Shown in pieces: positions 1-64,000 of a stretch of DNA of 64,000 nucleotides. Numbering within the stretch: position 1 is the first letter of the stretch; every line of letters starts with the position of its first letter. The DNA comes from Marinilabiliaceae bacterium JC040 (lineage in GTDB: Bacteria; Bacteroidota; Bacteroidia; Bacteroidales; Marinifilaceae), in NCBI GenBank assembly GCA_022496785.1, contig SNAP01000002.1:310001-374000 (forward strand). The letters are read 5' to 3'. The notes beneath the pieces were generated by a model that did no database searches, was not told where the DNA came from, and was given only the letters and a program-made list of their open reading frames with translations. Position numbers and translations under genes: made by a program.

Positions 1-111
1 ATCCCATTGGATGTGAATAATTTTAGACACTACAAATGTAGAAAGATAATGATATATACAATAGTAATTGTACGTATAAGATTTACCCTAAAATACCAAA
101 TAAAACACACC

Positions 112-141
112 AAAATATAGTGTAAATTCTCACTATATTTT
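112..141. repeat. 11-bp inverted repeat upstream of the Crp/Fnr gene
   Basis: Bases 112-122 (aaaatatagtg) and 131-141 are perfect reverse complements separated by 8 bases. The element lies about 95 bases before the regulator gene. It could be an operator or the terminator of a gene outside the window. The rest of 1-235 is AT-rich and holds no convincing gene. Confidence 0.45.
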
Positions 142-235
142 CCTAATCCAAAAAAAAGACTACCTTTATACAGCATAAAACAAGAGTGTAATTTTTCACT
201 TGGACTATAAAAAAACAATGTTTTAATCTTAGAAA

Positions 236-913
236 ATGAACTTTAAAGATAATATTAAGGATATTCTGAAACACGAATGTTTTCAGACTCTGTCTAATAA
301 TGATTTTGACAATATTGCCAAGAATAGTACAATTCTTCACTTTAAGAAAGGAGAATATATTATAAAACAAGGAAGTTTTATAACTCATATATGTTATCTA
401 CTTGATGGTTTAGCTAAAGTCAATATAAATCAAAACAATAAAACGAATACTTTAAGAATAATTCCTAATGATAGATTTATTGGGATTCAATATACTTTTG
501 CAGATAATATTAATAATTTCTCTTCTTTAGCTATTAAAGATTCTGAAGTTTTACTTATAGATATAAATGCGTTTAAACAACTAATGACAACTAATGGTTT
601 CTTCGCTCTTGAAATTGCTAAAACTATTTCTTTAATTTGCCATAAAACAACTTCAAGAATTATTACTTATAGAGAAAAAAATATTCATGGAAGCTTAGCT
701 ACCTTTATTATTCATTACTCTAGGATTTATGATTCTATGAGTTTTACTCTTCCATATACTAGAGTTGAGATTTCTGAAATGATAGGATATTCTAGAGAAA
801 GCGTGATTCATACTTTTACTAAATTCAATAAAGATGGCTTAATAAATATAAAAGACAGAAAGATTGAAATTTTAAACTATGATCTTTTAAAGAGTATTGC
901 TATTAATGGATAA
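236..913 (+). CDS. Crp/Fnr-family transcriptional regulator
   Basis: This 225-residue protein has the Crp/Fnr layout: a cyclic-nucleotide-type beta-barrel sensor over about residues 15-120 (with the ExIIKQG turn near residue 40) and a C-terminal winged helix (about 165-215) whose recognition helix contains the segment IGYSRESVIHTF. It should bind DNA as a dimer and act as a global or stress regulator. The N-terminal four-cysteine pattern of oxygen-sensing FNR is absent, so an iron-sulfur sensor is unlikely; the ligand is unknown. It stands alone, convergent with ppk1. The family call is firm, the regulon is not known. Confidence 0.9.
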   Translation: MNFKDNIKDILKHECFQTLSNNDFDNIAKNSTILHFKKGEYIIKQGSFITHICYLLDGLAKVNINQNNKTNTLRIIPNDRFIGIQYTFADNINNFSSLAIKDSEVLLIDINAFKQLMTTNGFFALEIAKTISLICHKTTSRIITYREKNIHGSLATFIIHYSRIYDSMSFTLPYTRVEISEMIGYSRESVIHTFTKFNKDGLINIKDRKIEILNYDLLKSIAING

Positions 914-915
914 AC

Positions 916-957
916 AAGAATTTAGATAGATATTTTTTTGTCTATCTAATCATTCTT
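916..957. terminator. Hairpin between convergent regulator and ppk1 genes
   Basis: Bases 922-930 (ttagataga) pair with 941-949 around a T-rich loop, and the stem can be extended by 916-921 pairing with 952-957. It lies exactly between two convergent stop codons, which suits a bidirectional terminator. Confidence 0.55.
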
Positions 958-2798
958 TATATTCGATGTAATTCTGAGTCATTATTATATTCATTGATAA
1001 TATCTTTTTCTATATTTGATATTATCGAATTATCTAGTATTGGTACTAATATTTCAAGTCTCTTTGTTAATTTTTTTGTCATCCAATCTGCTGATCCTAT
1101 ATAAACCCTAGGATTACCTTTGTTTTTAAAATAGTATAATCTTTCGTGTTCCAAATAATTACTTACTCTTCTTCTGAGTCTAATATTTGCACTATATGGT
1201 TTATTTGGTACTAATCGACACATTCCTCTTACAATAATATCAATCTTAACACCAGCTAGACTTGCTTCATATAATGCAGTTATAATTGATTTATCTTGAA
1301 GTCCATTCATAATTGCAAAAATCTTTGCCTCTCCACCAGATCTTAAATTGCTAATCTCTGAATATATATTCTCCAACAGTTTTGCTTTCATATTATATGG
1401 TGATACTAAAAGATATTGATACGCATATGATACTCTTTTATCTACTATTTCCTGAAATAATTGATAAACTTCTTTACCTATCGCTTGATTCGATGTTAGT
1501 AATGCATAGTCAATATAAGCTTGAGATGTTTTTTCATTGAAATTACCTGTGCTTATATACGAATAATATCTTTTCCTACTGTTCATCATTTTTACAATCA
1601 ATAGCATTTTTGCATGAACTTTTAAAGTATTTGGAGTAAGAATAATATTTATACCTGAATTTTTAAGCTCTTCATAAGCTTCCAAATTTCTTTCTTCTTC
1701 CATTTTAGCTTTAAGTTCAATAACAATATTGACTTTTATATTATTATTTACAGCCTGTAGAAGCAATTCTTTTATTCTGGAATTCTTATTGAATCTGTAC
1801 CATGTTATATATATTTCTGATACTTCTTTATCTTTTATTATATCTTCTATATATTGTATTAAGCTATTAAAAGAGTATTTTGGATACTGTATAAAGATAT
1901 CTCCATTTTCTATTTCTTCATATATATTATCTTTATATATTTTTAAAGATTTTCCAATAACTTTCTGATTAATTGCACCTGCATCAATCTTTAATATATC
2001 TCCAAGTTTCTGAAATTTATTACTAGACACTAATCTTTTATATGAAATATTCATACAATCGATAATAAAATCTAACATCTTTCTAGACATTCTTGATTCA
2101 TAAAAACCAATTGTAAAATTTGATTGTTTTCTATTACTTATACCTTTTTTAACTACTTCTATTGAATTTTCTTTTTCTTTACGGTAAGATATATTGAAAT
2201 TTCGTATCATTCGAAATACTTGTATTTCTTTGATTACTCTATTAGGGAATATTCTATCGATATTTTCTTCAATTATCTCTTCTATTAAGTAAAAATAATG
2301 ATGTTGAGATTTTATAAATCTTTCTTTACTTAAAAGATTTGATCCGAGTATTTGATGTTTATAGATACTATTTTCTAAAAAGCCAACACATATATATATT
2401 TGATTATCTAGTATGTTAAGGTCTGCATTATTATTATTTAGCTTAAATATACTTGATTCCAGATTATCTTTATATATTTCCCTAACAAACTTCTTATCAT
2501 CTACATTCCAATTTTCTCTTAAAGAAATTAAGTCGTTATTCTTAAATATTTCTTTTAATACTATATCCTGATTATTATGTTGTTGATTTATTTCATTAAC
2601 TATTTTATCATATATCTCATGCTTCTTATTCAAATATCTATTAATTCTAAAATGTGTAAACTCTTCTATGTTTTCAGAATAGAACGCAAGAAATCGTACT
2701 CTCTCAAAAAAAGAAAGACCGCAATTTGCAGCCTTTTCTAAGAGAATATTATAAAAATACAATAAACTTATATCTCTATTGATAAAATTGAATTTCAT
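957..2798 (-). CDS. ppk1: Polyphosphate kinase PPK1 (divergent, short)
   Basis: PPK1 reversibly makes polyphosphate from ATP through a phosphohistidine. The family layout is intact: N-terminal domain starting with NRDISLLYFYN, head domain, and two PLD-like C-terminal domains. The autophosphorylated His is H395 in KVHAK, the second active-site His is H551 in YLEHERLYYF, and GTGNFNEKT is present as STGNFNEKT. Two things are odd. The protein is 613 residues where about 690 is usual, and the Mg-binding Arg of the family motif ELQARFDEE is Lys (K365 in ELKAKMEEE). The first metal-site Arg (R335 in WYRFNKNSR) is kept. It is the last gene of nth-lipA-lipB-ppk1, 29 bases after lipB. The enzyme is probably active but is a distant family member. 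Confidence 0.9.
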   Translation of the reverse strand: MKFNFINRDISLLYFYNILLEKAANCGLSFFERVRFLAFYSENIEEFTHFRINRYLNKKHEIYDKIVNEINQQHNNQDIVLKEIFKNNDLISLRENWNVDDKKFVREIYKDNLESSIFKLNNNNADLNILDNQIYICVGFLENSIYKHQILGSNLLSKERFIKSQHHYFYLIEEIIEENIDRIFPNRVIKEIQVFRMIRNFNISYRKEKENSIEVVKKGISNRKQSNFTIGFYESRMSRKMLDFIIDCMNISYKRLVSSNKFQKLGDILKIDAGAINQKVIGKSLKIYKDNIYEEIENGDIFIQYPKYSFNSLIQYIEDIIKDKEVSEIYITWYRFNKNSRIKELLLQAVNNNIKVNIVIELKAKMEEERNLEAYEELKNSGINIILTPNTLKVHAKMLLIVKMMNSRKRYYSYISTGNFNEKTSQAYIDYALLTSNQAIGKEVYQLFQEIVDKRVSYAYQYLLVSPYNMKAKLLENIYSEISNLRSGGEAKIFAIMNGLQDKSIITALYEASLAGVKIDIIVRGMCRLVPNKPYSANIRLRRRVSNYLEHERLYYFKNKGNPRVYIGSADWMTKKLTKRLEILVPILDNSIISNIEKDIINEYNNDSELHRI

Positions 2799-2827
2799 TA
2801 TATAAATTCTAGTTTAGATTTTATAGC

Positions 2828-3505
2828 TTATATTTCAATATTAAAAATTTCTAACATTTTATCAAGACATTTCTTCTTTACTTCTTCATAATTCACTTCT
2901 TTTCCTAATTCTTTAGCTATAGAAGTAACTCCTTTATCTACAAAACCACAAGGATTTATATAATTGAAATAATTAAGATCTGTATTAATATTTAGAGCAA
3001 ACCCGTGCATAGTTATATGTCTTGAACATTTTACCCCTATAGCACATATCTTTCTCTCTTTTTTAGGATTTCCTACATCTAACCAAACTCCTGTAGCACC
3101 ATCTAATCTTTCTCCTTTGATTCCATATTCCGCAATAGTTTCGATAACTGCTTGCTCTAATTTTTCGATATATTCTTTTACTCCTAAATTCATTTTTAAT
3201 ATATCAAATATAGGATATGCAACCAATTGTCCAGGACCATGATATGTAATATCTCCTCCTCTGTTTGTTGATACAAAAGATGCATGTTGAGCTCTTAATT
3301 GTATACTATTTATTAGTAAGTTATGCTCATCTCCACTCTTACCTAATGTATACACATGAGGATGCTCTACAAATAATAAATAATTACCTATATTTTCATC
3401 ACCTATACCTCTTTTCTTGACAGAATCATTAAAATATTTTTCCTGAATTCCCCAAGCTTTTTTGTATTCACAAATTCCTAGATCTATATATTTGACTTTT
3501 ATCAT
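2828..3505 (-). CDS. lipB: Octanoyl-(acyl-carrier-protein):protein N-octanoyltransferase
   Basis: LipB moves octanoate from acyl carrier protein to the lipoyl-domain lysine of 2-oxoacid dehydrogenases and the glycine cleavage H protein, the first step of lipoate synthesis in the cytoplasm. The signature RGGDITYHGPGQ is at residues 82-93. The catalytic Lys corresponds to K159 in IGVKCSRHITMHG, and the catalytic Cys to C186 in INPCGFVDKGVTS. The length of 225 is normal. It follows lipA by 12 bases, so both steps of lipoylation are encoded together. Confidence 0.96.
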   Translation of the reverse strand: MIKVKYIDLGICEYKKAWGIQEKYFNDSVKKRGIGDENIGNYLLFVEHPHVYTLGKSGDEHNLLINSIQLRAQHASFVSTNRGGDITYHGPGQLVAYPIFDILKMNLGVKEYIEKLEQAVIETIAEYGIKGERLDGATGVWLDVGNPKKERKICAIGVKCSRHITMHGFALNINTDLNYFNYINPCGFVDKGVTSIAKELGKEVNYEEVKKKCLDKMLEIFNIEI

Positions 3506-3517
3506 TTTAAAATTTTT

Positions 3518-4378
3518 CTATTTTATTACATGTCTTTCTGCGTGATATGAAGATCTTACTAATGGTCCACTTTCTACTACTTTAAAACCTTTCTTAAGAC
3601 CTATTTCTTTATATTCTGCAAATTTCTCTGGACTTACATATTCTTCTACCTCTACATTATTTTTAGTAGGTTGAAGATATTGACCTATTGTCATTACTTT
3701 AACTCCTACTTCTAATAAATCATCCATTACTTGAAGGATTTCTTCTTCTGTTTCACCTAATCCTAACATTATTCCAGATTTTGCTGTTATTCCACTTTCT
3801 GCAATATGTTTAAGAACTTTTAAACTTTGATTATATGTAGCTTTACTTCTTATTGTTGGAGTTAATCTTCTTGTTGTTTCCATATTATGTGAAATAACCT
3901 CAGGATTTTGCTCTATAATCTTATCAACTAAATTAAGCTCTCCATTGAAATCAGGAATAAGTACTTCCATTGTTATCTCTTTATTAAGATCTTTTATTGA
4001 TTTAATTGTCTTTGCCCAATGGTTTGCTCCGTAATCCTCTAAATCATCTCTATCAACTGATGTAATCACTGCATGCTTAACTTTTAGAGTCTTTATTGAC
4101 GTAGCAACTTTATCTGGTTCATTCTCATCTAAAAGGTTTGGTCTTCCAGTTTTTACATTACAAAATCTACATCCTCTAGTACAAATATCTCCACCAATCA
4201 TAAAAGTTGCAGTACCACATCCCCAACATTCTCCTTGATTTGGACACATTCCTGATGTACATATAGTATGAAGTTCATTTTTTTGTATTAACTGATTAAC
4301 TCCTACAGCTAAATCACCCATTGGTAATTTTATTTTAAGCCACTCAGGTTTCCTTCTTGAATTCTTCTTATCTTTCAT
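3518..4378 (-). CDS. lipA: Lipoyl synthase (radical SAM)
   Basis: LipA inserts two sulfur atoms into the protein-bound octanoyl chain. Both iron-sulfur clusters are visible: the auxiliary cluster motif CX4CX5C at C40, C45 and C51, and the radical SAM motif CX3CX2C at C66, C70 and C73 (CTRGCRFC). The C-terminal RSSYHAE element that gives the serine ligand of the auxiliary cluster is at residues 275-281. The length of 286 is typical. It lies 24 bases downstream of nth and 12 upstream of lipB on the minus strand. Confidence 0.97.
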   Translation of the reverse strand: MKDKKNSRRKPEWLKIKLPMGDLAVGVNQLIQKNELHTICTSGMCPNQGECWGCGTATFMIGGDICTRGCRFCNVKTGRPNLLDENEPDKVATSIKTLKVKHAVITSVDRDDLEDYGANHWAKTIKSIKDLNKEITMEVLIPDFNGELNLVDKIIEQNPEVISHNMETTRRLTPTIRSKATYNQSLKVLKHIAESGITAKSGIMLGLGETEEEILQVMDDLLEVGVKVMTIGQYLQPTKNNVEVEEYVSPEKFAEYKEIGLKKGFKVVESGPLVRSSYHAERHVIK

Positions 4379-4402
4379 TATTATTTCTTTGTCTGTTTTT
4401 CC

Positions 4403-5047
4403 TTATTTTTTATTATGTGTCTTGTAGTATAAGCAAAAATCATGTAAACCACAATTTTCACATAAAGGTTTTCTAGCTTTACATACATACCTACCATGAA
4501 GTATTAGCCAATGATGTGCTATTGCCAATAGAGATTGAGGAAATCTTTTTACTAATTGCTTTTCTGTATCTAAAGGAGTTTTTGCTCCTTTTGATAATCC
4601 TATTCTTTCCGATACTCTAAAAACATGTGTATCTACAGGCATTGCTGGTATATCAAAGACAACGACTGCCATAACATTAGCTGTTTTTCTTCCCACTCCT
4701 GGCAATTTCTGCATCTCTTCTATATCTCTAGGAACCTCACCTTCGTAATCGCTAACTAACATCCTAGACATTTCCTTAAGATGCTTAGCTTTGTTATTAG
4801 GAAATGTTACAGATTTTATATATTCAAATATTTCAGATTGCTCTGCTCGAGACATTGTATATGAATCTGGATATTTTTTAAATAAATCTGGCGTTACAAT
4901 ATTAACCCTTTTATCTGTACACTGAGCAGATAATATAACCGCAACTAATAATTCAAAGGGATTATTGTAATTTAATTCAGTAACTGCCTCTGGCATTGTT
5001 TTAGAAAACCATGCAATTACTCCCTCGTATCTTTCTTTTATTGTCAT
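4403..5047 (-). CDS. nth: Endonuclease III (DNA glycosylase/AP lyase)
   Basis: Nth removes oxidised pyrimidines and cleaves the abasic site in base excision repair. The helix-hairpin-helix LPGVGRKTA carries the catalytic Lys (K121), and the catalytic Asp is D139 in VDTHVFRV. The C-terminal [4Fe-4S] motif CX6CX2CX5C is complete at C189, C196, C199 and C205. At 214 residues it has the usual size. It is the first gene of the probable operon with lipA, lipB and ppk1. Confidence 0.97.
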   Translation of the reverse strand: MTIKERYEGVIAWFSKTMPEAVTELNYNNPFELLVAVILSAQCTDKRVNIVTPDLFKKYPDSYTMSRAEQSEIFEYIKSVTFPNNKAKHLKEMSRMLVSDYEGEVPRDIEEMQKLPGVGRKTANVMAVVVFDIPAMPVDTHVFRVSERIGLSKGAKTPLDTEKQLVKRFPQSLLAIAHHWLILHGRYVCKARKPLCENCGLHDFCLYYKTHNKK

Positions 5048-5109
5048 TAATCCTTTTTTTTCAACAATACAATATTAATACAAACTATGCATTTACACAA
5101 TTATTCTTT

Positions 5110-5117
5110 TATCTTTG
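5110..5117 (+). promoter_or_regulatory. Probable -7 element (TATCTTTG) of the ABC-F gene
   Basis: TATCTTTG fits the Bacteroidetes -7 consensus TAnnTTTG and lies 20 bases before the ATG at 5137. No clear -33 TTTG is seen at the usual spacing. Confidence 0.5.
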
Positions 5118-5136
5118 AAGTCAAAAGATTATATAT

Positions 5137-6984
5137 ATGATTTGCTATCTACAAGTTGAAAACCTTAGTAAAAGATATGGTTCTCAAATTCTATTTGAAA
5201 ATATCTCTTTTAGTATATCTAAAGGACAGAAAGTTGCAATTATTGCTCCTAATGGTACTGGTAAAACCTCTTTATTAAATATTATAGCCGAAAAAGATTC
5301 TGCTGAAACTGGTTCTGTAATTTTTAATAATGAAGTTAAAATAGGCTATTTAGAACAAACACCTAAACTTAATAGCAATAATACTGTCATTGATGAAATC
5401 TTTTCTACTGAAACTGAAGAATTAAATACTATTAAAGAATATAATAAACTTGTTGATTCTGAATATTCAAAAGAACTAGAAGATGTTATCATTAAAATGG
5501 ATAATCTTAAAGCTTGGGATATCGAAACAAGAATTAAACAAATTCTTACCATTTTTAAAATCAACAATCTAAATCAAAAAATCTCCGAATTATCAGGAGG
5601 TCAAAAAAAAAGGATAGGTTTAGCTAAAATTCTTCTAACAGAACCAAATTTCTTAATTCTTGATGAACCAACAAACCATCTTGATATTGAGATGATTGAA
5701 TGGTTAGAAGATTATCTTGATAAAACAAAATCTACTCTTTTAATGGTTACCCATGATAGATATTTCCTTGATAGAATATGTAATTCTATTATAGAAATGG
5801 ATAATAATCAAATATATAACCATAATGGTAACTATTCTTATTATTTAGACAAAAGAGAAGAACGAATATTATCTCAAAGATCAGAAATAAGTAAAGCCAA
5901 AAATTTATTAAGAACTGAAACTGAATGGATGAGAAGAATGCCAAAGGCTAGAGGATCTAAGGCTAAATATCGTGAAGACTCTTATCATAAACTTAAAAAA
6001 GTTGCAGAACAAAATATTGAATCTAAAGAATTAGAACTTGACTTTATAGGTAAAAGACTTGGGAAAAAAATTCTAAATATTGAAAATCTAAATAAAAGTT
6101 TTGATGATCTTGTTATATTAAAAGATTTCACCTATAAATTCTCAAGAGGTGAAAAAATTGGTATTATTGGTAAAAATGGAGTAGGAAAAACTACCTTTCT
6201 TGATTTATTAACTGGAAGACAAAATGCCGATTCTGGATCAATAGAAAAAGGAGAAACAATCTCATATGGATATTATAGACAGGAAAACTACAATATTGAT
6301 GAATCAAAAAACATAATTGAAGTTGTATCAGATATTGCAGAAAATTTTGAATTAGAAAATGGTAAAACTATTTCAGCAGCAAAATATCTAGAACTATTTT
6401 TATTTGATAGAAAGAAAATTTATACATCTGTTAATACGCTTAGTGGAGGTGAAAAAAAGAGATTATATCTATTAACTATACTTGTTAAAAATCCAAACTT
6501 CTTAATTCTAGATGAACCTACAAATGATTTAGATATCTTAACTCTGAATGTTTTAGAAAATTTTCTATTATCATATAAAGGGTGTGTAATTGTTGTTTCA
6601 CATGATAGGTATTTCATGGATAAAATTGTAAATAATTTATTCGTTTTTGAAGGCAATGGAAAAATTAAAGTATTTCCTTCTAATTATTCTGAATATTTTC
6701 TTTATAAAAAAGAAACAGAAAAAAAGAATAAGAAAAAACCTAAAGAAGTAAAACCTAAAGAAAAAAATAAGAATAAAAAGAAACTTACTTACAAAGAAAG
6801 AATCAAATTAAAAGAAATAGAAAAAGAGCTTGAAGATCTTTATAGTGAGAAAGAACAAATAGAAGATAAACTTAATAGCGGCAATTTAAATTCACAAGAA
6901 ATTATTGATAATTCTACAAGAATAGCAGAAATAATAAACTTAATAGATGAAAAAGAGTTTTATTGGTTAGAGTTAAATGAATAA
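5137..6984 (+). CDS. ABC-F family ATPase, Uup-like
   Basis: This soluble protein has two ABC ATPase domains and no membrane segment, the mark of ABC-F factors that act on the ribosome or, for Uup, influence DNA structures and ribosome function. Walker A motifs are APNGTGKT (residues 37-44) and GKNGVGKT (second domain). Both LSGGxKKR signatures and both LDEPTN Walker B motifs are present. After the second ATPase comes a Lys-rich linker (about 525-550) and a C-terminal coiled coil (to residue 615), the domain that defines the Uup subgroup. The first Walker A has Ala where Gly is standard. A terminator hairpin begins at the stop codon, so the gene is probably monocistronic. Confidence 0.92.
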   Translation: MICYLQVENLSKRYGSQILFENISFSISKGQKVAIIAPNGTGKTSLLNIIAEKDSAETGSVIFNNEVKIGYLEQTPKLNSNNTVIDEIFSTETEELNTIKEYNKLVDSEYSKELEDVIIKMDNLKAWDIETRIKQILTIFKINNLNQKISELSGGQKKRIGLAKILLTEPNFLILDEPTNHLDIEMIEWLEDYLDKTKSTLLMVTHDRYFLDRICNSIIEMDNNQIYNHNGNYSYYLDKREERILSQRSEISKAKNLLRTETEWMRRMPKARGSKAKYREDSYHKLKKVAEQNIESKELELDFIGKRLGKKILNIENLNKSFDDLVILKDFTYKFSRGEKIGIIGKNGVGKTTFLDLLTGRQNADSGSIEKGETISYGYYRQENYNIDESKNIIEVVSDIAENFELENGKTISAAKYLELFLFDRKKIYTSVNTLSGGEKKRLYLLTILVKNPNFLILDEPTNDLDILTLNVLENFLLSYKGCVIVVSHDRYFMDKIVNNLFVFEGNGKIKVFPSNYSEYFLYKKETEKKNKKKPKEVKPKEKNKNKKKLTYKERIKLKEIEKELEDLYSEKEQIEDKLNSGNLNSQEIIDNSTRIAEIINLIDEKEFYWLELNE

Positions 6985-7015
6985 AAAAAGGCAGTTTTAA
7001 AAACTGCCTTTTTTT
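6983..7015. terminator. Bidirectional intrinsic terminator
   Basis: The stem aaggcagtttt/aaaactgcctt is flanked by seven A on the left and seven T on the right. It closes the ABC-F gene (+) and the FKBP/DUF3127 operon (-). Confidence 0.9.
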
Positions 7016-7016
7016 A

Positions 7017-7391
7017 TTAAAATGGTAAATCGTCAACTTCCGTATCAGAACTTACAATATCTACTTCTGGAACTGCAGCTACTGGTTGTTGTGCCATGTC
7101 TGCTTGAGCTTTTTCAATTCTCCATCCTTCTAGATTTGTAAAATACATAACATTACCTTCTTTCTCCCATTTTCTACCTCTCAAATTAAATGAAACTTTA
7201 ATTTGTTCATTTAAATCGTAGTTATCTATTAAGTCGCATCTATCCTGAGTAAATTGAATTTTTATGAAATCATTCCAATCTGAATTTCTTTCATTTTCAA
7301 TTTCTAGAACTATTTCTCTCTTTTTAAAAGAATCTGATATATTCTGAACATCATCTTTTACTACTAATTTTCCTGAAATATCGTAATTCAT
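7017..7391 (-). CDS. DUF3127 protein with SSB-like acidic tail
   Basis: The protein has 124 residues. The first about 95 match the DUF3127 pattern found in Bacteroidota: an OB-fold-like beta-barrel starting with ISGKLVVKDDVQNIS, with KKREIVLEI and the later segment VSFNLRGRKWEKEG. A flexible Ala/Pro/Gln linker then leads to the tail EVDDLPF, which resembles the acidic tip of bacterial single-stranded DNA-binding proteins (DDxPF). From this I infer nucleic-acid binding and recruitment of repair partners through the tip; direct function is not known to me. It is the last gene after three FKBP isomerases, with a 5-base gap. Confidence 0.8.
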   Translation of the reverse strand: MNYDISGKLVVKDDVQNISDSFKKREIVLEIENERNSDWNDFIKIQFTQDRCDLIDNYDLNEQIKVSFNLRGRKWEKEGNVMYFTNLEGWRIEKAQADMAQQPVAAVPEVDIVSSDTEVDDLPF

Positions 7392-7396
7392 GATTT

Positions 7397-8071
7397 CTAT
7401 TTTTCTATTTTAACCAATTCAACTTCAAATACAAGTGTAGAATATGGTTTAATTACTGGACCAGCACTTCTAGAACCATATCCTAATTCTGAAGGAATAA
7501 AGAATTTATATTTTGCACCTGCTTTCATTAATTGTAAACCTTCTGTCCAACCTTTGATAACACCATTTAAAGCAAAAGTTATTCCTTTATCATTCTTATC
7601 AAATACTTTTCCATTAATAAGTGTCCCTTTATATTTAACAGTAACCTTACTTGTTGCTTTTGGTTGTTCTCCTTTTCCTTCTTTTAAAACAATATACTGT
7701 AGTCCTGATTCTGTAACTTTAACTTTAGAATCTTTCTTATTGTTTTCAAGAAATTCTTTTTGCTTAGCTCTATATTCTGCAAATTTCACTTTATCTTTAT
7801 TTTGAAGATATTTTCTAAAAACTTTACCACTCTCAAATTGGTTAATTTGAGCTTTCTCTCCATTTAATGCTTGAACAATTGCTTTATACAAGATTTCTTT
7901 ATTTACTTCAATTCCATCTTTCTTTAAAGAAGCTCCAACATTTGCACCTACACAATAACTTACACTATCAATCTCCGTTGCTAGTGCTATTTCACCAACT
8001 TTTCCTTGTTCATTATTACAAGAAGCAAAAATTGCTACTATAAATAATGGTATTAATATTTTCTTAAACAT
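7397..8071 (-). CDS. FKBP-type peptidyl-prolyl isomerase lipoprotein (two-domain)
   Basis: The N-terminus MFKKILIPLFIVAIFASC is a lipoprotein signal peptide with the acylated Cys at 18, so the protein is probably anchored in the envelope. Residues about 30-125 form the FKBP N-terminal dimerisation type domain (VSYCVGANVGASLKKDG). Residues about 138-222 form the FKBP isomerase domain (VTVKYKGTLINGKVFDKN, GWTEGLQLM, IPSELGYGSR). It resembles FkpA/Mip-type folding catalysts. It is the third of three consecutive FKBP genes and lies 11 bases after the second. Confidence 0.93.
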   Translation of the reverse strand: MFKKILIPLFIVAIFASCNNEQGKVGEIALATEIDSVSYCVGANVGASLKKDGIEVNKEILYKAIVQALNGEKAQINQFESGKVFRKYLQNKDKVKFAEYRAKQKEFLENNKKDSKVKVTESGLQYIVLKEGKGEQPKATSKVTVKYKGTLINGKVFDKNDKGITFALNGVIKGWTEGLQLMKAGAKYKFFIPSELGYGSRSAGPVIKPYSTLVFEVELVKIEK

Positions 8072-8082
8072 ATTTAAATTTT

Positions 8083-8544
8083 TTATTCTATAATCTGGAT
8101 TAAATCTATTGTAAATATTAAAGTTTCGTTAGAACCTATTCCACTTGATCCTTTTCTACCATATGCTAGATTAGATGGAATAAATAACTTCCATCTTGCT
8201 CCTTCTTTCATTAAAAGTAAAGCTTCTTTCCATCCTAATATTACTTCATCAACATAAAATGAAGCAGGAGTATGCTTAGCATATGAAGAATCAAAAATTG
8301 TACCATTAATAAGTGTACCTTCATAGTGACAAATTACTTTATCATTTATTGACGGAGATTTACCTTTTCCTGGTTTTACTATGGTATATTGAAGACCGCT
8401 AGGAAGAGATACTACTCCATCTTTCTTAGAATTTTCCAAAAGGAATTGTTCACCTTTTTTCAAATTATCTTCTGCCACAGAACTTGAATCTGAACAAGAA
8501 AAGAACAGACTTACTACACAAATTAATAATACAATTTTTCTCAT
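8083..8544 (-). CDS. FKBP-type peptidyl-prolyl isomerase lipoprotein (single-domain)
   Basis: At 153 residues this protein has a lipoprotein signal (MRKIVLLICVVSLFFSC, Cys 17) and a single FKBP domain over about residues 60-152, with VICHYEGTLINGTIFDSS, GWKEALLLM and IPSNLAYGRKG. The N-terminal dimerisation domain of its neighbours is missing, leaving only a short linker. It is expected to catalyse prolyl cis-trans isomerisation in the periplasm. It lies 2 bases after the first FKBP gene. Confidence 0.93.
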   Translation of the reverse strand: MRKIVLLICVVSLFFSCSDSSSVAEDNLKKGEQFLLENSKKDGVVSLPSGLQYTIVKPGKGKSPSINDKVICHYEGTLINGTIFDSSYAKHTPASFYVDEVILGWKEALLLMKEGARWKLFIPSNLAYGRKGSSGIGSNETLIFTIDLIQIIE

Positions 8545-8546
8545 AC

Positions 8547-9152
8547 TTATTTAATAATTTCTAATAATTCTACATCAAATATTAATGTTTCATTTGGTCC
8601 TATTGCTTGACCAGCACCTTGACTTCCATAAGCTAATTCTGATGGAATATATAATTGCCATTTTGAACCTACATTCATCATTTGAATAGCTTCAACCCAT
8701 CCTTTAATTACACCATTCACTGGGAATGTAGCTGGCTCATTTCTTTTATATGAAGAATCAAAAACTTGACCATTTATTAATTTTCCTTCATAATGACATT
8801 TTACTTGGTCATTTTCTGTTGGTTTATCTCCAGAACCCTCTTCTAGAACTTTGTATTGTAAACCGCTATCTAATATTTTTACACCTTCATTTTTAGCATT
8901 ATCTTCTAAAAACTTTTTACCATTTTCAAGTGCCTCTCCACTCATCTTTGCTTGTACCTTTGAAAAGAAATCTTGTAAAGTTTTATTCGCCTCTTCAGGA
9001 GAAATACTAGGTGTCTTTCCAGAAAAAGCATCATCAATTGCACTTACAAATGCTTCTTTATTAATACTTTTAATCCCAGACATTAATAAATTACTAGAAA
9101 TACTTAATCCTAAACAATAACTTACCTTATCCATTTCTTCTTTATACTCCAT
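8547..9152 (-). CDS. FKBP-type peptidyl-prolyl isomerase, apparently cytoplasmic
   Basis: This 201-residue protein has the FKBP N-terminal domain (VSYCLGLSISSNLLMSGI) and the FKBP isomerase domain (VKCHYEGKLINGQVFDSS, GWVEAIQMM, IPSELAYGSQG), but no signal peptide in the called frame. It may therefore stay in the cytoplasm, unlike its two lipoprotein neighbours. The three genes look like the product of tandem duplication with different targeting. It is the first gene of the operon; a good -7 element (TACCTTTG) lies 33-40 bases upstream. Confidence 0.92.
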   Translation of the reverse strand: MEYKEEMDKVSYCLGLSISSNLLMSGIKSINKEAFVSAIDDAFSGKTPSISPEEANKTLQDFFSKVQAKMSGEALENGKKFLEDNAKNEGVKILDSGLQYKVLEEGSGDKPTENDQVKCHYEGKLINGQVFDSSYKRNEPATFPVNGVIKGWVEAIQMMNVGSKWQLYIPSELAYGSQGAGQAIGPNETLIFDVELLEIIK

Positions 9153-9184
9153 TTTTCAAATTTTTATAATTAATACTTAACGTA

Positions 9185-9192
9185 CAAAGGTA
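9185..9192 (-). promoter_or_regulatory. Probable -7 element (TACCTTTG) of the FKBP operon
   Basis: The minus strand reads TACCTTTG, a perfect TAnnTTTG match. Transcription would start near 9178, about 25 bases before the first FKBP start codon. The -33 position is weak. Confidence 0.6.
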
Positions 9193-9230
9193 GCAGATTA
9201 ATTGAATTTTCACATATAACTTTTACGCAA

Positions 9231-9890
9231 TTATTCAGATTCTTTAACCGCTCTTAAAATTTCACGCTTACCTTTTGGCCCTTTTAATTTTTCTATCTTA
9301 AACCCACATTCTTTTAAAGCTCTCTTCACATCACCTTTAACGCAATATGTTGTTAATATCCCACCAATATTCATAGATTTATAAATTTTACTAAAGACTT
9401 CCGTAGTCCATAAAGAAGGTTGAATATCAGGAGCAAATGCATCAAAATATACAACATCATACTTATATGCTAAATTCACCTTTAGAAGGTCTTCATGAAT
9501 TTTATAAAGAGAAAAATTATCTGTTATTAAATTAATTTTATCCCACTCACATTCATGAATATCTATAAAGAGATTAGATTTATTATCATCAAAGAAATTT
9601 GGTATATTTAACTTACTATATTCTTCAGGCGTTAAAGGATATAACTCTATAGAATGGTACATTATTTTCTTATCAGTATTCAATAATGTATTAAAAACAT
9701 TTAATCCTGTTCCAAATCCAATTTCAAGTATATTAATTTCCTCTTTATTACAATAATGCAAACCATATTCTAAATAAATTAGTGATGACTCTTGGATTGA
9801 ACCATGAATTGAATTGTAATTCTCATTTAATTCAGGAATATATATTGTATTTGAACCATCTTCTGTAGTTACAATAAATCTTTCTTTCAT
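9231..9890 (-). CDS. mnmD: tRNA 5-methylaminomethyl-2-thiouridine methyltransferase (MnmD-like)
   Basis: Free-standing MnmD carries out the last methylation of wobble uridine 34 (nm5s2U to mnm5s2U) in certain tRNAs. The SAM-binding motif I is ILEIGFGTGLN at residues 54-64, and the family motif VVYFDAFAPDIQPSLWT follows. In E. coli this domain is fused to an FAD oxidase (MnmC); here only the methyltransferase is present (219 residues), as is common in Bacteroidota. It follows the threonine aldolase gene by one base. Confidence 0.9.
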   Translation of the reverse strand: MKERFIVTTEDGSNTIYIPELNENYNSIHGSIQESSLIYLEYGLHYCNKEEINILEIGFGTGLNVFNTLLNTDKKIMYHSIELYPLTPEEYSKLNIPNFFDDNKSNLFIDIHECEWDKINLITDNFSLYKIHEDLLKVNLAYKYDVVYFDAFAPDIQPSLWTTEVFSKIYKSMNIGGILTTYCVKGDVKRALKECGFKIEKLKGPKGKREILRAVKESE

Positions 9891-9891
9891 T

Positions 9892-10917
9892 TTATATATT
9901 TAATCTTATTAGTTCAAGTAATTTCATAATGTCATTTTCTGTAGTATCAAAAGAACAAACAAATCTCACCTCTGATGAATTCCTATCCCATACATAAAAA
10001 AATCCATCTAACGAATCAGAGTTTAATATCTTTCGAGGTAATCTTACAAACACCTCATTCGCTTCAACAATTTGTGTCAATGTTATATTTTCTATTTGCA
10101 CTATTTCTTTTGCTAATAATTTAGCCATTTCATTTGCATGTGAAGCGGCATTAAGCCACAGGTCATTCTTAAAATAAGAAAGAAATTGCAAAGCTTGAAA
10201 TCTTGATTTTGAATTTAACTGCAAAAACTGCTTTCTAATATATTTAAAATTCTTAGCTAAATCTGTATTCAAAAATACAACAGCATCTCCAAACATTAAA
10301 CCGTTTTTTGTTCCACCGAAAGAAATAACATCAACTCCAGTTTTTACTAATAATTCATTAATCGACATATCTAAATAGACTAAAGCGTTAGCTATTCGTG
10401 CTCCATCAACATGCACATAAAGCTTATATTTATGAGCAAGATCACAAATTTCCTGAATTTCATCTTTTGAATAAACAGTTCCTAATTCTGTACTTTGAGA
10501 AATTGATATTAATTTTGGTTGTGATTTATGAACATTATTAAAATTAACAAGATAATTTTCTATATCTTGAGGTTTAATTTTTCCATCATAAGTAGGAATA
10601 GAAATAATCTTACATCCGATATTCTTTTCTAAAGCTCCACATTCATCAGTATTTATATGAGAAAATTCACTACATAATACAGAATTATATGAAGAAATAC
10701 AAGAAGCTATTGAAAGGATATTAGCAGCAGATCCATTATAAACAGGGTAAACATCAACTGTCGATTCAAAAACTTTATTAAATATGATATCCATTTCTTT
10801 AGAAAAAGAATCATTTCCATAGGGAATTTCATGACCGAAATTTTGATCGGTTAAAAATTTCATAACTTCAGGTAATACACCAGAAAAATTATCACTACAA
10901 AAACATTTTAATCCCAT
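9892..10917 (-). CDS. ltaE: L-threonine aldolase (low-specificity, PLP enzyme)
   Basis: The enzyme splits L-threonine or L-allo-threonine into glycine and acetaldehyde. It belongs to the beta-eliminating lyase fold-type I family. The PLP lysine is K204 in FGGTKNGLMFGDA, the cofactor Asp is in VDGARIANAL (171-180), and the ring-stacking His is H87 in EFSHINTDECGA. The length of 341 is typical. It probably shares an mRNA with mnmD. Confidence 0.93.
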   Translation of the reverse strand: MGLKCFCSDNFSGVLPEVMKFLTDQNFGHEIPYGNDSFSKEMDIIFNKVFESTVDVYPVYNGSAANILSIASCISSYNSVLCSEFSHINTDECGALEKNIGCKIISIPTYDGKIKPQDIENYLVNFNNVHKSQPKLISISQSTELGTVYSKDEIQEICDLAHKYKLYVHVDGARIANALVYLDMSINELLVKTGVDVISFGGTKNGLMFGDAVVFLNTDLAKNFKYIRKQFLQLNSKSRFQALQFLSYFKNDLWLNAASHANEMAKLLAKEIVQIENITLTQIVEANEVFVRLPRKILNSDSLDGFFYVWDRNSSEVRFVCSFDTTENDIMKLLELIRLNI

Positions 10918-11045
10918 AATAATTTATAGTATTTTAGTGTAAATATACAATCATTTATTTACAATTTAAATTATAATAAAATATTAAAGTATAAATTATT
11001 TGAGTAGTTTATGAATCTTAATACATTTGCATAAAAATTTGAATT

Positions 11046-11570
11046 ATGAAAGAAAATAATAAAAACAGCTATATTGAACTCTTAAATACGAATAATCCTA
11101 TTATTATAAAAGAGACTTTAAAAAAAATACAAATTGATGGAGATATAGATATCATTCCTTCTCTGTTTGAATTATTAGTAAAATATAAAAACGAAGAAAT
11201 TGGCGATACAACTCTTAACATCCTAAAAGATATCAAATTAAGTAAGTTTAAAAATTACATTTTAAATAATATCAATAATCCCAAATATTCTAAGATTAAA
11301 ACAAATCTATTATCCATTTGTTGGGAATCTTCTATAGATTTTAGTGACAATTTAAATATATTCGCTGAAATTATAATCGAAGATGATTTCATAAATTCTT
11401 TTGAAGCATACACAATAATTAAGAATTTAAATTATGATTCTAATATTGATTCAACCAAAGAAGTTATCGAATATTTTAAATCTAACATTCAATCAATAAA
11501 CTCTCAAAAGAAGGAATTAATTTATGATTTAATAAAATTTCTAGAAAAACAAATTGATATACAAATTTAA
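11046..11570 (+). CDS. Hypothetical alpha-helical protein, HEAT-like
   Basis: I do not recognise a named family. The 174 residues are almost all predicted helix, with repeated helical hairpins such as IIPSLFELLVKYKNEEIGDTT followed by LNILKDIKLS, which recalls HEAT repeats. It has no signal peptide or membrane segment, so it should be a soluble scaffold protein. It is very rich in Ile, Asn, Lys and Ser. The gene stands alone and its last 4 bases overlap the end of the convergent yigZ gene. Confidence 0.75.
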   Translation: MKENNKNSYIELLNTNNPIIIKETLKKIQIDGDIDIIPSLFELLVKYKNEEIGDTTLNILKDIKLSKFKNYILNNINNPKYSKIKTNLLSICWESSIDFSDNLNIFAEIIIEDDFINSFEAYTIIKNLNYDSNIDSTKEVIEYFKSNIQSINSQKKELIYDLIKFLEKQIDIQI

Positions 11571-12184
11571 GAAATAGTAATATTATCTATTACTATTTCT
11601 CCTATTTTTTCAATTTTTGATTTAATAAGAGAATATTCTGATTTTCTTATTTTAAGATCTATTGAACAAAGATTATTAAATTCTTGATTATTCATTATTA
11701 GATTATGATCCTTAATTAATTTCATTACATCATTCATTTTCAAATAATCGAAACTTATTTTAAAATAGACATCAACAGTTTTATCTTCAATAACGTTATT
11801 ACTTATAGCATCTAAAGCCGCTTTTTTATATGCATTTATCAAACCAGGGACTCCAAGTTTTGTTCCTCCGAAATATCTAATTACAAATATTACAACGTTA
11901 GTTAATTCATGAGAATTTATCTGACCTAAAATAGGCTTTCCAGCAGTAGAAGAAGGTTCTCCATCATCTACTGCTCTAAAATCTTTCCTATCTGACCCTA
12001 AAACATATGCATAACATATATGACGAGCGTCATAATATTCTTTTTTTAGAATTAATAATATTTCCTTTATTTCCTCCGTTGATATCACAGGATAAGCAAA
12101 AGAAATAAATTTACTTCCTTTATCCTTATATAAACCTCTAGATTTACCAGATAAAGTCTTATATAGATCTAATTCTTCTTCCAT
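11567..12184 (-). CDS. YigZ/IMPACT family protein
   Basis: This 205-residue protein has the UPF0029 (IMPACT N-terminal) domain with the signature DDGEPSSTAGKPIL and FVIRYFGGTKLGVPGLINAY, followed by a C-terminal ferredoxin-like DUF1949 domain. Relatives include E. coli YigZ and eukaryotic IMPACT, a translation-control factor; the bacterial role is not settled. It lies 11 bases after dnaA, so it is probably co-transcribed with it. Confidence 0.92.
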   Translation of the reverse strand: MEEELDLYKTLSGKSRGLYKDKGSKFISFAYPVISTEEIKEILLILKKEYYDARHICYAYVLGSDRKDFRAVDDGEPSSTAGKPILGQINSHELTNVVIFVIRYFGGTKLGVPGLINAYKKAALDAISNNVIEDKTVDVYFKISFDYLKMNDVMKLIKDHNLIMNNQEFNNLCSIDLKIRKSEYSLIKSKIEKIGEIVIDNITIS

Positions 12185-12195
12185 TATATAAAGAA

Positions 12196-13617
12196 TTATT
12201 GACCAAGTAATAATTTAGTATTAATAGTATCTATATCTGATTTAATCTTTTTATCAGTTTCTATTAAATTATTAATAGTCTTACATGCATATAGAACAGT
12301 TGCATGATTTCTATTACCTATTTGTTTACCAATTGCAGCTAACGAATTCTTCGTCATTTCTTTACAGAAATACATAGCAATCTGCCTTGCTTGAACTACA
12401 TTTCTTTTTCTTGAACTAGACTGCAAAGCATCTTTTGTAACTTTATAAAAATCACAAACTGCTGTTTGAATACTTTCTACCGAAATCTCTTCCTTTTTAG
12501 TTTTCGTAATTCTACCTAAAATAGAAGCTGCTAATTCAACTGTTATTTCTTTCTTATTTAACAAAGTTAATTGAGCTAACATAGAAATTAAAGTCCCCTC
12601 TAATTCTCTTATATTATTATTAACATTCTTAGCTATATATTCAAAAACTTCTTCAGGAATCTCCATTCCATCAGCAAAAGCTTTTCTTTTTAAAATTTCT
12701 AATCTAGTATCAAAATCTGGAGCTTGAATTTCTGCAGGTAATCCCCATCTAAATCTTGATAATAGTCTTTCTTCCATACCTTGCAAATCAGCTGGTGCTT
12801 TATCAGAAGTAAGTACTAATTGCTTCTGAGATTTATGGAAATGATTAAATATATGGAAAAAGATTCTCTGTGTACCTGGTTTGCCTATCAACTCTTGCAC
12901 ATCATCTAAAATCAAAACATCAATTAACTGATAGAAATGAAGAAAATCATTTAATTCACCATTCTTTACAGCCTCTTGAAATTGAGTTTGAAACACATTC
13001 GTTGAAACATACAAAACAGTTTTATCAAGAAAATTCTTTTTTACTTCTAATCCAATTGCTTGAGCTAAATGGGTTTTTCCCAAACCTGGCTTTCCATATA
13101 GAACAAGAGGATTAAAAGGAGTATTTCCTGGAGATTTAGCTATAGCTAAACCAGCAGATCTTGCAAGTCTATTACAATCTCCTTCAATATAATTATCAAA
13201 AGTATTTGTAGGACATAGCTGAGAATCGATCTGTAGTTTTGGAGGTGCTACTTCAAAAGGATTCCTTATTACATGACCATCTACCGTAGGCACCTTAATA
13301 GGTCTATTTTGCGTAACTACTCGATTTTGAGCTGGTATATGCATAGGCTCAACTGAATTATCTCTATCTACATCAACTAGATATTCTAAAGTAGCGTCAT
13401 TTCCAATAATTTTTTCTAAAGCATTACCTATTTCTTCAATATAATTTTCTTCCAAATACTCACAAAAATAATGCGAAGGAACTTGTAAGGTCAAAGCACT
13501 ACCTATAATCTTAACAGGTTTTATAGGTAAAAACCAAGTCTTAAAAGATTTAGGAGCAATTGACTCCTGCATTTCTGCAAGACAATCATTCCATAATTTT
13601 GCTACATTATTATCCAT
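12196..13617 (-). CDS. dnaA: Chromosomal replication initiator DnaA
   Basis: DnaA binds DnaA boxes, melts the origin and loads the helicase. Domain I covers about residues 1-80 (VAKLWNDCLAEMQESI), a linker with Pro and Gln follows, and the AAA+ domain has Walker A GKPGLGKT (175-182) and Walker B VLILDDVQ (234-241). The C-terminal domain IV carries RKRNVVQARQIAMYFCKEMT and the DnaA signature near GNRNHATVLYAC. Length 473 is normal. A DnaA box (TTATTCACA) lies 63-71 bases upstream. Confidence 0.97.
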   Translation of the reverse strand: MDNNVAKLWNDCLAEMQESIAPKSFKTWFLPIKPVKIIGSALTLQVPSHYFCEYLEENYIEEIGNALEKIIGNDATLEYLVDVDRDNSVEPMHIPAQNRVVTQNRPIKVPTVDGHVIRNPFEVAPPKLQIDSQLCPTNTFDNYIEGDCNRLARSAGLAIAKSPGNTPFNPLVLYGKPGLGKTHLAQAIGLEVKKNFLDKTVLYVSTNVFQTQFQEAVKNGELNDFLHFYQLIDVLILDDVQELIGKPGTQRIFFHIFNHFHKSQKQLVLTSDKAPADLQGMEERLLSRFRWGLPAEIQAPDFDTRLEILKRKAFADGMEIPEEVFEYIAKNVNNNIRELEGTLISMLAQLTLLNKKEITVELAASILGRITKTKKEEISVESIQTAVCDFYKVTKDALQSSSRKRNVVQARQIAMYFCKEMTKNSLAAIGKQIGNRNHATVLYACKTINNLIETDKKIKSDIDTINTKLLLGQ

Positions 13618-13940
13618 CTTGTAAATTACGTGTTATTATAGTAAATGTTCGTTCGGAACTGTAAAATTCGCAAAAAAAATGTGAATAAAAAAACGCTCTA
13701 AAACTTGACTTTTTAGTATTTATTTTATAGCTCTGATAATCAGATGTTTATATAATTTTAAAGGTAAGTATTTAGTATTCAAACTGTTACATATTTTACA
13801 CTTTTTGTGATAAAACAAACACTCATCAATATTAAATATTAAAACAACTAAACAAAGTACTTACATCATAGATTATCATATAGTTACATCATACATAACC
13901 ATCATTAGTAATTAACATATTATCTTAAAGGAGGTAATTC
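13618..13940. other. AT-rich intergenic region upstream of dnaA
   Basis: No gene is seen in these 323 bases. They hold one consensus DnaA box (13680-13688), a near-palindrome tctgataatcaga (13732-13744), and a degenerate box-like TTATCACA (minus strand, 13806-13813) that lacks one base of the consensus. It may be the dnaA control region; an origin is possible but the boxes are too few to claim it. Confidence 0.4.
13680..13688 (-). promoter_or_regulatory. DnaA box TTATTCACA
   Basis: The minus strand reads TTATTCACA, a perfect match to TTATNCACA, just upstream of dnaA. Autoregulation by DnaA is the simplest reading. Confidence 0.5.
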
Positions 13941-14930
13941 TTATTTTTTCTTTTTATTCTTTTTATTTGACTTTCCACCAAAATTTATAACAGAAAAATT
14001 AAAATATTTTCTTGGATTATTTTTTATATCATCTAAAAGCAAGGTCAAACTCTGAGTCGAAGATTTCAAATTCGTATATAAATCAATATCATTAATCATC
14101 GCTCCTGCTGTTCCTTTTTTTGTTGTTAATTTATTTGTAATTTTTACTAAATTATTAATTGAACTTCTTAAATCTTTCAAATTCCTTCCTAAATTAGCAT
14201 TTCTTAATGTATCAGATACAACATAAAAATTATCTATTATTCCAGCTATTTTTTTACTATTATCAGCTAAATTCTGACTTAATAGATCAAGATTATCAAT
14301 TGCATTATTTATTTTAGATTTTCTTGAAGTAAGAATATTATTAATAGAAATAGAACTTGATTCTAAATTATTAAGAGATGATTTTAAAGAATTAAAAGCT
14401 ATATTAATATCAGTTTTTAAACTATTATTCACAATAGAATTAAAATTAGCTAATAAAACATCCATAGAATCTAGTATCTTAATTGCCTTGGACTTGATTG
14501 GTTCAATATGTTTATCAATTGCTTCTTTTATTCCTTCTGGAGCTTCACCAATAAATGTCCCTCCTTCTTTCATCATTATATCAGACTCTCCTTGAATTAT
14601 ATCTAATCCTTTTGTTCCCATTAAATCCCTTGAATATACTCTAACTTTTGAATCCTTAGGAAAACGAATTTTTCCAGATATTATAAACTGAACTTTTACA
14701 CTATCTAATTTCTCTCCAACAAAAGAAATATCATTAACAACACCAATTCTACATCCCCTCATCAAAACATAACTTCCAACTGCTAATTCATCTATTCTAT
14801 CATAATACACTTCATATTCCTTATCGCTAGTAAATACATTTTTTCCTTTTAAATAATTTACTCCGAAAAACAATAATAAAATTGAAACAAATACAGCTAA
14901 TCCTATTTTATATTCTTTACTAATTCTCAT
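13941..14930 (-). CDS. MCE/MlaD family lipid-transport protein
   Basis: The 329-residue protein has one N-terminal membrane anchor (about residues 10-25) and an MCE domain (about 37-115) with DRIDELAVGSYVLMRGCRIGVV and the later segment GTKGLDIIQG. The rest is a long helical, coiled-coil-like region ending in a Lys-rich tail. MCE proteins form hexameric rings that carry phospholipids between inner and outer membrane. The matching permease and ATPase (MlaE, MlaF) are not in this window. It starts one base after the amidase gene. Confidence 0.9.
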   Translation of the reverse strand: MRISKEYKIGLAVFVSILLLFFGVNYLKGKNVFTSDKEYEVYYDRIDELAVGSYVLMRGCRIGVVNDISFVGEKLDSVKVQFIISGKIRFPKDSKVRVYSRDLMGTKGLDIIQGESDIMMKEGGTFIGEAPEGIKEAIDKHIEPIKSKAIKILDSMDVLLANFNSIVNNSLKTDINIAFNSLKSSLNNLESSSISINNILTSRKSKINNAIDNLDLLSQNLADNSKKIAGIIDNFYVVSDTLRNANLGRNLKDLRSSINNLVKITNKLTTKKGTAGAMINDIDLYTNLKSSTQSLTLLLDDIKNNPRKYFNFSVINFGGKSNKKNKKKK

Positions 14931-14931
14931 A

Positions 14932-16059
14932 TCATTTAATTATTTTTTTTGCAGCTTTTACACTTATCCTACGATTATTCTGTATAGCAACAACAAAACA
15001 ACCTTTGAATTTTCTCGATAATTTATTTTGTAAATTTATTGCTTTTTTAATATTTCCATCAATTTTAAGAATATATTTATAAGATCTACCAATTTTTATT
15101 TCTTTAATTTTTCCATATTTCTGATATTTCTTCATTTCTCTTTTTGAAAAACGATCAACTGAAGATGCTAATTGCACTCCCCAATATGTTTCATTAGTTT
15201 TCTTTTTTAAGATCTTTCTTGTAGAATTTTTCTTTATACTCTTCTTATTTGGATAGTTTATTAAAACATTCTCGGTTTCTAAAGATTGTTTATATTTTTT
15301 GAATGCATTAAAAATATTTTTTGCAATAATTCCTCTACCTCGTTTAGATTTCAGATATTGTTTTTCTTTTTTATTTGTTATAAAACCAACTTCAATTAAA
15401 ACAGCAGGCATTGCAGCTTTTATTAAAACTATCAAACTTGATTCTTGAACACCTCTACTTTTTCTTCTAGATCTTTTAAATTCTTTCTCCACCAAATTTG
15501 CAAATTCAATACTTTGCTCTCTATGATGATTCTGAACCATATTAAACATGATATATGATTCTGGTTTTCTAGGATCAAAACCTTTATACTTAACATCACT
15601 ATCCTTCTCATATTCAATCACAGAATTCTCTTTCATCGAAACTTCTAGATTAGATTCTGTTTTATTTAATCCAAATACAAAAGTTTCTGTACCATAAGCT
15701 CTAGATGATGCACTATTTGCATGAATTGATATATATAAATCAGCATGCTTGTCATTCGCAAATTGAGCCCTTTCATAAAGTCCTACCGATTTATCCTTAT
15801 TTCGAGTATAAAAAACTTTTACATCCTTAAAATTCTTTTTTATTAAATTTCCTAATCTAAGTCCAACATCTAGAACCAACTCTTTTTCATATAATCCCTT
15901 TGTAATGGCTCCTGGATCCCTACCTCCATGACCCGGATCTATACAAACGACTCTTAAGTGTCTAGTCCCATTTTGGGCTTTTAAAATAAAGTTATTAGAA
16001 GAAACAATCAACAATAGAAATAATAATAATGTGTTTATTTTAATCGTTTTTGGTATCAT
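14932..16059 (-). CDS. N-acetylmuramoyl-L-alanine amidase (Amidase_3) with C-terminal SPOR-like domain
   Basis: The enzyme cleaves the bond between MurNAc and L-Ala of peptidoglycan. A signal peptide is followed by an Amidase_3 domain with the zinc-site elements H44 (IDPGHGGRDPGA), E58 or E60 (GLYEKEL), H113 (SIHAN) and the catalytic Glu in VLIEVGF. The C-terminal 85 residues (WGVQLASSVDRFSKREMKKY onward) look like a SPOR domain, which binds septal, stripped glycan strands. A role in daughter-cell separation is therefore likely. It is followed by the MCE gene and is divergent from the LptD-like gene. Confidence 0.92.
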   Translation of the reverse strand: MIPKTIKINTLLLFLLLIVSSNNFILKAQNGTRHLRVVCIDPGHGGRDPGAITKGLYEKELVLDVGLRLGNLIKKNFKDVKVFYTRNKDKSVGLYERAQFANDKHADLYISIHANSASSRAYGTETFVFGLNKTESNLEVSMKENSVIEYEKDSDVKYKGFDPRKPESYIMFNMVQNHHREQSIEFANLVEKEFKRSRRKSRGVQESSLIVLIKAAMPAVLIEVGFITNKKEKQYLKSKRGRGIIAKNIFNAFKKYKQSLETENVLINYPNKKSIKKNSTRKILKKKTNETYWGVQLASSVDRFSKREMKKYQKYGKIKEIKIGRSYKYILKIDGNIKKAINLQNKLSRKFKGCFVVAIQNNRRISVKAAKKIIK

Positions 16060-16102
16060 TTATGAAGATTTTTAGCTTTTATTACAAATTTTAAAGTACA
16101 TA

Positions 16103-16124
16103 CAAACATAAATTATTAAATTTG
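16103..16124. promoter_or_regulatory. Divergent -7 elements for the amidase and LptD-like genes
   Basis: On the minus strand 16103-16110 reads TATGTTTG, and on the plus strand 16117-16124 reads TAAATTTG. Both fit TAnnTTTG and point away from each other. No good -33 partner is seen for either. Confidence 0.4.
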
Positions 16125-16165
16125 GGCTTTTAATAAGCAACTATTACAAAAATAACATTAATAAT

Positions 16166-18769
16166 TTGCAATTGAAACCACTTAAGATCCTTTTTATTTC
16201 ACTTATAGTATATCTAACATATTTTTCTAATGAAAATATGTTAGCGGCTAATAATATACATCATTTCGGTGTATCACTTCAAGATACGGTTATAAACAGT
16301 AAAAAAGACACAACAAAAGTTGATTCTACAAAAAGAAAAACTCTTTTTAAAGACATCGTCACTTTTGGAGCTAAAGACTCCATTATCAACAATATGCAAG
16401 ATCAAACAGTTGAATTATTCGGTAAAGCTAAAATAAAATATCTTTCAACTCAACTAGAAGCAGCATACATTAAATTATCATTTAAAACTCAAATCGCCGA
16501 GGCGCATGGAGTTAGAGATACTAGTGGAAACTTAGTTGGAAATCCTATATTCTCAGATAATAATAACAAATTCGATTGTAAAGAATTAAAATATAACTTT
16601 AAAACAAAAAAAGGAGTTGTTACAAATCTTATAACAGAAGATAATGGAGGTTTTGTACATGGAAAATTAACTAAGAAGATAGACTCCACAACATATTGCG
16701 TAAAAAATGGATTGTACACTACGTGCGATCACAAAGATCATCCGCACTTTTATATAAATATGAGTAAAGCAAAGATGATTAAAGATGATAAAGTTGTAGC
16801 TGGATTTTCATATTTAGTAGTTGAAGAAGTTCCATTACCTCTTTTCATTCCATTTGGTTTTTTTCCTATGACAAAAAAAGGAACATCAGGAATTATCATT
16901 CCAACTTATGGTGAAGAAAAAATGAGAGGTTTCAACTTAAAAAATGGAGGATATTTCTGGGCAATAAACGATTACATAAACATGACCATATTAGGAAGTA
17001 TTTATACTAATGGATCGTGGGGTACAAATATCAATTCTAGCTACAAAAAAAGATATAAATATACAGGATCTTTTAATCTTTCAACAAGTACTAATTATAC
17101 TGGAGAAGAAGGATCTCCCGACTATTCAGTAAGTAAAGATTACGCTATTAGATGGACTCATACTCAGGATCCAAAAGCACATCCATATAGAACTCTTTCA
17201 GCTTCTGTAGATATCTCATCATCAAAAAATGATTACTTCAATAAACATACAATAAACGACATTGCAAATCAAAGAAAAAGATCAAGTATCTCGTATTCAA
17301 GAAGATGGCCAGATAGTCCTTTTTCTTTAACTATGGCATTCAGTCATTCTCAGAATTCTAGAGATTCTACAATCACAATGTCATTCCCGAATTTACATTT
17401 TAAAATGAATCAAATTTACCCACTTAGGAAAAAAGAAAAAGTCGGGGAACTTAAATGGTACGATAAAATTAGCTTATCATATACTGCAGAGTTTAGGAAT
17501 TCAACTCCTGATAGACTTAAAGAAAGTAAATTACTTAGTACTTCATTTAAAAAATGGAAAAAAGGATTCAAACACTCGATACCTATAGGTGCATCTTTTA
17601 AATTATTTAAAGATTTTTCTTTTCAACCTAGCTTCAACTATGAAGGTGTTATGAATTTTGCATCAATCAATAAAGTTGTTACTGGTTATAATACAGATAC
17701 TAATGGAGCAAAAACTCCTATTATAAAAACAGATACAACTCATGGATTTAATTATTCTCAAAATTACAGAGTAGCACTTTCTCTAAATTACACACCAAAA
17801 GTTTTTGGTATGTACGTTTTTGATAAAAAATCAAGAATTGCAGCACTACGTCATGTTATATCTCCTAGTCTTTCCTTTACATACACTCCAAAATTAGGAT
17901 TCGATAATAGTCACTTCATGAATAGATATAGTTATCTTGCTACAGATGATGAAATTAAATATCAAGAATATTATAAAAGTGAAAACGTTGGAATTTATAA
18001 TGTTCAAAGAACTCCAGATAAACATCAAGGAAGCATAAACTTATCTATCGATAATAATTTAGAACTTAAGTTAAGAAACATAAACGATACAACTAAAAAA
18101 GTTCAAACTAGAAAAGTGAAGATTTTAGAAAGTTTTAGAATCAATGCTAACTACGATGTTTTTAAAGATTCTATGAAACTTAGTCAAATTGGTTTAAGTG
18201 CGAGAACTTCTTTATTTAAAAGAAGGGTTAATCTTAATTTAACTGGAAATATCGATCCTTATGCTTTAGATGCAAATGGTAATAGAATAAATAAATTTCA
18301 TGGAGGCTTAGGAAGACTAACTAGATTTACAGCTACAACAGGAATGAATTTCTCAAGTAAAAAAAGTAAAGACAAACAAAATGCCAATTCAGAAGCCATA
18401 GCAAATTATACAAATTATGTCGATTTTAATATACCATGGAATGTTAGTATAAACTATTCATATAATTATCAAAAACTAGGATTACAAAAATCGTCAATCA
18501 CTCAAATGATGCGAGTTACTGGTGATTTTAATTTAACACCTAAATGGAAACTTCGATTTAATACAGGATACGATATAACAAGGAAAGAAATAACAGCAAC
18601 ATCTTTCAGTGTATACAGAGACCTTCATTGTTGGGAAATGAACTTTAGTTGTATGCCTTTCGGTACACACCAAAGTTACAATTTTGAAATAAGAATTAAA
18701 TCTTCAATGCTTAGAGATTTAAAACTAACTAAAAAGAATAGTTGGTACGATAATAGTACAAACTTATAA
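16166..18769 (+). CDS. lptD: LptD/OstA-like outer-membrane LPS assembly protein
   Basis: LptD inserts lipopolysaccharide in the outer leaflet of the outer membrane. The 867-residue protein has a signal peptide, an OstA/LptA-like jelly-roll region (about 65-200, with VELFGKAKIKYLSTQLEAAY and later FGFFPMTKKGTSGIIIPTYG) and a long C-terminal barrel rich in alternating aromatic strands. No ATG precedes the signal peptide: the first in-frame ATG would delete it, so I take TTG at 16166 (TTG at 16172 is also possible). A -7 element at 16117 places the transcript start near 16131, in agreement. Neighbouring amidase and MCE genes support an envelope role. Confidence 0.85.
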   Translation: MQLKPLKILFISLIVYLTYFSNENMLAANNIHHFGVSLQDTVINSKKDTTKVDSTKRKTLFKDIVTFGAKDSIINNMQDQTVELFGKAKIKYLSTQLEAAYIKLSFKTQIAEAHGVRDTSGNLVGNPIFSDNNNKFDCKELKYNFKTKKGVVTNLITEDNGGFVHGKLTKKIDSTTYCVKNGLYTTCDHKDHPHFYINMSKAKMIKDDKVVAGFSYLVVEEVPLPLFIPFGFFPMTKKGTSGIIIPTYGEEKMRGFNLKNGGYFWAINDYINMTILGSIYTNGSWGTNINSSYKKRYKYTGSFNLSTSTNYTGEEGSPDYSVSKDYAIRWTHTQDPKAHPYRTLSASVDISSSKNDYFNKHTINDIANQRKRSSISYSRRWPDSPFSLTMAFSHSQNSRDSTITMSFPNLHFKMNQIYPLRKKEKVGELKWYDKISLSYTAEFRNSTPDRLKESKLLSTSFKKWKKGFKHSIPIGASFKLFKDFSFQPSFNYEGVMNFASINKVVTGYNTDTNGAKTPIIKTDTTHGFNYSQNYRVALSLNYTPKVFGMYVFDKKSRIAALRHVISPSLSFTYTPKLGFDNSHFMNRYSYLATDDEIKYQEYYKSENVGIYNVQRTPDKHQGSINLSIDNNLELKLRNINDTTKKVQTRKVKILESFRINANYDVFKDSMKLSQIGLSARTSLFKRRVNLNLTGNIDPYALDANGNRINKFHGGLGRLTRFTATTGMNFSSKKSKDKQNANSEAIANYTNYVDFNIPWNVSINYSYNYQKLGLQKSSITQMMRVTGDFNLTPKWKLRFNTGYDITRKEITATSFSVYRDLHCWEMNFSCMPFGTHQSYNFEIRIKSSMLRDLKLTKKNSWYDNSTNL

Positions 18770-18791
18770 ATAAACAATTTAAGCATATAGC

Positions 18792-18828
18792 AAAGAAGCG
18801 GGTATAGAAATCTATACCCGCTTCTTTT
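18792..18828. terminator. Bidirectional intrinsic terminator
   Basis: A perfect 17-bp stem (aaagaagcgggtataga with its complement) with a 2-base spacer is followed by T residues on the plus strand and flanked by A-rich sequence. It separates the convergent LptD-like and ridA genes. Confidence 0.9.
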
Positions 18829-18842
18829 AATAATAAAGATAA

Positions 18843-19220
18843 CTATTTTATAGCAATAGTCTCTATTTCAACCATAGCTCCCATAGGAAGATCCTTAACA
18901 GCATAAGCTACACGAGCTGGAAAATCAGAAGTATAATATTTTCCATAAACTTCATTCATTGCTCCAAAATTTGCAATGTCAGATAAATAACAAGTAGATT
19001 TAATAACATCTTTAAATGTATATCCAGCTTCTTCTAAGATATAAGAAACGTTTTTAAGAACTTGTTCAGTTTGCTCAACAATACCCCCCTCAACAAATTT
19101 ACCAGTATTCACATCAACAGGTAACTGTCCAGAAATATATAAAGTTCCATTAGCTTCAATTGCTTGAGAATATGGACCGATAGCTTTAGGTGCTTTAGGA
19201 GAATTGATAATTCTTTTCAT
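18843..19220 (-). CDS. ridA: RidA family enamine/imine deaminase
   Basis: RidA hydrolyses reactive enamine intermediates such as 2-aminoacrylate made by PLP enzymes. The 125 residues match the family from end to end: SPKAPKAIGPYSQAIEANG at the start, the active-site Arg R103 in PARVAYAV, and Glu in VEIETIAI near the C-terminus. It is transcribed alone on the minus strand. Confidence 0.95.
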   Translation of the reverse strand: MKRIINSPKAPKAIGPYSQAIEANGTLYISGQLPVDVNTGKFVEGGIVEQTEQVLKNVSYILEEAGYTFKDVIKSTCYLSDIANFGAMNEVYGKYYTSDFPARVAYAVKDLPMGAMVEIETIAIK

Positions 19221-19313
19221 AATTAGTTAATTTAATTGTTTAAAAATTTCTATTTACTCGCTAAAGATAAAAAAGAAATATCATTTTATATCCCATATAT
19301 TTATATAGAATTG

Positions 19314-19321
19314 TATTTTTG
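19314..19321 (+). promoter_or_regulatory. Probable -7 element (TATTTTTG) of the amidotransferase gene
   Basis: TATTTTTG fits TAnnTTTG and sits 22 bases before the ATG at 19344. It lies inside the longer open frame that begins with TTG at 19236, which argues against that longer start. Confidence 0.5.
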
Positions 19322-19343
19322 GAAAAATTTAAGATATCAAATC

Positions 19344-19913
19344 ATGAAAACAAAAATCTATATAATAGACAACGATGATTCATTTACTTACAACTTAGTT
19401 CACTATGTTGAACAATTTGCAGACATCGTAAAAGTTGTAAGAAATAAAGAAATTGATATAAAAGAAATATCTAAATTTGATAAAATAATAATTTCCCCTG
19501 GACCAGGTCTTCCAAAAGAACGTTCAATACTATTCGATATATTAGACACATATCATAAAACTAAACCTATTCTAGGTGTTTGCCTTGGTATGCAAACTAT
19601 TTGTGAATACTTTGGAGGAAAACTATACAATCTTAAACATATTCTTCACGGAGTCCCTTCAAACACAATAATATCTGACTACGACTATATATACCAAAAC
19701 ATACCTAAATCATTCACATCTGGAAGATATCATTCTTGGGCTTTAGAAAACAACAGTTTACCTTCACCTCTCAAAATAACTTCAAAAGACGAAAATAACG
19801 TTATAATGTCAATTTCACACAACTCACTTGATATAAAAGGAGTTCAATATCATCCAGAATCTATAATGACAGAATATGGTTTAGAAATTATAAAAAATTG
19901 GATTCAGCACTAG
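19344..19913 (+). CDS. Anthranilate/aminodeoxychorismate synthase component II (glutamine amidotransferase)
   Basis: This class I glutamine amidotransferase supplies ammonia to a chorismate-using partner for folate (PabA) or tryptophan (TrpG). From the ATG at 19344 it has 189 residues, typical for the family, and begins with IYIIDNDDSFTYNL. The catalytic triad is C80 (GVCLGMQ), H170 and E172 (YHPES). The partner subunit is not nearby, and no other trp or folate gene is in the window, so PabA versus TrpG cannot be decided. Its 3' end overlaps the convergent nucleotidyltransferase gene by 26 bases. Confidence 0.9.
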   Translation: MKTKIYIIDNDDSFTYNLVHYVEQFADIVKVVRNKEIDIKEISKFDKIIISPGPGLPKERSILFDILDTYHKTKPILGVCLGMQTICEYFGGKLYNLKHILHGVPSNTIISDYDYIYQNIPKSFTSGRYHSWALENNSLPSPLKITSKDENNVIMSISHNSLDIKGVQYHPESIMTEYGLEIIKNWIQH

Positions 19914-20613
19914 CTTTTTCTAAATTCTCAATTGTACCCAAATCCATAAAGAATGATTCATTATCAAGTTTACAAACTATCTGTTTATTCTTTGCCAATC
20001 GTAAATACATATCAATAATAGAAAAACTACCAGTTTCATTTATATATTTAAAAATTTCAGGAGAAACAATTTGAACTCCAGTGAATCCAACAAATTCAGA
20101 TTTATAAAAGTCATCATTTGATATTTTAGTTTCTCCGGTATATCTATTTCTCCAACCAGTCAATTTATCATTATACACAGTTAAGACCCTATCTTCAAAA
20201 GAACTTCTAACCAATAATGTAGCCAAAGCATTTGAATTGCTATGCGATTCTATTAAAGACTTAATATTACAATCAGATAAAATATCTACATTATGAATCA
20301 AAATATCTTCCCCATCTTCGAATAAATCTTTAGCATATAAAAGTCCTCCTCCTGTATCAAGCAAATCTCCAGATTCATCAGAAATGAGAATATCACACTT
20401 CCATTTCTTAGAAGAAATAAATTGTACAACTTTATCTGAAAAATGATGAACGTTTACAACAATACGCTTTATTCCTAGATCCACCATTTTAATAATAATT
20501 CTTTCAAGCAAAGGTTTACCCTTTAACATTACAAGAGCTTTGGGTATATCATTTGTCAAAGGTCTTAAACGTGTCCCTAAACCAGCAGCGAAAATCATTC
20601 CATTCATAATCAA
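19888..20613 (-). CDS. Sugar-1-phosphate nucleotidyltransferase, MurU-like
   Basis: This 241-residue protein starts with the nucleotide-binding motif FAAGLGTRLRPLTNDIPKAL and has DTGGGLLYAKDLF and the metal-binding HNVDIL. It should couple a sugar 1-phosphate to UTP or another NTP. Its start overlaps the preceding kinase gene by 4 bases (ATGA), the same partnership as MurU with AmgK in Pseudomonas, which convert recycled MurNAc to UDP-MurNAc. The exact sugar is inferred from this pairing. Confidence 0.88.
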   Translation of the reverse strand: MIMNGMIFAAGLGTRLRPLTNDIPKALVMLKGKPLLERIIIKMVDLGIKRIVVNVHHFSDKVVQFISSKKWKCDILISDESGDLLDTGGGLLYAKDLFEDGEDILIHNVDILSDCNIKSLIESHSNSNALATLLVRSSFEDRVLTVYNDKLTGWRNRYTGETKISNDDFYKSEFVGFTGVQIVSPEIFKYINETGSFSIIDMYLRLAKNKQIVCKLDNESFFMDLGTIENLEKASAESNFL

Positions 20614-21605
20614 TACTTATTATAAGAATTCTCAATAGTTTTATACAATTCAGGTAAATATAAATCCTTATCAATCTTTTTAAAAATATACATCAAATTT
20701 GATAAACCTGGTTTAATAGAATCAATAAAGTGCTGTTTTCTTTCATACAAGCCCCTTAAACCAAAAGCTCCCATAGCTTGTAAAAGTCTAATTAAAGAAT
20801 AGGCATAATAAGATTTAATAAATCTATCATTATCGAATTCAATATACTTATTCAAAGAAGAAATATAATAAGAAAGTAAACTTTCACGAATATTTTCAGG
20901 AATCTCAGCAATAGCATCAAATAATAAAGAGGCTATATCATACTGAAGAGCTCCTTTTCTTCCCCCCTGAAAATCAATAAAAAAAGGTTCTCCCTTATGA
21001 ATTAAGATATTTCTCGACTGAAAATCTCTGAACATAAAATATTTCATATCACCTTCAGAAACATAGTCTAATAAAAACGAAAAATCCTTTTCAAGTAAAT
21101 CTTCATCAAAAGGAATATTAGCTAATCTACACCAAGAATATTTAAAATAATTGAGATCCCAAAGTATTGATTGTCTATCAAACTTTTCTCGAGGAAAAGA
21201 ATAAGAATAATCAATACCTTCATTTCCTACAATTTGAATCTTAACTAAATTATCAATTACCTTCTTGTAAAGAGATATTAATTCTTCAGAAAAATCCCAA
21301 TTATCTTTTTCTATATAATACAAAAGGTCCTCTTTTCCCAAATCTTCTTGAAGATAAACACCATTTTCTAGATCCTCAGCTAATATCTTAGGAACACTTA
21401 TTCCTTTACTAATAAAATGATTCGAAAATTCTATAAAGGCTTTATTTTCCCTATAATCATCGTTATAAACAGCAATTATCGATTCATTCTCATTTATAAT
21501 TAATCGATAATACTTTCTATGAGAACCTGAAGGAGGTAAATTTTCAACAATATAGGGACTATTTCCAAAAATACTTTTATATAGAGAATCTATAAATTTA
21601 TTCAT
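20610..21605 (-). CDS. Aminoglycoside-phosphotransferase-fold sugar kinase, AmgK-like
   Basis: The 331-residue protein has the APH/choline-kinase fold. The catalytic loop is FRDFQSRNIL with D194 and N199, and the metal-binding Asp is D211 in FIDFQGG. Translationally coupled to a MurU-like nucleotidyltransferase, it most likely phosphorylates an amino sugar at the anomeric carbon, as AmgK does with MurNAc and GlcNAc in cell-wall recycling. Antibiotic phosphorylation is unlikely given the context. MupP and the muropeptide permease are not in the window. Confidence 0.82.
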   Translation of the reverse strand: MNKFIDSLYKSIFGNSPYIVENLPPSGSHRKYYRLIINENESIIAVYNDDYRENKAFIEFSNHFISKGISVPKILAEDLENGVYLQEDLGKEDLLYYIEKDNWDFSEELISLYKKVIDNLVKIQIVGNEGIDYSYSFPREKFDRQSILWDLNYFKYSWCRLANIPFDEDLLEKDFSFLLDYVSEGDMKYFMFRDFQSRNILIHKGEPFFIDFQGGRKGALQYDIASLLFDAIAEIPENIRESLLSYYISSLNKYIEFDNDRFIKSYYAYSLIRLLQAMGAFGLRGLYERKQHFIDSIKPGLSNLMYIFKKIDKDLYLPELYKTIENSYNKY

Positions 21606-21654
21606 TTGTTAGTGTTTAAATTAATATATACAAAATTAGCAAACACTTTAAAAT

Positions 21655-21690
21655 AAAAAAAGCCTTAAAGAAATAAATCTTTAAGGCTTA
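21655..21690 (-). terminator. Intrinsic terminator of the tRNA unit
   Basis: On the minus strand agccttaaag and ctttaaggct form a 10-bp stem with an 8-base loop, followed by six T. It lies directly after tRNA-Gly. Confidence 0.85.
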
Positions 21691-21693
21691 TTG

Positions 21694-21766
21694 AGCGGAA
21701 AACGGGGCTCAAACCCGCGACCCTCAGCTTGGAAGGCTGATGCTCTATCAACTGAGCTATTTCCGC
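21694..21766 (-). tRNA. tRNA-Gly (anticodon TCC)
   Basis: The minus strand folds into a cloverleaf: acceptor stem gcggaaa with tttccgc, D arm with tagctcagt, anticodon stem tcagc/gctga around the loop CTTCCAA, and T arm cgggttTGAgcccc-like. The anticodon TCC reads Gly codons. CCA is not encoded. Confidence 0.95.
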
Positions 21767-21772
21767 AATGGG

Positions 21773-21855
21773 TGGGAAGAGCAGGATTCGAACCTACGAA
21801 GACGAAAGTCAGCGGAGTTACAGTCCGCCCCAGTTGGCCACTTTGGTATCTTCCC
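21773..21855 (-). tRNA. tRNA-Tyr (anticodon GTA)
   Basis: The minus strand has acceptor stem gggaaga with tcttccc, anticodon stem gcgga/tccgc around CTGTAAC (anticodon GTA), a long variable arm as expected for bacterial tRNA-Tyr, and a T arm with ggattcgaacct on the plus strand. It precedes tRNA-Gly by 6 bases in one transcript. Confidence 0.95.
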
Positions 21856-21899
21856 ATTTAACAATCTATTTTAGAACTCATTTCCTCTCGATTGCGTTG

Positions 21900-21931
21900 C
21901 AAATATAGAGTGTTTTTATCTTTTGTGCAAA
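21900..21931 (-). promoter_or_regulatory. Promoter of the tRNA-Tyr/tRNA-Gly unit
   Basis: The minus strand reads TTTG (21928-21931), 20 bases, then TATATTTG (21900-21907), a textbook Bacteroidetes promoter. The start point would be near 21893, about 38 bases before tRNA-Tyr. Confidence 0.75.
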
Positions 21932-21994
21932 CAAATTTAGATGTTTTTTATAAATAATTTCTCAAATAAAACTTAATCTACTGATTATTAAAAG

Positions 21995-22024
21995 AAAAGA
22001 CATCATAAAAAAATGATGTCTTTT
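21995..22024 (-). terminator. Intrinsic terminator after SusD of pair 1
   Basis: The stem aaaagacatcat (21995-22006) pairs with 22013-22024, with a short A/T loop and T residues on the minus strand. It lies 21 bases beyond the susD stop codon. Confidence 0.8.
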
Positions 22025-22044
22025 CCATATGTTTTTCTAAGATA

Positions 22045-23433
22045 TTAAAAATCTTTATTAATTTCTAATTCTCTTTGAGGCCAACTTACCAATAATCTAG
22101 TATCAGTAGGCTGTAAAGGATTTGCAAAACCATGATGATTGATCACTTTTTTATATCTAACCAAATCAAACATTCTTGCATTTTCACAATATAACTCAAT
22201 TCTTCTATCAGCAAGAATATCATCAATTGTAACTGTAGCCATATCTACATAACCTGTTATTCTATTTTTCTTAACTTCATTTAAATAGAAAGCAGCAGTT
22301 TGTCCACCTGTAGCGCCTTTAAGAACAGCTTCAGCAGCAATATAATAAACCTCAGATAATCTAATTACTCGTGGGTTATTTACATATAATGGAGAAGTTA
22401 CACCAGCACGACCTTTATATTTCTGGCAATAAAAAGCTTCAAATTTATTATCTGTTGATTTTTCTTTAGCTAAAACACCTTTTCTTACATCACCTACTGG
22501 TAATGCATCATAGAATTGTTTAAAACTTGCAGAAGCAGTTCCTTCTGGATATCCATCAGGACTAGTATAATAACCAATTGAATTTCTTTGAGCATTATCT
22601 AAATCAGAAGTTCTTACTTCAAATAAGACTTCACTAGCTCCTTCTATTTTCCACGATTCCATATAATTTGCAATAGTATACAAAGCATAAGGAGAATTAG
22701 TAATCACATCTTTAGCAGCATCAAGAGCATCTTGATATCTCTCAAGATATAAATAAACTCTCGACAATAAACCTTGAACAGCCCAATAATTAAGACTACC
22801 TAAAGATTTTGCTTTTCCTATTGTTTTTAAAGATTCATTAAATTCTGTAATTACAAAATCATATGATTCCTTTAAAGTATTTCTTGTAAAAGTAGTATTT
22901 GATTTATGAGTCTTATCAGAAATAACAATACCAGATTTTGCAGCATTCATATCAGTTGCTACTGCTGGTAGTGGACAATAAATTCTTAATAACTCAAAAT
23001 GGTATAGTGCACGCATAGCGTGAAGTTGTCCCATTAAATCTTTATACTGAGGAGTTGAAGCTTCAGCTAATGGTTTAGCTTTTAAAGCTGCTATTATATC
23101 ATTAATTCTATAAATAGCAACATAAAAAGTAGAAAAGAAACCTGCTGCTTCATCTGAATTTTTATCTGTTTGTAAATTAATAACTGGACCTAAATGACCG
23201 TAATTATTTAGATATTCTAACTCTCCACCTTTTGCATCTGCATATAGTCCGAAATTACCACAATAAGACATGTCATTCACCAATGTAGCATAAACTCCGT
23301 TTACTGCAGATTGCAAATCTCCCACAGAGGTAATAGCCTCAGAAGCAGGCAACTGATTCGATGGAGATTGAGTTAATTGGTCTGTACAACCAAATAAAAC
23401 CACCGATAATAATATTATAAATATTTTTCTCAT
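22045..23433 (-). CDS. SusD-like nutrient-binding lipoprotein, pair 1
   Basis: SusD proteins form the lid over the SusC channel and bind ligand at the cell surface. This 462-residue member has the lipoprotein signal MRKIFIILLSVVLFGC and the SusD/RagB features: TPR-type helices (YKDLMGQLHAMRALYHFELLRIY) and a C-terminal RVIRLSEVYYIAAEA and RRIELYCENARMFDLVRYK. It is shorter than the lids of pairs 3-5 (about 585). The ligand is unknown. It follows its SusC by 20 bases. Confidence 0.93.
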   Translation of the reverse strand: MRKIFIILLSVVLFGCTDQLTQSPSNQLPASEAITSVGDLQSAVNGVYATLVNDMSYCGNFGLYADAKGGELEYLNNYGHLGPVINLQTDKNSDEAAGFFSTFYVAIYRINDIIAALKAKPLAEASTPQYKDLMGQLHAMRALYHFELLRIYCPLPAVATDMNAAKSGIVISDKTHKSNTTFTRNTLKESYDFVITEFNESLKTIGKAKSLGSLNYWAVQGLLSRVYLYLERYQDALDAAKDVITNSPYALYTIANYMESWKIEGASEVLFEVRTSDLDNAQRNSIGYYTSPDGYPEGTASASFKQFYDALPVGDVRKGVLAKEKSTDNKFEAFYCQKYKGRAGVTSPLYVNNPRVIRLSEVYYIAAEAVLKGATGGQTAAFYLNEVKKNRITGYVDMATVTIDDILADRRIELYCENARMFDLVRYKKVINHHGFANPLQPTDTRLLVSWPQRELEINKDF

Positions 23434-23453
23434 AATAATCTTTCTTTATTCAA

Positions 23454-26400
23454 TTAAAAATCAAGAGTTACACCAAACGAATAAGTTCTAGCTAGTGGAG
23501 TATCCACTGTTCTATATCCATTCAAATTAACCTCTAACTCCATATCTTCTGTAGCTGCATATAAGTATGCTAGATTTGAAACATGGAAATTTAATTTTAC
23601 ATTATCAATACCAAAGTTTTTATAAATATGCTTAGGGATATTATATGATAATCCTAATTCTTTAAGTTTAATATAATCTGTAGACATTATATTTTTTGTT
23701 GACCATTTGTCAGGTCTGTTTGCCCATGAAGCTACTGGTCTTGGATATTTAGCATCCTTATTATTAGGAGTCCAATAATTTCCTTCTACATCTTTAGCTA
23801 AGTTGAAAGTTCCTCTAACACCTTCATGATGGAAGAAATATCCAGGATAATCAAATAAATTACCTCCAAATTGGAAAGTAGTTAAGATATCTAAAGTGAA
23901 ACCTTTATATGAGAAAGTATTTGATAAACCTCCACTAAAATCTGGGAATGCTTTACCCATATTTCCTCGTTTAGCCTCAGAATATTTATAAGTTAAATTA
24001 CTTGGAGTAGCTGGTTTAGTAGGATCAATATAAAATTGAGAAAGACCAGTATCATTATTCACACCTGCCCATTTAGCAACATAGAAAGAATAAAGATCTT
24101 CACCTTCGCTATATATATATAAGTTACCATCACCTAAAATAATATCTTTTCCACCAGGTAATTTCTCAACCTTTGCAGATAAAGTAGAAACAGCTAAATC
24201 AATATTCCATTTGAAATCTGAACTTAAAATATCATTAACGTGTAATTCAATATCTAAACCTTGGTTAGAAATCTCACCTAAATTTTGAATTGAACTTCCA
24301 AATCCTGTAATATAAGAAGTAGGAACATTTAATAAAAGGTCTTTAGTATACTTATAAAAATACTCTACAGTAAACGAGAATTTATCCAAAAATGTTAAAT
24401 CTAAACCAACATTTAAATTAGAACTCATCTCCCATCCTAAATCTTTATTTTCTGGTTGTGATAAATAAATTGCAGAATTAGGACCATAAACTCCTGAGAA
24501 ATTATATAAACCTAAAGAGCTATAACTTCCACCTGGTAATGTACCATTTGTACCATAAGAGAATCTAAGTTTACCATCTTGAATAAAATCATTCTTCATA
24601 AAATCCTCTTTAGAGAATCTCCATGAAGCTGATGCTGACCAGAAAGTACCTTGTCTATTATCTTCACCTAATTTTGAAGATTCATCACTTCTAATACTAA
24701 ATGCTGCATAATACTTATTATCATAGTTATAATTGACATTTCCAAAGAAAGATCTTAAGAAATTTTTATATTTATAAGAACTTGCATTATCTGGTTTTCC
24801 GACTGCCAATTCATCTAATTTATCTGTTGAATAATCTTTAGCAGTTGTATTAACATATAAGAACTCATAATCTTGTGTTTCAAAACCTGCAATAGCACTT
24901 ATATTATGAACATCATCAAAAGTATTATTATATCTTAATACATTAGATGAAGACATTGTAATTACTCTTCTTTCAGCTCTATTACCTAAAGCATTCATTG
25001 AAGCACCATTTATAGAATTTGGTCCCCAATATTCAAAAGCATTTACATTTACATAATCGACTGAATTAGTAGTAGAAAAAGCTATTCCTTTATATATATC
25101 AAAATCAGCTTTAAATGAACTTAATGCTCTATAAGTTTTTGTTTTAATATATTCATCTTTTGCCTTTAGAATTGTTTTAAGATTCTTTACTTTTCCTAAA
25201 CCAGCGTTCATATTAAGACTTCCATCTGCATTATATACAGGTTCTGATGGATTCATAGAAAATAATAAACTAAGAGGAGAAGTTGTTGCAATACCCTGTT
25301 CTTGATCTGACTGGTCTCTTGAACCTTTTAGATCTGTATATGCAAGTTGTGTTTTAAAAGATAATTTCAACCATTCTTTAGCTTTTGTATTAACATTTAA
25401 CAAACCTGTATATCTTTGGAAACTTCTATTTTCAACTATACCTTGAACATCTTTATAACCAACACTGGTAAAATATTTAGTTTTATCAGTACCACCAGAC
25501 ACTGAAAATTGAATCTCACTATCAGTTCCTGTACCATAAACTTCATCTCTCCAGTTTCCACCATTTTGACGTTTAAATTCCATCCAATTTTCGTCTTCTA
25601 CTTGCTTCTTAGCAGCGGCATAATCTGCACTTGTATAATTATACAACTTACCAGCTTTATTTAATAAGTAGTTGATATAAGATTCTTTAGTATAATCATA
25701 GAAAGCCTCACCACTCATTGTTTCAAATGACTTAGTAGCTAAATTAGAAAAACCATAATTTGCTTTGAAATTAAAACGAGTTTTTCCACTGATACCTTTT
25801 TTAGTAGTGATAATAACAACACCATTTGCTGCACGAGATCCATAAAGAGAAGCTGCTGCTGCATCTTTAAGAACTGTAGTAGATTCAATATCATCAGGAT
25901 TAATTGTACTCAAAATACTTTGAGACTGTCCTGAGTGACCATAAGAGCCATTAGTCATTGCAACACCGTCAACTACATATAAAGGAGCAGTACTACCTGT
26001 GATAGAACCGATACCTCTAATTTGGATATCACCAGAAGAACCTGGAGCACCAGTTGTAGAAGCTACACGTACACCAGAAATTTTTCCTGCTAACGCCTTA
26101 TCAATTGATTCAGCCTTTGCAGCAGCAATTCTATCTCCTTTAACACTAGTTGCTGCACCAGTAAATGAAGATTTCTTTGCTGTTCCATAAGCTACAACAA
26201 TTACATCATCAGTCATAATACGATCATCTTTCAATGTCACATTAATAACTTTCTGATTTTTTACTTTAATAAACTGAGTAACCATTCCTGTAAATGAAAA
26301 TTCTAGAACATCTCCAGACTTTACATTTATTGAATACTTACCACTAACGTCGGTGTTTGTCCCCTGAGTAGTACCTTTAATAGATACAGATACTCCAGGA

Positions 26401-26513
26401 AGGACATCACCAGACTCTGCTGTAACAGTTCCTGTTACCGTCATTGATTGAGCAAAAACTGTACTCAATCCCAATAGCATAATACATGCTAATAATCCGA
26501 TTAGTTTTTTCAT
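23454..26513 (-). CDS. SusC/RagA TonB-linked outer-membrane transporter, pair 1
   Basis: The 1019-residue protein has a signal peptide (cut after VFAQ), a carboxypeptidase-regulatory-like beta-sandwich (about 25-95, GTVTAESGDVLPGVSVSIKG), a TonB box region (DDVIVVAYGT), a plug with IQIRGIGSI and ALYGSRAANGVVIITTKKG-type motifs, and a barrel that ends in Phe (GVTLDF), the assembly signal. It imports an unknown ligand with TonB energy. No STN domain is present, so it does not signal to an anti-sigma factor. It is the most distant of the five SusC with that of pair 2. Its promoter is 38 bases upstream. Confidence 0.95.
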   Translation of the reverse strand: MKKLIGLLACIMLLGLSTVFAQSMTVTGTVTAESGDVLPGVSVSIKGTTQGTNTDVSGKYSINVKSGDVLEFSFTGMVTQFIKVKNQKVINVTLKDDRIMTDDVIVVAYGTAKKSSFTGAATSVKGDRIAAAKAESIDKALAGKISGVRVASTTGAPGSSGDIQIRGIGSITGSTAPLYVVDGVAMTNGSYGHSGQSQSILSTINPDDIESTTVLKDAAAASLYGSRAANGVVIITTKKGISGKTRFNFKANYGFSNLATKSFETMSGEAFYDYTKESYINYLLNKAGKLYNYTSADYAAAKKQVEDENWMEFKRQNGGNWRDEVYGTGTDSEIQFSVSGGTDKTKYFTSVGYKDVQGIVENRSFQRYTGLLNVNTKAKEWLKLSFKTQLAYTDLKGSRDQSDQEQGIATTSPLSLLFSMNPSEPVYNADGSLNMNAGLGKVKNLKTILKAKDEYIKTKTYRALSSFKADFDIYKGIAFSTTNSVDYVNVNAFEYWGPNSINGASMNALGNRAERRVITMSSSNVLRYNNTFDDVHNISAIAGFETQDYEFLYVNTTAKDYSTDKLDELAVGKPDNASSYKYKNFLRSFFGNVNYNYDNKYYAAFSIRSDESSKLGEDNRQGTFWSASASWRFSKEDFMKNDFIQDGKLRFSYGTNGTLPGGSYSSLGLYNFSGVYGPNSAIYLSQPENKDLGWEMSSNLNVGLDLTFLDKFSFTVEYFYKYTKDLLLNVPTSYITGFGSSIQNLGEISNQGLDIELHVNDILSSDFKWNIDLAVSTLSAKVEKLPGGKDIILGDGNLYIYSEGEDLYSFYVAKWAGVNNDTGLSQFYIDPTKPATPSNLTYKYSEAKRGNMGKAFPDFSGGLSNTFSYKGFTLDILTTFQFGGNLFDYPGYFFHHEGVRGTFNLAKDVEGNYWTPNNKDAKYPRPVASWANRPDKWSTKNIMSTDYIKLKELGLSYNIPKHIYKNFGIDNVKLNFHVSNLAYLYAATEDMELEVNLNGYRTVDTPLARTYSFGVTLDF

Positions 26514-26551
26514 ACTTAATAGATTTTATTACTATTTTAATTAGTCCACCA

Positions 26552-26582
26552 TGAATATACTAACATTTATTAACACTACAAT
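26552..26582 (-). promoter_or_regulatory. Probable promoter of susC pair 1
   Basis: The minus strand has TTG at 26579-26581, 19 bases, then TATATTCA (26552-26559), close to TAnnTTTG. It lies 38 bases before the start codon and downstream of the small RNA terminator, so pair 1 need not depend on read-through. Confidence 0.5.
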
Positions 26583-26680
26583 ACTATCTTTAAGTTTTTT
26601 TTATATTTTTTTTAAGTTTCTATTTATAATATCAAGGCTACACCTCCAATATATACAGCACATACAAGACTTTTTTAAAC

Positions 26681-26708
26681 AAAAAAGGAGTCACTTAATA
26701 GTGACCCC
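26681..26708 (-). terminator. Intrinsic terminator of the candidate small RNA
   Basis: On the minus strand ggggtcact pairs with agtgactcc (one G-U pair) around a 4-base loop, followed by six T. It is well formed for transcripts reading leftward. Confidence 0.85.
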
Positions 26709-26827
26709 TAGTATTAACTAAAGTAAAACTGAAAATCCTGATTATCGACGATATCTCGCTTGACGGCCAACAATCGGATTGTAATCCAATTTGTTTATTT
26801 TTATGATTTCTCATTCATTTTAACATT
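26681..26827 (-). ncRNA. Candidate small RNA (or leader with small ORF) upstream of susC pair 1
   Basis: A strong promoter (26834-26864) and a strong terminator (26681-26708) bracket about 147 bases. The segment 26745-26800 is much richer in G and C than the surrounding intergenic DNA and can form two further hairpins: minus-strand aattggatt/aatccgatt, and gatatcg with cgataatc. A 39-codon frame (26814 down to 26695) begins soon after the predicted start and ends inside the terminator loop, so a small protein or leader peptide is also possible. I do not recognise the RNA family. Position suggests control of the PorV-like/susC neighbourhood or action in trans. Confidence 0.55.
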
Positions 26828-26833
26828 CAATAG

Positions 26834-26864
26834 CAAATATATGAATTTTTTAATACTTAGCAAG
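26834..26864 (-). promoter_or_regulatory. Promoter of the candidate small RNA
   Basis: The minus strand reads TTG (26861-26863), exactly 19 bases, then TATATTTG (26834-26841). This matches the -33/-7 consensus at the preferred spacing. It lies between the PorV-like stop codon and the RNA. Confidence 0.7.
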
Positions 26865-26910
26865 CCTTTTTAAGCTTTTTTTAACGAATACTAATAATTA
26901 TGCACATTTA

Positions 26911-27963
26911 TTAAATATTAAACGACAATGTTACAAACAGATTATCATTTACTTGACTTCTTTTATTTATATAAAAAGAATACGCTAAATCTATATTAAC
27001 ACTATATTTTTCTATACCCAATCCCAATAGAATAAGTTTATCCTCATTATTGTAAGTCTTAATTCCACACCTTCCAAAAATAGTTGATCCATAAATATAC
27101 TCAGCCCCTAAAGAAAAAGAACTTAAGGTATTTTCATTCATTGATTTTAGGAATGATTCCAAGACAGTTTCATCTTTTTGTATTCCTACTATCATATTAT
27201 TGCGCACACCATCATCTGAATAATATTTATCTTCATTTGAAATCATTAATTTTGAAACCTCTGAACTTATATTTAAAACATTATTATCATCTAATATGTA
27301 CTTATAACTTATAGCAAACTTAGAAGTAAGAGGTAGAAAATACTTATCTCCTTCATAATTTACTTTCCCTCCTATATTAGATAAAAGGAATCCTCCACTT
27401 AACTTTCCGTTAAATAATCGTGAAGTATAATAAAACGATATATCAGCTGCAAGTGCTGATTTCTTAATTATAGGATCTATATTAGAACTTATATACTTTA
27501 CACTTAATCCAAGAGAAGAAGATTGACTAATTTTTCTCGAATACGAAATATTCAATAAAGATTCATAAGCCTCAATATTGCCTAGATATGCTTTTGTATT
27601 AGAATATTTATCTATTTTACCTAGATTCAAATGAGTATAAGAAAACACAAAAGCACTATAATCATCAATTAAGTAGACAGAACTTAAATGCGTAAAATTC
27701 ATATCCTTTATAAAATTTCTCATCCATGCACGATAAGAAAATGAAAAAGACAGTTTTTTATCCATGAAAACTGATTTTGAAATATTCTGACAAATATTAT
27801 TATCTCTAGGTTCTATAGAAACTCCACCTCCTAAAGAATATGATTGAGCATCTTCAATTATATTTAAAAAACTTAAAGCTGTAGAAGAATACTCCTTATT
27901 AATAGATATTTGAGCCTTAAGTCCATAACTAAAGAAAAATAAAACAATTAGAATCTTTTTCAT
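26911..27963 (-). CDS. PorV/LptO-like outer-membrane beta-barrel
   Basis: The 350-residue protein has a signal peptide (cut near GLKAQ) and FadL-type barrel strands to the C-terminal phenylalanine region (FVTLSFNI). Its middle resembles PorV, the type IX secretion protein that delivers cargo to the attachment complex: FSFSYRAWMRNFIKDMNFTH and LNISYSRKISQSSSLGLSVK are close to the family pattern. The usual FLxIxPDARxxxMG...YWNPA start is altered (FLNIIEDAQSYSLGGG and no WNPA). It could be the main PorV or a specialised paralog. The other T9SS genes are not in this window. Confidence 0.7.
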   Translation of the reverse strand: MKKILIVLFFFSYGLKAQISINKEYSSTALSFLNIIEDAQSYSLGGGVSIEPRDNNICQNISKSVFMDKKLSFSFSYRAWMRNFIKDMNFTHLSSVYLIDDYSAFVFSYTHLNLGKIDKYSNTKAYLGNIEAYESLLNISYSRKISQSSSLGLSVKYISSNIDPIIKKSALAADISFYYTSRLFNGKLSGGFLLSNIGGKVNYEGDKYFLPLTSKFAISYKYILDDNNVLNISSEVSKLMISNEDKYYSDDGVRNNMIVGIQKDETVLESFLKSMNENTLSSFSLGAEYIYGSTIFGRCGIKTYNNEDKLILLGLGIEKYSVNIDLAYSFYINKRSQVNDNLFVTLSFNI

Positions 27964-28071
27964 TTTTTAGAATAAATGGTACTATATAAAGGTACTGATA
28001 TTTTAACTAAAGATTATGATTTTGAAATATAAAACATATCTTTATAATATTATAACACAAAAATTAACGAA

Positions 28072-28818
28072 ATGAATAAGAAAATTTTAATTACGATTAT
28101 TGGTCTTTCAATACTAAATTCATCATGTAATAGTGAATCTAAATCAGATACGCATGTGTTTCATGATGCATATATACAAACGAAAAATATTTCAGGAATA
28201 GAGAAACACTCAATAGCATTTAATGTTATTGCCTACAATAATATACAGTCTGCAAGTGTCACAAATCCTGGAAATATAAAAACTGATTTACAAGCAAATG
28301 GAAACAATAAGACAAATTTCATAAATAAATACAAAACATATTCAACTGAAATCCCTCCAGCAGGAATATACAATTTCGAAACAATTATAAAAGGTGAAGA
28401 TCCTAAAACAGATTCTGATAATCTCTCAGATACGCATATATCAACTCCAAATATTTTATCTGCAGATATCAAACAAATAAATCAAGAAACTTTACTTGAA
28501 GTAATATTCCAACAAAAGAAAGAAGTATCAAGATATAGAATAGATCTAATAGATAAAGATAGAAATGTAATTTTCTCTTCTGAACCTTTCAGAGTTGAAT
28601 ATGATGGAAGTAGTATAAAACAGAACATTACTAAAAGAATATATAATCCTCTTTCAGGTGCTGGACTTAAAGGATGGATAAATAAGGATTTATATATTAC
28701 AGATGCAATAGAAGTAAAAATCACAGCAATGAGATTTGAAGATAATGCATTGGATAATTTATTAGCAAATATTCAAGCAATGAGTGAGAGTAATAAGATT
28801 ATAAAACAAATAGAATAA
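28072..28818 (+). CDS. Lipoprotein, member A of a two-gene family linked to SusCD pairs
   Basis: I do not recognise a named family. The 248-residue protein starts with a lipoprotein signal (MNKKILITIIGLSILNSSC, Cys 19). The C-terminal half looks like a fibronectin-III-type sandwich with YRIDLIDKDRNVIFSSEP and then GLKGWINKDLYITDAIEVKI. It is a paralog of the lipoprotein at 38960-39700: both have SGxYxFE, the Y-x-V/I-x-L-x-D strand, a GW-I/L-N motif and equal length. It is divergent from the PorV-like gene and convergent with susD of pair 2. A surface or periplasmic accessory binding role is inference. Confidence 0.8.
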   Translation: MNKKILITIIGLSILNSSCNSESKSDTHVFHDAYIQTKNISGIEKHSIAFNVIAYNNIQSASVTNPGNIKTDLQANGNNKTNFINKYKTYSTEIPPAGIYNFETIIKGEDPKTDSDNLSDTHISTPNILSADIKQINQETLLEVIFQQKKEVSRYRIDLIDKDRNVIFSSEPFRVEYDGSSIKQNITKRIYNPLSGAGLKGWINKDLYITDAIEVKITAMRFEDNALDNLLANIQAMSESNKIIKQIE

Positions 28819-28837
28819 AAACTATAAATCATATAAA

Positions 28838-28862
28838 AAAGGGACTGAATATCAGTCCCTTT
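28838..28862. terminator. Bidirectional intrinsic terminator
   Basis: Bases 28838-28848 (aaagggactga) pair with 28852-28862 around a 3-base loop, with A and T tracts outside. It closes both the lipoprotein gene and susD of pair 2. Confidence 0.88.
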
Positions 28863-28883
28863 TATATTTAATAGAAAAAAATT

Positions 28884-30533
28884 CTATAAGTAAGCTGGGT
28901 TTTGATCAGCTTCTGTCATTTTAGAATTAGAATCAATTTCATTTTGAGGGATAGGTAATATAGCTTTAGAATCAGCTTTTGTTGGGTCAATAACTTTATA
29001 TCTTGAGTCTCCCCAATAATTATTTCTTGTTACAACCTCTTGCTGTCTTAAGATATCATAAATTCTAAATCCTTCTCCTACTAGTTCTTTACGTCTTTCT
29101 AATCTAATTGCTTTTAATAAAGCATCATCTGCACCAGCGAATACATCAGCATTAGCATTCTTTTGAATAGATTCAAGACTAGTTCTTGCCAAAGGATAAT
29201 TTTTATCCATTGCAGCACATTCAGCAATTATTAAAACTAATTCTGGAGTTCTCATCATTGGAACATAACCTAATAATTTAGTACCTTCTTTACCAAATTT
29301 ATCAGGATTATCAAATTTCTCAGCACCAAATCTTGGATATTTACCATATAAAGACATTTGAGATTTAAAACCAGAATCTCCTGTCCAAGCAAATCTAGCT
29401 AATTTATCTAAATTCTCAGGTGAAATACCGTTTATAGCATCATCCCATAAACCTTTAACAATAAGACCTCCTGCATATTTTTCATAAGTAGCTTTATCAG
29501 ATGTCATTATATTAAGAAAAGCAACATTTGTCATTGGAGTTTTTAAAGGTATTTTATTTTCATAAGTCCAAGTATTAATATACCAAGATTTTCTTAAATC
29601 ATTTTTTGAATAATTCTTATATAAATCTTCTGCTACTCCAAATGTTCCATAACCTGTACCATCATCAAATCCAAAATCAAAATATGATTCTAAAGAATTA
29701 AATTGAGCATAAGTATCTTCAGTATATTGAAGTTGCCAGATTGTAGAAGTATTCTCTTGCGATACACCTGTTGAATAAGCACTTTTACTTAAAGCTGGAG
29801 CTCCTGCTAAAGCCTCTTGAGCTAATTTAATAGCTAATTTATTTTCACCTTGAGCCATATAAACTCTAGCTAATAATCCTTTAACAAAAACATTAGTTAT
29901 TCTATCTTGAAGGTTATCACGAACTTTACCGTTAGCATAATTCAAATCTTTAAGAATTTGAATATATACTTGAGCAACAGTACCTCTTGGCTGGTGAGTC
30001 TCTGGATTAGAATCCATTTTAAGAGGAATTCCAGCACTTGCACCTTTATCTTTAATATAAGGGTTACAGAATAAGCGTACTAAATGAAAGTAACATAATG
30101 CTCTTATTGCTTTTGTTTCAGCAATATATGGTTCTTTTACAGCATCATCTAATTTGATAAGTCCCTTATCGTTATTATTTATAATCTTATTTGCACCTTC
30201 AATAATTCTATATAATTTCAAATACACTGTATTTCCATCACTATTTGATTGAGAATACGCATAATTATAATCATTTGAAGAATATCCCCAGTTATTATTT
30301 TGGTCAATTAACATATCATCGCCACGAACTTCACTGTTCATAACCATAACTCTTCCAAAAGTATTAGAAGACTGTATAAAATCATATAGACCAACTACTG
30401 CAGCATTTAGAGACTTTTCAGAAGAAAATGCCAATTTTTCGTCAATGTGTGTTGTAGGTTTTACATCCAAGAACGAATCTTTACAACTCGTAAATAGCAT
30501 TCCTACAATTAATATGTAAAATATTTTTTTCAT
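28884..30533 (-). CDS. SusD-like nutrient-binding lipoprotein, pair 2
   Basis: The 549-residue protein has a lipoprotein signal (MKKIFYILIVGMLFTSC) and SusD features: AETKAIRALCYFHLVRLFC, the second TPR helices around VKGLLARVYMAQG, and C-terminal RLERRKELVGEGFRIYDILRQ. It ends NPAYL, a tail seen in many RagB/SusD proteins. It lies 18 bases after its SusC. The ligand is not evident, because no degradative enzyme is nearby. Confidence 0.94.
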   Translation of the reverse strand: MKKIFYILIVGMLFTSCKDSFLDVKPTTHIDEKLAFSSEKSLNAAVVGLYDFIQSSNTFGRVMVMNSEVRGDDMLIDQNNNWGYSSNDYNYAYSQSNSDGNTVYLKLYRIIEGANKIINNNDKGLIKLDDAVKEPYIAETKAIRALCYFHLVRLFCNPYIKDKGASAGIPLKMDSNPETHQPRGTVAQVYIQILKDLNYANGKVRDNLQDRITNVFVKGLLARVYMAQGENKLAIKLAQEALAGAPALSKSAYSTGVSQENTSTIWQLQYTEDTYAQFNSLESYFDFGFDDGTGYGTFGVAEDLYKNYSKNDLRKSWYINTWTYENKIPLKTPMTNVAFLNIMTSDKATYEKYAGGLIVKGLWDDAINGISPENLDKLARFAWTGDSGFKSQMSLYGKYPRFGAEKFDNPDKFGKEGTKLLGYVPMMRTPELVLIIAECAAMDKNYPLARTSLESIQKNANADVFAGADDALLKAIRLERRKELVGEGFRIYDILRQQEVVTRNNYWGDSRYKVIDPTKADSKAILPIPQNEIDSNSKMTEADQNPAYL

Positions 30534-30550
30534 AATAAATTCTTTTTTTT

Positions 30551-33500
30551 TTAGAATCCTATTCTAAGACCTACTGTATATGTACGTACATTTGGAATTG
30601 TAGAGAAACTATTGATTCCACCTACACCTTGCTCAGGATCAATCCCTTCATAATTAGTAAATGTATATAAGTTATCAATATTTGCAAAAATCCTTGCAGT
30701 TTGAATACCTACAACTGATAATACTTCTTTTGGAATATTATAAGCAACATTTATAGACTTGATTCTTAAATAAGATCCATCATGTAAAAATCTAGAAGAT
30801 GTATAATTAGATTTTGCTTGGTTATTATAAAAATATCTAGGGATATTTGAGTCCTTATTGTCAGGTCTCCAAGCATCCAATAATTTAGCATTTAATTGGT
30901 AACCAAACTTTTTACCATCTCTCATTGTAGATTGTTCAAGATTATCATAAATTTTTGAACCTACACTAAAATATAATTGTAAACCAAATGTAAAGTTTTT
31001 ATATGTAAATGTATTAGTTAAACCTCCAAAGAAATCTGGTAAAGACGAACCTAGTTCATATTTAGTAGCACTACCTACATCTTTAGTTTTAATTTTCTTA
31101 ATTACTTTTCCATCTTTATCTTTAACATCTTTCCACCATTGTGGCTCACCTGTATTATGGTCTATTCCAGCATAATCTCTCATAAACCAAGTATATGCAT
31201 CTTGACCAACTCTCCAAATTTTTCCTCCAGAAGCTATAACTCTATCTTGAGTTAATTCTGTGATTTCGTTAGTATAATGAGTTATATTGAAATTTGTTGT
31301 CCATGTAAAATCTTCCGATCTCATATTTACAGAATTCAATGAAAATTCTATACCTGAATTTTTCATTCCTCCAACATTCTCAGATCTTTTACTCCAACCT
31401 GAAGAATAAGGCAATGGTTTTGACATTAATAAATCTTCTGATTCTCTAGTAAACCATTCTAAAGATCCAGTTAAGAAACCTAATACTCCAAAATCAATAC
31501 CAACATTTGTCATGATATTCTTTTCCCAAGTTAAATCAGGATTTGCTAAATTTGAATGTACTAAACCGAAAGAACCGTTATAGTTAGAAGTAAGAGAATA
31601 TAAAGGCATGTATAAATATGAACCTATTCCTGCATTACCATTACTACCATAACTAACTTTTACTTTTAAATCATCTAACCATGTATATGATGATAAAAAT
31701 TCTTCTTGACTAGCTCTCCAAGATCCTGAAACAGAGTAGAAAGTTCCCCATCTATTATCTGGAGCAAACTTTGAACTTCCATCACGTCTTAAAGATAAAG
31801 AAGCATAATATTTATTCTCATAGTCATAATTTAATCTTGAGAACATACCTATCATTCTTGTATCTAAAGTTGAAGAAGTTACTGAACTTGGTTTTGCTGC
31901 TACAGATAACTCATCAGAATAATTAAAACCATAATTCTTACCAGTTCCAGACATTGAAGTTTCATTATAAGACTCAAATTCATAACCTATTAATGCATTA
32001 ATATGATGAACGTCATCAAATCTTAAATCATAAGTTAAAGTAGAAGAACTCACGTATTTTAACAATTCAGACATAGCTTTTTTAGATCTACCATGAACAG
32101 GTTTTGCATCACCGTGATCTGCTGTTTCAAATTTTGAAGATTTCGAACTATAATATCTAGCACTTAATTTTGTATCAAAAGATAAATTCTTAATAATCTC
32201 ATAATTTAAATTGAAACTTGCAAATAAAGATGTTGAATTTGCATTATAATCATTTAAATTTGCTAAACCAATTGGATTTGAATCTGATGAAATTTTATTT
32301 TTAAAGTTATATAAAGGACGACCATCTTCACCTTTTACTACTTTAAAATCTTTATCTAATTCATATAAAGATACATTATTAGGGAAATTGTATGCAGCAT
32401 AAGCAGTTGAACTTCCGTTTGTAGTACTTGATAAACCATTAGATTCTGATCTTTTAAAATTAGCTTTAAAACCAACTTTCAATTTATCTGTTACTTTATT
32501 TGTAACACTAACTTGACCTGTGTATTTAGAATAGAAATCTGGTTGCATGATTCCTTCAGAATCAAAATATCCTAAAGAGAAATAAAATTTAGTGTTTTCA
32601 TTTCCACCATTAGCACTTAAGTCATATTGTTGAGTAACACCAGTACGATTTACAATATCATACCAATCTTCATCAAGCATCACTTTAGCATCTTTTACGA
32701 TATTTCCTTTTTCGTCGATAGGATTTGCTTTATCAAATGGATTTCTACCTGCGATTTTCTCTACATTTGCATTTGCAATACCTACTGCTTGTGCATGAGA
32801 TCTTCCAGCTAAAATCATAGCATCATAAATACCTCTCCATGAAGTTTGATAATATTCAGCAGAATTCATCATATCAACTTTTTTAGGAGCTTGTGATATA
32901 GAATATTTAGCTTGGAAATCAAATTGTGTTCTACCTTTTTTACCAGATTTTGTTGTTACAAGAATAACACCATTTGCGGCTCTAGAACCATAAATTGAAC
33001 AAGAAGCAGCATCTTTTAATACTGTCATATTAGCTATATCTTCTAAATGTGGTCTAGGTGCTCCAACAATTCCATCTACTACCCATAATGGTGAAGAAGA
33101 AGCAGTTAAAGATCCAACACCTCTAATACGAATTGTTGCTTCAGAACCAGCTGCACCAGAAGATGATGACACTTGAACACCAGGAGATGTTGCTTGAAGT
33201 GCTTTAGATAAAGATGCTGTTGGTGTATTCACTAACTGCTCTCTTTTTACAACGTTAGCTGATCCTGTAAATGATGATTTCTTTTGAACACCATAACCAA
33301 CTACCATTACTTCATCAACCATAACTCTGTTTTCTTTAAGAGTTACATTGATTACTTTTTGTTTACCCACTTTAATTTTTTGAGTAACCATTCCCATAAA
33401 TGAGAATTCTAATACATCTTTGTCAGATACTGTCAAAGACCATTTTCCGTCCATATCAGTACTTGCACCTACAGTTGTTCCTACAACAGAAACAGAAACC

Positions 33501-33619
33501 CCTGGCAATCCAAGTCCCGACTCGTCAACCACTGTACCTCTAACTTCTCTAGTTTGGGCATACAATGATCCAATTCCTAATAGCAACATACTTGCTATTA
33601 AAACAATCAGTTTTTTCAT
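30551..33619 (-). CDS. SusC/RagA TonB-linked outer-membrane transporter, pair 2
   Basis: At 1022 residues it has the signal peptide MKKLIVLIASMLLLGIGSLYAQ, a carboxypeptidase-regulatory-like domain (GTVVDESGLGLPGVSVSVVG), a TonB box region (DEVMVVGYGVQ), a plug with IRIRGVGSL and a C-terminal barrel ending GLRIGF. VGYG replaces the VAYG of the other four, and the barrel differs widely from pairs 3-5. No STN domain is seen. Promoter and leader elements lie within 85 bases upstream. Confidence 0.95.
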   Translation of the reverse strand: MKKLIVLIASMLLLGIGSLYAQTREVRGTVVDESGLGLPGVSVSVVGTTVGASTDMDGKWSLTVSDKDVLEFSFMGMVTQKIKVGKQKVINVTLKENRVMVDEVMVVGYGVQKKSSFTGSANVVKREQLVNTPTASLSKALQATSPGVQVSSSSGAAGSEATIRIRGVGSLTASSSPLWVVDGIVGAPRPHLEDIANMTVLKDAASCSIYGSRAANGVILVTTKSGKKGRTQFDFQAKYSISQAPKKVDMMNSAEYYQTSWRGIYDAMILAGRSHAQAVGIANANVEKIAGRNPFDKANPIDEKGNIVKDAKVMLDEDWYDIVNRTGVTQQYDLSANGGNENTKFYFSLGYFDSEGIMQPDFYSKYTGQVSVTNKVTDKLKVGFKANFKRSESNGLSSTTNGSSTAYAAYNFPNNVSLYELDKDFKVVKGEDGRPLYNFKNKISSDSNPIGLANLNDYNANSTSLFASFNLNYEIIKNLSFDTKLSARYYSSKSSKFETADHGDAKPVHGRSKKAMSELLKYVSSSTLTYDLRFDDVHHINALIGYEFESYNETSMSGTGKNYGFNYSDELSVAAKPSSVTSSTLDTRMIGMFSRLNYDYENKYYASLSLRRDGSSKFAPDNRWGTFYSVSGSWRASQEEFLSSYTWLDDLKVKVSYGSNGNAGIGSYLYMPLYSLTSNYNGSFGLVHSNLANPDLTWEKNIMTNVGIDFGVLGFLTGSLEWFTRESEDLLMSKPLPYSSGWSKRSENVGGMKNSGIEFSLNSVNMRSEDFTWTTNFNITHYTNEITELTQDRVIASGGKIWRVGQDAYTWFMRDYAGIDHNTGEPQWWKDVKDKDGKVIKKIKTKDVGSATKYELGSSLPDFFGGLTNTFTYKNFTFGLQLYFSVGSKIYDNLEQSTMRDGKKFGYQLNAKLLDAWRPDNKDSNIPRYFYNNQAKSNYTSSRFLHDGSYLRIKSINVAYNIPKEVLSVVGIQTARIFANIDNLYTFTNYEGIDPEQGVGGINSFSTIPNVRTYTVGLRIGF

Positions 33620-33621
33620 AC

Positions 33622-33641
33622 TTTAGTTAATTTTAGTTAAT
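33622..33641 (-). repeat. Leader repeat before susC pair 2
   Basis: The minus strand has two tandem copies of TTAACTAAAA/G just before the start codon. The same element occurs before susC of pair 3 (38743-38762) and, with one base lost, pair 4 (44581-44600). The A-rich context near the start fits Bacteroidetes translation signals. Confidence 0.55.
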
Positions 33642-33670
33642 AGATTAAAAGCTTTTAATCTTCTTCGCTT

Positions 33671-33702
33671 CGAAATTAGTAATTAATTTTTAAATATTCC
33701 AA
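33671..33702 (-). promoter_or_regulatory. Probable promoter of susC pair 2
   Basis: The minus strand has TTG (33700-33702), 21 bases, then TAATTTCG (33671-33678). The -7 hexamer has C in place of the last T of TAnnTTTG, as in pairs 3 and 4. It lies 51 bases before the start codon. Confidence 0.5.
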
Positions 33703-33855
33703 CATTCTTAATAATTATTTACATTAAATTTTAACAATGTTTAACATAGCTATATGAAGGATGTTTCTGTATATCAATAATATAAACTAAAATATAGACA
33801 TACTTAATTACTTGTAACATTATTACATACTAATTATAATATTTTTAACAATTAA

Positions 33856-33882
33856 AAAAGGAAGACATTAAAGTCTTCCTTC
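33856..33882 (-). terminator. Intrinsic terminator after SusD of pair 3
   Basis: The stem aaggaagac/gtcttcctt with a 6-base loop is followed on the minus strand by a T tract. It is 25 bases beyond the susD stop codon. Confidence 0.85.
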
Positions 33883-33906
33883 TCTTAAATTCTCAAATAT
33901 ATTTCT

Positions 33907-35670
33907 TTATTTCTTTCCGTTCGTTATATTTTCATTTGCATCACACTCGTCTTGAGGAGCAGGAAATACCAATCTAGAATCATTTGCTTCAATATCAATT
34001 AACCCATCTCCATAATGTCCTGTTTCTGGCAATAATCTATCAACACCTAATCCTAATCTTAAAATATCTCTAAATCTATGACCTTCTCCTAATAGTTCTT
34101 TTCTCCTCTCTAAAAGAATTAGATCTATTAATTCTTTACCAGAATAATGTAACTCGTGAGAAAAAACATTATCAAAAGATGTATCATTTCCTCCCATCTC
34201 ATTTTTCTCTAAAACATTACCTTCATACCACATCCTAGAAGCCACTGATTTCCATTTACTTATAGCTTCTGTTTCATTAATCCCCAATCTTGCATTACAT
34301 TCTGCTATAATTAATTCCATTTCTGAACCTCGTATATATGAATAATCTCCCAATGCTAAAGAACCCCTATTGCTAGACTCATCTCCTCCCATTCTTTTAT
34401 CTTTCCTTGGAAATTTACCATACATATAATAGCCATATTCTTTAGGATTCATACTTAAACTTACAAAAGATTTCAACATCGTCTTGAAACTAGAACCATT
34501 AAACTCATCGTAAGCACTCATCAAACCTGTATATGTTAAAGGAACATTTCTCTTCTCTACTTTATGCCATGCTATTACTTCTCCAACAAAAAAAGCTTTT
34601 CTCATATCTCCAAATGCCATCTCCACTTTTGCTCCATCACTTGTAACATCCTTGAAAATTGTTTTAAACCATTTATTATTCTCTACAATTCGCTTATCTG
34701 CTACAAAATCATCTCCCATTCCATCATAATTGTCATGAAAAGAGTGAAAAACTCTCCATTTCGCCATCTTATTTTTATCTATCTGAAAAGTTAATATCGA
34801 CTCGCTATTAAATGTAGATAAACCTCCATTCCAATATTCCTTTTGAGTCATCAACTTTCTTCCTGCCATAGCATCCTTAGCTTCTGTCTTAGCTAAAGGT
34901 AAATATACTCTTTCCTCAGCACCTCCAACTTCTCCTGCCATATCAAGATAAAGTCTTGCTAGAATAGCATGAGCTGATTGTTCTGTAATAAAAGCTGCAT
35001 CACTATTCTTAGTTATTTGTTTCAATCCTAATTCTAACGCTTTCTTTATATCCGCTATAGCTTTTTTGTATATATCTTCAACAGATGTCCTTTTTGTATA
35101 TGTAATATTATCAGGATCCTTTGGATCATATAATAATTTATCAACATACGGATTTGCCATATATTTTTTATCTTCCCTATATGCTTTTCCAAAATATCTA
35201 GCAATATCTGTTAGCACCATAGCACGTATCACCATGGCTTCTGCTTTATACTGATTTGCTTTATTCGAAGATAAACCTTTAACTTTTGATAAATCTCTAT
35301 TAATTAAATTATCACACATCTCAACTGAATAATACGCTTGAGACCATAAATGCCATGGACCTGAATTATTTGCATCTACATTAAATGTATACTCTCCCGC
35401 ATAACTCTTATACCACTGATTACCATAAACCATATCTTCTCCTAAAATATCTCCTAAAAGAGGTAAGTATAAAGTATATAAAGCGCCATTACTTCTATAA
35501 GCTAATTGACTATACATTCCAATTCGGTATGCATCTACTGTTGCTTCATTTTTAAATGCATATATCCCATCTATTTTTGATGTTGGATCATTATCTAGAA
35601 AGTTATCTGAGCAAGATGTAAACATTAAGGAAAACATCATTACAAATACTAATATCTTATTCTTCATCAT
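33907..35670 (-). CDS. SusD-like nutrient-binding lipoprotein, pair 3
   Basis: The 587-residue lipoprotein (signal MMKNKILVFVMMFSLMFTSC) is a close paralog of the SusD proteins of pairs 4 and 5. All share GDILGEDMVYG near residue 70, the segment FHDNYDGMGDDFVAD, YMYGKFPRKD and LLERRKELLGEGHRFRDILRLG. It is longer than most SusD proteins. The start may be at the second Met, as in pair 4. It lies 8 bases after its SusC. Confidence 0.93.
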   Translation of the reverse strand: MMKNKILVFVMMFSLMFTSCSDNFLDNDPTSKIDGIYAFKNEATVDAYRIGMYSQLAYRSNGALYTLYLPLLGDILGEDMVYGNQWYKSYAGEYTFNVDANNSGPWHLWSQAYYSVEMCDNLINRDLSKVKGLSSNKANQYKAEAMVIRAMVLTDIARYFGKAYREDKKYMANPYVDKLLYDPKDPDNITYTKRTSVEDIYKKAIADIKKALELGLKQITKNSDAAFITEQSAHAILARLYLDMAGEVGGAEERVYLPLAKTEAKDAMAGRKLMTQKEYWNGGLSTFNSESILTFQIDKNKMAKWRVFHSFHDNYDGMGDDFVADKRIVENNKWFKTIFKDVTSDGAKVEMAFGDMRKAFFVGEVIAWHKVEKRNVPLTYTGLMSAYDEFNGSSFKTMLKSFVSLSMNPKEYGYYMYGKFPRKDKRMGGDESSNRGSLALGDYSYIRGSEMELIIAECNARLGINETEAISKWKSVASRMWYEGNVLEKNEMGGNDTSFDNVFSHELHYSGKELIDLILLERRKELLGEGHRFRDILRLGLGVDRLLPETGHYGDGLIDIEANDSRLVFPAPQDECDANENITNGKK

Positions 35671-35678
35671 TATTACTA

Positions 35679-38600
35679 TTAAAAATTAATACTTAAACCA
35701 AATCTCATAACTAAAGATGTTGGTAATGTATATCCATAACTTTTTCCAGAGAAACTAATTTCTGGATCTCCAGACTTATAATCTGAAATTGAGAAAATAT
35801 TATCAAATGTTGTATATAATCTAAAAGAATCTATTCCTAAAGAATCACAGAATCCATGTGGGAAAGTATATCCCATTGATATATTTTTTAGCTTAATAAA
35901 AGCCCCATTAACTAACCATCTTGAAGATGCACTAGCAGATTTATTTGTATTCGCAAATCTAAATCTTGGAATTTCTGTATGTCTATTCTCTGGTGTCCAT
36001 GCATTTAATGCATCTGTACTCAAATTTGCTAACTTAGAAGAACCGTCATGCATAAATCTTTTATATCTTCCATCATAAATTTTATGACCTGAAGCACCAA
36101 TAAATTGAAAAGAAAAATCAAATCCAGATAATTCAAAAGTATTTGTAAAACCCCAATATAAAGAAGGAACAGATTTTCCTAATTTATACTTTGGTGCATG
36201 CGAATATCTATTCGTTACGTATCTACCATCTATCATCATCTTCTTACCTGTAACATCATCTATTCCTGAAGATTTATCACAAAACCACAAAGGATCTCCA
36301 TTATCTGGATTAACTCCTGCCCATTCTTTTAAATAAAAATCATATCTAGATCCACCAACTTCCCATATCTTTGTACTAAAGATTGAGCGTTTTACTGGCA
36401 TACTTGTTATCTCATTATAGACAGTAGAAATTGTTGCATTAGCATTCCATTTTATACTTCCTGTTAATATTTTTCCTTTTAGAGAAAATTCATATCCAGT
36501 ATTATACATTTCTCCAATATTCTTCAATATAGAATTGAAACCTGTTGTAATAGGAGTAGGTACATCAAATAAAAGACCATCAGTATTTCTATAATACCAT
36601 TCTATAGTACCAGAAAGTCTTGATCCATAAAACAAATCAAAATCTACACCTACAGATAAATTATTTGACTGTTCCCAACCTAAGTTAATATTAGGCAAAC
36701 CTGTATGCACTATACCTGTTCTTCCTCCATAATTTGCACCAAAAGAAAAATAATTTCCATATTGATATGAATTTACTGCATTAGTTCCTAATACTCCATA
36801 CGACCCTCTAAATTTTAAATTATTCATCCAAGGTATATCTAAAAGAAAAGATTCTTCAGATATTCTCCACGACCAACCTAAAGACCAGAAATTACCCCAT
36901 CTATTATTTGGTCCAAATTTTGATGAACCATCTCGTCTAAAAGATGCTGTTATAAAATATTTCTTATGGAAGTTATATTCAAAATTACTTATATAAGAAA
37001 GCATCGAAGTCTCTGTAGTTGAAGAACCTACTTCCTTAGGAGTACTTCCAGATGATAATTCTGTAGATAAATCACCAATTGGATAACCTTTTGCTTCTCC
37101 ATAGAAACTCTCGTAAGTATATTTATTAGACTCAAAACCTAAAAACATATTAAAGTTATTATCTCCTAATCTAAACTTATAATTTAATGAAGTAAGAAAT
37201 GTCCAATCTCTTGCATGCCAAGTACTTCTTTGAGACAAACCTTTTTCTGTTTGTCCTGAACCATGAAAAGGATTTTGCCAATATGAACCTTTATTAGTTG
37301 TGATATTTCCAGCTCCTCTTGCTATATATGTCATACCGTCAATCAACTTTACCTCTAATGTAGGCGATATAAATGTTGTATAATAATACGAATTATCTTT
37401 ATCCATCTCCATTAAAGCTAATGGATTATAATCTTGGTAATTATAATTTGTCCAATCCCAAATTTTATTTCCATTCTCATCTAAACGATAAACATATTTG
37501 AAATTTCCTGTACTAGGATCTATTGTTCTAGTACCTGAATATATTGGTGCAACTGGAGATAATACATATGATAGATATAAATGGTTGGTTTCTGTTGCAC
37601 TAGTAGCAGAAGATGTAGACCCCTCACTATATTTTACACTTGCATTAATACTTAATGTAATTCTGTCATTTAAATCAGCTTTTAAATTAAAACGAGAATT
37701 AATTCCCTTTGAATTTATAGGACTAATATTTCCATTATAATTATATGCTTTTGCTGATACACTATAATTGGCTTTTGAAGAACCTCCTTGCATAGAAATA
37801 AAAACTTCATCTTTACTTGCCATCTTTAAAGCTCTATTTTTCCAATCAGAATTATATAATAATTTTGCCTTACTATCTAATTCCCATTTTCCGCTAGAAT
37901 TCTTCTTATAAGGTCTATTAATATTATATGGATTAAATTTTATATTACTCATCAAATCATCATAATCATAATTTGCTCCCTGAAGATGTAATTTAAAATA
38001 TTGACTAGCATCCATAATATCCCAATCAGGTTCAATCAATTTTTCTACAGTCTTTTCATATTTTACTGTAAGCATTGGATTTGTATCACGTTCTCCCAAT
38101 TTTGTACTTATAATTATTACTCCATTTGCTCCTCGTGATCCGTATAGTGCAGTTGAAGATGCATCTTTAAGTACTGAGATTGATTGTATTTCTTCGTCAT
38201 TAGGGTATGGAGCATCTATAACCCCATCTACAACATAAAGTGGAGAAGAAGATGCATCCAAGGAACCAAATCCTCTAATTCTTACACTTTCTCCCATAAC
38301 CTGAACACCTGCTACATTTCCTTGAATTTTTTTTGCTACAGATCCTGATGATCTTAATACTTCCTTATCACTAACAACTGAAGCAGAACCAGTATAAGAT
38401 TCTTTATCTGCTGTACCATATGCAACAACCATAACCTCGTCAATCAAAACACGATTATCTTTCATTACAATATTTATGACTTTCTGTATTCCCACTTTTA
38501 CCTTTTGAGTTACCATTCCCATGAAAGAAAATTCCAATATATCATCATTAGAAACTTTCATTTTCCATTTTCCATCGATATTGGTAATAGCTCCACCAGG

Positions 38601-38741
38601 CTTTCCTACCCTTGATACAGAAACTCCTGGCAAACCTAATCCAGATTTATCTACAACTGTACCCTTAACTAACCTTGTTTGTGCATAGCAAGATATACTC
38701 AACAACATAAATGTTGTTAACAAAACAATCAGTTTCTTCAT
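35679..38741 (-). CDS. SusC/RagA TonB-linked outer-membrane transporter, pair 3
   Basis: The 1020-residue protein has a signal peptide, the carboxypeptidase-regulatory-like domain (GTVVDKSGLGLPGVSVSRVG), a TonB box region (DEVMVVAYGTADKESYTG), a plug with VRIRGFGSLDASSSPLYVV and a barrel ending LSINF. Together with pairs 4 and 5 it forms a subfamily that shares WQNPFHGSGQTE and DYKSGDPEISFSG. It differs from pairs 4 and 5 more than those two differ from each other. No signalling domain is present. Confidence 0.95.
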   Translation of the reverse strand: MKKLIVLLTTFMLLSISCYAQTRLVKGTVVDKSGLGLPGVSVSRVGKPGGAITNIDGKWKMKVSNDDILEFSFMGMVTQKVKVGIQKVINIVMKDNRVLIDEVMVVAYGTADKESYTGSASVVSDKEVLRSSGSVAKKIQGNVAGVQVMGESVRIRGFGSLDASSSPLYVVDGVIDAPYPNDEEIQSISVLKDASSTALYGSRGANGVIIISTKLGERDTNPMLTVKYEKTVEKLIEPDWDIMDASQYFKLHLQGANYDYDDLMSNIKFNPYNINRPYKKNSSGKWELDSKAKLLYNSDWKNRALKMASKDEVFISMQGGSSKANYSVSAKAYNYNGNISPINSKGINSRFNLKADLNDRITLSINASVKYSEGSTSSATSATETNHLYLSYVLSPVAPIYSGTRTIDPSTGNFKYVYRLDENGNKIWDWTNYNYQDYNPLALMEMDKDNSYYYTTFISPTLEVKLIDGMTYIARGAGNITTNKGSYWQNPFHGSGQTEKGLSQRSTWHARDWTFLTSLNYKFRLGDNNFNMFLGFESNKYTYESFYGEAKGYPIGDLSTELSSGSTPKEVGSSTTETSMLSYISNFEYNFHKKYFITASFRRDGSSKFGPNNRWGNFWSLGWSWRISEESFLLDIPWMNNLKFRGSYGVLGTNAVNSYQYGNYFSFGANYGGRTGIVHTGLPNINLGWEQSNNLSVGVDFDLFYGSRLSGTIEWYYRNTDGLLFDVPTPITTGFNSILKNIGEMYNTGYEFSLKGKILTGSIKWNANATISTVYNEITSMPVKRSIFSTKIWEVGGSRYDFYLKEWAGVNPDNGDPLWFCDKSSGIDDVTGKKMMIDGRYVTNRYSHAPKYKLGKSVPSLYWGFTNTFELSGFDFSFQFIGASGHKIYDGRYKRFMHDGSSKLANLSTDALNAWTPENRHTEIPRFRFANTNKSASASSRWLVNGAFIKLKNISMGYTFPHGFCDSLGIDSFRLYTTFDNIFSISDYKSGDPEISFSGKSYGYTLPTSLVMRFGLSINF

Positions 38742-38742
38742 A

Positions 38743-38801
38743 CTTTAGTTAATTTAAGTTAAAATATTTAGCAATTATTATCCTTAATGGCGCCGAAGTT
38801 A
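38743..38801 (-). promoter_or_regulatory. Leader repeat and -7 element of susC pair 3
   Basis: The minus strand carries the tandem leader repeat (38743-38762) and TAACTTCG (38794-38801), 52 bases before the start codon, at the same place as in pairs 2, 4 and 5. No -33 TTG is found at 19-21 bases, so this promoter is weaker. Confidence 0.4.
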
Positions 38802-38959
38802 ATAATTATATTTCTAAAAGATATACAATTAGTAAAATTATTATGCATTATCAAGCTTTTATAATTAACCTCTATTAACTCTTAGACTAAGTAAAGTGGT
38901 AAATAAATTCAAATCTTAAGTATTTTTTATATTTTTATAAAAACCTAAAAAAATAAAGA

Positions 38960-39700
38960 ATGAAAAAAAAAATCATCTATTTTGCTATTGCTAGCACACT
39001 TACATTATGCGCATGCAATAAAAAAAGTAACACAGAAACTCAATCTCAAGGAGACGTTTACATTAGTGTGAAAATTGAAAATAATGTAACAAAATATGCA
39101 CTAGGAGCTTTTGCTGAAGCGAATTACATTATTAATAAATCTAAATTTATTGACTCAGAAGGAAAAGAATATATTTTAAAAGAATATGGTAAGTCTGGAA
39201 CTGTCTTTAAATACACTTCAGATAAATATTCAACAAGCAAACCTAAAAGTGGGAATTATAAATTTGAAATTAACATTAAAGATGAAGGAAATCAACTGAA
39301 AACCAATTCTTTATCAGAAGAAATAATTGAACCTAGTAAAATTAATTTAGCTGAAATTAGAAATTCTAACGGGTATAAACGCCTATACATAAATTTCAAT
39401 CAACTTACAAAAGCAACAAAATATAAAGTAGAACTTTTCGACGATAAAGATAATCTTTTATTTATAAGTCCTCTACTGAGTCCAGTATATGATTCAGATA
39501 ATAAATTGAAAGAAAACACTTCGATTTCTATTAACGAAGCAAAAGAAATTGATGAAAATAACATAAGTAGAACAGGATGGCTAAATTCATCATACAAATT
39601 ATATAGCATAAAGAAAGTCAGAATTTATAGTTATTTAAAAGAAGAAAATAGCGATCTCACCCAATCAATTTCAGAATGTGAATATTTAATTTCAGAATAA
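38960..39700 (+). CDS. Lipoprotein, member B of a two-gene family linked to SusCD pairs
   Basis: The 246-residue protein has a lipoprotein signal (MKKKIIYFAIASTLTLCAC) and is a paralog of the lipoprotein at 28072-28818. Shared points are SGNYKFEINIKDEG versus SGIYNFETIIKGED, YKVELFDDKDNLLFISPL versus YRIDLIDKDRNVIFSSEP, and SRTGWLNSSYKLYSIKKVRI versus GLKGWINKDLYITDAIEVKI. The C-terminal half is probably a fibronectin-III-like sandwich. It is divergent from susC of pair 3 and convergent with susD of pair 4. Its function is unknown to me. Confidence 0.8.
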   Translation: MKKKIIYFAIASTLTLCACNKKSNTETQSQGDVYISVKIENNVTKYALGAFAEANYIINKSKFIDSEGKEYILKEYGKSGTVFKYTSDKYSTSKPKSGNYKFEINIKDEGNQLKTNSLSEEIIEPSKINLAEIRNSNGYKRLYINFNQLTKATKYKVELFDDKDNLLFISPLLSPVYDSDNKLKENTSISINEAKEIDENNISRTGWLNSSYKLYSIKKVRIYSYLKEENSDLTQSISECEYLISE

Positions 39701-39733
39701 AAAAAAGCCTAGGTACAGAAACCTAGGCTTTTT
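39701..39733. terminator. Bidirectional intrinsic terminator
   Basis: The stem aaaaagcctaggt with its complement and a 6-base loop (39715-39720) is flanked by A and T tracts. It serves the lipoprotein gene and susD of pair 4. Confidence 0.9.
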
Positions 39734-39754
39734 AAATTTATAATTAATAGATTA

Positions 39755-41500
39755 CTATTTTCTATCATTACTAATATTTGGGTTAGCATCAACCTCACTT
39801 TGTGGAGCTTTGAAAACTAATCTTTCCGAATTTGCTGGTATATTAACTTTACCACCAGCATAATGTCCAGTCCCTGGTAAATCTCTTGTTACACCAATAC
39901 CTAAACGTAATATATCTCTAAATCTATGACCTTCACCAAGAAGTTCTTTACGTCTTTCTTTTAAGATTAGATTTATCAAATCAGTTCCTGTATATAGTAA
40001 TTCATTTTCAAAAACCTTATCAAAAGTTGTTGAATTATCTCCTACTTCAGCTAATTCTGCAGCATTTCCTGCATACCACATACGTGAAGCAATTAGTTTC
40101 CAATTGTCAATAGCTTCTTTAGTCTTTCCAAGTCTTGCATCACATTCAGCAATTGTTAATACCATCTCTGAAGCTCTGATATATGTATAATCTCCTAAAG
40201 CAAGAGTACCTCTATCATTTCCCATAACTCTATCTTTTCTTGGGAATTTACCATACATATAGTATCCACACTTTTTAGCAGCTTTACAATTTGGAGTATA
40301 AGAATATTTCACTGTCTTAAAGAAAGAAGCATCAAAGTTTTTATACTCATTCATTAATTTAGAATAAGTTAATGGAACCCATTTTCCACTTACTTTAGTC
40401 CAACCAATCACCTCACCTACGAAGAATGCTTGACGCATATCACCATAAGTTTTATAAGTGTCAGTTCCACCTACAGTAAATTTCTTAGTTATAGTTTTAA
40501 ACCAATCATTACCTTCAACAATTCTTAAATCAGCAACAAAATCATCTGCCATTCCATCATAATTATCATGGAAAGAATGGAATACTCTCCATTTAGACAT
40601 TTTGTTTTTATCAATACCAAATGTTAAAATAGATTCACTATTTTGTTCAGAAAGTCCACCTTCCCAATAAGCCTTTTGACTCATTAAAGATGTTCCGATA
40701 ATAGCAGCTTCTGCTTCAGCTTTTGCTAATGGTAAATATTTCTTTTCTGTAGTTATATTTCCTACTTCTCCAGCCATATCTAAATAGATTCTTGATAAAA
40801 CAGCATGAGCTGCTTGTTCAGTTATCCTGAATGGACTAGCACTACCTAAATTATTTAAACCTAAAGCAATTGCGTCCTTAATATCCTTAATTGCTTTTGT
40901 ATAAATCTCTTCAACAGTATTTCTTTTTATATAAGTAATATCGTCTGGATCTTTAGGATTATATAATAACTTATCTACATATGGATTTGCTTTATAAGAT
41001 TTATCTTCTCTATAAGCTTTACCAAAGAATCTAGCGATATCTGTCATTACCATTCCTCTAATAACCAAAGCTTCAGCTTTATATCGTTTTGCAACAGCTT
41101 CATCAAGATCTATAACTTTAGATAAATCTCTATTTAATAAATTGTCACAAATCTCAACTGCATAATACGCCTCCGACCATAACTGCCATGGTGCAGAATT
41201 ATTTGCATCTGAAGTAAAAGAATATTCTGCAGGGTAAACCTGATACCATTTATTTCCGAATACCATATCTTCACCAAGAATATCTCCTAATAAAGGTAAA
41301 AACATTGTATATAGTGATCCACCAGATCTATATGCTAATTGGCTATACATACCATTCATATATGCAGCTAGCGTTTTATCATTTTTAAATGCCATTTCGC
41401 CTGATAGACGAGATGTTGGCTCTTTTTTCAATATGCTATCTGAACATGATGAAGCAATAAGAGCAAACAAACAGACAAAAACTAATATTTTATTTTTCAT
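39755..41500 (-). CDS. SusD-like nutrient-binding lipoprotein, pair 4
   Basis: The 581-residue lipoprotein has the signal MKNKILVFVCLFALIASSC. It aligns along most of its length with the SusD of pairs 3 and 5: GDILGEDMVFGNKWY, FHDNYDGMADDFVADLRIVEGNDWFKTI, YMYGKFPRKDRVMG and LILKERRKELLGEGHRFRDI. It follows its SusC by 13 bases. Confidence 0.94.
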   Translation of the reverse strand: MKNKILVFVCLFALIASSCSDSILKKEPTSRLSGEMAFKNDKTLAAYMNGMYSQLAYRSGGSLYTMFLPLLGDILGEDMVFGNKWYQVYPAEYSFTSDANNSAPWQLWSEAYYAVEICDNLLNRDLSKVIDLDEAVAKRYKAEALVIRGMVMTDIARFFGKAYREDKSYKANPYVDKLLYNPKDPDDITYIKRNTVEEIYTKAIKDIKDAIALGLNNLGSASPFRITEQAAHAVLSRIYLDMAGEVGNITTEKKYLPLAKAEAEAAIIGTSLMSQKAYWEGGLSEQNSESILTFGIDKNKMSKWRVFHSFHDNYDGMADDFVADLRIVEGNDWFKTITKKFTVGGTDTYKTYGDMRQAFFVGEVIGWTKVSGKWVPLTYSKLMNEYKNFDASFFKTVKYSYTPNCKAAKKCGYYMYGKFPRKDRVMGNDRGTLALGDYTYIRASEMVLTIAECDARLGKTKEAIDNWKLIASRMWYAGNAAELAEVGDNSTTFDKVFENELLYTGTDLINLILKERRKELLGEGHRFRDILRLGIGVTRDLPGTGHYAGGKVNIPANSERLVFKAPQSEVDANPNISNDRK

Positions 41501-41513
41501 ATCTATTTATTCA

Positions 41514-44500
41514 TTAAAAGTTAATATTTATACCAAAACGTAATGTTGTTGATGTAGGCATAGTATATCCGGCACTAACACCTGATAAACTAATTTCAGG
41601 ATCACCTGATTTATAATCTGAAATTGAATATAAATTATCAACAGTAGCATAAATACGTAAATTTGTTAATTTCAAAGATTTAGCAATATTTCTAGGAAGT
41701 GTATATCCTAAAGTTATATTCTTAAGCTTAACAAATGTTCCATCCACTAACCATCTTGAAGATGTATAACTTGATTTATTAGTACCAGAGAAAGTGAATT
41801 TTGGTAATTTACTATCCTTATTATTTGGTGTCCATGCATCTAAAGCATCAACGCAAAGGTTTCCAACTTTACCAGAACCATCATGCATAAATGTCTTATA
41901 ACGACCATCATAAATTTTATGCCCCCAAGCTCCAATTAATTGGAATGAGAAATCAAAAGCTTTATATTCAAATGAATTTGTTAATCCCCAGAATGCTTTT
42001 GGAGTAGATTGACCTAAATTATACTTTGGTGCATTAGAATATGAATTTGTTACATATCTACCATCCTTCATTATATATTTTCCAGCTGCATCTTTGATTC
42101 CTTTATCTTTCTCACAGAACCATAATGGATCACCGTTTTCTCTATTAACTCCAGCCCATTCTCTTATATAATAATCGTATCTAGAACCACCTTCAATCCA
42201 TCTTTTAGTTCCAGTGATATATTGTTTCACAGGTAAAGATGTAATCTTATTCTTAACTGTTGAAATAGTTGCATTTGTATTCCATTTCAAATCTCCAGTT
42301 AATATTTTTCCGTTTAATTCAACTTCAATACCAGTATTATGCATTTCACCAATATTCTTAAGAATAGAAGGGAAACCTGTTGTAACAGGAAGCGTTACAT
42401 CATATAATAAACCATCAGTATTTTTATAATACCATTCAACAGTACCTGTTAAACGAGAACCTCCAAATAAATCAAAATCTACACCAGCAGAATAATTATC
42501 AGATTGTTCCCATCCTAAAATTTCATTAGGTAAACCTGTATGAGAAAAACCAGTCGCTCCCATATAATTTGCTCCCATTGAATAATAATCTCCAAATTTA
42601 TAGTCACCAATACTATTAGTTCCTAATACACCGTAAGAAGCTCTTAATTTAAGATTGTTTATCCATTCAATATCAGATAAGAAAGCCTCTTGTGACATTC
42701 TCCATGAACCACCAATTGACCAGAAATTACCCCATCTATTATCAGGACCAAATTTAGAAGATCCATCTCTACGATAAGAAGCTGAAATATAATATTTCTC
42801 TAATAAATTATATTGGAAATTTGTAATATATGAAATCATTGCTTGCTCTGAAGTAGATGAACCCACTTTCTTAGGTTCAGCACCAACAGATAATTCAGTT
42901 GTAATATCTCCTAATGGATAATCTTTAGCTTGACCGTAGAAATATTCATAATCTCTATCATTAACCTCATATCCTAAGAATACATTAAAATGATGATCAT
43001 TTGCTACATCAAATTTATATTTTAAAGATGTATGGAAGTTCCAATCTCTTGTATGACTAGTACTTCTTTGAGATAAACCAGTTTCTGTTTGTCCTGAACC
43101 ATGGAAAGGATTTTGCCAATAATCTCCTTTACTTGTACCAAAATAAACTGATCCTCTAGCTGTATAGACTAAACCATCAATTATCTTAACATCAATTTGT
43201 GGAGCTACATAAGCAGAGAAAGAATAAGATTTATCCCAATCCATTTTCATTAATGCTAGAGGATTATAATCTTTATAATTAGGATTTCCCCAATCCCACA
43301 TTCTTTTTCCTGTTTTATCTAAATCATATACATATTTATATAATCCTGATGCAGGATCCATAGTTCTTGTTCCAGCATATATAGGAGCTGCAGGAGATAA
43401 TACATACGACAAGTATAATTGATTATTCTCATTAGCTTTTGAAGTATATGAAGAACCTCCTTCTGAATATCCAATTCTTGAATTTAAAGTAACACTTACT
43501 CTATCACTCAATTCAGATTTAAAATTAAAACGTGTGTTTACACCTTTAGAAAAACTAGTCTCAGTGTGACCTTTATAATCAAAAGCCTTAGCAGACCAGT
43601 GATAGTTTGTTGTTTCTGTACCACCTGAAACAGCAACATAAACTTGATCTTCTTGAGAAACTTTTAATGCTTTTTCTTTCCAATTTGAATTATACAATAA
43701 TTTAGCTTTAGGATCTAAAACCCACTCACCCTTTGCATTTTGCTTATATGGTTGATCCATATTATAAGGATTATGAGTAATATTTTTCAAAGTTTGAGTA
43801 TAATCATAACCAGCACCTTGGAAATGCATCTTAAAATATTGACCAGCATCCATAATATCCCATTGTGGTTCGATCAATTTATTATATGTCTTTTCATACT
43901 TCACAGTAAACATAGGCTTAGAATCCTTACTACCTTTTTTAGATTGGATAATAATAACTCCATTCGCACCTCTAGATCCATAAAGAGCTGTAGATGCAGC
44001 ATCCTTCAATACTGTTATTGTTTCAATATCTTCGTCATTAGGTTTTGGAGCACCTACTACACCGTCAACTACATATAAAGGAGTTGCACCTGCAGATAAA
44101 GAACCGAAACCTCTAATTCTAATATCACCACCAATTACTTGAACTCCAGCAACTTTACCTTGTAGCTTCTTACCTACAGAACCAGCAATTTTTACAACAT
44201 CTTCTTTCTTAACTGAAGTAGCAGAACCAGTAAATGATTCTTTCTTAGCTGTACCATATGCTACAACCATAACTTCATCAACTAATACTCTGTCCTCTTT
44301 AAGAACAACATTAATGATTTTTTTTGTTCCCACCTTTATCTTCTGAGTAACCATACCCATAGAAGAAAACTCTAAGACATCATTATTATTCACTTGTAAT
44401 GTCCACTTACCTTCGATATCAGTACTCGCACCAGCTGTTGTTCCTACAATAGAAACAGAAACACCTGGCAAAGCAAGTCCTGATTTGTCAGTTACAGTAC

Positions 44501-44579
44501 CCGACACTGTTCGTGTCTGCGCTAGTACTGAAAACCCTAATAGCAACATACATGCTATTAATCCAATCAGTTTTTTCAT
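41514..44579 (-). CDS. SusC/RagA TonB-linked outer-membrane transporter, pair 4
   Basis: The 1021-residue protein shows a signal peptide (MKKLIGLIACMLLLGFSVLAQ), carboxypeptidase-regulatory-like domain, TonB box region (DEVMVVAYGTAKKESFTG), a plug with IRIRGFGSLSAGATPLYVV, and a barrel ending GININF. The plug and the C-terminal strands are almost the same as those of pair 5, with most differences in the barrel loops, as expected after duplication followed by change of ligand specificity or surface variation. Confidence 0.95.
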   Translation of the reverse strand: MKKLIGLIACMLLLGFSVLAQTRTVSGTVTDKSGLALPGVSVSIVGTTAGASTDIEGKWTLQVNNNDVLEFSSMGMVTQKIKVGTKKIINVVLKEDRVLVDEVMVVAYGTAKKESFTGSATSVKKEDVVKIAGSVGKKLQGKVAGVQVIGGDIRIRGFGSLSAGATPLYVVDGVVGAPKPNDEDIETITVLKDAASTALYGSRGANGVIIIQSKKGSKDSKPMFTVKYEKTYNKLIEPQWDIMDAGQYFKMHFQGAGYDYTQTLKNITHNPYNMDQPYKQNAKGEWVLDPKAKLLYNSNWKEKALKVSQEDQVYVAVSGGTETTNYHWSAKAFDYKGHTETSFSKGVNTRFNFKSELSDRVSVTLNSRIGYSEGGSSYTSKANENNQLYLSYVLSPAAPIYAGTRTMDPASGLYKYVYDLDKTGKRMWDWGNPNYKDYNPLALMKMDWDKSYSFSAYVAPQIDVKIIDGLVYTARGSVYFGTSKGDYWQNPFHGSGQTETGLSQRSTSHTRDWNFHTSLKYKFDVANDHHFNVFLGYEVNDRDYEYFYGQAKDYPLGDITTELSVGAEPKKVGSSTSEQAMISYITNFQYNLLEKYYISASYRRDGSSKFGPDNRWGNFWSIGGSWRMSQEAFLSDIEWINNLKLRASYGVLGTNSIGDYKFGDYYSMGANYMGATGFSHTGLPNEILGWEQSDNYSAGVDFDLFGGSRLTGTVEWYYKNTDGLLYDVTLPVTTGFPSILKNIGEMHNTGIEVELNGKILTGDLKWNTNATISTVKNKITSLPVKQYITGTKRWIEGGSRYDYYIREWAGVNRENGDPLWFCEKDKGIKDAAGKYIMKDGRYVTNSYSNAPKYNLGQSTPKAFWGLTNSFEYKAFDFSFQLIGAWGHKIYDGRYKTFMHDGSGKVGNLCVDALDAWTPNNKDSKLPKFTFSGTNKSSYTSSRWLVDGTFVKLKNITLGYTLPRNIAKSLKLTNLRIYATVDNLYSISDYKSGDPEISLSGVSAGYTMPTSTTLRFGININF

Positions 44580-44580
44580 T

Positions 44581-44660
44581 CTTTGTTAATTTTAGTTAAA
44601 ACAATTCCGTTATTCAATCTTTAGGATACGAATATATAAAAAAATGTAAACAAACACCAA
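44581..44660 (-). promoter_or_regulatory. Leader repeat and promoter of susC pair 4
   Basis: The minus strand has TTG (44658-44660), 21 bases, TATATTCG (44629-44636), then the degenerate leader repeat (44581-44600) next to the start codon. The -7 element is 49 bases before the start. Confidence 0.5.
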
Positions 44661-44900
44661 GATGTTTTAACATTTTTATGTCAATATATGTAAATTTTAA
44701 ATCGAATTACATCATTATTGTTAACTTTTATTAACTCTACAAAACACCTAACTGACTGTTTTTATAATACTTACATAGTTATACATTAGATTACATACGC
44801 TAACATTTCTTCATAATATGTGAAATTAATTATTTTTTACATATCAGTCAGAAAAAGGAACTATTTAATGCAAAAAACTAGGAAAATGGAAATATTATAG
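44661..44900. other. AT-rich intergenic DNA between pairs 4 and 5
   Basis: No gene, RNA or repeat is seen in these 240 bases. They separate the promoter of pair 4 from the terminator of pair 5. Confidence 0.5.
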
Positions 44901-44938
44901 AAAAAAAAGAAGCTATCTCAAAAGAGATAACTTCTTTA
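44901..44938 (-). terminator. Intrinsic terminator after SusD of pair 5
   Basis: On the minus strand aaagaagttatctc pairs with gagatagcttcttt (one mismatch) and is followed by a run of eight T. Confidence 0.88.
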
Positions 44939-44963
44939 ATTATTTAGGATATATTATAGATTA

Positions 44964-46718
44964 CTACCTACCATTATTATCCATATTATCATTAGCATCA
45001 ACATCGTGTTGTGGCACTGGGAATACTAATCTAATACTATTTGCAGGAATATTAACTTTACCTTGAGAATAGTGACCTGTTCCTGCTATATCTCTAATTA
45101 CACCAGTTCCTAAACGAAGAATATCTCTAAATCTATGACCTTCACCAAGAAATTCCTTTCTTCTTTCTTTAAGAATTAAATTAATTAAATCCGTACCAGT
45201 ATATGTCAACTCATTAGCATAAACAATATCAAATTCTGTTGAATTATCACCAACAAGACCTAATTCAGCTGTATTTCCTTGATACCATAAACGAGAAGCA
45301 ATTTTTTTCCATCTACTACGAGCATCAGATTCATTAATTCCTAAACGAGCTTCACACTCTGCAATTGTTAGTTCCATTTCAGATGCTCTAATATATGAAT
45401 AATCACCATAACCTAGAGAACCTCTATTGATTGCTTCATTTCCACCCATAATTCTATCTTTACGAGGGAATTTACCATACATATAATAGCCACAATTTCT
45501 AGCTGCAATACTATAAGGTGTTAGATTTTCCTTAATAACCTTAAACCATTGAGCATCAAAATCTCTATAAATAGGAATAACACCACTATATAGGAAATAA
45601 GAAGTTGCAGTAAAAACAACCTCACCTACGAAAAAACCTTGACGCATATCTCCAAAAACAAAAGTTTTCTCATTTCCCCCTATAGTAAATTTCTTAGTAA
45701 TAGTTTTAAACCAATCATTACCTTCAACAATTCTTAAATCAGCAACAAAGTCATCCCCCATTCCATCATAATTATCATGGAAAGATTGGAATATTCTCCA
45801 TTTATACATTTTATCTTTATCAGCTGCAAAAGTTAATATTGATTCTGAATTAAATGTAGATAAACCACCTTCCCAATATTCTTTTGCTGACATTAAAGAA
45901 GATCCTACTAAAGCCTTCTCTGCTTCACTTTTTGCCAATGGTAAATATTTAGCTTCAGTAGTTTTATTTCCTACTTCACCTGCCATATCTAAATACAATC
46001 TAGACAATAAAGCATGAGCAACCTGCTCTGTAATATAAGCAGCATCTGCAAGCTTTGACTTTTGAGGTAAACCTAAAGCTATTGCATCATTCAAATCTTT
46101 AATAGCCATAGTATATACCTCTTCTACTGTACTTTTCTTTACATAAGTAATATCATCAGGATCCTTTGCATTATAAAGTATCTCTGTAACGTATGGATTT
46201 GCTTTATAAGTTTTATCTTCTCTGTATGCTTTTCCAAAGAATCTAACTATATCAGATGTTATCATAGCTCTAATAGTCTTTGCTACAGCTCTATACTCAT
46301 CTGCTTTTTGAGAATCTAATTCATCTACTTTTGATAAGTCATGCTTTAATAAATTATTACACATTTCAATAGCATAATATGCTTGACTCCATAGCATTTT
46401 TGGTCCCCAACTAGTTGATCGTGTTTTAAAAGCATACTCTGTCCCATATGTTCTATACCACTTATCTCCATAAACCATATCTTCACCAAGAATATCACCT
46501 AGTAAAATTAAGTTTTGAGTATATAAAGCTCCATCACCATTATAAGTTAATTGGTTGTACAAACCATTCATAAAGGCTTTAAGAGTATTCGCATTTTTAA
46601 AAGCAACTTCTCCTGTTAATTTTGCAGTTGGTTCTTTCTCCAATAAACTGTCTGAACATGACGACAGCATTAATGAGAAAAAACATATAAAAATTAATAT
46701 CTTATTTTTCATATTCAT
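44964..46718 (-). CDS. SusD-like nutrient-binding lipoprotein, pair 5
   Basis: The 584-residue lipoprotein begins MNMKNKILIFICFFSLMLSSC; by comparison with pair 4 the true start may be the second Met (46712). It shares GDILGEDMVYGDKWY, FHDNYDGMGDDFVADLRIVEGNDWFKTI and LILKERRKEFLGEGHRFRDI with pairs 3 and 4. It lies 6 bases after its SusC. No enzyme gene is attached. Confidence 0.93.
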   Translation of the reverse strand: MNMKNKILIFICFFSLMLSSCSDSLLEKEPTAKLTGEVAFKNANTLKAFMNGLYNQLTYNGDGALYTQNLILLGDILGEDMVYGDKWYRTYGTEYAFKTRSTSWGPKMLWSQAYYAIEMCNNLLKHDLSKVDELDSQKADEYRAVAKTIRAMITSDIVRFFGKAYREDKTYKANPYVTEILYNAKDPDDITYVKKSTVEEVYTMAIKDLNDAIALGLPQKSKLADAAYITEQVAHALLSRLYLDMAGEVGNKTTEAKYLPLAKSEAEKALVGSSLMSAKEYWEGGLSTFNSESILTFAADKDKMYKWRIFQSFHDNYDGMGDDFVADLRIVEGNDWFKTITKKFTIGGNEKTFVFGDMRQGFFVGEVVFTATSYFLYSGVIPIYRDFDAQWFKVIKENLTPYSIAARNCGYYMYGKFPRKDRIMGGNEAINRGSLGYGDYSYIRASEMELTIAECEARLGINESDARSRWKKIASRLWYQGNTAELGLVGDNSTEFDIVYANELTYTGTDLINLILKERRKEFLGEGHRFRDILRLGTGVIRDIAGTGHYSQGKVNIPANSIRLVFPVPQHDVDANDNMDNNGR

Positions 46719-46724
46719 CTTTCG

Positions 46725-49700
46725 TTAAAAATTAATATTAATACCAAATCTAACTGTTGTTGATGTTGGCATTGTATAACCAGCACTTATTCCTGATAAA
46801 CTAATTTCAGGATCTCCTGATTTATAATCTGAAATAGTGTATAAATTATCCACAGTTGCATAAACTCTTAAACTATTAAGCTTCATGCTTTTACAAATGT
46901 TTCTTGACAATGTATAACCTAAAGTTATATTCTTAAGTTTTACAAAATCACCATCAACAAGCCATCTTGTTGAAATATTACTTGAAGCATTATTATTAGC
47001 AAAAATAAATTTAGGAACATCTGTATCTTTATTATCTGGAGTCCAAGCATCTAAAGCATCAACACTTAAGTTAGAAACTTTATCAGAACCATCATGCATA
47101 AATGTTGCATATCTTCCATCATATATTTTACTACCCCAAGCACCAATCCATTGGAATGATAAATCAAATCCTTTATATTCAAAATTATTTGTAAATCCCC
47201 AGAATGCATCTGGTGTAGATTTTCCACAATCATACTTTTCAGCATGTTCATATAAATTTGTTATATAACGACCATTCTTCATCATTTCTTTTCCTGAAGC
47301 ATTTTTTGCAGCTTTATCCTTACTTGTGTACCAAAGAGGATCACCATTATCTTTATTTACACCTGCCCACTCTTGCATGTATAAATCATATCTAGAACCT
47401 CCTTCTCTCCATCTTTTTGTACTTGTAAGATATTGTTTAACTGGTAAAGATGTAATTTCATTCTTAACAGTAGAGAAAGTTGCATTAGCAGTCCATTTAA
47501 AATCGCCTGTTAATATTTTACCTGTTAATTCAATTTCAATACCTGTATTATGCATTTCTCCAATATTTTTAAGAATATTTGGAAATCCTGTTGTATAAGG
47601 AAGAGCAACAGAATATAACAATCCATCAGTATTTTTATAATACCACTCTAAAGTACCTGCTAATCTTGATCCTTTAAATAAATCAAAATCAAGTCCAACA
47701 GAATAATTATCAGATTGTTCCCAACCTAAAGTTTCATTAGGAAGATTAGTATGAGAAATACCTGTAATTCCATTATAGTTTGCTCCAAAAGAATAATAAT
47801 CTCCATATTGATAATCTCCAATAGCGTCAGTACCTAAAACACCATATGAAGCACGGATTTTAAGATTATTAATCCATTCCATGCTAGACATGAAAGATTC
47901 TTGAGATATTCTCCATGAAGCACCAACAGACCAGAAATTTCCCCATCTATTTTCTGAACCAAATTTAGAAGAACCATCACGTCTATATGATGCAGATAAA
48001 TAGTATTTTTCTAATAGATTATATTTAAAATTAGAAATATATGATATCATTGCACTTTCTGTTGTTCCAGAACCAACTCTTTTAGGTTTTTCTCCTGAAG
48101 TTAATTCTGTACTCACATCACCAAGTAAATATCCTTTGGCTTCTCCATAGAATGATTCATAGTCATAATCGTTACTCTCATATCCTAAAAACACATCAAA
48201 ATGGTGATCTTCAGCAAGTTTAAATCCATAAGTCAAAGCTGAAAACATTGTCCAATATCTTGAATGATAAGTGTTTCTTTGAGATAAACCATTTTCAGTT
48301 TGTCCTGATCCGTGATATGGGTTTTGCCAATAATCTCCTTTATTAGTATTAAAACGAGCAGAACCTCTTGCTACAAAGTTCAATCCATCTATAATCTTTA
48401 TATCAATTTGTGGAGAAATATATGCAGAAAAAGAATAAGATTTATCCCAATCCATTTCCATTAATGCAAGTGGATTATAATCTTTATAATTAGGATTCAT
48501 CCAATCCCAAACTTTTCTACCTTGTTTATCTTTCTTATATATAAACTTGTATAAACCAGAAGCAGGATCTATAGTTCTTGTACCAGCATAAATTGGAGCA
48601 CAAGGCGAAAGTATATAAGATAAGTATAGTTTATTATTTTCGTTTGGTTTATTTTGATAATATGAGCTTCCTTCAGCATATCCTATTCTAGTATTTAAAC
48701 TAACTGATATTCTATCTGATAATTCACTTTTAAAATTGAAACGAGAATTTATACCCTTAGAATAACTAGGTTCAATATTTCCATCATAATCATATGCTTT
48801 TACAGACCAGTGATAATTTGTTGTAGAAGTACCTCCAGCAACAGAAACATATAGATCATCTTGTTGAGCCATCTTTAAAGCTTCATCTTTCCAATTTGAA
48901 TTATACAACAATTTAGCTTTTGGATTTAATATCCATTTACCATCTTTATCCTGCATATATGGATTATCCATATTATAAGGATTATGCTGAATATCTTTTT
49001 TTGGAGAAATATTACTTATTGTCCTACCAATATTATAATTAGCTCCTTGAAACTGTAATCTAAAATATTGAGCAGCATCTAATATATCCCATTCTGGTTC
49101 TATTAGTTTACTAATTGTTTTTTGATACTTAACGGTAAATGTAGGTTTCATATCCTTTTTACCTTTTTTAGATTCAATGATAATAACACCGTTAGCACCT
49201 CTTGAACCATAAAGAGCAGTAGATGCAGCATCTTTCAATACTGTTAAAGTTTCAATATCTTCATCTTCTGGCTTAGGAGCACCAACCACACCATCAACTA
49301 CATACAATGGAGTTGCATCTGCTTTTAATGAACCGAAACCTCTAATTCTGATATCACCACCGATTACCTGAACACCAGCTACTTTTCCTTGTAGTTTCTT
49401 TCCTACAGAACCAGCAACCTTTATAATGTCCTCTTTTTTAACAGATGTTGCTGAACCTGTAAAAGATTCCTTTTTAGCTGTACCATAAGCAACAACCATT
49501 ACCTCATCAACTAAAACTCTGTTTTCTTTTAGAACAACATTAATTACTGTTTGGTTTCCAACTTTTACTTTTTTAGTAATCATACTTAAAGAAGAAAACT
49601 CAATAACATCACTTGGAGACGCATTTAACGTCCATTTACCTTCCATATCCGTAGTAGTTCCTACTGTTGTTCCTATAATAGAAACAGATACACCAGGTAA

Positions 49701-49811
49701 ACCTTGTCCGGATTTGTCTGTTACAGTACCTGAGACTTTAACAGTCTGTGCAAATACTGAACTTACACCTAATAGCAATATACATGCTATCAATCCAATC
49801 AGTTTTTTCAT
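46725..49811 (-). CDS. SusC/RagA TonB-linked outer-membrane transporter, pair 5
   Basis: I start this gene at 49811, giving 1028 residues and a proper signal peptide (MKKLIGLIACILLLGVSSVFAQ). The longer frame from 49883 would place 24 polar residues before it and would overlap the promoter at 49861-49891. The domain order is as in pair 4: carboxypeptidase-regulatory-like domain, TonB box region (DEVMVVAYGTAKKESFTG), plug (IRIRGFGSLKADATPLYVV) and barrel ending GININF. It is the closest relative of the pair 4 SusC. Confidence 0.94.
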   Translation of the reverse strand: MKKLIGLIACILLLGVSSVFAQTVKVSGTVTDKSGQGLPGVSVSIIGTTVGTTTDMEGKWTLNASPSDVIEFSSLSMITKKVKVGNQTVINVVLKENRVLVDEVMVVAYGTAKKESFTGSATSVKKEDIIKVAGSVGKKLQGKVAGVQVIGGDIRIRGFGSLKADATPLYVVDGVVGAPKPEDEDIETLTVLKDAASTALYGSRGANGVIIIESKKGKKDMKPTFTVKYQKTISKLIEPEWDILDAAQYFRLQFQGANYNIGRTISNISPKKDIQHNPYNMDNPYMQDKDGKWILNPKAKLLYNSNWKDEALKMAQQDDLYVSVAGGTSTTNYHWSVKAYDYDGNIEPSYSKGINSRFNFKSELSDRISVSLNTRIGYAEGSSYYQNKPNENNKLYLSYILSPCAPIYAGTRTIDPASGLYKFIYKKDKQGRKVWDWMNPNYKDYNPLALMEMDWDKSYSFSAYISPQIDIKIIDGLNFVARGSARFNTNKGDYWQNPYHGSGQTENGLSQRNTYHSRYWTMFSALTYGFKLAEDHHFDVFLGYESNDYDYESFYGEAKGYLLGDVSTELTSGEKPKRVGSGTTESAMISYISNFKYNLLEKYYLSASYRRDGSSKFGSENRWGNFWSVGASWRISQESFMSSMEWINNLKIRASYGVLGTDAIGDYQYGDYYSFGANYNGITGISHTNLPNETLGWEQSDNYSVGLDFDLFKGSRLAGTLEWYYKNTDGLLYSVALPYTTGFPNILKNIGEMHNTGIEIELTGKILTGDFKWTANATFSTVKNEITSLPVKQYLTSTKRWREGGSRYDLYMQEWAGVNKDNGDPLWYTSKDKAAKNASGKEMMKNGRYITNLYEHAEKYDCGKSTPDAFWGFTNNFEYKGFDLSFQWIGAWGSKIYDGRYATFMHDGSDKVSNLSVDALDAWTPDNKDTDVPKFIFANNNASSNISTRWLVDGDFVKLKNITLGYTLSRNICKSMKLNSLRVYATVDNLYTISDYKSGDPEISLSGISAGYTMPTSTTVRFGININF

Positions 49812-49860
49812 ACTTGTTTTGTTTAAATTAAAATTTGATTTATGTTTTGTTTGTCGATCA

Positions 49861-49891
49861 CAAATATATTCATTTTTAAACATTCTTCAAA
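49861..49891 (-). promoter_or_regulatory. Promoter of susC pair 5
   Basis: The minus strand reads TTTG (49888-49891), 19 bases, then TATATTTG (49861-49868), a full consensus match 49 bases before the start codon. It is the strongest of the five susC promoters. Confidence 0.7.
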
Positions 49892-50082
49892 TCTTTTAGA
49901 CATTTGTTTTATATAATTTTTATTTACTAGATGTCTTTTTGAACAGTTTTTACACCATTTTAATATTTATGTATATTCCTATTAAATTAGCACATACGAC
50001 GTTATGAGAAGATTTTCACCATATATGTATACATATTAATTTCTTTATCTTATATGCTGTGATTCATTCTATTTAATTAAAA
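49892..50082. other. Intergenic DNA between susC pair 5 and the large lipoprotein
   Basis: This AT-rich stretch separates two divergent promoters. A short inverted repeat agacat/atgtct spans about 49909-49950. I see no gene. Confidence 0.4.
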
Positions 50083-50114
50083 TTTGCATTTATTATTAAA
50101 TATACATATACTTG
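50083..50114 (+). promoter_or_regulatory. Probable promoter of the 557-residue lipoprotein
   Basis: TTTG (50083-50086), 20 bases, then TATACTTG (50107-50114), one base from TAnnTTTG. The start point would be near 50121, about 19 bases before the ATG. Confidence 0.5.
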
Positions 50115-50139
50115 CACACTTATAATTAAATATATTATT

Positions 50140-51813
50140 ATGAATAGACATTTATTAATTTTGTTAATGATTCTATGCTTTTCATGTAATAAAGAAAGTA
50201 TTGAACCTAAAGTTGAAAACGATCAAAAAGATCCAATTTCAATTAGAACGAAAAGTTTTCAAAGTTTCGATTGGGAGAATCAAGAAAAGATTTACATCCC
50301 AGCACTCCATCAAAGTGTTATTTCTCCTTTCTATGGTGGACCAAGTACAGCACCATCGTATATCTGGTGCAATAAACATCCTAAAGTTGATGGATGGATT
50401 TTAGCCTATAATTTATTAGATGACAGAAAATTTCCATTTTTTGGACTATATAATAGATTTACAGGAAAATTAAGAATATTCATTTATGGTTTAACCAATG
50501 CCAATGTAAATCATTTCTTTGCTACTTTAAAAATAGTTAGTGGAGCAAGAGGTACATCTCTACTAAATCATGAGAATTCTACTTATTACGCAAATGATAG
50601 CAAACATCAAACGAAATGTATTACTAAAACTGCAATTAGTGATTTCATTATTGATGGCGATAGTAATAATGGTATTAAGAACGTACATTTTCCGCAAAGA
50701 TCATATGTGTCATTAAATTGGATGATGTTTGAATTTGAACTTGCATACGATCCAGATATAAATATTCATAACTCAAGTGATCTAGCAGTCAAATTATTTC
50801 TACATGGCTATAAAAAAGTAAATATTCAACTATCTGGAACGCAAAAAGGATCAGTATCTGGAGATATTACAACAGCTAATTCTGGATCAGGTGGAAATCT
50901 ATTTGGAAACCTTGTAGGAACTCTTAATATCAAAACAAATAATTCTCACGGTAATAAATATATCTATAATACAGTTCAAAATGCAGTTTTAAGAACTAAA
51001 AAAGAAAAACCTAATTTTTTTAGTAGAATATATACAACCTTTATAGATAAAACTCCTGGAATGATAGGTAAAGCAATTGGTGCTCAAATGACTGGAGGTG
51101 TTAGTTGGATTGCTGGTAAGTTAGGAAGATCATTTATTGATATGATTGGAATGAATACTTCTACTCCATCTAAACAATTAGTTGATATGAAATTGAATAG
51201 TAATATAAAATTACAAGGAAGTGCAGAAGAAGCATATTCTGGATTGCAATATTTTATAACTATTCCTAAAACAGGACATAAAGATGATTACCACTTCCAC
51301 GGATTCAATAACAAACAAATTGGAGCATGGAATCTAGATAAGAAACCGTATATAAACATGATTCAAACACATTACAGACATGTTGGAGATCGTGGTGTTC
51401 TTCTAACTACTGGAGTAACAATTGGTAAATACACTATATGTAATAAACCAAAAATCATTATAAATCCAGATATTAAACAATATTTAAAATCAACTTCTAT
51501 CGAGTATACACTGCAAGATGACGGATTATCAATAGATAATTTATACCATTTTACTCCATATTATTATCCTACAAGAGAATATGACATTACAGAATTCCAA
51601 TCTAATTTAATTAAAAACTCTCCAAATGGATTCTCTGGATACAAATTCTATGCAAGAATAAATATCAAATTTGATTATAAAGGAAAAGAGTTTGTAATAA
51701 CAAAAAGGTTTCCTCTTAAAGTAAATACTAAACATGAATATCAAAATCAAAATATAGCTCCTCTTCCAAATCCTGGAAAACGTACTCTTCCTGATGATGA
51801 TATAATCTATTAA
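50140..51813 (+). CDS. Large lipoprotein of unknown family
   Basis: I do not recognise this 557-residue protein. It has a lipoprotein signal (MNRHLLILLMILCFSC, Cys 16). The N-terminal third is rich in beta strand and aromatic residues. A Gly/Ser/Asn-rich segment (about 240-270) is followed by a Gly-rich amphipathic or membrane-active stretch (about 307-340: GMIGKAIGAQMTGGVSWIAG). A beta-rich C-terminus ends in a Pro/Asp tail. The stretch could insert in membranes or be a structural hinge. The gene stands alone, divergent from susC of pair 5, so it may be an accessory surface protein of that system. Confidence 0.75.
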   Translation: MNRHLLILLMILCFSCNKESIEPKVENDQKDPISIRTKSFQSFDWENQEKIYIPALHQSVISPFYGGPSTAPSYIWCNKHPKVDGWILAYNLLDDRKFPFFGLYNRFTGKLRIFIYGLTNANVNHFFATLKIVSGARGTSLLNHENSTYYANDSKHQTKCITKTAISDFIIDGDSNNGIKNVHFPQRSYVSLNWMMFEFELAYDPDINIHNSSDLAVKLFLHGYKKVNIQLSGTQKGSVSGDITTANSGSGGNLFGNLVGTLNIKTNNSHGNKYIYNTVQNAVLRTKKEKPNFFSRIYTTFIDKTPGMIGKAIGAQMTGGVSWIAGKLGRSFIDMIGMNTSTPSKQLVDMKLNSNIKLQGSAEEAYSGLQYFITIPKTGHKDDYHFHGFNNKQIGAWNLDKKPYINMIQTHYRHVGDRGVLLTTGVTIGKYTICNKPKIIINPDIKQYLKSTSIEYTLQDDGLSIDNLYHFTPYYYPTREYDITEFQSNLIKNSPNGFSGYKFYARINIKFDYKGKEFVITKRFPLKVNTKHEYQNQNIAPLPNPGKRTLPDDDIIY

Positions 51814-51815
51814 TT

Positions 51816-51852
51816 AAAAATGGTAGGTGAAGTCAAAAAACTTCACCTACCA
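51816..51852 (-). terminator. Intrinsic terminator after ftcD
   Basis: A 12-bp stem (tggtaggtgaag, 51821-51832, with 51841-51852) is followed by five T on the minus strand. It may also stop transcripts of the large lipoprotein gene, whose stop codon is at 51813. Confidence 0.85.
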
Positions 51853-51902
51853 AATATTTAAAAGTGCAGCTCCTAAGAGCTACATAAAATGTAATGTCTT
51901 AA

Positions 51903-53573
51903 TTATTTAATTTTAGACTCTACAATCTCCATAATTTCTGTTTCTAAAGCCTTAGCTTTTTCAACGATTTCTGCAGCAGCATTAATCTTAGCATTAGCCC
52001 ATTCTTTATCTTCTAGGCCTACAGCATTAATCTTAACATTTAAATATGCTCCGATAACACCTGAACGAGCAGCTAAAGCACCAACACCAGCATCAGTAAC
52101 TGAATTTGGGTTACCTATTTCAGCCATTGCTTTTGCAACTGACATACACTCATAGCAAAGTTCCATTGTTTTAAAAGGAATTTCTGTTGCATATTTAGTA
52201 GCATCTTCTATAGCTTGTTTACGAGCAGCTTTATCAGCATCTGTTTTCTTAGGAAGACCGAAAGCATTCATAATTACATTAAAAGCATTTGTATCCTCAT
52301 CAACCATTTTAATTAATTGATCTTGGTACATCTTACCTTTTTCTGCCCAATCAGAGAATTCTTCCCAACGCTCATCCCATCCTCTTTTATGAGAAGAAAG
52401 GTTAGCTACCATAGTTCCTAAAGCAGAACCCATAGCACCCATATAAGCAGCAATAGAACCACCACCTGGAGCTGGAGATTCAGAAGCAGTCTCATCAGCA
52501 AAATCAGTTAAAGTCATATCAACTAATTTAGTCTTTCCTTTATTAGCTTCTTCATCTAAGATATACTCAATAATTTTCTTCTTAGGTTCGAAAGGATATA
52601 ATTCGTCAAGACCAAGAGACTTAACAGCAATCTTAATTAATTCTTTATCTGAAACACCAACAGAACGTTTTTGTTTTCTTAAGAAGAAACGACCAGCTTC
52701 TAACATAGCCTCTAAAGGTAATACACCTACTAATTCAGAACCAGTAACTCTAACACCTCTAGCAAAAGCTTTTTCCATTACTTCATAGAAAGCTTCGTGC
52801 ATAGAAGTCACAGAGATATCAGTAAGGTTCATAGAAATTTGAGCTACACCGAATTCTTCGATAAACCAACCAATAGCTTTAACAGATTTTAAAGTACCAG
52901 GTTGATTAACCATATTACCATTAGCATCTTTAACATTTCTACCTCTTTCACGAACATCAAAAGCAATAGCATTAGCTCTTCTTGTAGATGTTGTGTTTAA
53001 GTTTACATTATAAGCTACTAAGAAATTACGAGCACCTATAGCAGTAGCACCAGTCTTTTGTGTCCACTCACTCCATTCACCTGGACCGAAATCAGGACCC
53101 CAATCTGAAGAAGGAAGTCTTTCTGATAATGCTTCATATTCACCTTTACGGCAAACAGCTAAATTTCTTCTTTCTTCTGTTCTTGCTGCATTTTCATAGC
53201 AGTAAACAGGAATGTTAAGCTCTTTACCTACTCTTTCAGCAAGTTTATGAGCACATTCTACTGCTTCTTCCATTGTCATATTAGAAACAGGAACAAAAGG
53301 ACATACATCTGTAGCACCAAAACGAGGGTGAGCACCATGATGCTTAGTCATATCTATTAGCTCAGAAGCTTTTTTAATTGAACGGAATGCTGCTTCCATC
53401 ACCTCATCAGGAGTACCTACCATTGTAACTACTGTTCTGTTTGTAGCTTTACCTGGATCAACGTCTATTAAACTTACACCATCAACTGCTTCTATCTCAG
53501 CAGTAATTTGATTGATAATGTGCATATCGTTTCCTTCACTAAAGTTAGGAACGCATTCTACTAATTTTCTCAT
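51903..53573 (-). CDS. ftcD: Glutamate formimidoyltransferase / formimidoyl-THF cyclodeaminase (bifunctional)
   Basis: The 556-residue protein joins both enzymes, as in animals. The transferase part (about 1-325) passes the formimino group of formiminoglutamate to tetrahydrofolate; the catalytic His is H82 in HHGAHPRFGATDVCPF. The cyclodeaminase part (about 345-556, with ESPAPGGGSIAAYMGAMG) releases ammonia and gives methenyl-THF. Histidine degradation thus feeds one-carbon metabolism. It lies 32 bases after hutI. hutH and hutU are not in the window. Confidence 0.96.
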   Translation of the reverse strand: MRKLVECVPNFSEGNDMHIINQITAEIEAVDGVSLIDVDPGKATNRTVVTMVGTPDEVMEAAFRSIKKASELIDMTKHHGAHPRFGATDVCPFVPVSNMTMEEAVECAHKLAERVGKELNIPVYCYENAARTEERRNLAVCRKGEYEALSERLPSSDWGPDFGPGEWSEWTQKTGATAIGARNFLVAYNVNLNTTSTRRANAIAFDVRERGRNVKDANGNMVNQPGTLKSVKAIGWFIEEFGVAQISMNLTDISVTSMHEAFYEVMEKAFARGVRVTGSELVGVLPLEAMLEAGRFFLRKQKRSVGVSDKELIKIAVKSLGLDELYPFEPKKKIIEYILDEEANKGKTKLVDMTLTDFADETASESPAPGGGSIAAYMGAMGSALGTMVANLSSHKRGWDERWEEFSDWAEKGKMYQDQLIKMVDEDTNAFNVIMNAFGLPKKTDADKAARKQAIEDATKYATEIPFKTMELCYECMSVAKAMAEIGNPNSVTDAGVGALAARSGVIGAYLNVKINAVGLEDKEWANAKINAAAEIVEKAKALETEIMEIVESKIK

Positions 53574-53605
53574 TTCTATTTATTGTATTATTTCTGTTAA
53601 AAAAT

Positions 53606-54850
53606 CTATTCTATAACTTCACCTTCTAGTATTACTAAATCTATTAAATTAGATCCATAAGCATAAGGCATATACTCAATATTTGGAATTTCTTTAGTAA
53701 TAAAAAGATTTGCTTTTTTACCTCTTGCTATACTTCCGCATTCTTCTTGAACACCCATAGCATAAGCAGTATTTATTGTTGTTGCATTTATTGCCTCTTC
53801 AGTAACCATTTTATAGTTTACACAAGCCAACGACATTACAAATTTCATATTTCCTGATGGAGATGAACCTGGATTAAAATCCGATGCTAAAGCAACAGGC
53901 AAACCTGCATCCATCATTTTTCTTACTGGAGAAAATGGCATATTTAAAAAGAATGCTGCACCTGGAAGTACTGTTGGCATTGTCTCTGAATCCTTAAGAG
54001 CTTCAATTTCTGCATCTCCAACATATTCTAAATGGTCAACTGAAAGAGCATTATACTTAACTCCCACTTGAATACCACCAGAATAATCTAATTCATTTGC
54101 ATGAATCTTAGGACGTAATCCATATTTCATACCTGCATTCAACATTCTATCAGTATCCTCTACTGTAAAGAATCCTTTATCACAAAATACGTCAATATAA
54201 TCTGCCAATCCCTCTGATGCCACTTGTGGTATCATCTCGTTTATAATATAGTCTACATATTCTGTCTGTCTTCCAAGATATTCTTTTGGCACTGCATGAG
54301 CTCCTAAGAATGTAGCTTTAATTGTTAATGGAGTATCTTCTTTTAAACGCTTAATCACTCTTAGCATTTTTAATTCAGATTCTACATCTAGTCCATATCC
54401 ACTTTTAATTTCAACAGCACCAGTACCTAAAGAAGCTATTTCTTGTATTCTTGCATAAGCAGATTCATATAATTCATCTTCTGAAGCCTCTCTAATTCTT
54501 TCACAAGAGTTTAAGATACCACCACCACGTTTGGCAATTTCTTCATAAGATAGACCTTTAATCTTATCGATATACTCAATTTCTCTACTTCCTGCATAAA
54601 CAAGATGAGTATGTGAATCACAAAAAGAAGGAAATACTAAACGACCTGTAGCATCTAATTCTTCAACAACATCTCCTTCAATTTCTTTAAGATCCGACAT
54701 CTTTCCAAAATCTTCAATAAGATTATCGTTTATCACTAGGTAAGCATCATCAATACAATTAAGCTTAGCCATATCTTTTCCAGCTACCCATTTTCTAGGT
54801 GTTTCTTCAACCTGAACAAGCTGTTTGATATTTTTTATTATTCGTTTCAC
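53606..54850 (-). CDS. hutI: Imidazolonepropionase
   Basis: HutI opens the imidazolone ring to give formiminoglutamate, the substrate of the downstream FtcD. It is a metal-dependent amidohydrolase of 414 residues. The ligands are H80 and H82 (CDSHTHLVYAG), the His in FLGAHAVPKEY and the Asp in ASDFNPGSSPSGN; the substrate loop IHANELDYSGG is present. It is the first gene of a two-gene operon. Confidence 0.96.
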   Translation of the reverse strand: MKRIIKNIKQLVQVEETPRKWVAGKDMAKLNCIDDAYLVINDNLIEDFGKMSDLKEIEGDVVEELDATGRLVFPSFCDSHTHLVYAGSREIEYIDKIKGLSYEEIAKRGGGILNSCERIREASEDELYESAYARIQEIASLGTGAVEIKSGYGLDVESELKMLRVIKRLKEDTPLTIKATFLGAHAVPKEYLGRQTEYVDYIINEMIPQVASEGLADYIDVFCDKGFFTVEDTDRMLNAGMKYGLRPKIHANELDYSGGIQVGVKYNALSVDHLEYVGDAEIEALKDSETMPTVLPGAAFFLNMPFSPVRKMMDAGLPVALASDFNPGSSPSGNMKFVMSLACVNYKMVTEEAINATTINTAYAMGVQEECGSIARGKKANLFITKEIPNIEYMPYAYGSNLIDLVILEGEVIE

Positions 54851-54973
54851 AATTATCTTTTTTTAGTTACCTAATTTTAATCTGCTAATGTATCAAATTC
54901 ATACATATTTATTAAAGCATATCTCAAAATATTTATCATTTTAATAAAAAAATAAAAAAAACTCATATTTTGG

Positions 54974-54999
54974 TGTAACAAATTATTCCATTTATCGTC
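54974..54999 (+). promoter_or_regulatory. ECF-type promoter, likely autoregulatory
   Basis: TGTAAC (54974-54979) and CGTC (54996-54999) are 16 bases apart, the usual form of an ECF sigma promoter (AAC at -35, CGTC at -10). It lies directly before the ECF sigma gene at 55010. The start point would be within a few bases of the ATG, giving a nearly leaderless mRNA. Confidence 0.55.
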
Positions 55000-55009
55000 A
55001 TATAAGAGA

Positions 55010-55522
55010 ATGAGACAGAAAAAATTTAATAATAAAATACTCCCTCTGTCGGGTAAGATTTATTCTTACTCGTATAGAATATTAGGAAATAAAGATGATG
55101 CAAAAGATGTTGTACAAGACATTATGCTGAAGCTATGGGATAATAGAAAAGATTTGGATAGATATGAAAATCCCACAGGTTATATAATGCGTACTACTAG
55201 GAATTATTGTATAGATATCATTAGAAAGAATCAAAAACATAGGACGGAAGAAGTAAACGAAAGTCACATGATAAATTTCTTTCACGAAGATAATAAATTA
55301 GAGATTGATGAAAGTATGAAATATATAAGAAAGATTATAAAAACACTTCCATCTGTCCAGCAAGAAGTTGTTGTACTTAAAGATTTTGAAGGATTCACAA
55401 ATGAAGAGATATCTGAAATAACATCTTTAGGCGAGAACAATATAAGAGTGATACTATCAAGATGTAGAAAACACATTAAAGAGCAATTAATTAATAAGTA
55501 CGACATTAAAAATCCTTTATAA
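55010..55522 (+). CDS. ECF-type RNA polymerase sigma factor
   Basis: The 170-residue protein has only sigma regions 2 and 4. Region 2 is seen as ILGNKDDAKDVVQDIMLKLW with NYCIDIIRK, and region 4 as LPSVQQEVVVLKDFEGFTNEEISEI with NNIRVILSRCRKHI. It should direct RNA polymerase to a small regulon when freed from its partner. It is followed after one base by a small membrane protein, the probable anti-sigma factor, and then by a DUF4252 gene, an arrangement common in Bacteroidota. Confidence 0.95.
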   Translation: MRQKKFNNKILPLSGKIYSYSYRILGNKDDAKDVVQDIMLKLWDNRKDLDRYENPTGYIMRTTRNYCIDIIRKNQKHRTEEVNESHMINFFHEDNKLEIDESMKYIRKIIKTLPSVQQEVVVLKDFEGFTNEEISEITSLGENNIRVILSRCRKHIKEQLINKYDIKNPL

Positions 55523-55523
55523 A

Positions 55524-55901
55524 ATGAAAAAGAATATAGATCAAATAGATAAGGAATATAATGACTTCATAGAATATTCAAAAGTTGATATTCCAAACGA
55601 TATACAAGATATAGCATTAGAGAAAATTAAATTATCACAGAAAAATAAATTCAATAGAATTATAAAATGGAGTAGTGGTATTGCTGCAGCTGCCTTAATT
55701 ACTCTTTCTATAAATATTATTCACAAAAATCACGATTACAATCAGAAATATCCGTATTCGCAACAACTTACAGATAGTCAAAAGAAAGCAGAATTTGAAA
55801 ATGCTTTAAAGATTATTAACGAGAGTTTATGCGACAATACTCCAAGAGAAGAAGTTGCATACGAAGACGATAATTTCAAAATCATATTCACAAAAAAGTA
55901 A
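55524..55901 (+). CDS. Small membrane protein, probable anti-sigma factor
   Basis: The 125-residue protein has an N-terminal cytoplasmic part (1-46, helical and acidic/basic), one membrane segment (about 47-66, IIKWSSGIAAAALITLSINI) and a short outer part. This topology and its place one base after the ECF sigma gene suggest that it holds the sigma factor at the membrane. It lacks a zinc-binding ZAS motif (HxxxCxxC), so the assignment rests on context. Confidence 0.75.
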   Translation: MKKNIDQIDKEYNDFIEYSKVDIPNDIQDIALEKIKLSQKNKFNRIIKWSSGIAAAALITLSINIIHKNHDYNQKYPYSQQLTDSQKKAEFENALKIINESLCDNTPREEVAYEDDNFKIIFTKK

Positions 55902-55905
55902 TATC

Positions 55906-57309
55906 ATGAAAAAAATACTAACAATTTTACTAGTGGTTTTATTACCACTTTTAGCCTCAGCACAAAAGGATTTCAATAAATTTACAAATGCTCTAGCAAA
56001 GGATAATGGTGTAACAATTATTCGTATAGATGAAGAAATTATTGATATTTATAAAAACAGCGATTTAGATGCTGAGACTCATAATATACTTAATAATATT
56101 AAGAAAGTTAACTTAGTTAAGATTTCTAAAAGAGATGGTTATTCTGGAAAAATAGAAAATATTATTAAGATGATAGACAAATACTTCGATTTAGACGATT
56201 ATAAACTAGTTAAAAGTTCGGCTACAAGAAGAGGTAACTACAAGGTCTTTATAACAGGTTCAAAAGAGAAGCGTTTATTAGTTATAAATCAATCGAGAAA
56301 CACAACAATCACATTTATCGATATAATAGGTAAATTCAAAATCAGCGATCTTACAAAACTATCTAGAGCTCTAAATATAGAAGGTTTAAGTTCTTTAGAT
56401 GATATTTACCCAAAATCTAAATACAATAGATATAATGGTATTGACAGTAAGAAAGCTGCATATGCCAAGAAACAAGAAGATTTCTTTAAAAACAAAAAAA
56501 ACTATAAGGACTTTAAATACAAAAAGAACTATAAAGATTTTGAATACAAGAATACTAGTTCAACAAGTTTATCTCACGAAGATAGAATGAAAAAATACCA
56601 ACGAAAGATGAAAGAGATGGGTAAAGATCTTAGTGAGGAAGTAGAAAAACTATTTGTATACGCAAAATCTGATGAATTTAAAGATAGAATTAAAAAGATT
56701 GAAACATGGGCTAAAAATGTAGGTAACAGATACAGTAAATCTTTTAATAGTAAGAATAACGAGATAGACGATAAGAAAATGGACAAAATGCTTTCTAGCA
56801 TGTATAAATATGTAGACAGCAACGACGATTGTTCATACAATATCAACTTAAAAGGAGCAAAAAGTACTATAAGAATAAGTCCAGATGCAAATACAATATG
56901 CATAATAGACGGTAAGAAATGTAAGAATACAGATATTAAGAAACTTAAAAAAGGAGAATTAAGAAATCTTTGTCTAATAAAGAATAAAACAAAGAAAAAG
57001 AAATACATGGTTATAACTACCAATAAAGAACTTGGAGGAGATTATGTAAGAAGTTTTTCAAAAACTAAAACAGACAATCAACCATCAATAACAAGTGAAA
57101 ATATAGCATTCAAATATAATGGTAAAGACTATTCATACTCAAGTGGTAAAGATAAAAAGATGCCAAAACTAATTGTAGATGGAAATTTAAGAAACAGTCT
57201 TGATGGAGTAAAAATTGAATATGGATTATTACAAATTCGTCCAGCCACAAAAATCGAAAAAGAAGCATACAGTATAAAAGGGGAAGCAATTATCATTACA
57301 ACACGATAA
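55906..57309 (+). CDS. DUF4252 protein with long C-terminal extension carrying plug-like segments
   Basis: I start at 55906, where MKKILTILLVVLLPLLASAQ is a clean signal peptide; the frame from 55855 overlaps the anti-sigma gene. Residues 20-150 match DUF4252 (FDLDDYKLVKSSATRRGNYK, LLVINQSRNTTITFIDIIGK), a small envelope protein domain usually found alone at about 180 residues. Here the protein has 467. The middle holds an imperfect repeat rich in Lys, Tyr and Phe (KKNYKDFKY/KKNYKDFEY, about 198-220). The C-terminus has two segments like the TonB plug 'VDG...IIITT' pattern (334-372 and 421-467). It is probably the regulated or sensing component of the ECF operon. Confidence 0.85.
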   Translation: MKKILTILLVVLLPLLASAQKDFNKFTNALAKDNGVTIIRIDEEIIDIYKNSDLDAETHNILNNIKKVNLVKISKRDGYSGKIENIIKMIDKYFDLDDYKLVKSSATRRGNYKVFITGSKEKRLLVINQSRNTTITFIDIIGKFKISDLTKLSRALNIEGLSSLDDIYPKSKYNRYNGIDSKKAAYAKKQEDFFKNKKNYKDFKYKKNYKDFEYKNTSSTSLSHEDRMKKYQRKMKEMGKDLSEEVEKLFVYAKSDEFKDRIKKIETWAKNVGNRYSKSFNSKNNEIDDKKMDKMLSSMYKYVDSNDDCSYNINLKGAKSTIRISPDANTICIIDGKKCKNTDIKKLKKGELRNLCLIKNKTKKKKYMVITTNKELGGDYVRSFSKTKTDNQPSITSENIAFKYNGKDYSYSSGKDKKMPKLIVDGNLRNSLDGVKIEYGLLQIRPATKIEKEAYSIKGEAIIITTR

Positions 57310-57329
57310 TTACTAATATCACATTTTCT

Positions 57330-57402
57330 AAATAGCCATTATTTCTTATTTTTGTTGTTTGTAAAATATAACAACTAAAAAACTGAGAAATAATGGCTAT
57401 TT
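57330..57402. repeat. Long inverted repeat covering the start codon of the YfcC-type gene
   Basis: Bases 57330-57346 and 57386-57402 are a perfect 17-bp inverted repeat, and the right arm contains the ATG at 57393. Inside, gttgtt (57354-57359) pairs with aacaac (57370-57375), and T/A runs extend this inner stem. A -7 element TATTTTTG (57347-57354) lies between the arms. Read-through RNA from the upstream operon would hide the start codon, while RNA begun at the inner promoter (about 57361) would lack the left arm. Confidence 0.7.
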
Positions 57403-58994
57403 TTAAGAAAGTACCACACACATACACTATAGTTTTTTCTATTATAGTATTATGTGCGATATTAACATGGATAATTCCAGGAGGAGAATTTGAGAGAACC
57501 ACAAAACTCGTAGACGGAGTAGAACGAACAATTATAGTAGAGAACTCATTCCATCATGTAGACAATACCCCTCAGACATGGCAAGTATTTTCTGCATTAT
57601 ACAAAGGATTTACAAACCAATCTGGAATCATCATTTTCATATTAATGTTGGGAGGAGCATTCTGGGTACTTAACGACAGTAAATCTATAGATGTAGGAAT
57701 CTTCTCGTTTCTTAAATTCACTAAGAGACTAGAAAAGATAAAAATCTTCAGAAAGATTGGTGTCAACAATATTATTCTAATACTTATAATGTCGATGTTT
57801 TCTGCCTTTGGAGCCATTTTTGGCATGAGTGAAGAAACCATAGCATTTATAATCATTCTTATACCTTTAGCAATATCAATGGGATACGATTCAATAACTG
57901 GAGTTTGTATTGTATTTGTAGCAGCAGGATTAGGATTTGCAGGAGCAATACTAAATCCTTTCACAATAGGTATAGCACAGGGATTATCAGACTTACCATT
58001 ATTTTCAGGAATAGAATATAGAATTGTCTGTTGGATAATAATCAATATAGTAGGATTCACATTCATATTAAGATACGCAAACAGAATTCATAAAAATCCT
58101 AAACTATCTCCAGTATACGAAAACGATAAAGTATGGAGAGAAAGAGGAGATAGCAATATGGAAGATCTTAAATATTATACTCCTAAAGCTGCATGGGTAA
58201 TGTATATAGCAATACTAGCATCACTTATAGCATTCTCTTACTATTTTCCTGAAACAACATTAAAAATTGGACAATCGGAAAACACTACATGTGTAATTCC
58301 AATAGCAACAGGACTATTTGCACTATTAGGTTTAGTATCATTAAGAAAATCGGTACATTTCTTTATTCTAAATATACTACTATTCACTATTATCTTCTTA
58401 ATAATAGGAGTAATGGGTTACCACTGGTATATAATGGAAATTGCAGCACTATTCTTAGCAATGGGAGTAAGTGCAGGAATTTCATTCAACAGATCGGCAG
58501 ATGAGATAGTAAAATTATTCTTAGAAGGAGTAAAAGATATACTATCAGCTGCATTAATAGTTGGATTAGCAGGAGGAATAATAGTAATACTACAAGATGG
58601 GAAGATTATAGATACAATACTTAATTCTCTTGCAGGAACAATGCAAGATGCAGGTAAAATAACATCTGTTGGAATAATGTATGTTATTCAAAATCTAATA
58701 AATATCATTATACCATCAGGATCTGCAAAAGCAGCACTTACAATGCCTATAATGGCACCATTCTCAGATGTAATAGGATTATCACGACAAGCAACAGTAA
58801 TGGCCTTTCAATTTGGAGATGGATTCACAAATATGCTAACACCAACATCTGGTGTATTGATAGGTGTATTAGGTGTAGCAAAAATCCCATATGATAAATG
58901 GGTAAAATGGGCATGGCCTTTAATATTAGGTATGGTAATATTAGGATTCTTACTATTAATACCAACTGCAACAATGAATCTTAATGGTTTTTAG
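57393..58994 (+). CDS. YfcC-family (C4-dicarboxylate anaerobic carrier type) membrane transporter
   Basis: The 533-residue protein has about 12 membrane segments and matches the DcuC/YfcC family: VPHTYTIVFSIIVLCAILTWIIPGGEF at the start, FAIFGMSEET-like segment SAFGAIFGMSEETIAF, PFTIGIAQ and, near the end, NLINIIIPSGSAKAALTMPI and DGFTNMLTPTSGVLIG. Relatives carry dicarboxylates, amino acids or short peptides; the substrate cannot be read from sequence. It has its own likely promoter (TATTTTTG at 57347). Confidence 0.88.
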   Translation: MAIFKKVPHTYTIVFSIIVLCAILTWIIPGGEFERTTKLVDGVERTIIVENSFHHVDNTPQTWQVFSALYKGFTNQSGIIIFILMLGGAFWVLNDSKSIDVGIFSFLKFTKRLEKIKIFRKIGVNNIILILIMSMFSAFGAIFGMSEETIAFIIILIPLAISMGYDSITGVCIVFVAAGLGFAGAILNPFTIGIAQGLSDLPLFSGIEYRIVCWIIINIVGFTFILRYANRIHKNPKLSPVYENDKVWRERGDSNMEDLKYYTPKAAWVMYIAILASLIAFSYYFPETTLKIGQSENTTCVIPIATGLFALLGLVSLRKSVHFFILNILLFTIIFLIIGVMGYHWYIMEIAALFLAMGVSAGISFNRSADEIVKLFLEGVKDILSAALIVGLAGGIIVILQDGKIIDTILNSLAGTMQDAGKITSVGIMYVIQNLINIIIPSGSAKAALTMPIMAPFSDVIGLSRQATVMAFQFGDGFTNMLTPTSGVLIGVLGVAKIPYDKWVKWAWPLILGMVILGFLLLIPTATMNLNGF

Positions 58995-59032
58995 TAGTAA
59001 AATACCTATATATTATTAATATTATATTTTCA

Positions 59033-59076
59033 AAAATCCATATCTTAGTAAATAAAAATACTAAAATATGGATTTT
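59033..59076. repeat. Inverted repeat covering the start codon of the ZIP transporter gene
   Basis: AAAATCCATAT (59033-59043) pairs with 59066-59076, which includes the ATG at 59068. The stem continues as ttagta (59045-59050) with tactaa (59059-59064), leaving one mismatch and an 8-base loop. This 17-bp hairpin would hide the start codon in mRNA that includes the left arm. Confidence 0.65.
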
Positions 59077-59889
59077 GAACTTTCAAATGTAGGTGTAGCA
59101 TTCACACTTACTCTAATAGCCGGACTATCAACAGGTATTGGTAGTGCAATAGCATTCTTTGCAAAACGGACAAACACAAATTTTCTAGCAATATCATTAG
59201 GTTTCTCTGCTGGAGTGATGGTATATGTATCTTTAGTAGAAATTCTTCAAGAAGGAATGGCTGCTCTATCGCGAGATTGTGGTAGTACAGCAGGGCATTG
59301 GTATGCAATATTGTCATTCTTTGGTGGAATTCTAGTAATAATGATTATAGATAAACTTGTCCCCTCTTTTGAGAATCCACATGAGATACGTTCTGTAGAA
59401 TCGATGCAAGAAGCACCACAAATCCATAATAAAGGATTAGCAAGAATGGGACTTATGTCTGCTTTAGCCATAGGAATTCACAATTTCCCAGAAGGGATAG
59501 CAACATTCACAGCAGGCTTAGGATCGCCTGAAATAGCAATTCCCCTTACAGTAGCAATAGCAATCCACAATATACCAGAGGGAATAGCAGTCTCGGTACC
59601 TATATACTACGCCACAGGAAACAAGAAAAAGGCATTTATACTATCATTTTTATCTGGTCTATCAGAACCAGTAGGAGCAATAATAGCCTTTGTAATGATA
59701 TACTTCTTCACAGGATTAAGTGAAAGTGTAATAGGAATATTATTCTCTAGTGTAGCAGGAATAATGGTATTTATATCATTAGATGAATTACTACCTGCAG
59801 CAGAAAAATACGGAAAACATCATCAAGCAATAATGGGACTAGTGGCAGGGATGTTAGTGATGGCAGTGAGTCTAGCGTTATTTAACTAA
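59068..59889 (+). CDS. zupT: ZIP-family divalent metal transporter (ZupT-like)
   Basis: The 273-residue protein has eight predicted membrane segments and the two ZIP metal-site helices HNFPEGIATF (segment 4) and HNIPEGIAVS (segment 5). The loop after segment 3 has several His residues. ZupT imports zinc and also iron, manganese or cobalt in other bacteria. Length and motif set are typical of the bacterial zupT subgroup. It is preceded by the YfcC-type gene on the same strand. Confidence 0.94.
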   Translation: MDFELSNVGVAFTLTLIAGLSTGIGSAIAFFAKRTNTNFLAISLGFSAGVMVYVSLVEILQEGMAALSRDCGSTAGHWYAILSFFGGILVIMIIDKLVPSFENPHEIRSVESMQEAPQIHNKGLARMGLMSALAIGIHNFPEGIATFTAGLGSPEIAIPLTVAIAIHNIPEGIAVSVPIYYATGNKKKAFILSFLSGLSEPVGAIIAFVMIYFFTGLSESVIGILFSSVAGIMVFISLDELLPAAEKYGKHHQAIMGLVAGMLVMAVSLALFN

Positions 59890-59920
59890 ACCTCTACCTT
59901 ACCATCTTCGTTACCAGTGG

Positions 59921-59942
59921 GACTTGATACGGACTTAATACG
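59921..59942 (+). repeat. 11-bp tandem repeat in a GC-richer intergenic patch
   Basis: gacttgatacg is followed at once by gacttaatacg, one base different. The patch 59890-59975 is richer in G and C than nearby DNA and also holds a small hairpin aggtc-gaaaa-gacct. I see no gene there. Confidence 0.4.
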
Positions 59943-60030
59943 GAGAGGGTAGGTCGAAAAGACCTATAAAAAATCAAAAGACTTAACATAAAGGGGAAGT
60001 TAAATCATATAGAAATTCAGAATAAAGCAT

Positions 60031-60061
60031 AAAAAAAGTGGATATAAAATATCCACTTTTC
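60031..60061. terminator. Bidirectional intrinsic terminator
   Basis: The stem aaaagtggatat (60034-60045) pairs with 60049-60060 around AAA, flanked by A on the left and T on the right. It closes zupT (+) and the yggS operon (-). Confidence 0.88.
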
Positions 60062-60080
60062 TTAGTCTAAAAACTATATA

Positions 60081-60248
60081 TTACTCCTCATCTTTAATAC
60101 GAGTCATAATCACAATAATTAGAGCAATACCGGCAAAGCCAAATAATTGAATTATATTCTTAGTTAGGACTTCCAAATGAGCACCATGTACAAAGAACAT
60201 TGCAATTAAAAGGACACCAATAAGAGCTAATAGTAACTTTTTTTTCAT
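60081..60248 (-). CDS. Small two-segment membrane protein
   Basis: From the Met at 60248 the product has 55 residues with two hydrophobic segments (about 4-18 and 34-48) joined by a short polar loop and ending RIKDEE. A longer frame from 60278 would overlap the previous gene and add a poor N-terminus. It lies 7 bases after the dihydroorotate-dehydrogenase-like gene, so it is probably translated from the same mRNA. No family is recognised. Confidence 0.65.
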   Translation of the reverse strand: MKKKLLLALIGVLLIAMFFVHGAHLEVLTKNIIQLFGFAGIALIIVIMTRIKDEE

Positions 60249-60255
60249 AATTGTA

Positions 60256-61254
60256 CTAATACTGAACTTCCATTGCATTAGAATAATACTTCATAAATTG
60301 AGAACGCTCAAACATTTGAGCATCAGGAATATTAGAATAATTCATTTTATATCTCAAATCCTCAATTTTAGAAAAACCTTTATCATCCATCCAAGCAGAA
60401 ATTCCATTATTTATATCTTCTAAAACTCCTAATCCTTCTTGATAGATAGCACTACAAACTTGAACAGCCTGAGCACCAACTAAAATCATTTTAATAGCTG
60501 CTTCAGAATCGTGAATACCAGTAGAAGAAGCAATATCGAATTTTTTATCCTTATCAGAAACAATACCTATCCATCTTAAACTCTTACGAATTTCAGAAGG
60601 GAAAGATAATCTATCAGCAGAAACAATTTCCATTTTCTCAATATCAATATCTGGTTCAAAGAATCTATTGAACATTACAACCCCCTTAGCACCTGCATGA
60701 TATAACTTATCGCAGAAACCTAGAATATTAGTAAAATAGAAACCAATTTTAAAAGAAACTGGAATCTTTAAATCGGCAGCCAAACGTCTTGCAACATCAA
60801 GATAAAGTTCTTCATAATCGTTAGATGATTTAGAAGATTCGTTAGGAAGCATAAAAATATTCACTTCAAGAGCATCGGCACCAGCCTCTTCAATCTTCTT
60901 AGCAAAATCGAACCATCCCTCTTCACTAATACAGTTTACACTAGCAATAACAGGGATATTCACTTCTTTTTTAGCATTTGATATAAGAGAAAGATAATCA
61001 GAAAGGTGATTAGCCTCTACATAAGCATTCACATAATCGTAAGCTTCTGGATAACCATGATAACCAACATGATGATCTAATTGCAAAGCTTGGCCTTTGA
61101 TTTGCTCTTCGAAAAGAGATTTTAAAACAACAGCACCTGCACCAGCAGCCTCAATATCTTTAATTTTATCCACAGAATCAGTAAGTCCACAACTACTTAC
61201 AATAATAGGGCTTTTAATATCAAGTCCTAAATACTTAGTATTTAATTGAGCCAT
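60256..61254 (-). CDS. Dihydroorotate-dehydrogenase-like flavoprotein
   Basis: The 332-residue protein has the FMN-binding TIM barrel of the dihydroorotate/dihydropyrimidine dehydrogenase family: LGLDIKSPIIVSSCGLTDSV at the start, ASVNCISEEGWFDFAKKIEEAGADALEVNI in the middle and SSTGIHDSEAAIKMILVGAQAVQVCS near the end. It forms the subgroup often called dihydroorotate-dehydrogenase-like or PreA-like, whose true substrate is not settled. No pyrD partner subunit or pyr gene is nearby. It follows yggS by 42 bases. Confidence 0.88.
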   Translation of the reverse strand: MAQLNTKYLGLDIKSPIIVSSCGLTDSVDKIKDIEAAGAGAVVLKSLFEEQIKGQALQLDHHVGYHGYPEAYDYVNAYVEANHLSDYLSLISNAKKEVNIPVIASVNCISEEGWFDFAKKIEEAGADALEVNIFMLPNESSKSSNDYEELYLDVARRLAADLKIPVSFKIGFYFTNILGFCDKLYHAGAKGVVMFNRFFEPDIDIEKMEIVSADRLSFPSEIRKSLRWIGIVSDKDKKFDIASSTGIHDSEAAIKMILVGAQAVQVCSAIYQEGLGVLEDINNGISAWMDDKGFSKIEDLRYKMNYSNIPDAQMFERSQFMKYYSNAMEVQY

Positions 61255-61296
61255 AAGAAAAGTTATTTAGTATTTTAGTTAATTTCGTTTATAGTC

Positions 61297-61971
61297 TTAA
61301 ATATTATAGTTTCTAGCACCGAAAATAGAGCTACCAACACGAATCATAGACGAACCTTGTTCAATAGCAAGTTTATAGTCTCCAGACATTCCCATAGATA
61401 TTTCAGTGAAAGAATTACTATTTGTAAAGAACCTGTCCTTTAAGTTAGAAAAAATATTCTTAAGATTACTAAATTCTTTACTAATTTGTTCTTGATTATC
61501 GGTATGAGTAGCCATTCCCATAACCCCAACAATGGAAATATTCTTCAAAGATTTAAATTCATCAGATTCAAGCATACCTAAAGCTTCTTCAAAAGAAAGT
61601 CCAAATTTAGAATCCTCATCAGCAATATGGAACTGAAGTAAACAATTGATAGTTCTATTATTTTTCTCAGCCTCCTTATTAATCATCTTAAGCAGTTTAA
61701 TACTATCTACAGCATGAATAAGACTAACGAAAGGAGCAATATACTTCACCTTGTTAGTCTGTAAATGCCCAATAAAGTGCCATTCAATATCTTTAGGAAG
61801 AGCTTCGAACTTAGTTTTTAATTCTTGAGGCTTGTTCTCTCCGAATATTCTGTATCCACCCTCATAAGCCTCCTTAATATCCTCAATTGGTTTAGTTTTG
61901 GATACAGCAACTAACTTAACATTCTTAGGAATAGATGCTAAGATTTCATTGATTTTATCTGTAATTCCCAT
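61297..61971 (-). CDS. YggS-family PLP-binding protein (PLP homeostasis)
   Basis: YggS/PLPBP proteins bind pyridoxal phosphate and keep its free level safe for PLP enzymes. The PLP lysine is in VAVSKTKP, followed by FGENKPQELKTK, WHFIGHLQTNK and MGMSGDYKLAIEQGSSMIRVGSSIFG. I take the start at 61971 (224 residues); the frame from 62004 would extend over the likely -7 element TACATTTG (61993-62000). Confidence 0.94.
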   Translation of the reverse strand: MGITDKINEILASIPKNVKLVAVSKTKPIEDIKEAYEGGYRIFGENKPQELKTKFEALPKDIEWHFIGHLQTNKVKYIAPFVSLIHAVDSIKLLKMINKEAEKNNRTINCLLQFHIADEDSKFGLSFEEALGMLESDEFKSLKNISIVGVMGMATHTDNQEQISKEFSNLKNIFSNLKDRFFTNSNSFTEISMGMSGDYKLAIEQGSSMIRVGSSIFGARNYNI

Positions 61972-61992
61972 TTCTTTTATAATAGTTTTACA

Positions 61993-62028
61993 CAAATGTA
62001 GCATAAAAATATTATTTAATTATTTTTG
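61993..62028. promoter_or_regulatory. Divergent -7 elements for yggS and truA
   Basis: On the minus strand 61993-62000 reads TACATTTG (yggS), and on the plus strand 62021-62028 reads TATTTTTG (truA). Both fit TAnnTTTG. The truA mRNA would begin only about 5 bases before its ATG at 62041. Confidence 0.5.
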
Positions 62029-62040
62029 TTCTAAAGATTA

Positions 62041-62808
62041 ATGCAAATGGCTAGATATTTTTCAAAATTAAACTATGATGGAAGCGAATTTTGTGGTTGG
62101 CAAATACAACCTCATTCGCCGAGCGTTCAAGAAGAATTGAACAAAGCTCTCTCTACTCTACTACGCGAAAAAATAAGCGTTGTAGGCTGTGGACGAACGG
62201 ATACGGGCGTTCATGCAAAGAACTTCGTACTTCATTTCGACTGTAAAGAAATAAGTATGCCTTTAGACAAATTAACTTATAAGTTAAACGGAATTCTAGG
62301 AAATAATATATCTATTCACGAGATATTTAGAGTGAAAGACGATTCACACGCACGTTTTGATGCTCAATCGAGGGAATACAAATATTATATCGATTTAAAG
62401 AAAGATCCTTTTACACACAAGTATGCCTATCATCCAAATTTTATACCAGATATAAAATTAATGAATAAAGCATGTAGAATACTCTTTGAATACATCGATT
62501 TCACATCCTTTTCGAAACTTCATACAGATGCCAAAACAAACAACTGTATAATATATGATGCTCACTGGCAAGATCACGGAGAGCAATATGTATTTACTAT
62601 ATGTGCAGACCGATTTTTAAGGAATATGGTAAGAGCAATAGTAGGTACAATGTTGGATGTAGGAAGAAGAAGAATAAGTCTTGATGAATTCAGAGATATT
62701 ATAGAGAAAAAAGATAGATGTAAAGCGGGAGTGTCAGTCCCAGGCAAGGCACTATTTCTAAATAATATAGAATACGATTTCGAAAAGCTTATATACGAAG
62801 AAAATTAA
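62041..62808 (+). CDS. truA: tRNA pseudouridine(38-40) synthase
   Basis: TruA makes pseudouridine in the anticodon arm of many tRNAs. The catalytic Asp is in CGRTDTGVHAKNF, and the family motifs LNYDGSEFCGWQIQP, FDAQSREYKY and FLRNMVRAIVGTMLDVG are present. The length of 255 is typical. Start at 62041 or 62047 (second Met) cannot be decided. Confidence 0.96.
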   Translation: MQMARYFSKLNYDGSEFCGWQIQPHSPSVQEELNKALSTLLREKISVVGCGRTDTGVHAKNFVLHFDCKEISMPLDKLTYKLNGILGNNISIHEIFRVKDDSHARFDAQSREYKYYIDLKKDPFTHKYAYHPNFIPDIKLMNKACRILFEYIDFTSFSKLHTDAKTNNCIIYDAHWQDHGEQYVFTICADRFLRNMVRAIVGTMLDVGRRRISLDEFRDIIEKKDRCKAGVSVPGKALFLNNIEYDFEKLIYEEN

Positions 62809-62825
62809 GAAAAAAGAAAAACAGA

Positions 62826-64000
62826 ATGAAATTGAAAACATATATACAAGGACTAATAATATCACTAATACTTATACTAGTTTGTACACACACACAAGCT
62901 CAAATATTTAAACTTAGTGAAAATTCAAAAGTGAGTATTTTAACATGTTCACCTGGTCCCGATTTATATGAGATATTTGGACATACAGCAATACGAGTAT
63001 CAGACAAAGTTCAAGGACTAGATATAGTATACAATTATGGAACCTTCAATTTCAACACACCAAACTTCTATTTAAAGTTTGCTACTGGTGAATTACTATA
63101 CACCATATCGTCTAATTCCTTTTCATCTTTTATGGGAGTGTATAGATACTACCAAAGAAGTGTAACAGAACAGACATTAGATTTAAAATTAGAAGAGAGG
63201 CAAAAAATATTCGAAGCTCTACTTACAAACTCTTTACCTGAGAACAGAGAATATAAGTACGACTTTCAGATAGACAATTGTGCAACAAGGATACGAGATA
63301 TAATAGAAAAAAACTGTAATAAAGAAATTAAATACGAATACAAAGAAGGAGAAACATATAGAGATATCTTAAATGTATTCTTAAAACCAATAAGTTGGAC
63401 AAAATGGGGAATAAACATACTATTAGGCAGTAGAACAGACAAGACATCTGATGCAAGAGGTAGTATGTTTATACCCGACTATCTAAAAAACAATCTTGAA
63501 CTAGCTACAATAGATGGGAAACCACTAGTAAAAAAGCAAGAACTAATATACAAAGCAAAACAAACTGTCTTTTCTACACCATGGTATTTACAGCCTATAT
63601 ATATAATAAGCTTGATTATTTTCTTATTAATTGGCTATAGTATAAAGACTGGTAAAAACATATTAGCAATAGATATAGGAATATTCACATTAATAGGGAT
63701 AGTGGGAACAGTAGTATACTTTATGAACTTCTTTTCTAACTACTACTCTACAGGTTGTAACTACAATCTATTACTCTTTAATCCACAATATTTATTAGCA
63801 ATATTACTAATTAGAAAAAATCTTAACAGAATCGCAACGATAATGTTATATATATGTGCACTAACAAGCTTGTTATACCTATTAATATTCCATATATTAC
63901 CATTGGGAATACAGGAAATGCCAATAGAGAATATACCTATAGCAATATACCTAATATTCACAGCATACAAGTACTTAAAACTAGGCACAAAAAAAGGCAA
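62826..64000 (+). CDS. DUF4105/Lnb-type membrane protein (partial at window end)
   Basis: An open frame starts with ATG at 62826 and has no stop to base 64000, giving at least 391 residues. A signal peptide (cut near THTQAQ) is followed by the DUF4105 domain: ILTCSPGPDLYEIFGHTAIRV, NYGTFNFNTPNFYLKFATGE and FQIDNCATRIRDII. Several membrane segments follow (from about residue 255). This matches the family called Lnb N-terminal periplasmic domain plus a multi-segment membrane part, which has been linked to N-acylation of lipoproteins. The conserved His and Cys are present. It lies 17 bases after truA, probably in the same operon. Confidence 0.85.
   Translation, partial: MKLKTYIQGLIISLILILVCTHTQAQIFKLSENSKVSILTCSPGPDLYEIFGHTAIRVSDKVQGLDIVYNYGTFNFNTPNFYLKFATGELLYTISSNSFSSFMGVYRYYQRSVTEQTLDLKLEERQKIFEALLTNSLPENREYKYDFQIDNCATRIRDIIEKNCNKEIKYEYKEGETYRDILNVFLKPISWTKWGINILLGSRTDKTSDARGSMFIPDYLKNNLELATIDGKPLVKKQELIYKAKQTVFSTPWYLQPIYIISLIIFLLIGYSIKTGKNILAIDIGIFTLIGIVGTVVYFMNFFSNYYSTGCNYNLLLFNPQYLLAILLIRKNLNRIATIMLYICALTSLLYLLIFHILPLGIQEMPIENIPIAIYLIFTAYKYLKLGTKKG

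Follow-up and report, generated by a model that had tools for sequence, protein, structure and literature searches.

In the genome of Marinilabiliaceae bacterium JC040, the start codon of a YfcC/DcuC-type transporter gene (yfcC) lies in one arm of a perfect 17-bp inverted repeat that has a promoter-like site between its arms and that folds, in the predicted RNA, into a hairpin resembling an intrinsic terminator. We propose that the element is a transcription–translation insulator between tandem genes, in the form of a hairpin of the terminator type with a right arm that also serves as the start region of yfcC. We give this proposal an even chance of being correct. What the analysis establishes directly is the inverted repeat, the position of the start codon, a promoter-like site between the arms, the predicted fold energies and the resemblance to terminators. 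The window, which is the whole stretch of 64,000 nucleotides that was analysed, belongs to an AT-rich Bacteroidales genome of Bacteroidota type (2.56 Mb in 117 contigs, about 29% G+C). The relevant features, in window coordinates, are the following.

55010–57309, + strand: operon in tandem upstream, coding for an ECF sigma factor and for proteins of 125 and 484 aa; a possible source of read-through
57324–57327, + strand: TTTT as candidate –33 element, in register with the TTTG/TTG of the genome's promoters
57324–57411, + strand: complete hairpin in the RNA, with its outer, inner and perfect stems; fold energy –31.7 kcal/mol
57330–57346, + strand: left arm of the perfect 17-bp inverted repeat, AAATAGCCATTATTTCT, between the –33 and –7 elements and upstream of the predicted transcription start
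57347–57354, + strand: candidate –7 element TATTTTTG (TAnnTTTG, consensus in PMC7366714), transcription start expected near 57361
57354–57375, + strand: inner stem GTTGTT/AACAAC with a 10-nt loop, from repeat search and RNA fold
57386–57402, + strand: right arm AGAAATAATGGCTATTT, which contains the ATG and spans –7 to +10 relative to the start of the yfcC/dcuC-type gene
57393–58994, + strand: yfcC (PF03606, E 1.8e-101, 533 aa)
57398–57405, + strand: T-rich tail TATTTTTA, directly past the last G–C pair of the stem, as in the genome's terminators

The ATG of yfcC (57393–57395) is secure, since homologues share its N-terminus: they open with MFKKVPHTY, MLKKVPHTY or MALFKKVPHTY. It follows the stop of the upstream gene, which ends at 57309, after a gap of 83 nt, the two genes being in tandem. 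That upstream gene (55855–57309, 3' of the ECF sigma gene) encodes a 484-aa protein which has no Pfam match, although it had been labelled DUF4252; its two halves are weakly similar to proteins of about 400–430 aa in relatives.

The inverted repeat is as the preliminary description had it: AAATAGCCATTATTTCT and AGAAATAATGGCTATTT are perfect reverse complements separated by 39 nt, and the right arm contains the ATG and extends into codon 4. Ungapped scoring stretches the arms to 30 nt at 87%; the perfect repeat is part of an imperfect hairpin some 30 bp or more in length, and in the RNA fold the outer extension is UUUUCU/AGAAAG. The RNA from 57324 to 57412 folds with –31.7 kcal/mol (z –8.2; none of 200 shuffles was equally good), the AUG being situated in the 3' strand of the hairpin. 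No second copy of the repeat was found in the genome, and an origin from a mobile element or a repeat family is therefore rejected. An Rfam search of the hairpin returned only sub-threshold matches of microRNA type, which were discarded.

The repeat is longer than expected by chance: when 20 first-order Markov copies of the window were generated, their longest arms measured 12–16 bp and none was of 17 bp. Genome statistics were drawn from samples of 464 or 864 kb. The 464-kb sample holds 25 perfect repeats with arms of at least 14 bp, of which only that of yfcC covers a start codon; the remainder mostly come after stop codons. Scored for inverted repeats that cover the start, yfcC reaches 18, the top of about 600 starts (the next ones reach 15, 14 and 12), while 13 was not reached in any of 6,660 upstream regions simulated with a Markov model. 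Starts also exceed Markov upstream regions and internal Met codons in this respect. They are not enriched over other intergenic ATGs of the genome: a score of at least 10 is found for 13 of 598 starts (2.2%), versus 93 of 3,666 other intergenic ATGs (2.5%), a set that includes terminators. For this reason we claim no class of start-covering repeats and treat the yfcC repeat as one extreme case. In two relatives of higher G+C content none of 224 starts scores at least 10, versus the 13 of 598 given above.

The energetics of the start region single out yfcC in the same way. Opening this region in the long transcript is predicted to cost 26.0 kcal/mol, which ranks first among 320 sampled starts (mean 4.4, s.d. 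2.8), and the predicted unpaired probability of the AUG is 0.001. For an RNA initiated at the internal promoter, modelled as beginning 14 nt past the position where the –7 element starts, the predicted cost drops to 3.8 kcal/mol. The relief obtained by removing the left arm, 22.2 kcal/mol, is the largest of all (8.2 for the next gene, median 1.6). At the level of prediction, these values fit the earlier claim that full-length RNA hides the ATG and that RNA from the internal promoter leaves it open.

The hairpin also has features of an intrinsic terminator that would serve the upstream operon, a point which the preliminary description had overlooked. In the sampled part of this genome a hairpin follows 232 of 643 stops (36%) versus 23 of 562 coding controls (4%), and the commonest tail past the last G–C pair of terminator-like hairpins has 6–7 T in 8 positions; the tail TATTTTTA, with T at 6 of 8, falls within this mode. 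The first base of the perfect stem, 57330, lies about 20 nt past the upstream stop, and the stem base AAATAGCCAT (A-rich/GCC) resembles TAAAAGCCATCTTTAT, another ordinary post-stop hairpin of the genome. The position after a stop, the stem base and the T-rich tail are thus those of Rho-independent terminators. Unlike these, the yfcC stem is long, imperfect and low in GC, and its right arm is the start region of the next gene. The 10-nt loop and the internal mismatches depart from the compact stem and short loop of an intrinsic terminator, and strict hairpin scans did not call the yfcC hairpin because its upper part is looser. Action as a terminator would achieve the same insulation by another route, and it is on account of these marks that we read the element as an insulator.

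The same marks fit another explanation, in which the hairpin is no more than an intrinsic terminator of the usual kind for the ECF operon, packed so closely that it overlaps the next start by chance, and masking serves no separate purpose. Half of the tandem gaps of 60–120 nt in the genome contain a hairpin, most long hairpins in the 464 kb come after stops, the tail matches that of terminators, and the next gene, which encodes a ZIP transporter (start 59068), has a similar hairpin over its start. However, 17 perfect pairs that run into codon 4, with a promoter between the arms, exceed what a terminator needs, and such an overlap is rare, being seen at just a few of about 600 starts. We consider this explanation possible but doubtful.

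Regarding the promoter, TATTTTTG at 57347 is the only exact TAnnTTTG on the + strand between 57151 and 57460. In this genome the motif is about 4-fold enriched 15–60 nt before starts compared with further upstream, and the promoters that contain it have TTTG or TTG about 20–23 nt upstream of the start of the –7 element, a pattern that agrees with the Bacteroides consensus (PMC7366714). In yfcC the sequence at this place is TTTT, which fits only 3 of 4 positions. The left arm takes up the spacer of this candidate promoter, and the transcript, expected to start near 57361, would therefore lack it. The promoter proposed earlier between the arms is thus plausible, with TATTTTTG in place and the elements in the register of the genome, rather than proven. 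Many relatives also have a promoter-like site 30–90 nt before the gene.

A promoter flanked by inverted arms invites two further readings. In the first, each arm is a dyad (AAATA-N5-TATTT) for a regulator that binds DNA and represses the promoter between the two sites. AAATA GCCAT TATTT is indeed present in each arm, the arms flank the –7 element, and a different repeat of the genome, which precedes an XRE-like gene, looks operator-like. Yet arm-like sites elsewhere number 66 versus 63 for a reversed-pattern control, and of the 8 nearest matches inspected, 7 fall inside genes; an operator regulon is rejected on this lack of excess, and the operator reading as a whole is very unlikely. The repeat before the XRE-like regulator gene (L093:2941-2994) is perfect over 17 bp (TGTATTACATTTGTAAA), with a 20-nt spacer, and stands just before the gene; its left arm contains a –7-like element (TACATTTG), and it is probably an autoregulatory operator.

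The second of these readings is a phase-variable invertible promoter, whose arms would recombine and flip the 39-bp promoter segment. The host belongs to the Bacteroidales, where such promoters lie between inverted repeats in the range of 10–40 nt (PMC11892184, PMC8748976); the yfcC repeat has the right length (PMC11892184), and the flip would abolish TAnnTTTG. Against this, the spacer is very short (39 bp), the right arm enters the coding sequence, and there is no sister repeat. The genome has only two tyrosine recombinases, of Xer-like size and on other contigs, and no serine resolvase was found in it. With no candidate invertase in the genome, inversion was set aside as extremely improbable.

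Conservation was compared at the level of family and order, in about 45 homologues that are roughly 54–71% identical, a set with no genome of the same genus. The inverted repeat is absent from these homologues, and in most of them the start is more open than in yfcC here. The preliminary description had looked to paired conservation of the arms; with the repeat absent no compensatory changes can be counted, and relatives at the family level are too distant to refute the pairing. Covariation can neither support nor refute masking, because these relatives lack the repeat and none is of the same genus. The idea that the hairpin masks the ATG is partly supported: it fits unusually well in energetics and layout (rank and relief as above). 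A gene of the 484-aa type adjoins yfcC in none of the 13 relatives that have both genes, which suggests that tandem read-through would be new in the lineage. Since the homologues lack the repeat and the 484-aa-type gene lies elsewhere in relatives, the layout would be young in the lineage or confined to it.

The element may instead be an accident, in which template switching in replication made an inverted copy of the start region that is not, or not yet, selected. The right arm is old coding sequence, and the left arm is missing from relatives; partial pairing occurs both outside and inside the perfect 17 bp, as expected for a decaying inverted copy; and inverted repeats are common in the intergenic DNA of this genome. 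An accident would leave as coincidences both the top rank in masking and an in-register promoter whose RNA escapes it, and we find it unlikely.

In the insulator that we favour, polymerase arriving from the ECF-sigma operon would transcribe the whole hairpin, and the stem followed by TATTTTTA could end incoming transcription as an intrinsic terminator. In any RNA that runs past this point, the ribosome-binding region and the AUG would be locked in the stem. The promoter of yfcC itself, inside the hairpin DNA, would give an mRNA with its 5' end near 57361; lacking the left arm, this mRNA would undergo normal translation. For the living cell, read-through, termination, masking and initiation at the internal promoter are inferred.

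The mechanism is of an already known kind, and is predicted here from the sequence. The transposase genes of IS10 and IS50 are protected from outside transcription by RNA fold-back. As proposed for yfcC, read-through RNA that carries both strands of the repeat hides the start, and transcripts begun at the internal promoter lack one of the two strands; the IS10 and IS50 repeats are transposon ends, whereas the yfcC repeat is single-copy and has no transposase. In phage T4, early read-through RNA masks the starts of genes e, soc, 49 and I-TevI, and RNA from an internal late promoter frees them; for lysozyme, masking cuts synthesis 100-fold, and leaders of similar kind occur in related phages (PMC3014915, PMC2988022). 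As in the layout proposed for yfcC, a long incoming RNA folds over the start, the promoter lies past the 5' strand of the helix, and a gene embedded in another transcription unit is insulated. Unlike the T4 genes, yfcC codes for a chromosomal Bacteroidales transporter with a candidate promoter of Bacteroidota type and a terminator-like hairpin that is not conserved in relatives, and the case is a sequence prediction; the T4 designs share only the masking half of the proposed insulator. No relatives of the transporter were found in viral contigs.

In this genome the layout of arms plus promoter is seen for yfcC and for a ComEC-like gene, and the hairpin part alone for the ZIP gene. In the ComEC-like gene (PF03772; L115:12211-13707, – strand) an inverted repeat with perfect 14-bp arms covers the ATG, and TATTTTTG stands between these arms. 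The ZIP transporter gene has its ATG in a hairpin (window 59033–59076) with 18-nt arms that are 94% complementary and an 8-nt loop; opening its start costs 15.3 kcal/mol (rank 2 of 320). These two cases are leads. An LptD-like gene (16238–18769) likewise has its start codon covered by a perfect 12-bp hairpin with a 7-nt loop (window 16214–16244).

A wider conjecture, and quite an unlikely one, is that some compact, AT-rich Bacteroidales insulate tandem genes by terminator–start hairpins with a promoter inside, so that only RNA begun there is translatable. If the insulator reading of yfcC is true, the device known from phage T4, a start hidden in read-through RNA and freed by initiation inside the hairpin, serves ordinary chromosomal genes too, and one piece of DNA can be both a terminator and a start region. 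Short tandem gaps can then mislead operon prediction, since the downstream gene would be cut off from the RNA of its neighbour.
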